Origin: a virus
DNA: 40,078 bases
Strand: one strand, 5' to 3'
IMG/VR virus record: IMGVR_UViG_3300044957_001277
Coordinates: 1 to 40,078 of that record
The notes beneath the pieces were generated by a model. That model was not told the origin of the DNA and did not search any database. It saw nothing but the letters and a program-made list of their open reading frames with translations. The position numbers and the translations under genes are program-made. Below are positions 1 to 40,078 of this stretch, one piece after another (position 1 is the stretch's first letter; each line of letters begins with the position of its first letter).

Positions 1-135
1 GGCGGAGGAGGTGGGGGCGGAGGAGGTGGGGGCGGAGGAGGTGGGGGCGGAGGAGGTGGGGGCGGAGGAGGTGGGGGCGGAGGAGGTGGGGGCGGAGGAG
101 GTGGGGGCGGAGGAGGTGGTGGAGGAGGTGGTGGA
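1..135 (+). repeat. 15-bp in-frame tandem repeat, 8 near-perfect copies plus a degenerate end
   Basis: The unit GGCGGAGGAGGTGGG occurs head to tail from 1 to 120, with the eighth copy ending GGT, followed by a decayed unit to 135. It is almost pure G+C-rich purine sequence in a very AT-rich genome. The unit is a multiple of three, so copy-number change alters glycine tract length without a frameshift. The G-runs could form G-quadruplexes on this strand. Confidence 0.95.
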
Positions 136-141
136 GCCTAA
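1..141 (+). CDS. C-terminal poly-glycine end of a protein (5' end outside window)
   Basis: Only the last 46 codons are visible: 45 consecutive glycines, one alanine and TAA at 139-141, directly followed by the ATG of the next gene. The DNA is a 15-bp repeat (GGC GGA GGA GGT GGG). The other two forward frames are also open here, reading AEEVG or RRRWG repeats. The base changes that break the repeat near its end are all synonymous only in the glycine frame, which is why I chose it. Long glycine tracts occur in phage receptor-binding tips and adhesins, where they can form polyglycine-II helices. An adhesin or fibre role is an inference, since nothing upstream is visible. Confidence 0.7.
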   Translation, partial: GGGGGGGGGGGGGGGGGGGGGGGGGGGGGGGGGGGGGGGGGGGGGA

Positions 142-1566
142 ATGAGTTTCGTTTTTAATAAAAAAGTTTTAACTCCTAATTGGAATCCAGCTTATGGAAT
201 TCAGAATAAAAGTATTTTAAATAAAACTCCCATGCTTAACGCTATACCAGTTACAAATTCTTATATATTCTTTCGAAATGGGGCGATGAAATCAATTCCC
301 AAAGATAATATTATAGATAAAGAAATTAAAAAGATATTTGAAGAAGACAGAAAAAATTTTATGTCTGAAACTAGCTTGCAAAATGTAGTAAGTTTTGGTC
401 CAGGAACAAATAGGCCTTTAGCTTTTACTGAAAGAAAATTCTCCGATTTATATTATAATGACTATGGATTTTATTTAAATTGGGGAAGTTTTCTTTTTGG
501 TGCGCTAACCCCATTAGCAGTATCTATGGTTTTTGGAATACCGATAGATAATTTAATGGGATTAATAGTGTGCATAACTATATCAATTATGATTATGAAC
601 GCTATAGCTCCTGGTTTTTTTGGGGGAGGAGCTATAAGAATTCCAAGATCAGGAATATCTAGAATGTATTATTATGAACAAGTGGCTAAAGCTAATAATC
701 GAAAAATGATTGGTCAACTAATTAATCGTTTTTTTCCTTTAGCTGATACAAAAGAAAGGAAAATAATTTATAAAAAAATGACTAATTTATGTAGCGATAA
801 AGAATTTCAAAAAACAATTGGAACTATTAGTGATGGACTTCTAAGTAAAGCTGAATGTATGGCTGGAGTAGGATATAGCTCTTCTATATGGAGAAATGTT
901 CAAGAAAACAAAATAATATCTTATATTAATAATCTAAAAACTAATTCAACTAAAAAATATGAAAAATTAAACGAATTGCGTATTCCTAATATCGATGATT
1001 TTGAAGAAGGTGAAGAAGATTTTTTAAATGCATTAGAAGAAGTCGGGCTTAGTAATAAAATATTATTTTCAGACAAACGAACTAGTGTATATATCGATTT
1101 TACAGACTGGATTCCTAGCAAAATTACTAGGAGTGGGATAGGAACAGGATTTTTGGGCACTTTTTCTTTCTTTGATGGAAACCTAACTGGTGTTGGAAAT
1201 AGAACTTATAGAAATATCTATAAAAATCCAGCAAATACAAAATCCATTTTCGGTCCATATATTTGTAGAAGTAGATCTAATTGGTTTTATTATCCAAAAA
1301 TAAATATCACAACTTCTACTTTTTCTACAGGACTTTTACCTATAACTTCTGGTACACGCGCAAGTTATTTAGGAGGTATAAATTTATTCGGAGGAATAGT
1401 AGTAGGCAATACAATCAGTGGCTTTAATTTCCTGGAATTACTATTATTTGTACTTTCATTAAGTTTTCCGATATTAGTAGGTACAGGAGGAATGTTTGGT
1501 TCGGCGAAAGAGTTAGGACCAGTATTAACCAGCCCTCCAATTACATTTCCTAGAAAAAAACAATAA
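142..1566 (+). CDS. Hypothetical membrane-associated protein, probably virion or late
   Basis: 474 aa, not assigned to a family. The ATG directly follows the TAA of the poly-glycine gene, so the two are probably co-transcribed. Residues ~112-165 contain two hydrophobic stretches that look like a transmembrane hairpin, and a further hydrophobic segment lies at ~425-450 near the C-terminus. The middle (~285-300) is acidic (DDFEEGEEDF). The last third is rich in Gly, Ser, Thr and aromatic residues, as in beta-structured surface proteins. Coupling to a glycine-tract protein and to the small beta-rich gene downstream suggests a structural or host-interaction role, but this is inference. Confidence 0.7.
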   Translation: MSFVFNKKVLTPNWNPAYGIQNKSILNKTPMLNAIPVTNSYIFFRNGAMKSIPKDNIIDKEIKKIFEEDRKNFMSETSLQNVVSFGPGTNRPLAFTERKFSDLYYNDYGFYLNWGSFLFGALTPLAVSMVFGIPIDNLMGLIVCITISIMIMNAIAPGFFGGGAIRIPRSGISRMYYYEQVAKANNRKMIGQLINRFFPLADTKERKIIYKKMTNLCSDKEFQKTIGTISDGLLSKAECMAGVGYSSSIWRNVQENKIISYINNLKTNSTKKYEKLNELRIPNIDDFEEGEEDFLNALEEVGLSNKILFSDKRTSVYIDFTDWIPSKITRSGIGTGFLGTFSFFDGNLTGVGNRTYRNIYKNPANTKSIFGPYICRSRSNWFYYPKINITTSTFSTGLLPITSGTRASYLGGINLFGGIVVGNTISGFNFLELLLFVLSLSFPILVGTGGMFGSAKELGPVLTSPPITFPRKKQ

Positions 1567-1594
1567 ATCATAATTTCACAATATATTTATGGAT

Positions 1595-1600
1595 GTGTAA
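1595..1600 (+). promoter_or_regulatory. GTGTAA late-type start element
   Basis: GTGTAA lies 12 nt before the ATG at 1613. The same hexamer precedes six other + strand start codons in the window at 8-13 nt. Probably part of a phage-specific -10 element. Here a weak -35 (TTCACA, 17-nt spacing to TAATAT) is also possible. Confidence 0.5.
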
Positions 1601-1612
1601 TATTATTTAAAT

Positions 1613-2041
1613 ATGCCTTTCACAGTTACTATTACTAAAACGACAGCAGGACTAGACAACTCATATACTGTACCAAGAGTTTACATCGCTGGCGCTAAAC
1701 AATCAATTAGCGAAACGATTAATGGTTCTACTACTAATCAATTAGTTAATTTTAATTTTATTCCATCTAGTGGTAAAGTTTTAGCTTTTTCTACAGACGC
1801 AAATTACAATGTGACAGTCAAAACTAATAATACCGCTACTCCAGATAATACATTCATCATAACTTCAACCTCTCCGCTTCTATATAACGCCATAACAGGG
1901 TCTAATGGATCTATCAGTTGGGGAGATTATGATTCAAATGGAAATAGTTTGAATGCAAATATAGATAGACTTTTTGTTACAAATACTGGTACTGCAGATA
2001 TTGCTTTTAATGTGGATGCTTTATACGATCCAACGCCATAA
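1613..2041 (+). CDS. Small beta-rich hypothetical protein, candidate virion decoration protein
   Basis: 142 aa, no recognised family. The composition is rich in Thr, Asn, Ser, Val and Ile with short alternating hydrophobic segments, as in immunoglobulin-like or jelly-roll virion proteins. There is no signal peptide or transmembrane segment, and no cysteine. It follows the 474-aa gene by 46 bp and has its own GTGTAA element. It ends 1 bp before the stop of the convergent gene, with no visible terminator hairpin between them. A capsid or fibre decoration role is inferred from composition and position only. Confidence 0.65.
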   Translation: MPFTVTITKTTAGLDNSYTVPRVYIAGAKQSISETINGSTTNQLVNFNFIPSSGKVLAFSTDANYNVTVKTNNTATPDNTFIITSTSPLLYNAITGSNGSISWGDYDSNGNSLNANIDRLFVTNTGTADIAFNVDALYDPTP

Positions 2042-2042
2042 G

Positions 2043-2279
2043 TTATTTATTATTTTCTAATTTATCTAAAATATTTGGGATTGTGTTCTTGTATTCGTCT
2101 TTTAATATATTACTATATTTAGTTAGTATAGGCAAGACCGCTTGATTTTTAAAACTTTTAATAAAATTAAAATTAAACGGATATTTCATCCCTATATTCT
2201 GCCATTCAGTTTTAAAACAAAGATATAAGTACCCCAACTCTTCTTCAGTTAAAGAATCTAACTGAGCCTTTGTTATCAT
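2043..2279 (-). CDS. Small hypothetical protein
   Basis: 78 aa, not recognised. Its ATG overlaps the stop of the upstream 259-aa gene in a TAATG arrangement, which implies translational coupling. It is helical and charged, starting MITKAQLDSLTEEELGYLYL, with no cysteines or membrane segments. It is the last gene of the leftward transcript that starts at 3058, so a role related to recombination or replication is possible. Confidence 0.6.
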   Translation of the reverse strand: MITKAQLDSLTEEELGYLYLCFKTEWQNIGMKYPFNFNFIKSFKNQAVLPILTKYSNILKDEYKNTIPNILDKLENNK

Positions 2280-3058
2280 TAGCCTTTAATTTTTTTTAGT
2301 CTTTCTATTAATTCAAATATCTTTGTTTTGGGTATATCATTAATAGAATTAATATTATCTGCATTATCGAATTTTTCTTTAATTAATTTTGACTTTAAAT
2401 TATCTAAAGTTATTGATTTTTCTTTCATTACTTTTTCTAAAAGAGAATGTGGAGACGTTGGATTGTCTATCGTAACTGCTTCTTCTAATATTTTTGCATC
2501 TCCAAGTTCTTCTTGGCTTACAATATTAATCTTAAGAAAATTTCTAACACATCTTACAAAAGCTCTATTTTCTGCAATTGCGGCCAAAAAGAATCTGGCA
2601 AAACTTTTTGTGTTTTGTAAAGATGCATCAGCGAGAGCTTCAAAAGTAACTATTTTATTTTGTGTCTCATAATTTGGAATCCATGTTATTTTACAACTGG
2701 TCGCAAAATAATTTTCTGAGGCCGCTACCACTTTATACGAGACATCTGTATATCCTCTTATTTGAGCTAATTCTTTAATTCCGCCTAGAAGTATTAACAA
2801 ATCTTTATCTTCTAATTTTGATACATCTGTTTCTTGCGTCCTTTGTCTATTGGGTACAAGATACTGCTGTTTAACCATTCCTCTCCAATTAATAAATCCA
2901 TCCTCATTAAAAGTGTAATTTATGCTTTGATCTTCAAGTAAACCGTAGGTATTTCTTGTAATAGCTTTAGGTGGACAATTTTTGCAAGGTTGGTTGGTTT
3001 CCTCTACAAACTTAATATTGGGTTTAATAATTGTAGTTTGGGTTTCTGAATTTTCCAT
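2279..3058 (-). CDS. Putative single-strand annealing protein (Rad52/Sak-like), tentative
   Basis: 259 aa. Residues ~100-190 resemble the core of Rad52-family annealing proteins: a strand-turn-strand part (YKVVAASENYFATSCKITW) followed by a helix with AIAENRAFVRCVRNFL, comparable to the conserved AETRA..RALR helix of that family. Such proteins anneal single-stranded DNA during recombination-dependent replication. An N-terminal CKNC pair has no partner nearby. The gene starts 8 nt downstream of a consensus-like promoter and is followed by a coupled 78-aa gene. The family call rests on one motif and the context with recA and helicase. A profile search would settle it. Confidence 0.4.
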   Translation of the reverse strand: MENSETQTTIIKPNIKFVEETNQPCKNCPPKAITRNTYGLLEDQSINYTFNEDGFINWRGMVKQQYLVPNRQRTQETDVSKLEDKDLLILLGGIKELAQIRGYTDVSYKVVAASENYFATSCKITWIPNYETQNKIVTFEALADASLQNTKSFARFFLAAIAENRAFVRCVRNFLKINIVSQEELGDAKILEEAVTIDNPTSPHSLLEKVMKEKSITLDNLKSKLIKEKFDNADNINSINDIPKTKIFELIERLKKIKG

Positions 3059-3066
3059 ATATATAT

Positions 3067-3095
3067 ATGGTAATATATTTTTAAACTTTTGTCAA
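3067..3095 (-). promoter_or_regulatory. sigma70-type promoter for the 259-aa gene
   Basis: Reading the minus strand: -35 TTGACA (3095-3090), 17-nt spacer, -10 TACCAT (3072-3067), then 8 nt to the ATG at 3058. The predicted start is at or next to the ATG, so the mRNA would be leaderless or nearly so. Confidence 0.7.
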
Positions 3096-4277
3096 CTCTA
3101 AACCAAATATATAAAATTTATCAGGATTTTCATTAATAATATCCATATCATAATATTCTTGAATATTATCATTTAATGAATCTACTGGTTTATTATCAAA
3201 AAACGCCTTTTCGCTTAAAAAGACTTTCCCTTTACTTAAGATAAAATTTTTACTTTTGTAAAAAATAGACAGATTTTTATCTTTGAAAGTTGTTATTTTT
3301 TCTTTGATTTTTGGATGATCCAAATTTATTCTAATAATATTTCCATAATCCATAAAATGCAGTTTATGTTTATTCAATTCTTCTTCTCTTAAATATGAGA
3401 AAAGCTGATACTTTATATTAAGTGCTTTTAAAGTTTTAACAAAATCTAAATTAGATTCATTTTCTACAAAACAATTAACCCCTAAAATATTTTCTTTATT
3501 GTTTTTTAGTATTTCTGCGCTTATTGGTTCAGAGCAAGTAATGACGCACTTTATAATCTGTAACTGTTTATTTAAAACTTCTTCGTTATGAAGTAAATCC
3601 ATTCTAGATATTATGTGATTTATAGTTTGATTTCGTTGCACTAAGTGATCTGGAACAACATTAAAAATTTTATTATTATAAAAATCACCAATAAAAATTG
3701 TTTTTAATTTATTTAAATTATTTTTTATATCTAGCTTATTTAATATTTCTATTGCAATAATCTCAGGATTTATGAAATTAATAGTTTTTGGGTCTTCTTT
3801 GGCAGAAAATGTGGGTTTTTTGCCATCTCTATGAGATTCAATTATTGTATAATCTTTTTGATTACTCCAATATGGATAAAAATTAGAAGAATATAATACA
3901 GTGGAAACACAAACAATTTTCTTTTGAAAATAAGAGGCAAAATGAAGACTCATCGTGTCATTACCGAAATATAGTTTTGATTTGCTTAAGATATAAGCCA
4001 TTTGTCTTTTAGAGGATCCCCTTGCATCGAAACACCCTTCTAATAATTTTTCTTTCGATCCACCAATTTGAATAATTTTTATTTTATTTTTATGTAAAAG
4101 AGGGCTTATTAAATCTATTACTTCTTGAAAATGATCATAATTTTTTGAATCCATGCCGCTTCCCGAATGAATACAGATATAATCTTCTTGAAATGGAATC
4201 GGATAAAATTCTTCTAGAATGTATGGTTTATTTATTTTGGCTCCACAATTAATCGCGTACTGTTCTAATATGTGCAT
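3081..4277 (-). CDS. C-terminal half of a split GT9 (heptosyltransferase-like) glycosyltransferase plus extra domain
   Basis: 398 aa. It begins in the GT9 inter-domain linker and then shows the nucleotide-sugar-binding half: IHSGSGMDSKNYDHF, then IIQIGGSKEK, then the SKLYFGNDTMSLHFAS segment that corresponds to the conserved GxDTGPxHxA region. The N-terminal GT9 half is missing. A matching N-terminal half is fused to the end of the 638-aa glycosyltransferase two genes upstream. Residues ~185-398 are an extra domain I do not recognise. It lies 3 bp after the DUF6165 gene in the same leftward operon. Complementation of the two halves is inference. Confidence 0.75.
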   Translation of the reverse strand: MHILEQYAINCGAKINKPYILEEFYPIPFQEDYICIHSGSGMDSKNYDHFQEVIDLISPLLHKNKIKIIQIGGSKEKLLEGCFDARGSSKRQMAYILSKSKLYFGNDTMSLHFASYFQKKIVCVSTVLYSSNFYPYWSNQKDYTIIESHRDGKKPTFSAKEDPKTINFINPEIIAIEILNKLDIKNNLNKLKTIFIGDFYNNKIFNVVPDHLVQRNQTINHIISRMDLLHNEEVLNKQLQIIKCVITCSEPISAEILKNNKENILGVNCFVENESNLDFVKTLKALNIKYQLFSYLREEELNKHKLHFMDYGNIIRINLDHPKIKEKITTFKDKNLSIFYKSKNFILSKGKVFLSEKAFFDNKPVDSLNDNIQEYYDMDIINENPDKFYIFGLELTKV

Positions 4278-4280
4278 ATA

Positions 4281-4658
4281 TTAATTATATTTTTCGTAGC
4301 TTTTTTGTTCCATTATATTTGATTTATAATAGTTATTAATTTGATTTTTAATGTTAAATCTTTCATCATTAGTAAAATAGACCGCTCTTGCTAATTCTAT
4401 AAATTCAGAATCAAATTCTTTCTTTCTCTCTTTTTCTCTTATGTCTTCTTCTATTTTCCATAATTTAAAATTAATTCCCTTTAATTTTAGAAGCCAATTT
4501 ATATAAGCGTATAATTTACCTGCTTCTTTAAGAAGTATTTCTTTTTCCGTATTAATATATAATAATTTTGCTGAATCTTTAATTTTTTCCGCTTTTATCT
4601 CTAAAATAGAAATTTTATCTATTAGTTCTCCAGCGGAAATTTCACAAAATAAATTCAT
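4281..4658 (-). CDS. DUF6165 family protein
   Basis: 125 aa, full length for the family. It carries the DUF6165 signatures EISAGELIDKISILEIKAEK near the N-terminus and LWKIEEDIREKER then FIELARAVYFTNDERF in the second half. The fold should be all-helical. DUF6165 proteins are typically found near glycosyltransferase genes in bacteria and phages, and their activity is not established. Here the gene sits exactly between the two halves of a split GT9 enzyme, so it may be a partner or chaperone of that enzyme (inference). Confidence 0.8.
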   Translation of the reverse strand: MNLFCEISAGELIDKISILEIKAEKIKDSAKLLYINTEKEILLKEAGKLYAYINWLLKLKGINFKLWKIEEDIREKERKKEFDSEFIELARAVYFTNDERFNIKNQINNYYKSNIMEQKSYEKYN

Positions 4659-4659
4659 A

Positions 4660-6576
4660 TTAAAAGTCTTTTATGTCAAAAGCTAGTTTATCTTTTCCAT
4701 TATGAAGATAATTAAGTATCCTTTGCGTGCCTATATATGGTAAAAATGTAATCTCAAAATATCCATTATGACTTCCTACTCCTTCTGACCATAATAAATT
4801 ATCCATAATTGGGTTGTATTCTATCGTTTTATAAATGTATGGATTACCATCTAGAATTTCCATGTATTGTTTTTGCGTAGCAAAATATATATTATATTCG
4901 GGATATGTGCGCTTAATCGAGGGGAGTAGTGATGTGCACCAAAAAACATCTCCCGCACTTTGAGGCATTACAAATAATAACCTTTTTCCTTCATCTTCTT
5001 TAGATAAAAGACTTGAAAAATCATCTTTTTGAAATTGTCCATTTTCTTTAGAAGCAATTTCTCTAAAATATTGTTCTATAGTACTTCTTTTCACTCCTTT
5101 TCTAATTTCGTTAGCCCAATACTTGTATCCATCATCGTGCTCATCAACTTCTTTCATCTTTAAAATATTATGATAAATATAAATCAACCAATCTTTATCG
5201 TCTTTAATATCTGGTACTATGTGTAGAGGATCTCTCTTCTCTTCTTCTAAAGAGAAATCATAATTTGTATAAGGAGAATTGTCAATAAATTTAGATATTT
5301 TTTCTCCTATAATTTCTATAGAATAATTTTTGATCGTCCATTCTCTAGATTTTTCTCCAATTTCTTTTCTTTTATCTAAAGACATGTTGTATACTTTATT
5401 TATTTGTTTCGCTATAGACGTCGGTTTTGTTGAAGCTTTTCTAAATTCTGTTCCATGCTCTCTGTATTCTGACCACTCTAAAGATAGACTGCCTGACCCT
5501 TCTCCACAAAGCTCTTCTCCACAAGAATAATTGGTAACCAATGTTATTAGCTCTGCTAGCTTTGCTTCTTGTATGGGTATTTCTTGGCCCCCGCTTGTAA
5601 AAGGATGGCAATAAACATCCATCAAATTATAAATCTCGTTTAGCTGTTCTTCTGTCACTCCTAGACCTACATTTGTTGTAATTTGAGATTTTTCTGTTTT
5701 ACAGAATCTACAATTCAAATCTTGTCCTTGGAACGGTTTAATCTCATACTCTCCGCAACTTTTACATATATAGGTGGTCAAAATTTCTTTTGGATTTACG
5801 CTGTATTCTTGAGCAAGTTTATGTATGTTCCAACCTTCTCCCCAGTGGGTATGCAAAAGTAAAAATGTATTTTTAATTTGTGGATTTGATCTTTTCCATA
5901 AAGCGTATCCTTCTAAAAGATTGGGCACACTTTTTCTAAGTTGATTTCTAAAAACAAAACCTATAACAAATGCGTCTAATGGTATGTTGTGTTTTTTTCT
6001 TAAATTTTCTTTTTCTGAATTAGATAGTTTATAAAAACTTTTTGTCTCTAATGGACCATGCATAGTTTGAACGTGTTTATGTCCCATATCATTTAAAGCT
6101 TTTGTAGCAAAATCACTCCAAATCCAATAATTTTTAGTTTTCTTCGCTGCATTTACAGCCGTAGGTAGTATAGGAAGAGAATCTAAAGTAGTCCAAAGCG
6201 CCGATGTAATTTTATTAAACCATTTTTTTTGTATTGCAAAATCTATGCCCCAAATATCTTGCGCAGCTATATAAACATCTGGTTTTTCTTTTTTTACAAC
6301 TTTGTCTAGATAATATGCGCCATAGCTAGCCATTCTAGCCATATTAGGATCTTTTTGTATCTCTTCTAATTCTTTAGGATTAGATGGTAAAGTCCCAATG
6401 GTTTTCCAAGGAGTTCTAGAAAAATCTGGATGATTATATGGTAACCCACAAGAATAATGTACTATATCATATTTTCCTGTCTCGTAAAGATAAGACAAAA
6501 GAGCTTTTGAAGCTCTGCCAAATCCAGTTTTAGCCAAACTAAAATCAGATTGATATAATAGCTTTTTTTTCTTCAC
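4660..6576 (-). CDS. GT4-like glycosyltransferase with zinc-ribbon insertion, fused to N-terminal half of GT9
   Basis: 638 aa. Residues 1-~450 are a GT-B fold, GT4-like glycosyltransferase: N-terminal YQSDFSLAKTGFGRASKALL, and the donor-site region SGGQEIPIQEAKLAE at ~328-342, which keeps only the second Glu of the E-x7-E motif. A four-cysteine zinc ribbon (C271, C274, C289, C292) is inserted between the two Rossmann halves. Residues ~480-510 (YKYWANEIRKGVKRSTIEQY) resemble a DUF4214-type module. Residues 531-638 match the start of GT9 enzymes (FVMPQSAGDVFWCTSLLPSI and DGNPYI) and end where the separate 398-aa gene begins. Likely cytoplasmic, building a glycan on phage or host material. Confidence 0.75.
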   Translation of the reverse strand: MKKKKLLYQSDFSLAKTGFGRASKALLSYLYETGKYDIVHYSCGLPYNHPDFSRTPWKTIGTLPSNPKELEEIQKDPNMARMASYGAYYLDKVVKKEKPDVYIAAQDIWGIDFAIQKKWFNKITSALWTTLDSLPILPTAVNAAKKTKNYWIWSDFATKALNDMGHKHVQTMHGPLETKSFYKLSNSEKENLRKKHNIPLDAFVIGFVFRNQLRKSVPNLLEGYALWKRSNPQIKNTFLLLHTHWGEGWNIHKLAQEYSVNPKEILTTYICKSCGEYEIKPFQGQDLNCRFCKTEKSQITTNVGLGVTEEQLNEIYNLMDVYCHPFTSGGQEIPIQEAKLAELITLVTNYSCGEELCGEGSGSLSLEWSEYREHGTEFRKASTKPTSIAKQINKVYNMSLDKRKEIGEKSREWTIKNYSIEIIGEKISKFIDNSPYTNYDFSLEEEKRDPLHIVPDIKDDKDWLIYIYHNILKMKEVDEHDDGYKYWANEIRKGVKRSTIEQYFREIASKENGQFQKDDFSSLLSKEDEGKRLLFVMPQSAGDVFWCTSLLPSIKRTYPEYNIYFATQKQYMEILDGNPYIYKTIEYNPIMDNLLWSEGVGSHNGYFEITFLPYIGTQRILNYLHNGKDKLAFDIKDF

Positions 6577-6580
6577 TTAA

Positions 6581-7138
6581 TCACCAAAGATCACTCTCTT
6601 CAGAATCTTCAGAATCTTCAACTTTTTCTGTAGATTTATTTTGATCTTTAGGATTATTTTTTAACTTTTTAATTGTTTCGATTCTTTGAGATTCAAAAAT
6701 AGAATTTAAAGCATATTGTAAAAATTCTTTAAGAAGTCTTGCTTCATTAAAATAAAAACCTATTAAATAGGACTGTTTATTTTCGCTATTTTGTTTATCA
6801 GTTTTATTAACTATATAAGAATATCCAACCTGCTTTTCATCTCTTATATATGGACTCAGCTTAATTTGAGTAGATTGCTTCTCTGAAATATGATATGCAG
6901 AAAATTCAGTATTTCTTTCTAAGGCGTCAAGAAGTCCGGCAGCTTCTGTCAATGCGAATTTAATTTTTACACTTTTATTTGGATTATTTTGATTTTCAGA
7001 AAATGATCCTATTTTTTTAGAATCATTCCAAGAGCTTTGTTTAATTAATGAACTCCATATAGATTCATCCTTTGAATTGACTGAAAAGCTACAAGCTGTC
7101 CCTGTATTTTTACTATTTGGTTTATAAAAAGATACCAT
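6581..7138 (-). CDS. Candidate phage single-stranded DNA-binding protein
   Basis: 185 aa. Residues 1-~145 form a compact beta-rich domain with many Asn/Ser/Lys and aromatic positions (FYKPNSKNTGTACSF, KIKFALTEAAGLLDALE, QLKSPY-like strand, YLIGFYFNEARLLKEFL). The order resembles whirly-like phage ssDNA-binding proteins. The C-terminal ~25 residues are strongly acidic and end EESDLW, like the acidic tail with a terminal hydrophobic residue in bacterial SSB. It is the first gene after a consensus promoter and lies beside the polymerase gene's 3' end. A role coating single strands at the fork fits, but binding itself is inferred. No classical OB-fold SSB is seen elsewhere in the window. Confidence 0.5.
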   Translation of the reverse strand: MVSFYKPNSKNTGTACSFSVNSKDESIWSSLIKQSSWNDSKKIGSFSENQNNPNKSVKIKFALTEAAGLLDALERNTEFSAYHISEKQSTQIKLSPYIRDEKQVGYSYIVNKTDKQNSENKQSYLIGFYFNEARLLKEFLQYALNSIFESQRIETIKKLKNNPKDQNKSTEKVEDSEDSEESDLW

Positions 7139-7144
7139 AATTAG

Positions 7145-7173
7145 ATAATATGCTATATATTAAGATTTGTCAA
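7145..7173 (-). promoter_or_regulatory. sigma70-type promoter for the putative SSB gene
   Basis: Minus strand: -35 TTGACA (7173-7168), 17-nt spacer, -10 TATTAT (7150-7145), 6 nt to the ATG at 7138. There is no room for a Shine-Dalgarno site, so the transcript should be leaderless. Confidence 0.8.
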
Positions 7174-7176
7174 GTT

Positions 7177-9750
7177 TTATTTAATTTTCAATTCGCTTAA
7201 TTTCATATATATTTTTTGATCTTGTATAGCTATAACTTCTCCAAATATAGCATTATCTTTTTTTGTGCCCTTAACTACTACTATATTTTTCTCCTGATAA
7301 TTTTTATTATTATTAAGAAATTTATTAGTTTCTATAAAATTATTGAACAAAAGGGTATCTATAGTATTAGTTTCATCTGTAATAGTTACTCTACAAAATT
7401 TTGTCTTTCTTTCGTTTTGAGCGATACCTGTATAAACCTTTACTATTTCTCCTACAAAAAATACTTTTGTTCCGATTGGGACATTTATTACTTCGTTGAT
7501 GGAAAGAAGATTATCTCTTTTGTCGGCAAAAATGTCTCTTAAGGTTTTTTCATAAGTATATCCAAGCAGTCTTCTTTCATAGTACCAATTAGCAAAACTT
7601 TCGCTTTTGCTGTTTTGGTTATATATATCTAAATAAGGTTCGTATCTTTTTTTGATTGTATCAAGTCTGGTAGTTTTGATAATCACCTTACCCTTTTCGT
7701 CTGTAAATGTATTAAGATGTTTTATGATTTTAATTAAATCATAATCAAATTTTTCTCCAAAAGATATAGCGAATTTTTTTTCTTTTAGATTTAAGATGTT
7801 CCATAATTGAGCTTCTAATACAATTTTACTTCTTGATTGCTTAAAACCTGTTAAAGCTCCAGCTTGTATAAGCGAGCACAATACTCCAATATTTAAATCG
7901 GCTTCTTCTGCAGCTTGAAATATTTCAAATTTATTGGAATACTTGTTTCTAAAGCTATTCAACTTCTCTATTGATTTATCCGATATGCCTTTGACTGACA
8001 ATAAACCAAATCTAATATCATCATTTTCAATTGAGAAATCCATATCAGATTTAATGATATGGGGTCTTAAAAGTTTGATTCCAAAAGCTCCCATTTCTTT
8101 TTGTATCTTAGATATTTCTCCAATTGGATCTGGTTCATGCCTTGTCATTTTGAGTAAAGATAAAAAGAATTGTTTTGGATAATTAAATTTTAAATATACT
8201 GTACAAGCCGCTAAAGCTGCATACGCAATCGAATGTGATTTATTAAAAGAATAATTAGCAGAATCTTCCAAAATTTTCCATAAAATATTTCCTACCTCTT
8301 TAGGTAATTTATTATTTTTACATTTATCATTGATTTTATTTTGCCATTCTTTAATTTCTTCTACTTTCTTCTTCCCCACGATTCTTCTTAATATTTCTGC
8401 TTCGTCTAATGTAAATCCTATCTTATTAGCCATTTGCATCAACTGCTCTTGATATAAAGATACCCCTCCAGTTTGTTTTAAAATATCATCAAAGAATGGG
8501 TGTATCCCTTGATATTGTTGGGTATTAGTATATCTCGCGTATGTGTCCGCAAAATCTAATGCTCCAGGTCTAGCCAAAGCTAATACCGCACTCAATTCTT
8601 CTAAATTTTTAGGTTTTACTTTTTGACACACTCTAAAATTTGTATCTGCTTCAATTTGAAATAAGCCATGAGGAGTTTGAAGATCTTGTAAGGATCTATA
8701 AATAGATGGATCATTTAAATCTATATCTGTTATTTTTATGCCTATTTGTTTGCAAACATCATCCACAACAGATACGCTTCTTAATCCAAGAATGTCTAAT
8801 TTTATATTAAATAAAGAAGCCCAATTCATATCAAAAGACGATACAGGCTCTTTATCGCTAGAAAATTCTGTTGGACAAGACTCTTCTAATTTATTATAAG
8901 ATAACAACACTCCAGAAGGGTGTACGCCTTTATTCTTTATAAGATTTCTAAGTTTCAAAGCGATTTCATAAGTTTCTTTGTTTTCCTCGCACCATTTTTT
9001 AAACTTAGAGACTTCTTCATAAGCTTGTTTAATATCTTTAACTTGACCAAAGATTTTAGGTATCATACCAGATATTAATGTCATTTCTTGGTCCGACTTT
9101 TCTCCGACTATCTTTCCGCATTCTTTAATCAAAAGTCTTCCGCTTAAACTATTTAAAGTTAAAATTTTACTAGTTTTTCCTTTAAACTTTTCTTCAAGAT
9201 GTTGAAGCACTTTTTGTCTGTTATAATAACATATATCCAAATCAACATCACACATTAATGTACCATCTAAATACATTACTCCGTCAACCTCCTGTTTTTT
9301 GGCCCTAATCTTTGATATAAATCTTTCAAAATAAAGGTTATATTTTAAACTATCTATTTGGGTAACTCCTATCAAAAATAATATTAGTGATCCAGCAGCT
9401 GATCCTCTTCCTAAGCCAACTGGAATATTGTTTTCTTTGCAATAATTAATAACATACCAAACTAGTAGTATATAATCAATAAACCCAAGCTCCTTAATAG
9501 TGTCTAATTCATATTTAATACGATTAATATAATTATGATATTCTTCTGAATCTTTTTTAAGATTTAAACTTTTTAAACCTTTTAAAGTCAAAGCTCTAAG
9601 AAAATCATAATTCGAAGCGTCTTCGCTTATACCAACTTCATGTTTATATTTATTATCTATAGTAAATTCTGGAAGTCTTACGCCATGAAGCGGAAGATCT
9701 ATGTTAGAAAAATTAGAATCAAATTGTTTTAAATTAATTAAATTCGCCAT
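7177..9750 (-). CDS. dnaE: DNA polymerase III alpha subunit, polymerase part without PHP domain
   Basis: 857 aa, family C replicative polymerase. It starts at the PHP-palm linker (LPLHGVRLPEF). The palm/thumb carries GLGRGSAAGS (113-121), the catalytic Asp pair D168 and D170 (CDVDLD) and the third Asp D319 (KLDILGLRS). Fingers include FNKSHSIAYAALA. The C-terminal ~110 residues hold an OB-fold (GTKVFFVGEIVKV onward). An insertion of about 13 residues precedes the DxD motif. The usual N-terminal PHP domain (~270 aa) is absent and is encoded separately at 10582-11346. The ATG has a good AAGGA site and overlaps the upstream 71-aa gene by 17 bp, so PHP, exonuclease, small protein and polymerase form one operon. 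Confidence 0.95.
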   Translation of the reverse strand: MANLINLKQFDSNFSNIDLPLHGVRLPEFTIDNKYKHEVGISEDASNYDFLRALTLKGLKSLNLKKDSEEYHNYINRIKYELDTIKELGFIDYILLVWYVINYCKENNIPVGLGRGSAAGSLILFLIGVTQIDSLKYNLYFERFISKIRAKKQEVDGVMYLDGTLMCDVDLDICYYNRQKVLQHLEEKFKGKTSKILTLNSLSGRLLIKECGKIVGEKSDQEMTLISGMIPKIFGQVKDIKQAYEEVSKFKKWCEENKETYEIALKLRNLIKNKGVHPSGVLLSYNKLEESCPTEFSSDKEPVSSFDMNWASLFNIKLDILGLRSVSVVDDVCKQIGIKITDIDLNDPSIYRSLQDLQTPHGLFQIEADTNFRVCQKVKPKNLEELSAVLALARPGALDFADTYARYTNTQQYQGIHPFFDDILKQTGGVSLYQEQLMQMANKIGFTLDEAEILRRIVGKKKVEEIKEWQNKINDKCKNNKLPKEVGNILWKILEDSANYSFNKSHSIAYAALAACTVYLKFNYPKQFFLSLLKMTRHEPDPIGEISKIQKEMGAFGIKLLRPHIIKSDMDFSIENDDIRFGLLSVKGISDKSIEKLNSFRNKYSNKFEIFQAAEEADLNIGVLCSLIQAGALTGFKQSRSKIVLEAQLWNILNLKEKKFAISFGEKFDYDLIKIIKHLNTFTDEKGKVIIKTTRLDTIKKRYEPYLDIYNQNSKSESFANWYYERRLLGYTYEKTLRDIFADKRDNLLSINEVINVPIGTKVFFVGEIVKVYTGIAQNERKTKFCRVTITDETNTIDTLLFNNFIETNKFLNNNKNYQEKNIVVVKGTKKDNAIFGEVIAIQDQKIYMKLSELKIK

Positions 9751-9949
9751 CGCTTTTCCTTTTGTCTATTTCTTGGCTAAAAATTTTTAAACCTTTAGTT
9801 AAAACCTTTAACGAATCATCATTTTTTAAATTATAAAAAACATCCGCTTTTCCTTCTTTCTTTCCTTTTTGGATTGTTATCAATAGATATTCTGCTCCTG
9901 CCTTATCAAGGACATCTATAGAATCATATATATCATCTAATGAAGCCAT
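9734..9949 (-). CDS. Small hypothetical protein between exonuclease and polymerase genes
   Basis: 71 aa, not recognised. Sequence begins MASLDDIYDSIDVLDKAGAE. It is amphipathic and charged, without cysteines or membrane segments. It sits 1 bp after the exonuclease stop and overlaps the start of the polymerase gene by 17 bp. Tight coupling inside the split polymerase operon suggests a small polymerase-associated subunit (inference). Confidence 0.65.
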   Translation of the reverse strand: MASLDDIYDSIDVLDKAGAEYLLITIQKGKKEGKADVFYNLKNDDSLKVLTKGLKIFSQEIDKRKSDGEFN

Positions 9950-9950
9950 A

Positions 9951-10589
9951 TTAAAGATCTACCTGCCATTTCAATTTGTTCCATATTTTTATATTTAATT
10001 CAAGATCATTTAAAGCGTCGTGCAGTCTTTCGTAATCGTGTTCTATATCATTTTCTTTTCCCAACGTAATAAGAGAACTTTTTACATCTTTTCTTCTTGT
10101 GTGGTATATTTTGTACTGATACTCTAAGAAATTCTCTGATCTTTTATATGGCAAATTATATTTTATTCCTCTAGCCACACAATTTGTATCTATAATCTTA
10201 TTAATCAAATGATTCCAATGACACCCCATTTTCTTGTAAAGTTCTTTTATAAGATAAATATCAAAACCTAATATATTATGACCAATAATATAATCAGCAT
10301 GGTCTAGCCAATCTTTAATCGTTGGGAAAACTTCTTCTGGTTTCATACCTAATTTTTTAACTTTATTATGATCGTATCTAGTTATTCTCGCTGCATCATC
10401 ACTTATCTTTAAATCTGTATCCCAATTAATATAATAATTTTTACTATCATTTTTAAAGTCTCCTTTAACTTTTATCATTCCTATTTGCCAAGGTAAATTG
10501 TGACAAAAATTTAAACATAAATTAAATGTCTCGCAATCAATAAAGACATAATTTTTATTTTTGTCATATCTTAAAAGATGTTCATCCAT
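9951..10589 (-). CDS. DnaQ-like 3'-5' proofreading exonuclease
   Basis: 212 aa from the chosen start. DEDD superfamily motifs are clear: Exo I VFIDCETFNL (D and E), Exo II IIGHNILGFD, Exo III HDALNDLELN (His and Asp, DEDDh type). It would proofread for the family C polymerase encoded next to it. An open frame continues upstream to 10628, but the ATG at 10589 has a strong GGAGG site at 10599-10603 with 9-nt spacing and overlaps the upstream stop by 8 bp, so I take it as the start. The gene lies between the PHP-domain gene and the polymerase gene, an unusual place that puts all three products in one transcript. Confidence 0.9.
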   Translation of the reverse strand: MDEHLLRYDKNKNYVFIDCETFNLCLNFCHNLPWQIGMIKVKGDFKNDSKNYYINWDTDLKISDDAARITRYDHNKVKKLGMKPEEVFPTIKDWLDHADYIIGHNILGFDIYLIKELYKKMGCHWNHLINKIIDTNCVARGIKYNLPYKRSENFLEYQYKIYHTRRKDVKSSLITLGKENDIEHDYERLHDALNDLELNIKIWNKLKWQVDL

Positions 10590-11346
10590 TTTTAGATTCC
10601 TCCTTCCAGCTTTCAAAAGAAAAATCATTACTTGTCATATGTTCTATTTCGGGTTTATTTAAATTAGTCCTTACGTTAATGCATCTAAATGTCAAATATG
10701 ATTTAAAATCAGATTTTAATTTATAGTAAATGCTTTTTACATTAATAATATTATTCTTATTTTTTTTACAATAATCTAATACTTTTGATTTTATTAAATT
10801 GTCAAATGGAATATTGTTATTTTCAATAAAAAATGTTGGTGAGCAAAAATCAATTTGGGGCGTGCATAAAGCATTTTTCAATACGTTATTAAATATAAAT
10901 GAATCATAAAAAGGTACAGATAATAATAAATGGTCGTTGTTCCATATAGATTTTAATGTTTTAAAATCTGTTCTCGGTTCATAATAAAATCCGTTTTTAG
11001 CTGCAATACTAAATATTTTAATAAGTTTTTTGTATCCTTGATTATTTTTAAAAAATATTATAAATTTAGAATTTTTTATTCTACTTTGTTCACTTTTATC
11101 GTCTAAATTATCTGTCACGGTTATTCTTAATCCATATCTTAAATTAATATTATTCTTTGTGCAATTTGTGTAGGCTTGTAAAAAAGATGTCATATTATCT
11201 TCTACTAAATATAAATTTTTAAAATCATTTTCTTTGGCAATATTAATAATTGAATTTGGATAGAACTCTTCTTGAGCTTCGTCTTCAAGAGTTAATATAG
11301 ATCTACCTATACTATAGTGAGATTTAAATAAAGGTAATATATCCAT
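10582..11346 (-). CDS. Detached PHP domain of DNA polymerase III alpha, metal site degenerate
   Basis: 254 aa. It matches the N-terminal PHP domain of DnaE: start LFKSHYSIGRSILTLEDE, middle GYKKLIKIFSIAAKNGFYYE (compare GYKNLCKL.SLAH.EGFYYKPR in cellular DnaE), and end near the PHP-palm junction. The family's HxH pair is replaced by Leu and Lys (LFKSHYS), and the TDHG-type motif reads VEDN, so metal binding and any PHP exonuclease activity are probably lost. Its role is then likely structural, stabilising the polymerase. With the 857-aa product the sum is close to a full DnaE. It starts 6 nt downstream of a consensus promoter. Confidence 0.85.
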   Translation of the reverse strand: MDILPLFKSHYSIGRSILTLEDEAQEEFYPNSIINIAKENDFKNLYLVEDNMTSFLQAYTNCTKNNINLRYGLRITVTDNLDDKSEQSRIKNSKFIIFFKNNQGYKKLIKIFSIAAKNGFYYEPRTDFKTLKSIWNNDHLLLSVPFYDSFIFNNVLKNALCTPQIDFCSPTFFIENNNIPFDNLIKSKVLDYCKKNKNNIINVKSIYYKLKSDFKSYLTFRCINVRTNLNKPEIEHMTSNDFSFESWKEESKNG

Positions 11347-11352
11347 AAGTTA

Positions 11353-11380
11353 ATTATATTTATAATTTTTATCTTGTCAA
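11353..11380 (-). promoter_or_regulatory. sigma70-type promoter of the polymerase operon
   Basis: Minus strand: -35 TTGACA (11380-11375), 16-nt spacer, -10 TATAAT (11358-11353), 6 nt to the ATG at 11346. The -35 overlaps the stop of the upstream nuclease gene. The transcript is predicted to be leaderless. Confidence 0.85.
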
Positions 11381-12342
11381 TCTAAAAATTCATCTTTTGT
11401 AAGTGCATTATTTTCAGTTTTATTTGCGGGCTGTTTCCATTTTGGGCAACCATTATACGATCTTTTTTCTGTTTTAAATCCATTTATATCTTTAAATTGT
11501 CCGTGCAAATTTGATTCTATAACATCTCCATCTTCATTTAATTTGACATAATACTCATAAGAATCTTTATATGGACATTTCCATCCACCAATCTGACACA
11601 TCCATTTATTTTTATCATTATCTGCTGCGAAATTTGCTTCAGCAGCTTTTTTGTCAAATTTATTAATATAATCATTTATATGCTCTAAATAATATTCAAA
11701 TCCTTTTATTTGATCTTCTGTAAAAATCAATTCTTGAACTGGTTGTTTAGGAAATCTTAAAAATAAAAATTTGACTATTGGTTTTAGTTTGGGCCAAGTT
11801 TTTAAACTAGCAAGACTATACATCATGGCTTGAATATTAGCTTCAAGGTCATCTCCTCTAAATTTATATTTAGAGCTTTTATAATCAATTATATGCATTT
11901 CTTTTTTCTTTTTAATAGGTTTATCAATAAAACCCTTAATATGATATTTAGGAATATCATTTTTAATTTCAAAAGGATATTCTGGCTGGACTATTTTTCC
12001 TCCCTCTCCAAAAAAATCATGCTTTAAACCTACCATAATCATCTGATCTAAAATTTGAAAATTTGATTGATCTAATCCCATTTTAGCTTTTAATTTTTTA
12101 ACTAATCTTGTTATTGCTCCACTACCTTTAATAGAGTTTTTCTTTATTATTTTATTGTAATGTTTTCTATGCTTAGGGTTTAAAAGCAATTCAAATATAG
12201 TATGACAAATTGTTCCTCTAAGAGCCCCATCATTTTGTGTTTGTGGGACTTTAATGTGATAATTATTCCAATAAACCCAAGAACAAGTTTCTAAGGTTTT
12301 AATTCTTGAGGCCGATAAGACTTTTAGATTTTTATCTTCCAT
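11377..12342 (-). CDS. RecB/Cas4-like PD-(D/E)XK nuclease with probable Fe-S cysteines
   Basis: 321 aa. PDDEXK_1-type exonuclease motifs: SASRIKTLETC at 10-20, GTICHTIFE with H47, GFIDKP with D140, then IIDYKSSK with D153 and K155, then QAMMYSLA. Four cysteines, C20 near the N-terminus and C249, C256 and C299 near the C-terminus, are placed as in Cas4/AddB iron-sulfur nucleases. It probably resects or processes DNA ends during recombination or replication. It overlaps the primase gene by 19 bp in the leftward replication operon. No cas1, cas2 or CRISPR array is seen, so a CRISPR role is not indicated. Confidence 0.85.
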   Translation of the reverse strand: MEDKNLKVLSASRIKTLETCSWVYWNNYHIKVPQTQNDGALRGTICHTIFELLLNPKHRKHYNKIIKKNSIKGSGAITRLVKKLKAKMGLDQSNFQILDQMIMVGLKHDFFGEGGKIVQPEYPFEIKNDIPKYHIKGFIDKPIKKKKEMHIIDYKSSKYKFRGDDLEANIQAMMYSLASLKTWPKLKPIVKFLFLRFPKQPVQELIFTEDQIKGFEYYLEHINDYINKFDKKAAEANFAADNDKNKWMCQIGGWKCPYKDSYEYYVKLNEDGDVIESNLHGQFKDINGFKTEKRSYNGCPKWKQPANKTENNALTKDEFLD

Positions 12343-13235
12343 GCTTTGATCTCTTCAAAAGACATCTCTCCAAAGTCTTTTTTACTTGGTAATTTTATTT
12401 CTAATTGTTTGCGATCAAAATATCTTAATAATTTATTGATAGCTTTTTCTGCTGCATTATTTCCAGCATTATTTTTTGCAATATCATTATTAAATGAAAT
12501 ATAAATTTTATTTGGATCAATTTTAAGAAGAAGGTTTAATATTGATGTACTTATTTCTAAGCCAAATGTAACTATAGTATTTTTAATTCCAGCGTCCCAT
12601 AAAGATAGGCAATCACCAATACTTTCAATAAGATAAATTTCTTTATTTTCTTTAAGATAATCTAAATTTAAATAGGTAGGATAACACCAATTCGACTTAT
12701 CTCCAAGGTGTTTCCATTTTATTTTACTTTCATTTGTTACGTCTCTTCCAGAGAAGCCAACTATTTCTTCTTTACTATTAAAAATGGGAAACACATATCT
12801 ATTTTTCATTTTACCAGCTTTAGCTAATCCGCCTTTAAACAAACTTAAAGTCTCTTCTTTAACGCCTCGATTGGTCCAATAATTATGATTTTTTTCTAGT
12901 TTTAATAATAAATCTTTATCAAAAGTTTTTTTATCTTTTATTTTTGGTTGTTGTATTTTATTATCACTAGCATAAGAATAATTTTTTTCTTTTAACCATA
13001 CTTTGGCTTGATCTTCAGATTCTAACTTTAAACTTTTTTTAATTAGTAATGGAAAGTTACCGCTTATATTTTCTTTAAAATCTACCCAAAAACCAGTGTC
13101 TTTATATATTCTCAATACTGTGTCGTTATCGCTGTCTCTATAAAGAGGCTTGGTTCTATATTCTCTTCCGTAATCTTTCAAAGAATAGCCAATATTAGTT
13201 AATATTTGATATATATTATTTATATTTTCTTCCAT
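12324..13235 (-). CDS. DnaG-type primase with a zinc-binding domain that has lost its zinc ligands
   Basis: 303 aa. The N-terminal ~70 residues follow the CHC2 zinc-ribbon pattern (DTGFWVDFKENISGNFPLLI, like the P.KG.F.CFGCG.GGD..DF. segment) but contain no Cys; the only cysteines are C184 and C209. The Toprim core follows: conserved E204 and D208 (YLIESIGDCLSLWDAG) and FNND at 248-251, where the first Asp of the usual DxD is Asn. It should make RNA primers for the DnaB-like helicase encoded two genes upstream. It overlaps the thyX stop by 16 bp. How it recognises template without the zinc site is open. Confidence 0.8.
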   Translation of the reverse strand: MEENINNIYQILTNIGYSLKDYGREYRTKPLYRDSDNDTVLRIYKDTGFWVDFKENISGNFPLLIKKSLKLESEDQAKVWLKEKNYSYASDNKIQQPKIKDKKTFDKDLLLKLEKNHNYWTNRGVKEETLSLFKGGLAKAGKMKNRYVFPIFNSKEEIVGFSGRDVTNESKIKWKHLGDKSNWCYPTYLNLDYLKENKEIYLIESIGDCLSLWDAGIKNTIVTFGLEISTSILNLLLKIDPNKIYISFNNDIAKNNAGNNAAEKAINKLLRYFDRKQLEIKLPSKKDFGEMSFEEIKAWKIKI

Positions 13236-13879
13236 TCTAATGCCTCTGAAATTGTTGGAAATTTTTGAATAAAAATATTTTTACATTCGTCTGCTATAAT
13301 TCTGTGTTCTTTTTGAGTATTTTGTTCGGTTCTTAAATCTATATAGTGTACCCAAGATCTGAGATTTCCTTTCATATACATTGTGGTTTGAGTAGTTAAT
13401 GGGAGAATCATCCTCGCTATTTCTTTAGCTATTCCATTTTCAATCATAGTATTATAACAGTAATCGCTTAAAGATAATACTTCTGCCACTAAATGGTTTA
13501 AAGATTTAAAAGCTGGATGATTTTTCGGTAGCAAGTTTTCTCCAACTTGTCTGTTTTTATCTCCTTGTAGTCTTAATTCTACGTCTTCGTATTCTGTCGC
13601 TAAACTATATCTTTGACTGAATTCTTGGAATGAAAAAGATTTATGTCTTAAAATTTGAGCAGCTATAGCTCTGCTAGTTTTTATTTCTAATGTCATATCA
13701 ACCATTTCTAGTGGTGACCAATGTTTGTGTTTAATTAAAAATTTTAATAATTTTGGTGCTGTTTCAGTATTTATTTGATTTGATGGATTACTAACTCTAG
13801 CGCAATAAGCGACTAGATCTTCTGGATTTAGTACGCCTTCTACATTTGGTTGAGTCACAGAGATAAATTTTACATTCAT
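13220..13879 (-). CDS. thyX: Flavin-dependent thymidylate synthase ThyX
   Basis: 219 aa, usual length. It methylates dUMP to dTMP using FAD, NADPH and methylenetetrahydrofolate. The ThyX signature appears as RHKSFSFQEFSQRY, where the canonical RHR has Lys in third place. Other conserved parts are the N-terminal YCARVSNP and the C-terminal NLRSWVHYIDLRTEQNTQKE with the substrate-binding Arg. It overlaps the helicase gene stop by 4 bp (ATGA). Together with dCMP deaminase and ribonucleotide reductase in this window it supplies dTTP for an AT-rich genome. Confidence 0.95.
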   Translation of the reverse strand: MNVKFISVTQPNVEGVLNPEDLVAYCARVSNPSNQINTETAPKLLKFLIKHKHWSPLEMVDMTLEIKTSRAIAAQILRHKSFSFQEFSQRYSLATEYEDVELRLQGDKNRQVGENLLPKNHPAFKSLNHLVAEVLSLSDYCYNTMIENGIAKEIARMILPLTTQTTMYMKGNLRSWVHYIDLRTEQNTQKEHRIIADECKNIFIQKFPTISEALEWKKI

Positions 13880-15360
13880 AAAATCTCTCCATCATTTTCG
13901 CTTCTATCATTTAATTCATATTGCTCTCTCTGCCTTTGTGCAATCGTCAGTAATGAACCCCTTTCTTCTATTTTAAAATTACGAACATTATAATTTAAAT
14001 AATTCTGCGCCCAAATTTGTTTACCACTAGCATCTAATCTTCTTACTAAATCTTGATGTCCAGCAGCTTCTTTCCCTTGAAATCTCGTTTTTGTTGGTAT
14101 CAGTTTATGCGTTCCAAATTCTTGACCATCTAAAGCTAGTTCATCTAATGTTTTTCTTCTAAAAATCGCAACAAAAGAAGCGAACCACTGAAGTCTATCT
14201 GATAAAGCTATTACAGAACTATCATCCACTACATTTGCGGCTGTTCTATTGAAATTTTCTCCAATTCTATTTAATTGCATCGCCGTAATGATTGGGCATT
14301 GTATTTCTTCAGATATTCTTTTTAATTTATCTATTTTTTGTCCTATAGCCTGATGTTCTGCCCAATTTTGCCCGACTTTTTCACCCGTCAATTTAACGTA
14401 ATCATAAGCAATTAAAACTTGATTTCCTCTGCCTACCTTAGAGAGATACCATCTTCTAATAATAGAACAAATTTGATCTATGTTTTTACTACCTACATGA
14501 TAATGATAATATTCGTGATTTTTAATAACCGACCAAGCAGATCTAACTTTTGACGTCATCTCTTCGTTTTTTCTCCAATTACCTGTTTCTAAATACCACA
14601 TCGGTACATCAGTCATAGATGATATCATCCTTAATTGAATATCCAAAGTCTGCATTTCTGTATCTAGAACTAATGTTTTAGTTTTATTTCTTGGGATTTT
14701 ACTTGTGTTAAAACATATATCGTTAATCCAGGTGGATTTTCCTTGTCCTGGTCTACTAACAATTGCATAAATATTTCCATTTTTTAATCCTCCATATAAC
14801 CTATTAAATTCTTGATATGGAGTTATTAGGCCTACTTCTTCTTTTGGAGAATTTCCAATTTCTTCAATAATATCTTCCACATTTTCAAAAAGATTTATTG
14901 GCCCCTCATTTGATTCATAAGAAGAGATTTTATCATTATAAATTGCATCTGCTTCAGATATAATTTTATCTATTGGCTCCTCTCCGTTGTCTGAGACATA
15001 TTTTTTTAATTTTTCCGCTGTTTGGGCTATTTCTCTCCTTATTCTTAATTTCATTAGCTCTTTACAAGCGTTCATTGTAGCTTCTTCCGTGATTTGAGAA
15101 AAACTTAAATTATCAATATAATCATATATATTAATATCATCTTTAAATGAAATTCCTAAGTTCTTAATCTTTTCCGCCAAAAGAACTTTGTCTACTTTTT
15201 CTCCTTTGTATTTAGTGTTTTTATACACAGCATATATAGTAGAATGTACGTCGTGATAAAAATCATCTTCCGATAAAAAAATATCTACATCAGTAAATAA
15301 ATGCTGATATTTTATTAAACCGCTTAATACGTGCCGCTCAATTTGAAGAGAATAAATCAT
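13876..15360 (-). CDS. dnaB: Replicative DNA helicase, DnaB family
   Basis: 494 aa. The N-terminal domain (~1-110) begins SLQIERHVLSGLIKY as in DnaB. The RecA-like motor domain holds Walker A RPGQGKST (203-210), a Walker B around VLIAYDYVKL, and the ITAMQLNR segment of motif H3. It unwinds the fork as a hexamer and should pair with the DnaG-like primase. It starts 7 nt after a -10 box. It is the first gene of a leftward operon with thyX, primase and nuclease. No separate loader was recognised. Confidence 0.93.
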   Translation of the reverse strand: MIYSLQIERHVLSGLIKYQHLFTDVDIFLSEDDFYHDVHSTIYAVYKNTKYKGEKVDKVLLAEKIKNLGISFKDDINIYDYIDNLSFSQITEEATMNACKELMKLRIRREIAQTAEKLKKYVSDNGEEPIDKIISEADAIYNDKISSYESNEGPINLFENVEDIIEEIGNSPKEEVGLITPYQEFNRLYGGLKNGNIYAIVSRPGQGKSTWINDICFNTSKIPRNKTKTLVLDTEMQTLDIQLRMISSMTDVPMWYLETGNWRKNEEMTSKVRSAWSVIKNHEYYHYHVGSKNIDQICSIIRRWYLSKVGRGNQVLIAYDYVKLTGEKVGQNWAEHQAIGQKIDKLKRISEEIQCPIITAMQLNRIGENFNRTAANVVDDSSVIALSDRLQWFASFVAIFRRKTLDELALDGQEFGTHKLIPTKTRFQGKEAAGHQDLVRRLDASGKQIWAQNYLNYNVRNFKIEERGSLLTIAQRQREQYELNDRSENDGEIL

Positions 15361-15367
15361 CTCTATA

Positions 15368-15396
15368 ATGATAACTATTTATATTTTAAAAGTCAA
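15368..15396 (-). promoter_or_regulatory. sigma70-type promoter of the helicase-thyX-primase operon
   Basis: Minus strand: -35 TTGACT (15396-15391), 17-nt spacer, -10 TATCAT (15373-15368), 7 nt to the ATG at 15360. A leaderless transcript is predicted. Confidence 0.75.
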
Positions 15397-15404
15397 GTAA
15401 AGTA

Positions 15405-15692
15405 TTAATCTTCTGATTCTTCGCCTTCTTGATTATTGTGTTTATGTTTATTATTTTCTCTGTTTATTGCATCCGCTGTGGCTTCTATGTTCATTTGATC
15501 TACTGTGCTAATCCAGGATCCTAAATAATATAACAAAGCCATAGCATTCATTTGGTTATCAAATTTTGTAAAAACTTGGGGGTCTCCTTGAGCGTTGAAA
15601 TTAAATAAAACATATCCCCCGAAACTACATTCATCTAATTGTTTAAGCAAGTTATTAGGAAAATTAAATTTTTTTTTATTGGTCACCAACAT
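15405..15692 (-). CDS. Small hypothetical protein with acidic tail
   Basis: 95 aa, not recognised. The body has short beta and helical segments (GGYVLFNFNAQGDPQVF, MALLYYLGSWISTV), and the C-terminus is acidic (EGEESED). It lies between the endonuclease/recA pair and the helicase operon promoter. On its strand GTGTAA ends 3 nt before its ATG, closer than for the late-type genes, so I do not treat that as the same element. Confidence 0.6.
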   Translation of the reverse strand: MLVTNKKKFNFPNNLLKQLDECSFGGYVLFNFNAQGDPQVFTKFDNQMNAMALLYYLGSWISTVDQMNIEATADAINRENNKHKHNNQEGEESED

Positions 15693-15701
15693 TTTTTACA
15701 C

Positions 15702-16121
15702 TTAAATAATCAAAATTCCACATTTTTCTTCTATATATTGTGAAGACAAATTCTCTAAATCATTTTCGTACAATTCTAAAAATTTAAAATTATTCATCTC
15801 TAACCATTTAACTTTTTGAACATCTCTTTTGATGCTTTGCAAATATTTTAATCTAGAATTATCATGAAAGAATTTATTAAATGATTCATGCTGATTACCT
15901 TGTATCTCTACAACTATTCGTTTTGTTGCATTTAAAAAATCAACTTTAAGCATTGTTCCATATACAGGAAACTCTTCGTATACAATATGGTTTTTCCAGA
16001 AAGGATAGAAAAATTGTTTAAATTGAAACTGAAGCTTGCTTCTACTTTTGCCTTCCCAATCTACCAAATTTTTTCTAACATTTTTATTAACGAGCTTACC
16101 GTTAATATTTAATAATCTCAT
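15702..16121 (-). CDS. Small Vsr/DUF559-like PD-(D/E)XK endonuclease
   Basis: 139 aa. The motif order fits very-short-patch or DUF559-type nucleases: YEEFPVYGTMLKVDFLN (acidic residue then VDF), VVEIQGNQHE (acidic residue and Gln-His pair), a basic helix with RDVQKVKWLEMNNFKFLELY, and a C-terminal acidic segment. It should cut DNA, perhaps as a repair or junction nuclease. It overlaps the recA stop by 4 bp, so it is translated with the recombinase. Substrate cannot be told from sequence. Confidence 0.7.
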   Translation of the reverse strand: MRLLNINGKLVNKNVRKNLVDWEGKSRSKLQFQFKQFFYPFWKNHIVYEEFPVYGTMLKVDFLNATKRIVVEIQGNQHESFNKFFHDNSRLKYLQSIKRDVQKVKWLEMNNFKFLELYENDLENLSSQYIEEKCGILII

Positions 16122-17263
16122 AAAGCAAGAGCACTTATGAATTTATTATAAAAATAATCTACAATCTGTTTATTTTCTTCTAAATAAGACCTTAAATTAT
16201 CTATGCCTTGATGCTGTTTTTTAAGCTCTATATTTGACTTTTTAAGTTCTTCAATTATCTCATCAGTAAATGTAACCCACGCTCCCTTTGCTGTAGCAAA
16301 TTCCCATGATAATATTTGGTCTATTACTTCATACTCCTTCCATACAGAAGATCCTGATTTTCTACCATATTTAATGGGATATTGTATTTTTGAATTAGTT
16401 GACTCATTTGTAGATTTTTTGATTGTTATTTTAACATTGTGCCCTATAATTTTATTTTTGATCTGATCGTATTTTTCATTTGGTTTTTCTAAAATTAGAT
16501 CTTTATTGTATCTAGGTTCAAACTCAAGAATCCAATTAGCAAAATGCAAAAGCGCATTTCCACCAGTAGCCGTAGTTTGTCTGATATCCTTATTCGCTGC
16601 ATAAGGATCTAATTTAATATCTGATCTTACTTGACTAATAAAAATTGCCATGTGCCCACGCTTTGAAAGAGCTAAAGAAATTTTCTTCATAAGCATTGAA
16701 GATATAACTGCGCCTCCTGCCACTTTAGTAGCTTCAGTTAAGCTTTTTTGACTATCACTTTTTGTCATTAGTCCGTCTACAGAATCAAGGACAAAAATAT
16801 ATCTCTTATTCTCTTCGTTATTTTGAATTAAATCTTTTATTAGCTCGGACACTGTTTCGAAAATATTTGACTCAAAAACAAAACAGGTTCCATCCTCCCA
16901 TTCCTCTGGATTCGTTACAAATTTTACTCCAGATCTTTCTTGAATCTCTTTACTCAATCTTCCTTCGGCTTTGAATAATAAAGCTCTAGAATTTTTTATT
17001 GTATTAAGAAAATTTTTTGTTACTTCAAGTGCTTCACTTGTTTTACCGCCTTCGTTCATTCCTAAAAATCTATGTAGACCAGGGCTTAATCCTCCACCAG
17101 TAGCAATATCCAAATTTAAGCTTCCAGTTGAAACTTTGTAATAAATTTCTTCCTCAAAGTTATAATGATCATCCTTATTTTCTTTCAAAAAAGAAAGAAG
17201 CCTTGATTTTGCCGAAGGTCCGGTAGATTCTATTACAGATTCTTCTTTTGGTTTACGTCCCAT
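16118..17263 (-). CDS. RecA/UvsX-family recombinase
   Basis: 381 aa. Walker A GMNEGGKT (68-75), the switch Glu in LLFKAEGRLS, Walker B YIFVLDSVDGL, the loop region with FISQVRSDIK, and TTATGGNALLHFANWI match the strand-exchange core of RecA/UvsX. The C-terminal region is phage-specific. It forms filaments on ssDNA for recombination-dependent replication and repair. Its promoter lies inside the 3' end of a 116-aa upstream ORF that overlaps its start by 31 bp, and it is followed by a coupled endonuclease gene. Confidence 0.93.
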   Translation of the reverse strand: MGRKPKEESVIESTGPSAKSRLLSFLKENKDDHYNFEEEIYYKVSTGSLNLDIATGGGLSPGLHRFLGMNEGGKTSEALEVTKNFLNTIKNSRALLFKAEGRLSKEIQERSGVKFVTNPEEWEDGTCFVFESNIFETVSELIKDLIQNNEENKRYIFVLDSVDGLMTKSDSQKSLTEATKVAGGAVISSMLMKKISLALSKRGHMAIFISQVRSDIKLDPYAANKDIRQTTATGGNALLHFANWILEFEPRYNKDLILEKPNEKYDQIKNKIIGHNVKITIKKSTNESTNSKIQYPIKYGRKSGSSVWKEYEVIDQILSWEFATAKGAWVTFTDEIIEELKKSNIELKKQHQGIDNLRSYLEENKQIVDYFYNKFISALAL

Positions 17264-17583
17264 GATCTTATAAATTGTAAGATAGTTTTAGGCTTTTGGC
17301 AAGTTTTTTTGTCCTCGCCTATTTTTTTATCTTGAATATTGTACTTTTCTTTTTTTAACTCTTTTAAAGTCTGCTTTTTGAGCTCTAGATTAATGAATTT
17401 TTTCCCATCTTCAGTAAGGAACCAAGCTAAACTATTTAATTTAATTTGATTTAAATTATTCCAAAAACTGTATCCTTTATATTGTTTTAATAATTTTTGA
17501 GCTATTTTTATTTCTCTCGGCCAATTTATATTTGCAGGTATATATTTCTTAATTATAAATTGACATAGTTTATGACTATTCAC
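17233..17583 (-). CDS. Small basic hypothetical protein upstream of the recombinase
   Basis: 116 aa, GTG start, not recognised. It is Lys- and Gln-rich with helical character (IKKYIPANINWPREIKIAQKL). It overlaps the first 31 bp of the recombinase gene in another frame and contains that gene's promoter in its 3' third. No convincing ribosome site or -10 box precedes the GTG. It could be a small DNA-binding mediator, as the T4 UvsY-like position would suggest, but that is speculation. It may also end earlier in vivo or be non-functional. Confidence 0.45.
   Translation of the reverse strand: MNSHKLCQFIIKKYIPANINWPREIKIAQKLLKQYKGYSFWNNLNQIKLNSLAWFLTEDGKKFINLELKKQTLKELKKEKYNIQDKKIGEDKKTCQKPKTILQFIRSWDVNQKKNL
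17274..17302 (-). promoter_or_regulatory. sigma70-type promoter of the recombinase gene
   Basis: Minus strand: -35 TTGCCA (17302-17297), 17-nt spacer, -10 TACAAT (17279-17274), 10 nt to the ATG at 17263. It sits inside the 3' part of the upstream 116-aa ORF. The 5' leader would be only a few nucleotides. Confidence 0.7.
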
Positions 17584-17736
17584 TAGTCAAGTCTAACATG
17601 AGAGTATTTTATTGTCAAATTGTTTTTTTAACAGCAGCCCCGATTCCTAAATATTTTTTCCTGTTCTTTTTAGATATTCTTTTAATAGAAAAGATTTTTC
17701 TTCTCTATAACAGGCTATTACTATTTGATGATTCAT

Positions 17737-18825
17737 TTATATTAATTTGGAAAACTTATTTAAAGCAGAGCCTATTATTTGATGCATATCATAATACTTA
17801 TACTCGGCTAATCTTCCGCCGAATATAACTTGACTGTTCGTTTTATTTAAATTCAGATACATTTTATATATTTCATTATTTTTTTCATCATTTATGGGGT
17901 AGTATGGTATTTTATTTACATTAAAATCTGTAGGATATTCTTTTGTTATAAAAGTATAGTCTTGGTTTCCAAATTCAAAATGTTTATGTTCAATTATTCT
18001 AGTATAAGGAACATTTTCTTCTGTATAATTTACAACAGCGTTTCCTTGAAAGTCTTTAATTAAAAATTTTTGCATTTCAAAATTTAAGCTTCTGTACTCT
18101 AATTTTCCATATTTATATTCATAAAATTCATCTATTTTACCAGTAAAAATTATTATTTTAGCTTTAGAATTCCAATAGTCTCTTTTATCGAAATAATTTT
18201 CATTTAATATAATTTCAACATTTTCTAACATATTTTGTATCATTTTTGTATATCCACCGATTGGAATGCCTTGATGTTTATCAAAAAAATAGTTATCGTT
18301 AAAATCTGTTCTTATCGGCAGTCTTTTTATGATAGAAGATGGAAGATTTTTAGGATCAGTTTGCCATTGTTTTTTAGTATAACCATATATAAAAGTATAA
18401 TATATTTCTTCTCCGACTTGAGATAAAATCCATTCTTCTAGATTTGATGGATTTTTTATATCTATTTTTGCTTCATTTAATTTTTTAATAGCATCTTCTG
18501 GTTTAGAAACCCCCCACAGCTGATACAAAGTGAAAAGATTAATTGGAAATGAATATATTTTATTTTTAAAACTTACTTTAGGTCGATTTATATAACTATT
18601 AAATTCTGTAAATGTATTTACATATTTCCATATATCATCATTGTTCGTGTGAAAAATATGAGGACCATATTTGTGTATATTAATTCCTTCAATATTTTCC
18701 GTATAACAGTTACCTCCTATGTGATTCCTTGAGTCTATAATTAAACATTTTCTTCCGTTTTCTTTAGCTTTGCTGGCGAATGTCGCCCCGAAAAGACCGC
18801 AACCAACAATTAAAAAATCGTACAT
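17737..18825 (-). CDS. glf: UDP-galactopyranose mutase
   Basis: 362 aa, usual length. A flavoenzyme that converts UDP-galactopyranose to UDP-galactofuranose. The N-terminal FAD-binding GxGxxG is LIVGCGLFGATFA. Family signatures follow: NHIGGNCY, HKYGPHIFHTN, RPKVSF, and the C-terminal FGGRLAEYKYYDMHQ with the conserved Arg and Asp-Met region. It is the last gene of the leftward sugar operon starting at 21145. Its presence means the phage can supply Galf, a sugar absent from many hosts, for a glycan on virions or cell surface. Confidence 0.95.
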   Translation of the reverse strand: MYDFLIVGCGLFGATFASKAKENGRKCLIIDSRNHIGGNCYTENIEGINIHKYGPHIFHTNNDDIWKYVNTFTEFNSYINRPKVSFKNKIYSFPINLFTLYQLWGVSKPEDAIKKLNEAKIDIKNPSNLEEWILSQVGEEIYYTFIYGYTKKQWQTDPKNLPSSIIKRLPIRTDFNDNYFFDKHQGIPIGGYTKMIQNMLENVEIILNENYFDKRDYWNSKAKIIIFTGKIDEFYEYKYGKLEYRSLNFEMQKFLIKDFQGNAVVNYTEENVPYTRIIEHKHFEFGNQDYTFITKEYPTDFNVNKIPYYPINDEKNNEIYKMYLNLNKTNSQVIFGGRLAEYKYYDMHQIIGSALNKFSKLI

Positions 18826-18827
18826 AG

Positions 18828-19451
18828 TTATTCTGTATTAAATATTTTTGCCCAAGATCTTTCATAAAAATGTCCAATCTCTGGGTCTAATTCATTTAAT
18901 TCTGGATCATTTAATAAATTTTTATAAAATTGTAAAGTCCTTGACAGTATGTACTCTTTTGAAATAGCGAAAACAGCTTTTTGATACCATTTAAATCTCT
19001 CTTCGTCTTCTGATATGCTAAAATATTTTTTCCATTCATATAAAGTATATTTTGATTTTGAGACGGGTTTATTTCCATGATTACTAATTTTAAAATTTTT
19101 ATAACCTCCAAATGGTTCTATCCACTCTGGATAAAAATTCTTATTTAGAGAATAACCATACATCTGAGCTTCGAGATATAATTTATGAAGATAGTTTTCT
19201 GAAAAACCGTGATCATCTATTGATCCTTGAGAAAATATATTTATTTCATTTAAATTGTTATAATTATTTACAATGTGATATATATAAGTATGAGATTCTC
19301 GACCAACGTTTTTTAATTTAGTTATATTAAAAACTCGATTTATATCATCTTCCCCTTTATTATATACAAAGATATTGTCATACTCTGCGTTTATCCATGA
19401 TAAATTTTCTTTGTATCTTGCAACTATTAAATCTGCTTTATAAAATTTCAT
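18828..19451 (-). CDS. DUF3431 family protein, likely glycan-related
   Basis: 207 aa. DUF3431 features: VARYKENLSWI at the start, FVYNKGEDD, then NVGRESHTYIYHIVNNY, then IFSQGSIDDHGF, and the C-terminal HFYERSWAKIF. Members are found in fungi, bacteria and phages and are often grouped with glycosyltransferase-like proteins; the activity is not established. It lies 2 bp before glf and overlaps gmd by 14 bp, so it is tied to sugar nucleotide metabolism here. Confidence 0.8.
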   Translation of the reverse strand: MKFYKADLIVARYKENLSWINAEYDNIFVYNKGEDDINRVFNITKLKNVGRESHTYIYHIVNNYNNLNEINIFSQGSIDDHGFSENYLHKLYLEAQMYGYSLNKNFYPEWIEPFGGYKNFKISNHGNKPVSKSKYTLYEWKKYFSISEDEERFKWYQKAVFAISKEYILSRTLQFYKNLLNDPELNELDPEIGHFYERSWAKIFNTE

Positions 19452-20511
19452 TATTTTCTATATCGTTTTCGACCATTCTTTTTACTAGCTCATCGAAAGA
19501 AATTTTTGGATTCCATTTTAATTCATTTCTTACTACAGAAGAATCTCCTAGTAAAAGATTAACTTCTGCTGGTCTATAGAACTGTTTGTTAACTTTCACT
19601 AAAGTCTGCGACATATACCTTGATGTTGAATTAATTGCGGTTTTGTATTCTAAATTTTCTGGAATTTCTTCGTTTGAAGAATATGACCAATGAGCTGTAA
19701 TGCCGGCTGATTTGAAAGCTCTTTCTACAAATTCTTTAATAGTATGAGTTTCACCAGAAGAAAGTATATGTTCTTTGGGCTCGTTTTGATTTAGCATCAA
19801 CCAAATACCTTCAATGAAATCTTTTGCATGACTCCAATCTCTTTTTGCTTCTAAGTTGCCTAATTCTATTGGTGAAAAATTTTCATTATTTTTCAAGCTG
19901 TGAAATATTCTTGCTACGCCTTTTGTAATTTTTCTACTTACAAACTCTTCTCCCCTTCTTTCGCTCTCATGGTTATAAAGTATTGAATGAATAGCGTATA
20001 AATTATAAGACTCTCTATACACTTTTGTTATATGTCTAGCTGAGGCTTTTGCTGCTCCATAAGGGCTTCTGGGTCTAACTGGATGATTTAAATCTTGGGG
20101 ACTATACAAAACGTCCCCCATTTCTTCGCTAGAGCCAGCAGAATAAAAACGACAATTAGGCGCATATTTTCTTATCGCTTCTAAACATCTTAAAACCCCT
20201 AAAGCTACAGTATCAAATGTTTGTATTGGCAATTGCCAACTACTACCTACGAAAGACTGCGCAGCAAAATTTATAAAATAATCTGGTTTAACTTCTTTTA
20301 CTATTTCATCTATAGAATTACTATCACCTAAATCACCAATTATAATTTTAAATCTAGGATTATGAATATTATGTTTTATATTTTTAAAATTTGGGTTAGA
20401 ACTCCTTCTTCTTATCCCATAAACTTCGTAATCAGTATTATTTAAAATAAAGTCAACCATATAAGAGCCGTCTTGTCCAGTAACGCCAGTAACTATAACT
20501 TTTTTACTCAT
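19438..20511 (-). CDS. gmd: GDP-mannose 4,6-dehydratase
   Basis: 357 aa, usual length. An extended SDR enzyme converting GDP-mannose to GDP-4-keto-6-deoxymannose, the precursor of fucose, rhamnose and perosamine. NAD(P) motif TGVTGQDGSY, then GIRRRSS, then NFAAQSFVGSSW, catalytic SSEEMG and the Y-x3-K motif in SPYGAAKA, then LYNHESERRGEEFVSRKIT. No following reductase or epimerase gene is seen in the window, so the product may be finished by host enzymes or by a gene elsewhere. It is the second gene of the sugar operon. Confidence 0.95.
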   Translation of the reverse strand: MSKKVIVTGVTGQDGSYMVDFILNNTDYEVYGIRRRSSNPNFKNIKHNIHNPRFKIIIGDLGDSNSIDEIVKEVKPDYFINFAAQSFVGSSWQLPIQTFDTVALGVLRCLEAIRKYAPNCRFYSAGSSEEMGDVLYSPQDLNHPVRPRSPYGAAKASARHITKVYRESYNLYAIHSILYNHESERRGEEFVSRKITKGVARIFHSLKNNENFSPIELGNLEAKRDWSHAKDFIEGIWLMLNQNEPKEHILSSGETHTIKEFVERAFKSAGITAHWSYSSNEEIPENLEYKTAINSTSRYMSQTLVKVNKQFYRPAEVNLLLGDSSVVRNELKWNPKISFDELVKRMVENDIENNEIL

Positions 20512-21145
20512 ATTTTATAACTTCCTTAAGTTGCTGTAATTTAGACTTCTCATTTCCAGTATTATTTTCAGTAAGCCCTAGCGCATGATAAATAAAGCTA
20601 CCATGATCATTAAAAGAATGCGATGGAAACATAGAGGTTTTTTCTGCGAATTTTTTATAATTATCTCTAAGCATAGCTTGAAAAATCGGTTGATCATCTA
20701 TCGAGCCGTCATTTATCTCACAGGCTTCTATTGATGAATTAATTATATCTAGCATATATTCAGAACTTCTTGTAAAAAAAACTCCAAAATTAAAATTCCA
20801 ATATCTATCTTGGGGTCTTTGATTCACATAACAAGCTATAAATTCAACATTTTTATCAGACATTGTTATAAAATTCTTTAAATTTATACTATGATCTAAT
20901 ATTACCGCATCTGCGTCTAAATAAAAAATCCAATCATAATTTTCGTTTTCTATTATTGATTTTAGTATAAATGGCTTATTCCAATAAACTTTTCTCTCAT
21001 TTGTGATATTTGATGGGACAAAATCTCCAATATAGTCTTGATAATTTAAATTATATTTTTTACAATATTCTATATTTTTTGGTTTGGTTAAAGTAAGAAC
21101 GTTTATGAATTTGTCATCAGAATGTTGTATTACTTTAATGCGCAT
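20504..21145 (-). CDS. GT34-like (GMA12/MNN10) glycosyltransferase
   Basis: 213 aa. A GT-A fold enzyme with DWIFYLDADAVILDH, containing the DxD metal motif, and NFGVFFTRSSEYMLDII, typical of the galactosyl transferase GMA12/MNN10 group. C-terminal DDQPIFQAMLRDN and the His-containing FPSHSFNDHGSFIYHALG fit the acceptor and metal site. It starts 5 nt after a -10 box and is first in the sugar operon with gmd, DUF3431 and glf. Donor sugar is not predictable. Confidence 0.8.
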   Translation of the reverse strand: MRIKVIQHSDDKFINVLTLTKPKNIEYCKKYNLNYQDYIGDFVPSNITNERKVYWNKPFILKSIIENENYDWIFYLDADAVILDHSINLKNFITMSDKNVEFIACYVNQRPQDRYWNFNFGVFFTRSSEYMLDIINSSIEACEINDGSIDDQPIFQAMLRDNYKKFAEKTSMFPSHSFNDHGSFIYHALGLTENNTGNEKSKLQQLKEVIKYE

Positions 21146-21150
21146 ATTAA

Positions 21151-21179
21151 ATTATAAAATAAAAATATTTTGAAGTCAA
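21151..21179 (-). promoter_or_regulatory. sigma70-type promoter of the sugar operon
   Basis: Minus strand: -35 TTGACT (21179-21174), 17-nt spacer, -10 TATAAT (21156-21151), 5 nt to the ATG at 21145. Leaderless mRNA predicted. It diverges from a + strand promoter whose -35 starts 9 bp away. Confidence 0.85.
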
Positions 21180-21187
21180 AATAATTT

Positions 21188-21216
21188 TTGACAAAAGTAT
21201 AAATACTTTATAGTAT
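21188..21216 (+). promoter_or_regulatory. sigma70-type promoter of the structured RNA and nrd operon
   Basis: -35 TTGACA (21188-21193), 17-nt spacer, -10 TAGTAT (21211-21216). Transcription should start near 21223, at the 5' edge of the structured RNA and about 400 nt before nrdA. Confidence 0.75.
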
Positions 21217-21222
21217 AGAGCA

Positions 21223-21520
21223 TACATACCGCCCTATTAGCGGATAAGGTTTATCGTACTCCGAAAAACGATAAGTCTTATTAGTTCGCGCGTGGGCAAC
21301 GCTATCGGAGCTTGCGACCCAGAAAACCACTAGTAATAGTGGGTGTGTAGGTGTAAGGGCTAACACGAGAATGACAGTCCTACCGGTGTCTGATAAGTGT
21401 TAGGAGCCGAAAGGCTTATGGACTCAATTGGGAAGTTGAACTAATAGACTTTTATAACCCTTTTCCAGGGAAAGCTCCGCTTTGAGGAGCTCATTGGGAA
21501 GTTAAATAATTAAACGTAAC
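21223..21520 (+). ncRNA. Uncharacterised structured RNA upstream of nrdA
   Basis: This stretch is visibly richer in G+C than its flanks and has no long reading frame. Helices that can be drawn by eye: 21229-21232 with 21240-21243; 21244-21248 and 21251-21257 with 21268-21274 and 21277-21281; 21293-21302 with 21310-21321; 21327-21332 with 21337-21342 closing a GTAA loop; 21405-21408 with 21413-21416 closing GAAA; 21473-21478 with 21486-21491. 21347-21351 can pair with 21379-21383 while 21360-21366 pairs with 21397-21403, a crossing pattern (pseudoknot). GNRA loops appear on the + strand, matching the upstream promoter. It could be a riboswitch-like leader, a stand-alone ncRNA or a ribozyme. 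It does not match tmRNA, RNase P or a cobalamin riboswitch as I know them. The remaining ~100 bases before nrdA are AT-rich with nothing recognised except the ribosome site. Confidence 0.65.
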
Positions 21521-21615
21521 GATACACCTGATTATCTATTTTTATTAAATGTTAATAACAAAATAAAATTTTCTTTTTTTAAAAATAAATCTGCTGTAAC
21601 ATAGATATATCTGTT

Positions 21616-21624
21616 GGAGAAAGG
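21616..21624 (+). promoter_or_regulatory. Strong Shine-Dalgarno site of nrdA
   Basis: GGAGAAAGG lies 6 nt before the ATG at 21631. It contrasts with the leaderless starts of most other first genes and fits the long 5' leader of this transcript. Confidence 0.8.
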
Positions 21625-21630
21625 TTATTA

Positions 21631-23892
21631 ATGAATAAAAGTTTTAATGTAAAAAAAAGAAGTGGATCTACTGAAAAATTTAATATAGAAAAAATACATA
21701 AAGTAATAAGTTGGGCTATAAAAGATCTATATAATGTTAGCTTAACTGACATAGAAATAAATGCAAAAATAAATTTACACGATGGAGTTTCTACTAAAGA
21801 AATACATAAATTATTAATTGAATCTGCGGCTAATTTAATATCTATAGAGAAGCCTAATTATCAATATGTTGCTGGTAGACTTTTGAATTATCAATTAAGG
21901 AAAGACGTGTGGAAAGGTAAACATGCTCCGAGATTATCCGAGTTCCTTAATCAAGGTTTAAAAAATAAAATTTATGATCCTATAATATTAGAAAAATATA
22001 GTGAAGATGAAATTAATAAAATTGGTGAATTCATTGATCATGATAGAGACTATAACTTTACATACGCTGGTATAAAACAGTTGTGTGATAAGTATTTAAT
22101 TAAAGATCGTGTGTCTCATAGAATATATGAAACACCTCAATTTGCTTATATACTTATATCCGCTTACGGTTTCATAAATTATCCAAAAGATACAAGATTG
22201 TCTTATATTAGAAAATTTTATGAAACTATTAGTAAACATAAAATCAATCTTCCAACTCCTGTTATGGCTGGTGTAAGAACTCCAAGTAAAAATTACGCTA
22301 GCTGTTGTTTGATCGGCGTTGATGATACTCGTGAAAGTATAACAGCAAGTGCTACTGCAGTTAGTATGGCTACTGCTAATAGATGTGGAATAGGTATTGA
22401 TGTTAGCAAAATTAGAGCCATAGGTGCTCCAATTAAAAACGGAGAAGTAGTTCATACGGGACTTATTCCATTCTTAAAAATATACGAAAGCAGCGTAAAA
22501 GCTTGGCAACAAAATGGACTTAGAGGAGGTAGTGCGACTTGCAATATTCAATGGTGGCACTATGAAATAGAAGATATTGTTGTATTAAAAAATAACGCCG
22601 GAACAGACGATAATCGTGTTAGAAAATTAGATTATACCGTAGGTATGAGTAAACTTTTTTACGACAGAGTATTAAAAGATGAAGATATTACTTTATTTAA
22701 TACTGTCGAGGTGCCTGAACTTTATGAAGCTTGGGGGACAAAAGACTTTGATAAAGTATATAAAGAATGTGAATCTAAAAAAATAAAAATCAAAAAGAAG
22801 GTATCTGCGCGTAAATTATTCTCTTTAATCGTTAAAGAAAGAGTCGAAACTGGAAGAATTTATATATTAAACGTTGATCACGCTAACGAACATGGAGCAT
22901 GGCTTGATAAAGTGACTATGAGTAATTTATGTACGGAAGTCATACATCCAGTTATACCATTAAATGATTATCACGATAAAGAAGGTGAAATTGGGATGTG
23001 TATTCTTTCAGCAGTTAATATGCTTGAGATTAAGAATTGGCAAGATTTAGAAAAAACTTGCGATCTTATCGTAAGATTTCTTGATGAGATTATTGAAATT
23101 CAAGATTACTTCAATATTGCTGCAGAAAATTTCGCTAAAAAACGTCGTAGCCTTGGAATTGGTATTACTAATTTAGCCGCTTATCTTGCTAAAAATGAAT
23201 TAAAATATACTTCTGACAAAACGCTTCCAATACTAGATGAGTGGATGGAGCATTTTCAATATTACTTATTAAAATCTAGTATCGAATTAGCTAAAGAAAA
23301 GGGAAAATGCGAAAAGTTTGATAGAATAAAATATTCAAAAGGTATATTACCTATTGATACTTATAAAGATAAAGTCGATGAAATTTGTAAACGTAAACTT
23401 TCTTTTGATTGGGAAAAATTAAGAAAAGATATTAAAGAATATGGTTTAAGACATTCTACTCTTTCTTCCTGCATGCCTTGCGAAAGTAGTTCTGTAATTC
23501 AATCTTCTACAAATGGAGTAGAACCTATTAGAAGTTTAATAACCTATAAGATGAGTAAAATGGGCAAATTACCAGTCCTTGTTCCAGGAGTAGGAAAGTA
23601 TGATAAGAATTATGAATTAGCTTATAATTTTAAAGATAATATTGGCATATTAAAAATTAACGCAATCATACAGAAATATGTTGACATGGCTATTTCAACT
23701 AATGTATACTATAATTATTCACATTATGATAACAACATTCTTCCGGATTCAAAAGTTATGAAAGAAATTATGTACGCATATAGTTTGGGATTAATTAGTC
23801 TATACTATAATAATAGTGATGATGGAGACAAAGAACAATTAATCAATCAAATAGAAGACAGGGATTGCTCCTCTGGAGCATGTAAATTATAA
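21631..23892 (+). CDS. nrdA: Ribonucleotide reductase class I, alpha subunit
   Basis: 753 aa. Reduces ribonucleoside diphosphates to deoxy forms. An N-terminal ATP-cone (KKRSGSTEKFNIEKIHKVI) suggests allosteric activity control. Active-site residues are present: first Cys in NYASCCLIG, then MSNLCTEVIHP with Asn, Cys and Glu, the partner Cys in GMCILSAVNM, the radical-transfer pair YY in LISLYYNNSDDG, and the C-terminal redox pair CSSGAC. It follows the structured RNA by ~110 bp and has a strong ribosome site. A methyltransferase gene, not nrdB, follows directly. Confidence 0.97.
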   Translation: MNKSFNVKKRSGSTEKFNIEKIHKVISWAIKDLYNVSLTDIEINAKINLHDGVSTKEIHKLLIESAANLISIEKPNYQYVAGRLLNYQLRKDVWKGKHAPRLSEFLNQGLKNKIYDPIILEKYSEDEINKIGEFIDHDRDYNFTYAGIKQLCDKYLIKDRVSHRIYETPQFAYILISAYGFINYPKDTRLSYIRKFYETISKHKINLPTPVMAGVRTPSKNYASCCLIGVDDTRESITASATAVSMATANRCGIGIDVSKIRAIGAPIKNGEVVHTGLIPFLKIYESSVKAWQQNGLRGGSATCNIQWWHYEIEDIVVLKNNAGTDDNRVRKLDYTVGMSKLFYDRVLKDEDITLFNTVEVPELYEAWGTKDFDKVYKECESKKIKIKKKVSARKLFSLIVKERVETGRIYILNVDHANEHGAWLDKVTMSNLCTEVIHPVIPLNDYHDKEGEIGMCILSAVNMLEIKNWQDLEKTCDLIVRFLDEIIEIQDYFNIAAENFAKKRRSLGIGITNLAAYLAKNELKYTSDKTLPILDEWMEHFQYYLLKSSIELAKEKGKCEKFDRIKYSKGILPIDTYKDKVDEICKRKLSFDWEKLRKDIKEYGLRHSTLSSCMPCESSSVIQSSTNGVEPIRSLITYKMSKMGKLPVLVPGVGKYDKNYELAYNFKDNIGILKINAIIQKYVDMAISTNVYYNYSHYDNNILPDSKVMKEIMYAYSLGLISLYYNNSDDGDKEQLINQIEDRDCSSGACKL

Positions 23893-24429
23893 ATGTATTT
23901 TTCTCAAATAGGGCAAGATAAGCTTGTTGATAATTTTTTAGATTTTAAAACGAATGGATATTTTTTAGATATAGGAGCACATCATTACAGACACATAAGC
24001 AACACTTACTTTTTTGAAAAAATTAGAAATTGGAAAGGAATTGCTATTGAATTAGATCAATCATTTCAAAACGAATGGGTTTCTAACAGACCTAATTCTG
24101 TTTTTGTTAATAAAAATGCTCTAGATATTAATTACCGAGATTTATTATTGAGTTATGATTTTCCATTAAAAATAGATTTTCTTTCTTTAGATTTAGAGCC
24201 TCCAGAAATAACACTTGAAGCCTTGTATAAAGTCTTTGAGAGCGATATTATATTTAATACTATATCTTTTGAAGTAGATGATTATAGGCAAAAAAACACT
24301 AAAAATAAATCAAGAGAGTTTTTATTATCTAAAGATTATCATTTTGTAGGAGAACTTTATGATCGCAATAATTCAGGTATGATACACGTAGATGATTTCT
24401 GGGTTCATAAGTCTATTTCTAAAAATTAG
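23893..24429 (+). CDS. FkbM-family methyltransferase-like protein between nrdA and nrdB
   Basis: 178 aa. FkbM-type start FSQIGQDKLVDNFLDFK, then the SAM-binding strand GYFLDIGAHHYRH, then IAIELDQSF, then IDFLSLDLEPPEI and a C-terminal FWVH. This family methylates sugar hydroxyls or related acceptors. It begins on the base after the nrdA stop and ends in TAG. The neighbouring nrd genes do not need such an enzyme, so it looks like an inserted glycan-modification gene that uses the nrd transcript. Fits the other sugar genes in the window. Confidence 0.8.
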   Translation: MYFSQIGQDKLVDNFLDFKTNGYFLDIGAHHYRHISNTYFFEKIRNWKGIAIELDQSFQNEWVSNRPNSVFVNKNALDINYRDLLLSYDFPLKIDFLSLDLEPPEITLEALYKVFESDIIFNTISFEVDDYRQKNTKNKSREFLLSKDYHFVGELYDRNNSGMIHVDDFWVHKSISKN

Positions 24430-24434
24430 TGTAA
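24429..24434 (+). promoter_or_regulatory. GTGTAA late-type start element before nrdB
   Basis: GTGTAA, 9 nt before the nrdB ATG and overlapping the TAG stop of the preceding gene. No -35 box is visible. Confidence 0.4.
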
Positions 24435-24443
24435 ATAAAATTT

Positions 24444-25508
24444 ATGAAATCTGTACTTAATTTAAAAAATATTGACTGCACTAAACAGCCCTTATTCTTT
24501 GGAGAAGATCTAAATCTTCAAAGATATGATCGTTTTAAATATCCTATATTTTTTGAGCTATTTAAAAAACAAGAAGAATTTTTTTGGTGGCCACATGAAG
24601 TATCCTTAAATAAAGACCGTAGCGATTATAAAGATCTCACTTGGCAAGAAAGATTTGTTTTTGATACTAATTTAAAGTTTCAGATCCTTGGAGACAGTAT
24701 GCTTTCAAGAAGTATTCACTCTCTCAAAGACTATGTTAGTAATCCAGAACTAGAAATTTGCATGAATACATGGCAAAGATTCGAAGGTATTCATAGTTAT
24801 TCTTACTCTTATCTTTTAAATAATGTGCATCCAGATGCTAGTAAATTTTTTGATAGTATAATAGAAGACGAAGAGATAACTTCTAGAGCGGAACTAATAA
24901 GAAATAATTTCGATAAAATACTTGGCAGTGATGATAAAAAAGATTTAAAACAAAAAATATTCGATTGTATTCTTTCGGTTAATGTTATGGAAGGGCTTGT
25001 TTTTTATGTTAGTTTTGCTTGTTCATTTTATTTTGGGTATCGCGGTAAAATGGAAGGCAACGCTAAAATAATTAAATTTATTCAAAGAGACGAAGCTTTA
25101 CATTTTGGTATTACTCAAAATTTACTTAAGATTCTAAAGGAAGAAGATAAAGAAGGCTTTACTTCTATAGTTAAGAAAAGCGAAGATAAAATTTATTCAT
25201 TTTATGAACAAGCCGCTAAAAATGAAATAGAATGGGCCGAGCATTTATTTAAAAATGGATCCTTACTTGGATTAAATGCAGAGGTTTTAGGTGGTTATGC
25301 AAAATGGTTATGCGATAATAGATTAAGATCTTTAGGCTATAAAAAGATCTTTAATCAAAAAGATAATCCTATTGCTGGTTGGATGGATAGCTATATGGAT
25401 AGTAGTAAAGTTCAAACCGCTCCACAAGAAACAGAGCTTCAATCTTATAAAATAGGTGCTAGAAAAACTGATATTTCTGATAATGATTTTGATGATTTAA
25501 AGCTGTAA
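24444..25508 (+). CDS. nrdB: Ribonucleotide reductase class I, beta subunit
   Basis: 354 aa. Di-iron/tyrosyl radical protein partner of NrdA. Metal ligands and radical site can be placed: Asp in FQILGDSM, FEGIHSYSYSY with Glu, His and the radical Tyr at the position of E. coli Y122, NVMEGLVFYVSF with Glu, and QRDEALHFG with Glu and His. The C-terminal tail NDFDDLKL fits docking to NrdA. It is separated from nrdA by the FkbM gene and carries a GTGTAA element before its ATG, so it may also be transcribed alone. Confidence 0.96.
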   Translation: MKSVLNLKNIDCTKQPLFFGEDLNLQRYDRFKYPIFFELFKKQEEFFWWPHEVSLNKDRSDYKDLTWQERFVFDTNLKFQILGDSMLSRSIHSLKDYVSNPELEICMNTWQRFEGIHSYSYSYLLNNVHPDASKFFDSIIEDEEITSRAELIRNNFDKILGSDDKKDLKQKIFDCILSVNVMEGLVFYVSFACSFYFGYRGKMEGNAKIIKFIQRDEALHFGITQNLLKILKEEDKEGFTSIVKKSEDKIYSFYEQAAKNEIEWAEHLFKNGSLLGLNAEVLGGYAKWLCDNRLRSLGYKKIFNQKDNPIAGWMDSYMDSSKVQTAPQETELQSYKIGARKTDISDNDFDDLKL

Positions 25509-25534
25509 TATTTATAAAATATTCATTTCTAATA

Positions 25535-25540
25535 GTGTAA
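25535..25540 (+). promoter_or_regulatory. GTGTAA late-type start element
   Basis: GTGTAA (in AATAGTGTAAT), 8 nt before the ATG at 25549. Confidence 0.5.
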
Positions 25541-25548
25541 TTATTAGT

Positions 25549-25884
25549 ATGGAACATCTTCAATGGTTATTAAATATATCTTTTGGCATTATAGCCTTTC
25601 TTGGAGGATGGGTTCTAACAAGGCTTTTTAGCATAATTGATAGGCAAGAATCTTTAACTAAAGATTTAAACGATAAGACATTTACAGATTTTATAACTCT
25701 TAGAAGAGAAGTAGAGGAGGAGAGTAGAAAGCATCAACAAGAAATAGCAGATTTAGCACTTAAAATAAGTACTACTTATGTTACTAAAGAATCTTTTGAG
25801 GCTTATTTTGATAGGATAGAAGGAAAATTGGACCGTAACTTTGAGATTATACAGCATTATTTAATGCAAAAAAAGGATAAATAA
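25549..25884 (+). CDS. Small membrane-anchored coiled-coil protein, possible spanin or holin-region protein
   Basis: 111 aa. One N-terminal transmembrane segment (~7-26, LLNISFGIIAFLGGWVLTRL) followed by a long charged helix with coiled-coil character up to the C-terminus. This N-in, single-span layout is seen in inner-membrane spanins and other lysis-cassette proteins, but no endolysin or outer spanin is adjacent, so the role is open. It has a GTGTAA element and is followed at 17 bp by another such gene. Confidence 0.6.
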   Translation: MEHLQWLLNISFGIIAFLGGWVLTRLFSIIDRQESLTKDLNDKTFTDFITLRREVEEESRKHQQEIADLALKISTTYVTKESFEAYFDRIEGKLDRNFEIIQHYLMQKKDK

Positions 25885-25887
25885 TTT

Positions 25888-25893
25888 GTGTAA
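25888..25893 (+). promoter_or_regulatory. GTGTAA late-type start element
   Basis: GTGTAA, 8 nt before the ATG at 25902. The paralogue at 39379 has the same element at the same distance. Confidence 0.5.
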
Positions 25894-25901
25894 AACATAA
25901 T

Positions 25902-26432
25902 ATGTTAGGAGTCGGCGACTTAGAATATATTTCTTATCGTACTGGTCTCAGTGAAGAAAAGGTTATATTACTATCTGAATCAGAGGATGATTTAAATTTA
26001 ATCATAAATCAATTAGCTCAAGATGAAATAGAGGATGGTCTTTTACATATTAGCTTTGATCTTTTTACAAAATTACATGTATATAAAATCAGTTCAAATT
26101 TAAATTTTAAATTAAAAGAAAAATCTTATGTAAGCGATACTATTAGCTCTGTCTATCCAAAGATAGAAAGACATAAAATAGAAAATCATACCATACAACA
26201 AGATTGGGAAACTCTTTGGGAACCAGATGAAGAACTCGCAAAATATTACTTTATATTATTAAGTATGTTTAAAGATAGTTTAGATAAAAAAAGAAGATCT
26301 TATCCTAATCCTAACATTTTTTATGCAAAAGCCGTAGAAGGATTTAATAATTCTAATAAACAAGAATTAGCTAAGCACTTAAAAACTTGGATAATATTAA
26401 TTAGAAGAATGAAAGAAGAATATTGGAATTAA
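25902..26432 (+). CDS. Conserved phage protein, paralogue of the gene at 39379
   Basis: 176 aa, no recognised family. The protein encoded at 39379-39909 has the same length and is very similar throughout (both start MLG.GDLE, share SYRTGLSEEKVILLSES, and end RRMKEEYW). It is soluble, acidic and helical, without cysteine. Both copies have a GTGTAA element 8 nt before the ATG. Late expression suggests virion assembly or structure (inference). Its stop overlaps that of the convergent FmdB-like gene by 4 bp. Confidence 0.75.
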   Translation: MLGVGDLEYISYRTGLSEEKVILLSESEDDLNLIINQLAQDEIEDGLLHISFDLFTKLHVYKISSNLNFKLKEKSYVSDTISSVYPKIERHKIENHTIQQDWETLWEPDEELAKYYFILLSMFKDSLDKKRRSYPNPNIFYAKAVEGFNNSNKQELAKHLKTWIILIRRMKEEYWN

Positions 26433-26782
26433 TTATCTTTAATTGTCGGGTGCCTTTTGCCTTTTCTTTTTTTACTCCATTTTTTTGTATATTCTGTTTT
26501 AACTGGGTCTATCCCACCATGTAAAGCTGCCCTTTTTGCACTTAATTCTCCGCTCATATCCCATAAATCTCCCATAGTTCCTTTTTTATTCTCTGTATAT
26601 CTCAAGAAGTCTTCCTGAGTAGAGGTTCCTTTTAATGTTCCATCCGTATTTAATCTAAAGGGCGTAAATATTCTATTCCATTTTATTCCATCATTATCGA
26701 TGTATTCATGTTTTTCATGTATACTTTGAACTACTTCTACTATTTTTTTAGTTTTTGGATGTTGATAAATATATTGAGGCAT
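26429..26782 (-). CDS. FmdB-like small phage protein lacking zinc ligands
   Basis: 117 aa. The first ~40 residues follow the FmdB zinc-ribbon pattern (MPQYIYQHPKTKKIVEVVQS, compare MPxYEYxCxxCGxxFEVxQS) but have no cysteine. The rest is basic, with EDFLRYTENKKGTMGDLWDMSGELS and a Lys-rich tail (KKWSKKRKGKRHP). Similar short proteins recur in tailed phages with unknown function. Its start overlaps the stop of the upstream glycosyltransferase gene by 1 bp, so it belongs to the leftward operon from 29816. Confidence 0.65.
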   Translation of the reverse strand: MPQYIYQHPKTKKIVEVVQSIHEKHEYIDNDGIKWNRIFTPFRLNTDGTLKGTSTQEDFLRYTENKKGTMGDLWDMSGELSAKRAALHGGIDPVKTEYTKKWSKKRKGKRHPTIKDN

Positions 26783-27879
26783 TATTTATTTATAATATTT
26801 AATATATTATTATACATTTTTTTATCCGAAAAAGATTCCTGCAACTTTAATCCTTCTGTATTTATTGTATTTTTTTTTACTTTTTCTATTGCTTTTTCAC
26901 AGCTATTTATAAACTCTTCTTCATCAAAATCATATATATATCCTTGGTTAAATGGTATATCTCTTTTAAAGAATATATTATCATATGCTTCTATTTTATC
27001 TTTACTAGGATTTACTAATATAGAATTATTTTCATTCGCCCATCCTTTATATCCGTGTGCATTCATAATTATTCCATGTTTGCCTAATGCAACAGAATGA
27101 AATTCTGGTAAACCCCAACCTTCACCACCACTCATTCCAATTATAATATTTGCACTATTTAAAAAATCATTATACGCTATATTTTTCTCCATCATTCCAA
27201 GGAAAGATATATTAAAATATTTATTCCCTTCTAAGATACTAAAAATAAGACTCTGTTGATCTTCTACTTTTAAAAAAGGATTAAATATGGCACATTGTAA
27301 AAAGTATTTTTTATTATTTCCGAATTTCTTAATCCATGATTTTATTATTTTTTGATGTCTTTTTCTTTTTTCTAATTTGCCACATAAGTTAAAAACTATT
27401 CTATCATCTTGAAAGTATTTTTTTGATATTTGCTTAAAATTGTAATGATCAAATGCTAGTGGTACATAATGTACATTTTCGCATCCCTTAGATTTAAAAT
27501 TTTCCACTGAGAATTGAGAACTAAATATTACATTTTTTTGGTTTTTTATAATGTTTACTTCTTCTTTTGTTGGAGTATCTAGTTCATAAAATGTAAATAA
27601 ATTTTGTTCCTTAGAAAGACTTTCCATAGAACCATTGAGATGCCATAGTTTAAAATTAAGATTGTTCCTATCGTGCCTACTTAATGAAATAGATATTTTA
27701 TTCTCTAACCATTTTATAAAATTAGAGTCTATAGATTGCTGAGTAGATAGATCTATTTGATTACCTATAACAAATAAATCAGGGTCTACCTTACTATCAA
27801 GAAAAAAATTCCTTAATAATAAGGTAGATACCTGACCAAAACTTACAGAATTAACTGGAAGATTTAAGCAAATCCTCAC
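26782..27879 (-). CDS. GT4-family glycosyltransferase
   Basis: 365 aa, GT-B fold. The C-terminal donor domain shows IVFNLCGKLEKRKRHQKIIKSW and the GMSGGEGWGLPEFHSVALGK segment, which fits the E-x7-E donor site with Glu in GEGWG and GLPEFHS. The N-terminal half has MRICLNLPVNSVSFGQVSTLL and a VIFSSQFSVENFKSKG segment of the acceptor domain. Probably cytoplasmic. It overlaps the DUF736-like gene by 4 bp, an odd partner set (glycosyltransferase with sigma factor and nucleotide enzymes). Confidence 0.85.
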   Translation of the reverse strand: MRICLNLPVNSVSFGQVSTLLLRNFFLDSKVDPDLFVIGNQIDLSTQQSIDSNFIKWLENKISISLSRHDRNNLNFKLWHLNGSMESLSKEQNLFTFYELDTPTKEEVNIIKNQKNVIFSSQFSVENFKSKGCENVHYVPLAFDHYNFKQISKKYFQDDRIVFNLCGKLEKRKRHQKIIKSWIKKFGNNKKYFLQCAIFNPFLKVEDQQSLIFSILEGNKYFNISFLGMMEKNIAYNDFLNSANIIIGMSGGEGWGLPEFHSVALGKHGIIMNAHGYKGWANENNSILVNPSKDKIEAYDNIFFKRDIPFNQGYIYDFDEEEFINSCEKAIEKVKKNTINTEGLKLQESFSDKKMYNNILNIINK

Positions 27880-28196
27880 AATAAAGATTCGTCGCTTTCT
27901 TCTATTACTTCTTTAGTCTTCTTAACAGAAGCCACTACTTTTTTAGCTACTACTGGAGTACTAGATGTCTTAGTTATTTCTAATGGTTTAGAAACATAGA
28001 TTCTATAATCAGGAGCTTTTTCATTATTGTTTTTATTTTTATTAGAAAATACAACAATTTTAAGCTCTTTTTCAATACCTAATTCGTCTACTTTTACATA
28101 TCCTGATAGATATTTTTGACTTTGACCTTCTTTTTTCCAGAGAGCGCCAATGTCTCTTTTTGCCCAATCACTTTGTTTGTCATTTTTTGTATTCAT
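27876..28196 (-). CDS. DUF736-like small protein with acidic tail
   Basis: 106 aa. RDIGALWKKEGQSQKYLSGY and ELKIVVFSNK then KAPDYRIYVS match the pattern of DUF736 and related short phage proteins (GxxW....LSG..........N...PDYR.Y). Residues ~75-106 are a Lys-rich linker and an acidic end (EESDESLL). Function unknown. A nucleic-acid-associated role is possible from the beta-barrel-like body and acidic tail. It has an AAAGG ribosome site 9 nt before the ATG and lies between the sigma factor and a glycosyltransferase. Confidence 0.65.
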   Translation of the reverse strand: MNTKNDKQSDWAKRDIGALWKKEGQSQKYLSGYVKVDELGIEKELKIVVFSNKNKNNNEKAPDYRIYVSKPLEITKTSSTPVVAKKVVASVKKTKEVIEESDESLL

Positions 28197-28232
28197 ATAT
28201 ATTTACCTTTCGTTGTTTATTTTTTTGTCCTT

Positions 28233-28844
28233 TTAAATAGTATCATAAAGTTTGTTACTTTCTAATTTATTTTTAAGAAATTTCAAGGTTTTGTTATGCA
28301 AATTTATAACTGTTTGCGTACTTACCTTTAATTTCTTAGCTATCTTGCTCCATGATACATTTTTTTTGTCAGAAAAATATCTCATTTTAAATATTTTTTC
28401 TATTCTTTTATCTTTTAATTTTAATAATATATTGAATATATATTCATAATTTTCTTTATGAATAATTTTAAAAATTTCTAGTGACTGTTTTCGCTCAATA
28501 ATATTTTTAATGTTTTCATTATCCATAGATATTGAGGAATTATTTTTATTCATAGAGTTTAAACAATAAAATCTCATTTGATTACCCACCCATGTAGAAA
28601 ATTTAATATTTTTTGTGGGATCAAAATTTAAAACAGATTTATACATAACATAATCTTTTTCTTTAGCTAATTCATTTGGGTCTACCCCTACAGAGGATAA
28701 TGCGTTATAGTATTTTTTGATCATAGAAAAGCAAACTCCGCTATGTCTTTGTTCAAGTTCTTTCATAGCTTCACTGCAATTTTTACATTTCACTTCTTTA
28801 ACTAGATCTAAATCATTTTTAAATTTGTACATTGAGTTTTGCAT
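28233..28844 (-). CDS. Phage RNA polymerase sigma factor, T4 gp55-like
   Basis: 203 aa. It has a sigma70 region 2 core (DPTKNIKFSTWVGNQMRFYCLN, comparable to the FSTYA..WIR.A. helix that melts the -10) and a short region 4-like helix-turn-helix (VSWSKIAKKLKVSTQTVINL). It lacks regions 1.1 and 3 and is about the size of T4 gp55, which directs host polymerase to late promoters that have only a -10 element. An N-terminal CKNC pair is present. It overlaps the dNMP kinase gene by 26 bp. It is a good candidate reader of the GTGTAA elements found before several + strand genes (inference). Confidence 0.8.
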   Translation of the reverse strand: MQNSMYKFKNDLDLVKEVKCKNCSEAMKELEQRHSGVCFSMIKKYYNALSSVGVDPNELAKEKDYVMYKSVLNFDPTKNIKFSTWVGNQMRFYCLNSMNKNNSSISMDNENIKNIIERKQSLEIFKIIHKENYEYIFNILLKLKDKRIEKIFKMRYFSDKKNVSWSKIAKKLKVSTQTVINLHNKTLKFLKNKLESNKLYDTI

Positions 28845-29424
28845 ATATTTCTTGTAGAAATTTTAAATGCTCGTAGTAAAGAGCATCGTTATTTTCTTCT
28901 GTCCTCCATATTAATTTTAAATCAGCCATACTTTTTAATTTAATATCGTTTTCTTTTTCTTCTATGTTTGCTGGCGGAATTAAATTCCCATTTAAATCTA
29001 ATCTTGATATATGAATTAAAATACCATTCTTATTTTTTAACCAGTAATATTCATCTTCTGGATACTCCATATATCTAATGTCAGTTATTATTGGTATAAT
29101 GTTTTCTCTTATCAACATTTCTAAGTCATTTTCTACTTTTTGAGTCCAATGAGTTCCTTTTGATATAGATCTTCTTATTTTTCCATATGATACCATAATA
29201 GGTCTAACAAGAGATTTTTCTTCTGGCGTAGATTTTGTTATATCAATTGAGAATTTATCTAGAATAAAATCCTTTAAATCATTCTTCAAGTTATCAGCAA
29301 GAGCTATTCTTTTAGAAATAATATTTTGTTGACTTAAATACCTAGAGATCATATTACAAAGAGTATCTTTTCCAGAAGTAGCTACTCCAGATATTCCAAT
29401 TAATTTGACTATATTTTTTGACAT
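28819..29424 (-). CDS. Deoxynucleoside monophosphate kinase, T4 gp1-like
   Basis: 201 aa. P-loop LIGISGVATSGKDTLCNMI at the N-terminus with GKDT, lid and substrate region RPIMVSYGKIRRS with HWTQKVENDL, then IIPIITDIRYMEYPEDEYYW, as in phage dNMP kinases that phosphorylate dTMP, dGMP and modified dCMP. It follows dCMP deaminase with a 16-bp overlap and feeds dNDPs to the pool made with ThyX and NrdAB. Confidence 0.88.
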   Translation of the reverse strand: MSKNIVKLIGISGVATSGKDTLCNMISRYLSQQNIISKRIALADNLKNDLKDFILDKFSIDITKSTPEEKSLVRPIMVSYGKIRRSISKGTHWTQKVENDLEMLIRENIIPIITDIRYMEYPEDEYYWLKNKNGILIHISRLDLNGNLIPPANIEEKENDIKLKSMADLKLIWRTEENNDALYYEHLKFLQEIYAKLNVQI

Positions 29425-29816
29425 TTTATCTTATAAAATTTAAAAATATCTATAGAAGAGCAATCATGTTCATATTCTTCTGAGTATATAACATGTTTTA
29501 TTCCATAGCAAGCTATTAAATTAGCGCAGTACCCACAAGGTAAAAGAGTTACGTATATAAAATATGGGTTTTCGTACCGAGATATACAAGATAGAGCATT
29601 TGCTTCTGCGTGTATCATATACCCTCTTCTTGAATCTCTATTCTTCCAAAAAGATTTATTTACATTTTTACTTTGAATCAAGCCATTGTATCCCGTAGAT
29701 AATATTCTGCCTTCTTCGTTCAATATTACTGCACCGACTTTTCTGTGAGGATCTTCTGATGTTCTGGCTATCTCTTGGCCAATTTTTTTAGCCATAATAA
29801 TAAATTTATTTTTCAT
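29409..29816 (-). CDS. dcd-type (dCMP deaminase): dCMP deaminase
   Basis: 135 aa. Zinc-dependent cytidine/deoxycytidylate deaminase fold with HAEANAL (His ligand and catalytic Glu) and LLPCGYCANLI (PCxxC ligands). TGYNGL and the HRKVGAVIL segment are also typical. It makes dUMP for ThyX. It is the first gene of the leftward operon with the dNMP kinase and sigma factor. The -10 lies 18 nt upstream, so unlike most first genes here it has a short leader. Confidence 0.92.
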   Translation of the reverse strand: MKNKFIIMAKKIGQEIARTSEDPHRKVGAVILNEEGRILSTGYNGLIQSKNVNKSFWKNRDSRRGYMIHAEANALSCISRYENPYFIYVTLLPCGYCANLIACYGIKHVIYSEEYEHDCSSIDIFKFYKIKCQKI

Positions 29817-29825
29817 TAAAAATAT

Positions 29826-29853
29826 TTGAAACCTATTGTATTTTAAATATAAT
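29826..29853 (+). promoter_or_regulatory. sigma70-type promoter of the rightward operon at 29865
   Basis: -35 TTGAAA (29826-29831), 16-nt spacer, -10 TATAAT (29848-29853), 11 nt to the ATG at 29865. It shares its DNA with the leftward deaminase promoter, so the two should exclude each other. Confidence 0.65.
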
Positions 29854-29863
29854 TTATTGTCAA
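29835..29863 (-). promoter_or_regulatory. sigma70-type promoter of the dCMP deaminase operon
   Basis: Minus strand: -35 TTGACA (29863-29858), 17-nt spacer, -10 TACAAT (29840-29835), 18 nt to the ATG at 29816. It overlaps almost completely with a + strand promoter. Confidence 0.8.
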
Positions 29864-29864
29864 G

Positions 29865-30206
29865 ATGATAGACATACTAAATCAAATTAGTCTTATAGTT
29901 TTCATACTGATTATATGGTTTAAAACAGAAGCTTTTTTGGAATATGCTAGTTTATTTAAAATAGAAAAGTTATTTAAAATAAATCAATTTAAAGAGTATA
30001 AGAAGATTAATATATCTATAGATTATATAACTTATTTGTCTTTAAAGCATAAAAACTTTTTTACTAAGTTAATTAGTTGTCCATATTGTATAGGCTTTTG
30101 GATAGTTTTGTTTTCTTGTTTATTATTTAATAATATTTTACTCTTGCCATTTTATTATGTTTCCGCTATTATTGTGTATAAAATATTAGATAAATATATA
30201 TTATGA
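29865..30206 (+). CDS. Small membrane protein, DUF1360-like
   Basis: 113 aa. Hydrophobic N-terminal segment (~6-20) and a second hydrophobic region (~78-108), with CPYCIGFWIVLFSCLLF, the CPxCxGFW signature shared by DUF1360-type membrane proteins in bacteria and phages. The two cysteines may bind metal at the membrane face. Function unknown. It overlaps the next gene by 4 bp and heads a rightward operon that continues into glycosyltransferases. Confidence 0.7.
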   Translation: MIDILNQISLIVFILIIWFKTEAFLEYASLFKIEKLFKINQFKEYKKINISIDYITYLSLKHKNFFTKLISCPYCIGFWIVLFSCLLFNNILLLPFYYVSAIIVYKILDKYIL

Positions 30207-30487
30207 AAACAATACTAATAGGTTCTTTGGAGCATTTATATGATTTACTTGTCAATAACGAAGATATTATATATAAAGATGGAAGAATGGCTATAATTAA
30301 AGACTATCTAGACGCAGCATATACAGGGTGTTCCTGCCAAAGAAAAAATAATGAGAATAAAGCCTTTGAAATATTAAAGACTTTAAAAGACACAATTAAC
30401 CCAATGATTTTAAAAGAATTAAAAGATAAAAATGAAGCAGATAGAATAATTTTTCAATTTGAAAACGTACTTTCATTCGAATTGTAA
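30203..30487 (+). CDS. Small hypothetical protein
   Basis: 94 aa, not recognised. It has one CSC motif (GCSCQRKNNENKAF) in an otherwise helical, charged protein. ATGA-type overlap at its start, and its stop shares a base with the next start, so it is coupled to the membrane protein before it and the glycosyltransferase after it. Confidence 0.65.
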   Translation: MKTILIGSLEHLYDLLVNNEDIIYKDGRMAIIKDYLDAAYTGCSCQRKNNENKAFEILKTLKDTINPMILKELKDKNEADRIIFQFENVLSFEL

Positions 30488-31503
30488 TGGATATTTATTT
30501 TTTTCAATGGATATCTGAGCTAGGTGGAGCAGATACAAGACTTAAAGATTTAATTAAGCTTTTTAGTAAAAACACAAATTTTAATTTGTACTCCATACCT
30601 AATGATTCTTTTAGACTAAAAGAAAAACATAATATAGATTTTTTAAAGTCTCACAATGTAAAAATTTTCAATTGGGACGAGCTTCCGTCAAAGCTCAATG
30701 GAATTGCGATTTCTTTTTGTAATTTTAGATTATTTTTAGATAGTTGGAGATTAGAAAGGATAAAGCAATCTGGACTAAAATTCATTTGGTCGAATGATAT
30801 GACTTGGAGATTAGATGAAGAAATTTATGCTATAAAAAATGGATTAGTAGACGCGCTTTTATATATAGACCAGTATCATCAGCAAGATCTTTTAAAGGAA
30901 GATTACGGTTCGCAAAAATATTTTTTTATAGACAATTATTTTGATATTGAGTCTTATCCATTCTTTGATAGAAGTAACAGTGTTTTTACCATTGGGAAAC
31001 ATAGTAGACCAGATTATTTAAAATTTTCTGATGATTTTCCAGAAGTATATAGTTTAAATATTATTCCAATAAAGTATAAAGTAATGGGAGTTCATAAAGA
31101 TTTTAAAGAAAGATTTAGCTGGTTTAAGTTTGACGATAAGTGGGAACTAATGAAAGCTAACGCTCAGCCTACATTAGAATTTTTGAAATCGCTAGATGTA
31201 TATATGTATAATAGCCACCAATCTTTTACTGAAACCCAATGTAGGGCAACAATAGAGGCTACATTAACGGGATTGCCAATAATTGCTCCAAAAAAACATA
31301 ATTTCTTTAAACAAGTTATTCATGGTACAACAGGGTTTTTATTTGATTCAATAGAAGATTCTAAAGAATATGCTAAAGAATTATCTAAAGATAATATTTT
31401 AAGACGTAATATGGGTATAAAAGCCAGAGATTTAAATAAAAGTTTATGGTGTGATCCGCAAAAACATGTAGAAAAATGGCAAAAACTATTTGACTCAATA
31501 TGA
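30487..31503 (+). CDS. GT4-like glycosyltransferase
   Basis: 338 aa, GT-B type. The N-terminal part has FFQWISELGGADTRLKDLIKL, a usual start for GT4 enzymes. The C-terminal half has FTETQCRATIEATLTGLPII, equivalent to the E-x7-E donor region, and GTTGFLFDSIEDSKEYAKEL. Soluble. It overlaps the next glycosyltransferase gene by 4 bp, and the pair is likely to act on the same glycan. Confidence 0.78.
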   Translation: MDIYFFQWISELGGADTRLKDLIKLFSKNTNFNLYSIPNDSFRLKEKHNIDFLKSHNVKIFNWDELPSKLNGIAISFCNFRLFLDSWRLERIKQSGLKFIWSNDMTWRLDEEIYAIKNGLVDALLYIDQYHQQDLLKEDYGSQKYFFIDNYFDIESYPFFDRSNSVFTIGKHSRPDYLKFSDDFPEVYSLNIIPIKYKVMGVHKDFKERFSWFKFDDKWELMKANAQPTLEFLKSLDVYMYNSHQSFTETQCRATIEATLTGLPIIAPKKHNFFKQVIHGTTGFLFDSIEDSKEYAKELSKDNILRRNMGIKARDLNKSLWCDPQKHVEKWQKLFDSI

Positions 31504-32300
31504 AAATTTGTTATTGGACTATAGCTTACGGTGAATATGCTTATATGGCTCAAGCTCTAATTGGCTCTTTTAATAAGCATAATATAAACGGAGATTTTAT
31601 TTGCTATTCAAATCTAAATCTTAAAAATTGTATTAATCAGAAGATAGATGAAAATATATCTTTAGATTTAAATTCTTATTTATTTAAATTTTTATATTTA
31701 AATAAATTAAAAGAATTTGATTATGATTATTTTATTTTTTTGGATTGCGACTCTTTCTTTGTAAGAAAACCAGAAATTGGTATTCAGTATATTATTGAAG
31801 ATGGTGTACCTTGGCATTCTTTTTTGGAAAGTCCAATCAATTCATATAAAACACTTAGAAGAGATTGGTGGGGAGTAGACGTTAATAGTCTTACTAATTT
31901 TTATAGAGAATTAGGTGTTAGTCACGAAGAAATAAGAAATACAAACGCAGGATTTTGGATTTGCAAAAAAGACTTTATAAACAAAGCAATAAGTTTAGGA
32001 ATGAAATGTTACGATTATATTTCAAATAAAGGCTATAAAATAACAGAAGAAATTCCCATGGCTTATATAGCTAATATAGTTAGTGAAAAAGTACAAAAAA
32101 GATTTCATGATTACTATTTTGATTATTGGGCGTCTGACTGGACTGGCGTGTTTAAAGGTATTGTACCATACAATAAAACTTGGGAATATGAATCTTATAT
32201 GACTACAGAAAAATATATTATTCAACCTGCCTTAATTCATGCTATGAGAAGTAAAAAAGCTTTAATTGATCTTGGCAAAAACATCTTGACCCAAGAATAA
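31500..32300 (+). CDS. GT-A fold glycosyltransferase (GT8-like)
   Basis: 266 aa. The DYFIFLDCDSFFVRKP segment carries the DxD metal motif of GT-A enzymes, and RNTNAGFWICKKDFINKAI is the usual N.G.F... acceptor-side motif. The C-terminal IQPALIHAMRSKKALIDLGK has a His that may complete the metal site. The family is GT8-like, but distant. It starts within the end of the GT4-like gene. Confidence 0.75.
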   Translation: MKICYWTIAYGEYAYMAQALIGSFNKHNINGDFICYSNLNLKNCINQKIDENISLDLNSYLFKFLYLNKLKEFDYDYFIFLDCDSFFVRKPEIGIQYIIEDGVPWHSFLESPINSYKTLRRDWWGVDVNSLTNFYRELGVSHEEIRNTNAGFWICKKDFINKAISLGMKCYDYISNKGYKITEEIPMAYIANIVSEKVQKRFHDYYFDYWASDWTGVFKGIVPYNKTWEYESYMTTEKYIIQPALIHAMRSKKALIDLGKNILTQE

Positions 32301-32320
32301 ATATAGAATAAAATTTTGTT

Positions 32321-33424
32321 ATGTTTAATTTTAAAGAAGCCATAGGATATGATGATATCTGTTTATTACCAAACTTTTCAGATATTGCATCTAGAAAAGA
32401 AGTGAGCACAATGACCAAAATTAGTAGAACCAAATATATAGACTATCCAATCATTATATCTCCAATGGATACAATATCTTCTGTTAAGGGTTGTATTAAA
32501 ATAAATAAATTAGGTGGAGCGGGAGTTTTACATAGATTTATGTCTATACAAGATCAAGCGATTAAAGCAAGAAAGATAAAAGATGAAAGCGGATTTTGTA
32601 TGACTGCAATTGGTTTAAAAGATTTTAACAAAAGAGTAGAAGCTACAAAAGAATATACAGATATTTATTTTTTAGATACTGCAAACGGTCTTTCTAAGAA
32701 TGTAGAAGATTTTTTAATTGCATTTAAAACCGCTAACTATACTCAAGATATAATTGTAGGTAATACTCTTACAAAAGAAAGTGTTTATAGATTGGCTAAT
32801 TTAAAAGCGGACGGATTTAGGCATTTAATAGGCCCTGGAAGCATGTGCTTAACACAAATGAAAACAGGAATAGGATGTCCAAGCATCACTGGATTGTATT
32901 ACGCATGGAAAGCTGCTAGAAATTGGCAATTAGCTAATTTGGATTATTTTAGACACGAAAATATTAGTGATGACAACCGTCCGAGTATTCTAGCAGACGG
33001 AGGAATAAGATATCCAAAGGATCTCGTAAAAGCTATTGCTAGCGGAGCGGATGTAGTAATATGCGGAAGGATTTTCGCTGGACTTAGTGATATAGTAGAC
33101 GAAGAAAATATTGTAAAAAGAGGTGGAAAATATTACGCTAAATACAGAGGAATGGCCAGCAAAGATGTCGTTGAAGATTATGAATTGTATGACGGTACGA
33201 AACGAAATCTTTTTATAGAAGGGGACACTACACTAATACCTCTTATTACAAATAAGACCTTAGAAGATGTAGTGTTTGATTTTGTAAATGGCTTGAGAAG
33301 CGCTATGAGTTACTTAGGATTTAGAAACATACAAGAAATGCGAGGGGGATTGTGGACGGATAAAATAAGAGCCATAAGAGTAACACCTAATAGTTTGTAT
33401 GAAGGCTTCTCTCATGGTAAATAA
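32321..33424 (+). CDS. IMPDH/GMP reductase family enzyme, GMP reductase-like favoured
   Basis: 367 aa, TIM barrel without CBS domains. Start YDDICLLPNFSDIASRKEV, then SPMDTISSV, the catalytic loop GPGSMCLTQMKTGIGCPS with the nucleophile Cys and the following Thr, ILADGGIRYPKDLVKAIASGAD, and YRGMASKDVVED. Features that favour GMP reductase (GMP to IMP) over IMP dehydrogenase are the KTGIG after the Cys, the absence of the Arg-Tyr flap and PEGIEG, and the short stretch between GMAS and EGD. Length also fits GuaC. It lies in the rightward operon upstream of the adenylosuccinate synthetase-like gene. Direction of the reaction needs assay. Confidence 0.82.
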   Translation: MFNFKEAIGYDDICLLPNFSDIASRKEVSTMTKISRTKYIDYPIIISPMDTISSVKGCIKINKLGGAGVLHRFMSIQDQAIKARKIKDESGFCMTAIGLKDFNKRVEATKEYTDIYFLDTANGLSKNVEDFLIAFKTANYTQDIIVGNTLTKESVYRLANLKADGFRHLIGPGSMCLTQMKTGIGCPSITGLYYAWKAARNWQLANLDYFRHENISDDNRPSILADGGIRYPKDLVKAIASGADVVICGRIFAGLSDIVDEENIVKRGGKYYAKYRGMASKDVVEDYELYDGTKRNLFIEGDTTLIPLITNKTLEDVVFDFVNGLRSAMSYLGFRNIQEMRGGLWTDKIRAIRVTPNSLYEGFSHGK

Positions 33425-34082
33425 ATATTTAATAATTTCTGACATCCATCTTGGTGATAAAGATTCTAAACCAGAAATACTATTAAAAGTTTTAAAAAAA
33501 TATAAAGCAAAAACAATAGTAATTGCTGGCGATCTTTTTGACCATCATAATTTAAAGCGTCTTAAAAAGACTCATTGGAAAGTATTGTCTCAATTAAGAA
33601 AATTAAGCAAGAAATCTAAAGTAGTCTATTTAATAGGTAATCATTGTTTTCTGAATGCAGAATTTATGAGTATCCTTTTGGGTTTTGACTGCAGGGACGA
33701 ACTAGAAATAGAATTAAAAGGAGAAAAGATTTTAATCGTTCATGGTGATATATTCGATATCTATTTCACAAAATATAAATGGATTAGTAATCTTATAATT
33801 AAGATTTATTACTTAGCCAGAAAGAGAATAGTTGGCGAAATGTTTTTTGATATTTTCAAACACCATACTAAAAATTTTGTTGAAAAAAGTGGCAAAATAA
33901 AACATAATGCTCTTAAATATATAAAAGAAAATGGATATGACAAAGTAATATATGGTCATAGTCACATTCCAGATCATGATGATAAATGTATAAATACAGG
34001 TAGTTTTTGTGAAGAAAGATGCTCATTTGTTTTAATTAATAAAAAAAATCAAATTTTATTGAATTATATATATGATCATTAG
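33414..34082 (+). CDS. Metallophosphoesterase (LpxH/calcineurin-like)
   Basis: 222 aa from the chosen start. Five metallophosphatase motifs in order: ISDIHLGD, VIAGDLFDHH, LIGNHC, IVHGDIFD and VIYGHSHIP. The layout resembles UDP-2,3-diacylglucosamine hydrolase-like phosphoesterases. Substrate may be a nucleotide, a sugar nucleotide or lipid. An ATG at 33399 is also in frame, but the ATG at 33414 has GAAGG 8 nt upstream and overlaps the previous stop by 11 bp, so I prefer it. Confidence 0.82.
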   Translation: MVNKYLIISDIHLGDKDSKPEILLKVLKKYKAKTIVIAGDLFDHHNLKRLKKTHWKVLSQLRKLSKKSKVVYLIGNHCFLNAEFMSILLGFDCRDELEIELKGEKILIVHGDIFDIYFTKYKWISNLIIKIYYLARKRIVGEMFFDIFKHHTKNFVEKSGKIKHNALKYIKENGYDKVIYGHSHIPDHDDKCINTGSFCEERCSFVLINKKNQILLNYIYDH

Positions 34083-34282
34083 TGTCAAAAATTTATTAGA
34101 TTTTGAGACATGTAATAACTTGAGAAACAGTTATAAACACTAATGAAAAGGAAATAAGAATTAAACCAACAAAAGCAAAGACCGTATTTTTTAATGGATT
34201 AAAATACCCTCATTGCGTGACTAAAGTAGGGGAGAAAGATATGTTTTAGCGATATGGTATAAAGATTTAAATTTAAAAAATA
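34083..34282 (+). other. Intergenic stretch with a start-less reading frame, possible gene remnant
   Basis: About 200 bases without a normal gene. One frame from ~34124 to a TAG at 34249 has protein-like composition (AKTVFFNGLKYPHCVTKVGE) but no ATG, GTG or TTG start, and it is preceded by TGA. It may be a decayed gene or chance. No RNA fold or repeat was recognised. Confidence 0.3.
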
Positions 34283-34311
34283 TTGACTTTAAAGCTACTT
34301 AATGGTATCAT
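34283..34311 (+). promoter_or_regulatory. sigma70-type promoter of the purine operon
   Basis: -35 TTGACT (34283-34288), 17-nt spacer, -10 TATCAT (34306-34311), 6 nt to the ATG at 34318. Predicted leaderless. It drives the 70-aa gene, the SEC-C protein, the adenylosuccinate synthetase-like gene and the two DUF6065 genes. Confidence 0.75.
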
Positions 34312-34317
34312 TTAAAA

Positions 34318-34530
34318 ATGAGTGAAAAAATAAGCTTAAAATTTAATATTTTAAAAAAAATAATTGGTAAAAAGATGGTCGTTATAAAAGATTATATTAA
34401 AAACCAATATTATTATGGAACAGTTCAGTCTATTATAGACGAAGCAAATGTCAAAATAAAAAGCCCATCTGGAGAAATAGAAAATATCTCAATTTTTGAT
34501 TTAAGATCGCATTCTTGTGAATATGAATAA
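34318..34530 (+). CDS. Small hypothetical protein, possibly SH3/Sm-like
   Basis: 70 aa, not recognised. The second half (MVVIKDYIKNQYYYGTVQSI then VKIKSPSGEI) looks like a small beta-barrel with a repeated strand-turn pattern as in Sm-like or KOW-like folds. It is the first gene of the purine operon and overlaps the SEC-C gene by 14 bp. Confidence 0.6.
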   Translation: MSEKISLKFNILKKIIGKKMVVIKDYIKNQYYYGTVQSIIDEANVKIKSPSGEIENISIFDLRSHSCEYE

Positions 34531-34801
34531 AGAAAATAAATACATAGAAGTTGAAGCAAAACAAGTTGATAACGGTGATATTGATTTTTCATCAATAAAG
34601 CCTTATGTTCAACCCTACGAAAGAGGTCCTATCCATAGGATAGCCCCAAAAATGGGAAGAAATCAGTACTGCCCTATTGAAAGCAAAAAATTTAAAGATT
34701 GTTGCGGTAAAAATGGAAATAATTTTTGTTATAAAATGCTCGCTACTTTTTTAGAAAAAATTCAAACCCCAAATTCTGGTTTAGCGAATGAATCAAATTA
34801 A
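34517..34801 (+). CDS. SEC-C zinc-motif protein
   Basis: 94 aa. Residues ~46-66 (KMGRNQYCPIESKKFKDCCG) match the SEC-C zinc motif (GRNxxCxCGSGKKYKxCC), where the second Cys of the CxC is Glu here, so one ligand may come from elsewhere (a later Cys is in NFCYKML). SEC-C modules act as protein-binding zinc knuckles, as at the end of SecA. It overlaps genes on both sides by 14 bp and is coupled to the synthetase gene. The ATG at 34523 is also possible. Confidence 0.7.
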   Translation: MNMNKENKYIEVEAKQVDNGDIDFSSIKPYVQPYERGPIHRIAPKMGRNQYCPIESKKFKDCCGKNGNNFCYKMLATFLEKIQTPNSGLANESN

Positions 34802-35801
34802 TTATGTAGATATTATTTTTGGTCTTCAATGGGGCGACGAAGGTAAAGGAAAAATCAGTAATGCTATATCAAATGATTATGATATAGTTTGTAGATGGAA
34901 TGGCGGACCAAACGCTGGACATACGATTTATATAAATGATAAGAAATATAAAACCCATATGATACCGTGCGGAGTTTTTAAAAATAAATTAAGTGTAATT
35001 GGTCCGAATTGTGTTATTAATATAAATAAGTTTTATGATGAAATAGAATATTTAAACAAAGAGGGTTTTGATACCTCTTTAGTTAAAGTTAGCCCAAAGG
35101 CGCATATTATAACAGACAAGCATATTCTTTACGATAAACTACATCTTCAAGAAAAATTAGGTACAACAGCGCAAGGTATAGCTCCTGCTTATTCAGACAA
35201 AATGTTAAGATGTGGAAAATTAGCTAAAGATTATATTGATAAAAAATATATTTGGGACGAAAATTTATATGGTAAAATATTATGCGAGGGAGCACAAAGT
35301 TTTTGGTTGGATATAAATTATGGAAATTATCCATATGTTACAAGTAGCGAGACGCTACCTTATTCAGCTTGTTCTTTAGGATTTTCTCCCAAAAACATAA
35401 AAAATATTATTGGTGTAGCTAAGATTTACGATACAAAAAGCGGTGTAGATCCTCTATTTCCAAATTCTTTATGGGAGAATGAGGAAATAAACATGCTTGT
35501 TCAATTAGGAAATGAATATGGATCTACTACAGGAAGAAAAAGGTCTGCAAACTGGATACGATTAAATCATCTTATTAAAGCTATAAATATTTCTGGTACA
35601 ACTAAACTTATATTAAATAAGTGCGATGTTATAGAGAATCTAGGAATCTATAAAGTTATTTTTGACAACGCAAAAGATGGTCCTAACTTTTTAAAGTTTA
35701 TATCGTTTGATGCAATGAAAAATTTTATAGTTAAATACATAAAAGAAAACACTAATGAAAATATTGAAATTATTTTTTCTGGAGATAAATCTAAAATATG
35801 A
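34788..35801 (+). CDS. Adenylosuccinate synthetase family enzyme (short archaeal/phage form)
   Basis: 337 aa, shorter than bacterial PurA (~430) and similar in length to archaeal PurA and phage PurZ. The P-loop is GLQWGDEGKGK with catalytic Asp D17 kept (PurZ enzymes that make the 2-aminoadenine precursor have Ser there), then NGGPNAGHT with His45, GTTAQGIAPAY, LCEGAQSFWLDINYGNYPYV and the aspartate loop YGSTTGRKRS. It should join IMP and aspartate using GTP to give adenylosuccinate; dGMP as substrate cannot be excluded. It is coupled by ATGA overlap to a DUF6065 gene. With the GuaC-like gene upstream it could move guanine to adenine nucleotides. Confidence 0.88.
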   Translation: MNQINYVDIIFGLQWGDEGKGKISNAISNDYDIVCRWNGGPNAGHTIYINDKKYKTHMIPCGVFKNKLSVIGPNCVININKFYDEIEYLNKEGFDTSLVKVSPKAHIITDKHILYDKLHLQEKLGTTAQGIAPAYSDKMLRCGKLAKDYIDKKYIWDENLYGKILCEGAQSFWLDINYGNYPYVTSSETLPYSACSLGFSPKNIKNIIGVAKIYDTKSGVDPLFPNSLWENEEINMLVQLGNEYGSTTGRKRSANWIRLNHLIKAINISGTTKLILNKCDVIENLGIYKVIFDNAKDGPNFLKFISFDAMKNFIVKYIKENTNENIEIIFSGDKSKI

Positions 35802-36541
35802 GTTGTCCATTTCTAAATAAAAACGATAGCCTTGGATCAAGCGAAAAACATTCAAAAAAAATTTTAAAAGAAAAAGATATAGAATTATATCTTATGCTTC
35901 CATACGACAAATCTCTTTTACCAAAAAAACCAGAATTATATAGAGATTGGTGGGAAAAAGATATAAAAACTATTCAACACGCGAAATTTTGTTTACCACT
36001 TTTAATGGCTAATGGCTTAGGTTATGATATATTGTCTCCAGCTACATTTGAAGTAGATTGGGACGGAGACGAAAATCATAACGCAGATATAAAAATTTTA
36101 GAGTCCGCTCCTCACGCTGTAATAGACGATCATTCTTCTTGTGGTAGTTTTACTGTTCAAACTCACTTTATTCCTAAAACAGAAGAAGGATGCTTTACTT
36201 TTATTAAAGGAATACCAAATGTACGGAGACCCTTTTCCGTGATGGAGGGCTTAGTCGAAACATGGTGGAATCCTGCGCATTTTGGGCTTGTATGTTTGTG
36301 TAATCATTCAGGAAAATTTACAATTCAAAAGGGAGAACCAATAGCTAGGATGATGTTTTTTGATGATACATATATTAAAACTAATTTAATTATAAAAGAT
36401 AATCAATACGAAGTTCATCAAAGAAGTGAATTTTTATCCAAAAGAGAAAAACAGGAGGGACATGTTTTAGATTATTTTAAAGGCTTATTTCCTAATGGAG
36501 AAAAAGCAAAATACCATTTAAAACCATCTGATTATAAATGA
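35798..36541 (+). CDS. DUF6065 family protein, copy 1
   Basis: 247 aa. DUF6065 features: the N-terminal YDKSLLPKKPELYRDWWEK, KFCLPLLMANGLGYDILSPA, FEVDWDGDENH, then SFTVQTHFIPKTEEG, VVETWW-like EGLVETWWNPAHF and GEPIARMMFFDD. It is a beta-rich protein of unknown activity, found across bacteria and phages. ATGA overlaps join it to the synthetase gene before and to its own paralogue after. Its tight coupling to a purine enzyme is the best lead to its function. The N-terminal Cys-Pro-Phe is shared with the C-terminus of the second copy, which may be chance. Confidence 0.8.
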   Translation: MSCPFLNKNDSLGSSEKHSKKILKEKDIELYLMLPYDKSLLPKKPELYRDWWEKDIKTIQHAKFCLPLLMANGLGYDILSPATFEVDWDGDENHNADIKILESAPHAVIDDHSSCGSFTVQTHFIPKTEEGCFTFIKGIPNVRRPFSVMEGLVETWWNPAHFGLVCLCNHSGKFTIQKGEPIARMMFFDDTYIKTNLIIKDNQYEVHQRSEFLSKREKQEGHVLDYFKGLFPNGEKAKYHLKPSDYK

Positions 36542-37332
36542 ATAATACTTTAGAGATAAAAGAAAACATTCCTGATTTAGTAAATGTACCAGAGAATGTG
36601 CTATTAGCTATAACTCATCATGAATCTTATCAAGAAGCAGCTAAAAACTTAATAGTAAACCTAAATGGCAAGAAGCTAAGAGATTGGTTTATTGATCACG
36701 CTTACTTCTGCCTTCCATTAACTATTGCTAATGAGCATGGTTTTATTTTAAAAGCAGCTTTTGATTTTAGCGCGATTTGGAATGGAGACGAATGCCCAGA
36801 AGCAGTAAAGATTTTTCACGATGGACCACAACCAGCGTATCAACAGATAAAACCACATTTTGGTATGGGTACTATTACAATAGAAACTCCTTGGATAATA
36901 AGAACCCCAAAAGGAGTAAATACATTAATAATGAATCCTCCAAATTATTATATAGATGGTATAATTCATATGTCAGCCTGTGTAGAGACAGATAACTTAC
37001 GAAGAAATTTTACATTTAATTTAAAAATTACTAGACCAAATTTTTTAATTGAAATTAAGAAAGACACACCAATAGGTTATATGCTTCCATATCCTAGGCA
37101 TTTTATTGACAAATATCAATTAAAGGTTGATGAGGAAGTCTTATCTAAAGAAGTAATCAATAACGAAAGAAAAACTGGTTATCTTTTTGGTAGGGAAAGA
37201 TCTGAAATAGATGCGTATTCAAATAAAAGACGAATAGGAAAAAGATATATGAATGGCGTAGATATATACGGAAACAAATTTAAAGACCATCAAAAAAGTT
37301 TAAAGTGTCCATTTGGTTTTGGTAGCAAATAA
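36538..37332 (+). CDS. DUF6065 family protein, copy 2
   Basis: 264 aa. It has the family core more fully: HAYFCLPLTIANEHGFILKA, FSAIWNGDECPEA, HFGMGTITIETPWIIRTPKG, MNPPNYYIDGIIHMSACVET and the RPNFLIEIKKDTPIGYMLPY. It is related to the gene just upstream (same order of motifs), so the pair is an old duplication. The C-terminal ~60 residues are basic and rich in Arg and Lys. It ends 1 bp before the stop of the convergent HNH gene, with no visible terminator. Confidence 0.82.
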   Translation: MNNTLEIKENIPDLVNVPENVLLAITHHESYQEAAKNLIVNLNGKKLRDWFIDHAYFCLPLTIANEHGFILKAAFDFSAIWNGDECPEAVKIFHDGPQPAYQQIKPHFGMGTITIETPWIIRTPKGVNTLIMNPPNYYIDGIIHMSACVETDNLRRNFTFNLKITRPNFLIEIKKDTPIGYMLPYPRHFIDKYQLKVDEEVLSKEVINNERKTGYLFGRERSEIDAYSNKRRIGKRYMNGVDIYGNKFKDHQKSLKCPFGFGSK

Positions 37333-37333
37333 T

Positions 37334-37891
37334 TTAGTTTAATTTAATTTGTTTTACAAAATTTAAAGTTTGTTCTTTTGTAAAATCATTTTTCATTACA
37401 TTAATACAGTAACATACAAATTCTACATTACCTTTTATATAACCTTTAGATGGATCTATTCTATCAAGACTTGCTTTTATTGGGGTTTTCTTAATATCCT
37501 CATCTTTACTTGTTCTGCCTAACTCCATTTCTATTCCTGTATATGGACAAAGACCATTTTGGTTATCCCAAACCTCTTTTAAATATTGAACATCTAAATC
37601 TGTTTTCTCTCCTCTAGACTTACTTCTTGATCTTGCTTTATTAGCGTGATATTTAAATGGGCTAAATTGGTCTAGTCTACATCCACAATATTTTGTTATT
37701 CTAATAGCGTTAGCTTCTCTAAATTTTTTAAATTTATCTGGATTTTTATTAACATCAGCTTTACCAACGCATTTGTAACTACAGTAAAATCTAGTTTTAC
37801 CTTGTCTAATTCTTCTTTTGTATTCAGATTTTAATTTATCAAATATATTACCACAATAAAGACATTTTAATTTAATTTTAGATATTGCCAT
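37334..37891 (-). CDS. HNH endonuclease with N-terminal zinc finger, homing-type
   Basis: 185 aa from the chosen start. N-terminal zinc finger KCLYCGNIF with a second pair in FYCSYKCVG, then basic segments, then an HNH motif (ASLDRIDPSKGYIKGNVEFV followed by CINVMKNDF), typical of phage homing endonucleases with LDRID, GNV and N.MK. An open frame runs up to 37981, but that would invade the 3' end of the tmRNA gene, and the ATG at 37891 gives the normal domain start. It lies 68 bp downstream of the tmRNA 3' end on the same strand. It is probably a mobile gene. Confidence 0.82.
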   Translation of the reverse strand: MAISKIKLKCLYCGNIFDKLKSEYKRRIRQGKTRFYCSYKCVGKADVNKNPDKFKKFREANAIRITKYCGCRLDQFSPFKYHANKARSRSKSRGEKTDLDVQYLKEVWDNQNGLCPYTGIEMELGRTSKDEDIKKTPIKASLDRIDPSKGYIKGNVEFVCYCINVMKNDFTKEQTLNFVKQIKLN

Positions 37892-37958
37892 TTTCGTATT
37901 ATATATCAACAATAAATTATATTCTAATTTAAATTGGAGGCGAATGAATTCGTTTGCT

Positions 37959-38346
37959 TGGACCCGGTATGAATTGAACATACGTCTTTTAGTGAACCTA
38001 AATTAAAATACTACAAGTTTAGTTGTTTTTATTTTTAGCTTTATGTAGAGAAACAACAAACATACTCAGCGATTTTATTTTGTATACTAAGTCAATAGAG
38101 AATAAAAAAACTTTAAAGACAAAGACATCTAAATACGCAACTATCCATTAGATGTGTCGTGGTAGTCACGCTGTAGAACTTAGGCTACAGAAACGGTCTC
38201 TTCTACCAAAGAAACTTTGGCAGAAATATGACCTTTGTATTTACCTGTTTTGGCAGTTAATACTTGCAAGGTTTTTTAAAGAGACCCACCTAAACCTCTA
38301 CTTGCATTTTAATTCTAATTCCTAAAATCGAAACCAGTACGGGCCC
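37959..38346 (-). ncRNA. ssrA: tmRNA (transfer-messenger RNA)
   Basis: On the minus strand the 5' end reads GGGCCCGTACTGGTTTCGA, the tmRNA 5' consensus, and pairs over 7 bp with CGGGTCC at the 3' end (37966-37960). Next to it is a T-arm GTATG-TTCAATT-CATAC. TGCAAGTAGAGG matches the conserved post-acceptor segment (compare TGCAtGCCGAGG). The resume site is TTAACT then GCC AAA, and the tag frame (38254-38180) ends in TAA placed in the loop of a hairpin CTGTAG/CTACAG, as in helix 5. CCA is not encoded; discriminator is A at 37959. It rescues stalled ribosomes and tags the nascent protein. Length ~388 nt is normal. No other tRNA was seen. Confidence 0.92.
38180..38254 (-). CDS. tmRNA proteolysis tag reading frame
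   Basis: Resume codon GCC at 38254-38252, then 24 sense codons in all and TAA at 38182-38180. The tag starts AKTGKYKGHISAKVS and ends EETVSVA. It is longer than most bacterial tags (8-15 residues is usual, some are longer) and ends SVA rather than the LAA or VAA usual in bacteria, which ClpXP recognises. Confidence 0.85.
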   Translation of the reverse strand, partial: AKTGKYKGHISAKVSLVEETVSVA

Positions 38347-38367
38347 AATGAGAAAGAACTATAATGA

Positions 38368-38395
38368 ATTATACACGATATTTGAAAATAATCAA
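38368..38395 (-). promoter_or_regulatory. sigma70-type promoter of the tmRNA
   Basis: Minus strand: -35 TTGATT (38395-38390), 16-nt spacer, -10 TATAAT (38373-38368). The start would be ~15-20 nt before the mature 5' end at 38346, so a short 5' trailer must be removed, as by RNase P. It overlaps the first codons of an open frame at 38364 (+), which argues against that upstream start. Confidence 0.75.
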
Positions 38396-38414
38396 TATTT
38401 TAAATATAATATAT

Positions 38415-38588
38415 ATGAGAGTAATATTATCATTAATTGATCAAATGATAGAGAAAAACCAGTGGGAAGATAATTTAAATAAAAAGCCTAATGAAACTGG
38501 CGACAACTGGAATGTATATTATTTGAAATTATTAAAATCAATGATAATAGAAGAATCCAATAAAAAGGATAATTTATGCCAAAAGTAA
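38415..38588 (+). CDS. Small hypothetical protein
   Basis: 57 aa from the ATG at 38415; an ATG at 38364 is in frame but lies in the tmRNA promoter. Sequence MRVILSLIDQMIEKNQWEDN, helical and charged, no known family. It ends by overlapping the start of the next small gene by 13 bp. No clear ribosome site. Confidence 0.45.
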   Translation: MRVILSLIDQMIEKNQWEDNLNKKPNETGDNWNVYYLKLLKSMIIEESNKKDNLCQK

Positions 38589-38740
38589 AAAGAACAAAAT
38601 ATTATGCTATATATTCTAAAAATGATAATTTTCTCCATGGGGTATTTCCATTATCAAAAGATGGTTTAAAATCAGCAAGAGCATATATAGGTAAAATAGC
38701 TCCTAAAAATCAAAAAAATTACTACATAGAGAAAAAATAA
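38576..38740 (+). CDS. Small hypothetical protein (54 aa)
   Basis: Starts ATG at 38576 with AAGGA 7 nt upstream and ends TAA at 38738-38740. Sequence begins MPKVKRTKYYAIYSKNDNFL and is basic with regular strand-like pattern (GVFPLSKDGLKSARAYIGKI), resembling short phage proteins of unknown role. It lies directly before a GTGTAA element and the 199-aa gene. Confidence 0.6.
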   Translation: MPKVKRTKYYAIYSKNDNFLHGVFPLSKDGLKSARAYIGKIAPKNQKNYYIEKK

Positions 38741-38746
38741 GTGTAA
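38741..38746 (+). promoter_or_regulatory. GTGTAA late-type start element
   Basis: GTGTAA directly after the preceding stop and 10 nt before the ATG at 38757. Confidence 0.5.
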
Positions 38747-38756
38747 TAATGTATTG

Positions 38757-39356
38757 ATGAAAAATACTATCTTTGAAGTTGATTTTGTTTCATTTTCAGC
38801 AGAAGAAAAAAAGAAAAAAGCCCTTAATAAACCATTCAGATTACCAAAGGGTAGCAAGAAGAAATTTGGAGTATATGTAAAAAATGATAAAGGCAATGTA
38901 GTAGTTGTTCAATTTGGTGATCCAAATATGGAAATTAAAAGAGATAATCCAGAAAGAAGAAAAGCTTACAGAGCAAGACATAATTGCTCAAATCCTGGCC
39001 CAAAATGGAAAGCAAATTATTGGAGTTGTAAAATGTGGAGCGCAAAACCAGTAAGTAAAGTAGCTGGATCTTGTGGCAAACCTGGATGTGGCTCTAGTGA
39101 AGATACAGAATTTACATTAGAAATGGATCTTCAAGCTAAAAATAAAGGTCTTTGGCACAACATTAGAGAAAAGAAAAAAAGAATGGGGAAAAATTATAAA
39201 CCAGCAAAACCAGGATCTACAGATCGTCCTAAAAAAGACGCTTGGGAAAAAGCCCAAGGCGAATACGAGTGGGACGGCGAAGAAGAATTTAATCAAGAAG
39301 ATCTTTTAAAATTAGATCCTACATTGGCTAACGCAGAGATTATTGAAGAAAATTAA
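38757..39356 (+). CDS. Conserved phage protein with a basic Cys-containing motif
   Basis: 199 aa. A TTG at 38754 is in frame just before, but the ATG at 38757 is more likely. The middle carries RRKAYRARHNCSNPGPKWKA followed by NYWSCKMWSAK and CGKPGCG, a motif I know from conserved tailed-phage proteins of unknown function. The N-terminal part is Lys-rich (EEKKKKALNKPFRLPKGSKK) and the C-terminal part is acidic (EYEWDGEEEFNQEDLL). The cysteines may form a zinc site. The GTGTAA element upstream suggests late expression, perhaps in capsid assembly. Confidence 0.65.
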   Translation: MKNTIFEVDFVSFSAEEKKKKALNKPFRLPKGSKKKFGVYVKNDKGNVVVVQFGDPNMEIKRDNPERRKAYRARHNCSNPGPKWKANYWSCKMWSAKPVSKVAGSCGKPGCGSSEDTEFTLEMDLQAKNKGLWHNIREKKKRMGKNYKPAKPGSTDRPKKDAWEKAQGEYEWDGEEEFNQEDLLKLDPTLANAEIIEEN

Positions 39357-39364
39357 TTAGATTT

Positions 39365-39370
39365 GTGTAA
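39365..39370 (+). promoter_or_regulatory. GTGTAA late-type start element
   Basis: GTGTAA in ATTTGTGTAAAT, 8 nt before the ATG at 39379, the same context as its paralogue at 25902. Confidence 0.55.
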
Positions 39371-39378
39371 ATTACTGT

Positions 39379-39909
39379 ATGCTTGGCATCGGTGATTTAG
39401 AGCACTTATCTTATAGAACTGGCTTAAGCGAAGAAAAGGTCATCTTACTATCTGAGTCTCAAGAAGATTTAGATTTAATTATAAATGAATTAGCAAAAGA
39501 AGAAATAGAAGATGGTCTTCTACATATTAGTTTTGAACTTTTTACTAAGTTATATGTTTATAGAATAAGCTCGGAATTAGATTTTAAACTAAAAGAAAAA
39601 AGCTATGTTAGTTCTACTATTAGTTCTATATATCCTAAACTAGAAAGACATAAAATAGAAAATGTTACAATACAAGAAGATTGGGAAAGCTTATGGAAAC
39701 CAGACGAAGAGATTGCAAAATATTACTTTGTTTTACTAAGCATGTTTAAAGATAGCCTTGAAAGACGCAGAAGATTTTATCCAAATTTAAATATGTTTTA
39801 TTTAAAAGCTGTCGAAGGCTTTGAGAATTCAAATAAGAAAGAACTAGCGGCGCATTTAAAAGTTTGGATTAACTTAATGAGAAGAATGAAAGAAGAATAT
39901 TGGGTTTGA
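39379..39909 (+). CDS. Conserved phage protein, paralogue of the gene at 25902
   Basis: 176 aa, same length and very similar all along to the protein at 25902-26432, including SYRTGLSEEKVILLSES, DGLLHISF and RRMKEEYW. No family recognised. Both are acidic and helical without cysteine. The two copies are 13 kb apart on the same strand and each has its own GTGTAA element, so both are probably expressed late. The duplication may form hetero-oligomers or specialised virion parts (inference). Confidence 0.75.
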   Translation: MLGIGDLEHLSYRTGLSEEKVILLSESQEDLDLIINELAKEEIEDGLLHISFELFTKLYVYRISSELDFKLKEKSYVSSTISSIYPKLERHKIENVTIQEDWESLWKPDEEIAKYYFVLLSMFKDSLERRRRFYPNLNMFYLKAVEGFENSNKKELAAHLKVWINLMRRMKEEYWV

Positions 39910-39935
39910 AATATATATTGAACATTTTTAATCTA

Positions 39936-39941
39936 GTGTAA
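39936..39941 (+). promoter_or_regulatory. GTGTAA late-type start element
   Basis: GTGTAA in CTAGTGTAATC, 13 nt before the GTG start at 39955. Confidence 0.45.
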
Positions 39942-39954
39942 TCTATACTAAATA

Positions 39955-40078
39955 GTGAATAAGCTTAAAAATTTATTCAATTGGTTTGGATGGAAAAGTA
40001 AACTAACATTAATGCTTTTGATCAATGGGGTAATAGCTTATTATGGAACTCAATTTGGATTTTATTTAGCAAAAGATC
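39955..40078 (+). CDS. N-terminus of a membrane protein (3' end outside window)
   Basis: 41 codons are visible from a GTG start. The sequence begins basic (MNKLKNLFNWFGWKSK) and then has one transmembrane segment (LTLMLLINGVIAYYGTQFGF), so a membrane anchor or signal-anchor. No family can be given. The GTG start is supported by the GTGTAA element upstream. An internal ATG at 40012 is an alternative. Confidence 0.55.
   Translation, partial: MNKLKNLFNWFGWKSKLTLMLLINGVIAYYGTQFGFYLAKD

Follow-up and report, generated by a model that had tools for sequence, protein, structure and literature searches.

We use "the window" for the whole stretch of DNA analysed here, a 40078-base virus record with phage replication genes. 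It encodes a DnaE-type polymerase, a DnaB helicase, a UvsX-like recombinase, a ribonucleotide reductase and a PurZ-like adenylosuccinate synthetase. Scanning all 40078 bases, ARAGORN finds the single tmRNA listed in Table 1, reads the tag given there and calls no other tRNA or tmRNA gene. The Rfam model RF00023 matches 37958-38346 (-) over its full length (model 1-374 of 374) with 96.2 bits and an E value of 1.9e-36, where the gathering score is 47; the alignment posterior is low over pseudoknots 2 to 4. The original prediction, made from the letters alone, was that this virus record holds a complete tmRNA that a covariance model should find, and both methods agree with it. It had taken all of 37959-38395 for the RNA gene. 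That stands as far as 38346, while the rest up to 38395 is promoter-like sequence. The tmRNA strand folds better than 100 of 100 dinucleotide shuffles (z -4.9). There is no CCA encoded beyond the discriminator A.

Table 1. Features at the tmRNA locus, in window coordinates and in the 5' to 3' order of the RNA
Feature	Position	Strand	Basis or remark
Sigma70-like promoter TTGATT-16-TATAAT	38368..38395	-	10/12 consensus, upstream of tmRNA
Conserved 5' leader (T)AGTTCTTT..ATT	38347..38361	-	upstream flanks of relatives; abuts mature 5' end
Standard-form (one-piece) tmRNA gene	37959..38346	-	ARAGORN, Rfam RF00023, covariation
Acceptor stem, 5' strand GGGCCCG	38340..38346	-	G3-U70 in 57/57; pairs 5 and 6 covary
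Pseudoknot 1	38269..38299	-	two crossing helices
Frame-setting ATTAACT ahead of resume codon	38255..38261	-	alignments
Resume codon GCC	38254-38252	-	
Tag reading frame and stop, AKTGKYKGHISAKVSLVEETVSVA then stop	38180..38254	-	ARAGORN, frame conservation, pN/pS
Hairpin with tag stop codon, CTGTAG/CTACAG	38171..38190	-	invariant
T arm, hypervariable but compensated stem	37967..37983	-	13 stem types among 57 genes
Acceptor 3' strand CGGGTCC and discriminator A, CCA not encoded	37959..37966	-	
18-nt stretch shaped like a tRNA 3' half	37935..37952	-	just downstream of tmRNA
Endonuclease VII / HNH-type endonuclease gene	37334..37891	-	adjoins tmRNA; PHROG matches

Two routes lead to relatives of this gene. 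The first goes through DnaB, with the best 80 of 139 IMG/VR records that match the window protein. RF00023 scores above its cut-off in 22 of these 80 (22/50 and 0/30, the 30 being mostly short contigs). Among the 29 records of at least 50 kb there are 19 with a tmRNA and 10 with none over the cut-off; in one of these 10 (G032) all that matches is 18 nt close to the end of a contig, below the threshold. Perhaps the family can do without the gene, or the records that lack it may be fragments. For 21 of the 22 tmRNA records ARAGORN gives a tag, always of the same kind, although in one (L101) it begins the tag three codons late. In the 22nd, L092, the tag reads ...TASVV by eye. The second route searches the DNA with a degenerate motif that covers the core of the tag. 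It hits 69 IMG/VR contigs, many of which are also among the records found through DnaB, and 69/69 encode such a tag. ARAGORN calls a tmRNA in 63; in the remaining 6, some of them at contig ends, this tag follows immediately on TTAACT or TCAACT, and they are read as tag only. From 91 loci we kept 57 distinct tmRNA genes for comparison after dropping duplicates and 6 loci that ARAGORN does not call. L092 is not among the 91.

The motif was also run over bacterial and archaeal contigs from 84,980 species. It has 26 matches there, none of them a tmRNA tag: ARAGORN calls no tmRNA at these loci, and the translations around the matches are unrelated. Bacterial tags that have diverged in the core would escape the motif, but as far as it can tell the tag appears to be confined to viruses.

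The RNA has the anatomy of a standard-form bacterial tmRNA (RF00023). The likeness extends to the G3-U70 acceptor, the T arm, the D-loop-like UGGUUUCGA, pseudoknot 1, an Ala resume codon with A at -4, the tag frame and the stop hairpin. It differs from the Rfam consensus at the inner end of helix 2, which is GCAAG/CTTGT in place of GCAUG/CAUGU. G3-U70 is the alanine identity element, and this Ala-type wobble is kept in every one of the 57 distinct genes. The acceptor stem is fully paired in 56/57 and varies in concert at pairs 5 and 6. The A at -4 is invariant in the alignments and takes the place of A86, which sets the frame in E. coli tmRNA (PMC2481249).

Covariation was scored in 21 sequences for 30 pairs in six named helices. 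Of the cells in these helices 98.1% are paired, and there are 63 double-change cells where shuffles give 16.2. The covariation score is 0.280 against 0.102 in shuffles, and pairing falls to 28-47% when the partner columns are slid by 1 to 3. The count of further pair types, which is one of five measures of covariation used, has no excess (17 against 20.3 in shuffles). Both sides change at 5 of 5 pairs of the T stem and at 4 of 8 pairs of pseudoknot 1. The second helix of pseudoknot 1 is 85.7% paired, with one of its pairs failing in 12 of the 21 sequences. For PK2 only one helix was counted; it is 100% paired with a double change at 1 of 6 pairs, in a region where the alignment posterior is low. 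The stop-codon hairpin is 100% paired wherever both sides have letters, and the stop codon lies in its loop. Among the 57 genes the T stem is fully paired in 52 and the other 5 have A-A at the outer pair. This stem turns over very fast yet stays mostly paired, with a mean T-arm distance of 0.34 where that of the tag is 0.12. Gene conversion, homing or nuclease escape are possible causes.

The tag is 24 residues long and rich in K, R and H. A long tag that ends in SVA had been predicted, and the relatives bear this out, as SVA closes the tag in 57/57 distinct ARAGORN-called genes. The LAA/VAA-like C-terminus of ssrA tags that ClpX reads is thus found in none of them. One further record, G026, whose first 400 bases are both L092 and L119, has a natural tag variant with an SVV end. 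The prediction had also allowed for a host-type tag in another frame. The AKT...SVA frame is open in all 57 distinct genes and both other frames contain a stop in all 57.

The selection on this frame is not uniform. For the whole tag pN/pS is 0.19 in 45 distinct tag DNAs, where shuffled alignment columns average 0.86 and 0/200 shuffles are as low. Codons 1-18 of these 45 DNAs have a pN/pS of 0.06 (pS 0.33, pN 0.019), and codons 19-24 have 1.03 with no excess of silent changes. Because residues 5-9 and 12 are imposed by the motif search, we repeated the calculation on the 21 DnaB-found genes, which are 20 relatives and the window after dropping L089 (a duplicate) and L092 (uncalled). The values are 0.21 overall, 0.07 for codons 1-18 and 1.21 for codons 19-24, and the tag core is identical in these genes. 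Codons 1-18 of the tag therefore evolve as protein under strong amino-acid constraint, to judge from the pattern of substitutions.

Nineteen distinct natural tags occur among the 57 genes, with a near-fixed core and the fixed SVA end. Residues 1, 2, 5-9, 11, 12, 16, 18 and 22-24 are invariant, 19 and 21 vary widely and 20 varies a little. S22 and V23 have codons that show no change even in the third base and that sit in the stop hairpin, so their constancy is inseparable from constraint on the RNA. The codon of A24 does change silently (GCC or GCT) and is always Ala in this set. Since codons 19-24 have no silent excess, it is only the constancy of SVA, which lies partly in that hairpin and gives way to SVV in one record, that speaks for a C-terminal degron. 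This is unlike a simple pattern where the last three residues matter, and it suggests that something binds the inner segment.

The flanks have features of their own. Upstream of the RNA, at a distance of 21 nt, there is a TTGATT-16-TATAAT box. The 1-kb region has 16 sigma70-like sites against a mean of 6.8 in shuffles. Since such sites are frequent in this AT-rich region, the box is weak evidence by itself. TATAAT-like boxes do occur at a similar distance in the flanks of many relatives. It must be noted that a GTGTAA motif recurs shortly before starts in the window, e.g. at 24444, 25549, 25902 and 39379 (+), and many relatives have it beside the TATAAT box of the tmRNA gene too. It is possibly a phage-specific promoter element.

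On the other side of the gene, the 18-mer consists of a T-loop half, a T-stem, an acceptor strand and a discriminator A. Its pattern, CGA[AT]T-N12-A with variable sequence, occurs in 26 of 57 downstream flanks. The adjoining gene matches endonuclease families phrog_3322 (E 9.4e-27), phrog_1035 (E 8.3e-16) and phrog_3118 (E 1.7e-15), and more weakly the Srd anti-sigma family phrog_1400 (E 1.1e-10); no Pfam family reaches its cut-off. In the 55 flanks of sufficient length, 24 of the 25 that have the 18-mer also have the endonuclease gene, against 8 of the 30 that lack the 18-mer; the p-value of 8e-8 is optimistic because the sequences are related. Together with the fast T-stem turnover, this has the look of a homing-endonuclease cassette abutting the 3' end of the tmRNA. 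We also considered the 18-mer as the phage's own attP. This was rejected, as a tyrosine integrase (PF00589) is missing from 38 of 38 records and the 18-mer has no exact match among 20 phage tRNAs. We take it instead as a part of the putative endonuclease cassette.

Neither a phage tmRNA nor an odd tag ending is new, given the published phage tmRNAs and the annotation of Mycobacterium phage GenevaB15. The annotated GenevaB15 tag, AADVAADYAAVGA, also has an unusual ending, VGA, but that tmRNA sits among tRNAs and the window has no tRNA gene by ARAGORN. Mollicute tmRNA tags that end in NYAFA are long. They share the non-LAA end, and their recognition is described as having moved to Lon (PMC9382460). 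They have no sequence resemblance to the phage tag. The original work on fluorescent-protein tag variants reportedly had ASV, not SVA. In a review, LVA, AAV and SVA are given as E. coli tag variants fused to fluorescent proteins, with AAV called slower than LAA (PMC9382460).

Among phages, the tmRNA genes of phage G, Bxz1 and Wildcat have long been known (PMC4131195). The mycobacteriophage and Bacillus phage G genes resemble ours in being tmRNA genes within a phage (PMC4131195), but they have other tags than this uncultured family, and the consensus tag has no tblastn match in 50,697 phage records. The Wildcat tmRNA is reported as the most highly expressed lytic gene of that phage (PMC7474061), and phage DS6A is said to have little more than the tRNA-like domain of ssrA (PMC4131195). 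A 2022 study counted tmRNA in 402 of 18,146 phage genomes, and describes the methylophage Melnitz and related aquatic phages as having their own ssrA (PMC9004378). The Melnitz-type tmRNA is two-piece and circularly permuted whereas that of the window has the standard form. Also unlike the permuted form, ours occurs in phages with a DnaE-type polymerase. In the 2025 tmRNA database, 79 of the 97,179 unique sequences come from phages, and 10 is the most frequent tag length (PMC11915505); the tag here has 24 residues. A full-text search with three fragments of the tag found no paper, and none of the papers listed by topic searches was recognised as dealing with this tag. What appears to be new, judging from these comparisons, is a long, protein-conserved tag met only in an uncultured virus family.

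To look for the host we used a covariance model (R1) of the 5' domain of the phage tmRNA. In 13 genomes 9 match at E<=10. Of 144 genomes from the phylum of a Bacteriovoracaceae genome 15 match at E<=0.5. At E<=0.01 there is 1 match in 247 genomes from the phylum of a Porphyromonadaceae genome, and there are 2 in 398 from the phylum of Undibacterium. The larger runs used stricter filters that lose matches, and the best genome of the run of 13 had none in the run of 144. ARAGORN finds a tmRNA at 4 of 23 matched loci scanned, and all four have ordinary tags: ANDNYAMAA, GNNEYALAA, ANTSDYALAA and ANYDYALAA. It makes no call at L219, which the 5'-domain model matches at E 2.7e-4. No host was identified in the bacterial genomes scanned with this model and the tag motif. 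Named phages give no host either since their identities are low, at most 28.3% to a relative's terminase (12 matches listed), 26.5% to DnaB and 31.6% to the polymerase (25 matches listed for each). The NrdA of the window is nearest to that of pelagiphage HTVC008M, at 53%, among the matches listed. An SD-like box stands before 9 of 45 window starts, which hints at a host with little use of SD.

What would such an RNA do for the phage? Suggested roles of phage tmRNAs are the upkeep of hijacked translation and the selective tagging of host proteins (PMC9004378). We argue for the following scenario. The phage would make its own standard-form tmRNA, which host AlaRS would charge via G3-U70. Genes for SmpB, ClpP and Lon were found in 10, 12 and 13 of 14 control genomes but in none of 38 family records, the window included, and these records may be fragments. 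The RNA would then depend on host SmpB and host proteases. Host SmpB would bring the phage tmRNA into stalled ribosomes, translation would resume at GCC, and the stalled protein would gain the 24-residue tag. The likeliest benefit is that ribosome rescue goes on during the breakdown of host RNA and mRNA. The tagged fragments would be handled by a phage-specific signal, where the conserved segment AKTAKYKGHISARVSLVE and the SVA end would bind some host protease or adaptor. We hold with moderate confidence that the phage's own tmRNA keeps rescue running and marks the products with a phage signal. As the original prediction proposed, the phage RNA might replace a lost host tmRNA, and the SVA end could weaken or redirect degradation.

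One can go a step further and imagine a rescue tag code specific to the family, in which the inner 18 residues recruit a host adaptor or protease beyond the reading of LAA by ClpX. We offer this only tentatively. If it were true the products of stalled translation would leave host quality control for a route chosen by the phage.

The most serious competitor is that rescue is all that matters. The tag would then be weak or non-degrading, the fragments would be stable, and the sequence would serve decoding or solubility. An SVA end without the LAA/VAA form agrees with this, as does the lack of a phage ClpP or Lon gene in the 38 records. A hybrid phage that depends on E. coli tmRNA is also reported to propagate without correct frame choice, so the tag is not critical there (PMC2481249). 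However, if the tag product were irrelevant the strong constraint on residues 1-18 would be hard to explain, and altered endings are not necessarily inert, as the LVA, AAV and SVA variants indicate (PMC9382460). We consider rescue alone unlikely.

Constraint on the inner 18 residues, away from the degron end, could also mean that the tag is a functional peptide. It would target or block a host factor while on stalled proteins, and proteolysis would be secondary. The motif being met as a tmRNA tag in viruses only is in line with this. There is no candidate activity, though, since the tag has no match among PDB chains at E up to 10 or in the named phages, and binding to an adaptor or protease is sufficient to explain the constraint, given that NYAFA tags are described as being read by Lon (PMC9382460). 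We think a peptide with its own activity is distinctly improbable.

Phages do carry ssrA, and the DS6A form, cut down nearly to the tRNA-like domain (PMC4131195), makes one ask whether the gene is what remains of a captured bacterial ssrA, inert or inhibitory, or whether it titrates SmpB as a decoy. But here every part is kept, including the tag frame and its stop. The covariation and the low pN/pS show long-term selection, and the motif scan met no bacterial tmRNA with this tag, so we give a relic or decoy very little credence. Still less credible is a tag conserved solely through the need of the RNA to fold: codons 22-23 do overlap the stop hairpin and are frozen, but codons 1-18 readily change silently while replacements are rare, and no column shuffle reaches the ratio of the whole tag.

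The 19 natural tags set the seemingly important residues (most of 1-18, and 22-24) apart from the widely varying 19 and 21. This makes the tag family a testable handle on why phages carry tmRNA.

Some other genes of the window deserve mention. The DnaE-type DNA polymerase is split in two genes (7177-9750 and 10582-11346, both on the minus strand), and an RNase_T-domain exonuclease gene (9951-10628) lies between the pieces. The PurZ-like adenylosuccinate synthetase at 34788-35801 (+) matches phrog_1211 and Pfam Adenylsucc_synt, and there is an IMPDH-domain gene at 32321-33424. These two would fit DNA with 2-aminoadenine. In several relatives ORFs that resemble the PurZ-like synthetase are close to the tmRNA.
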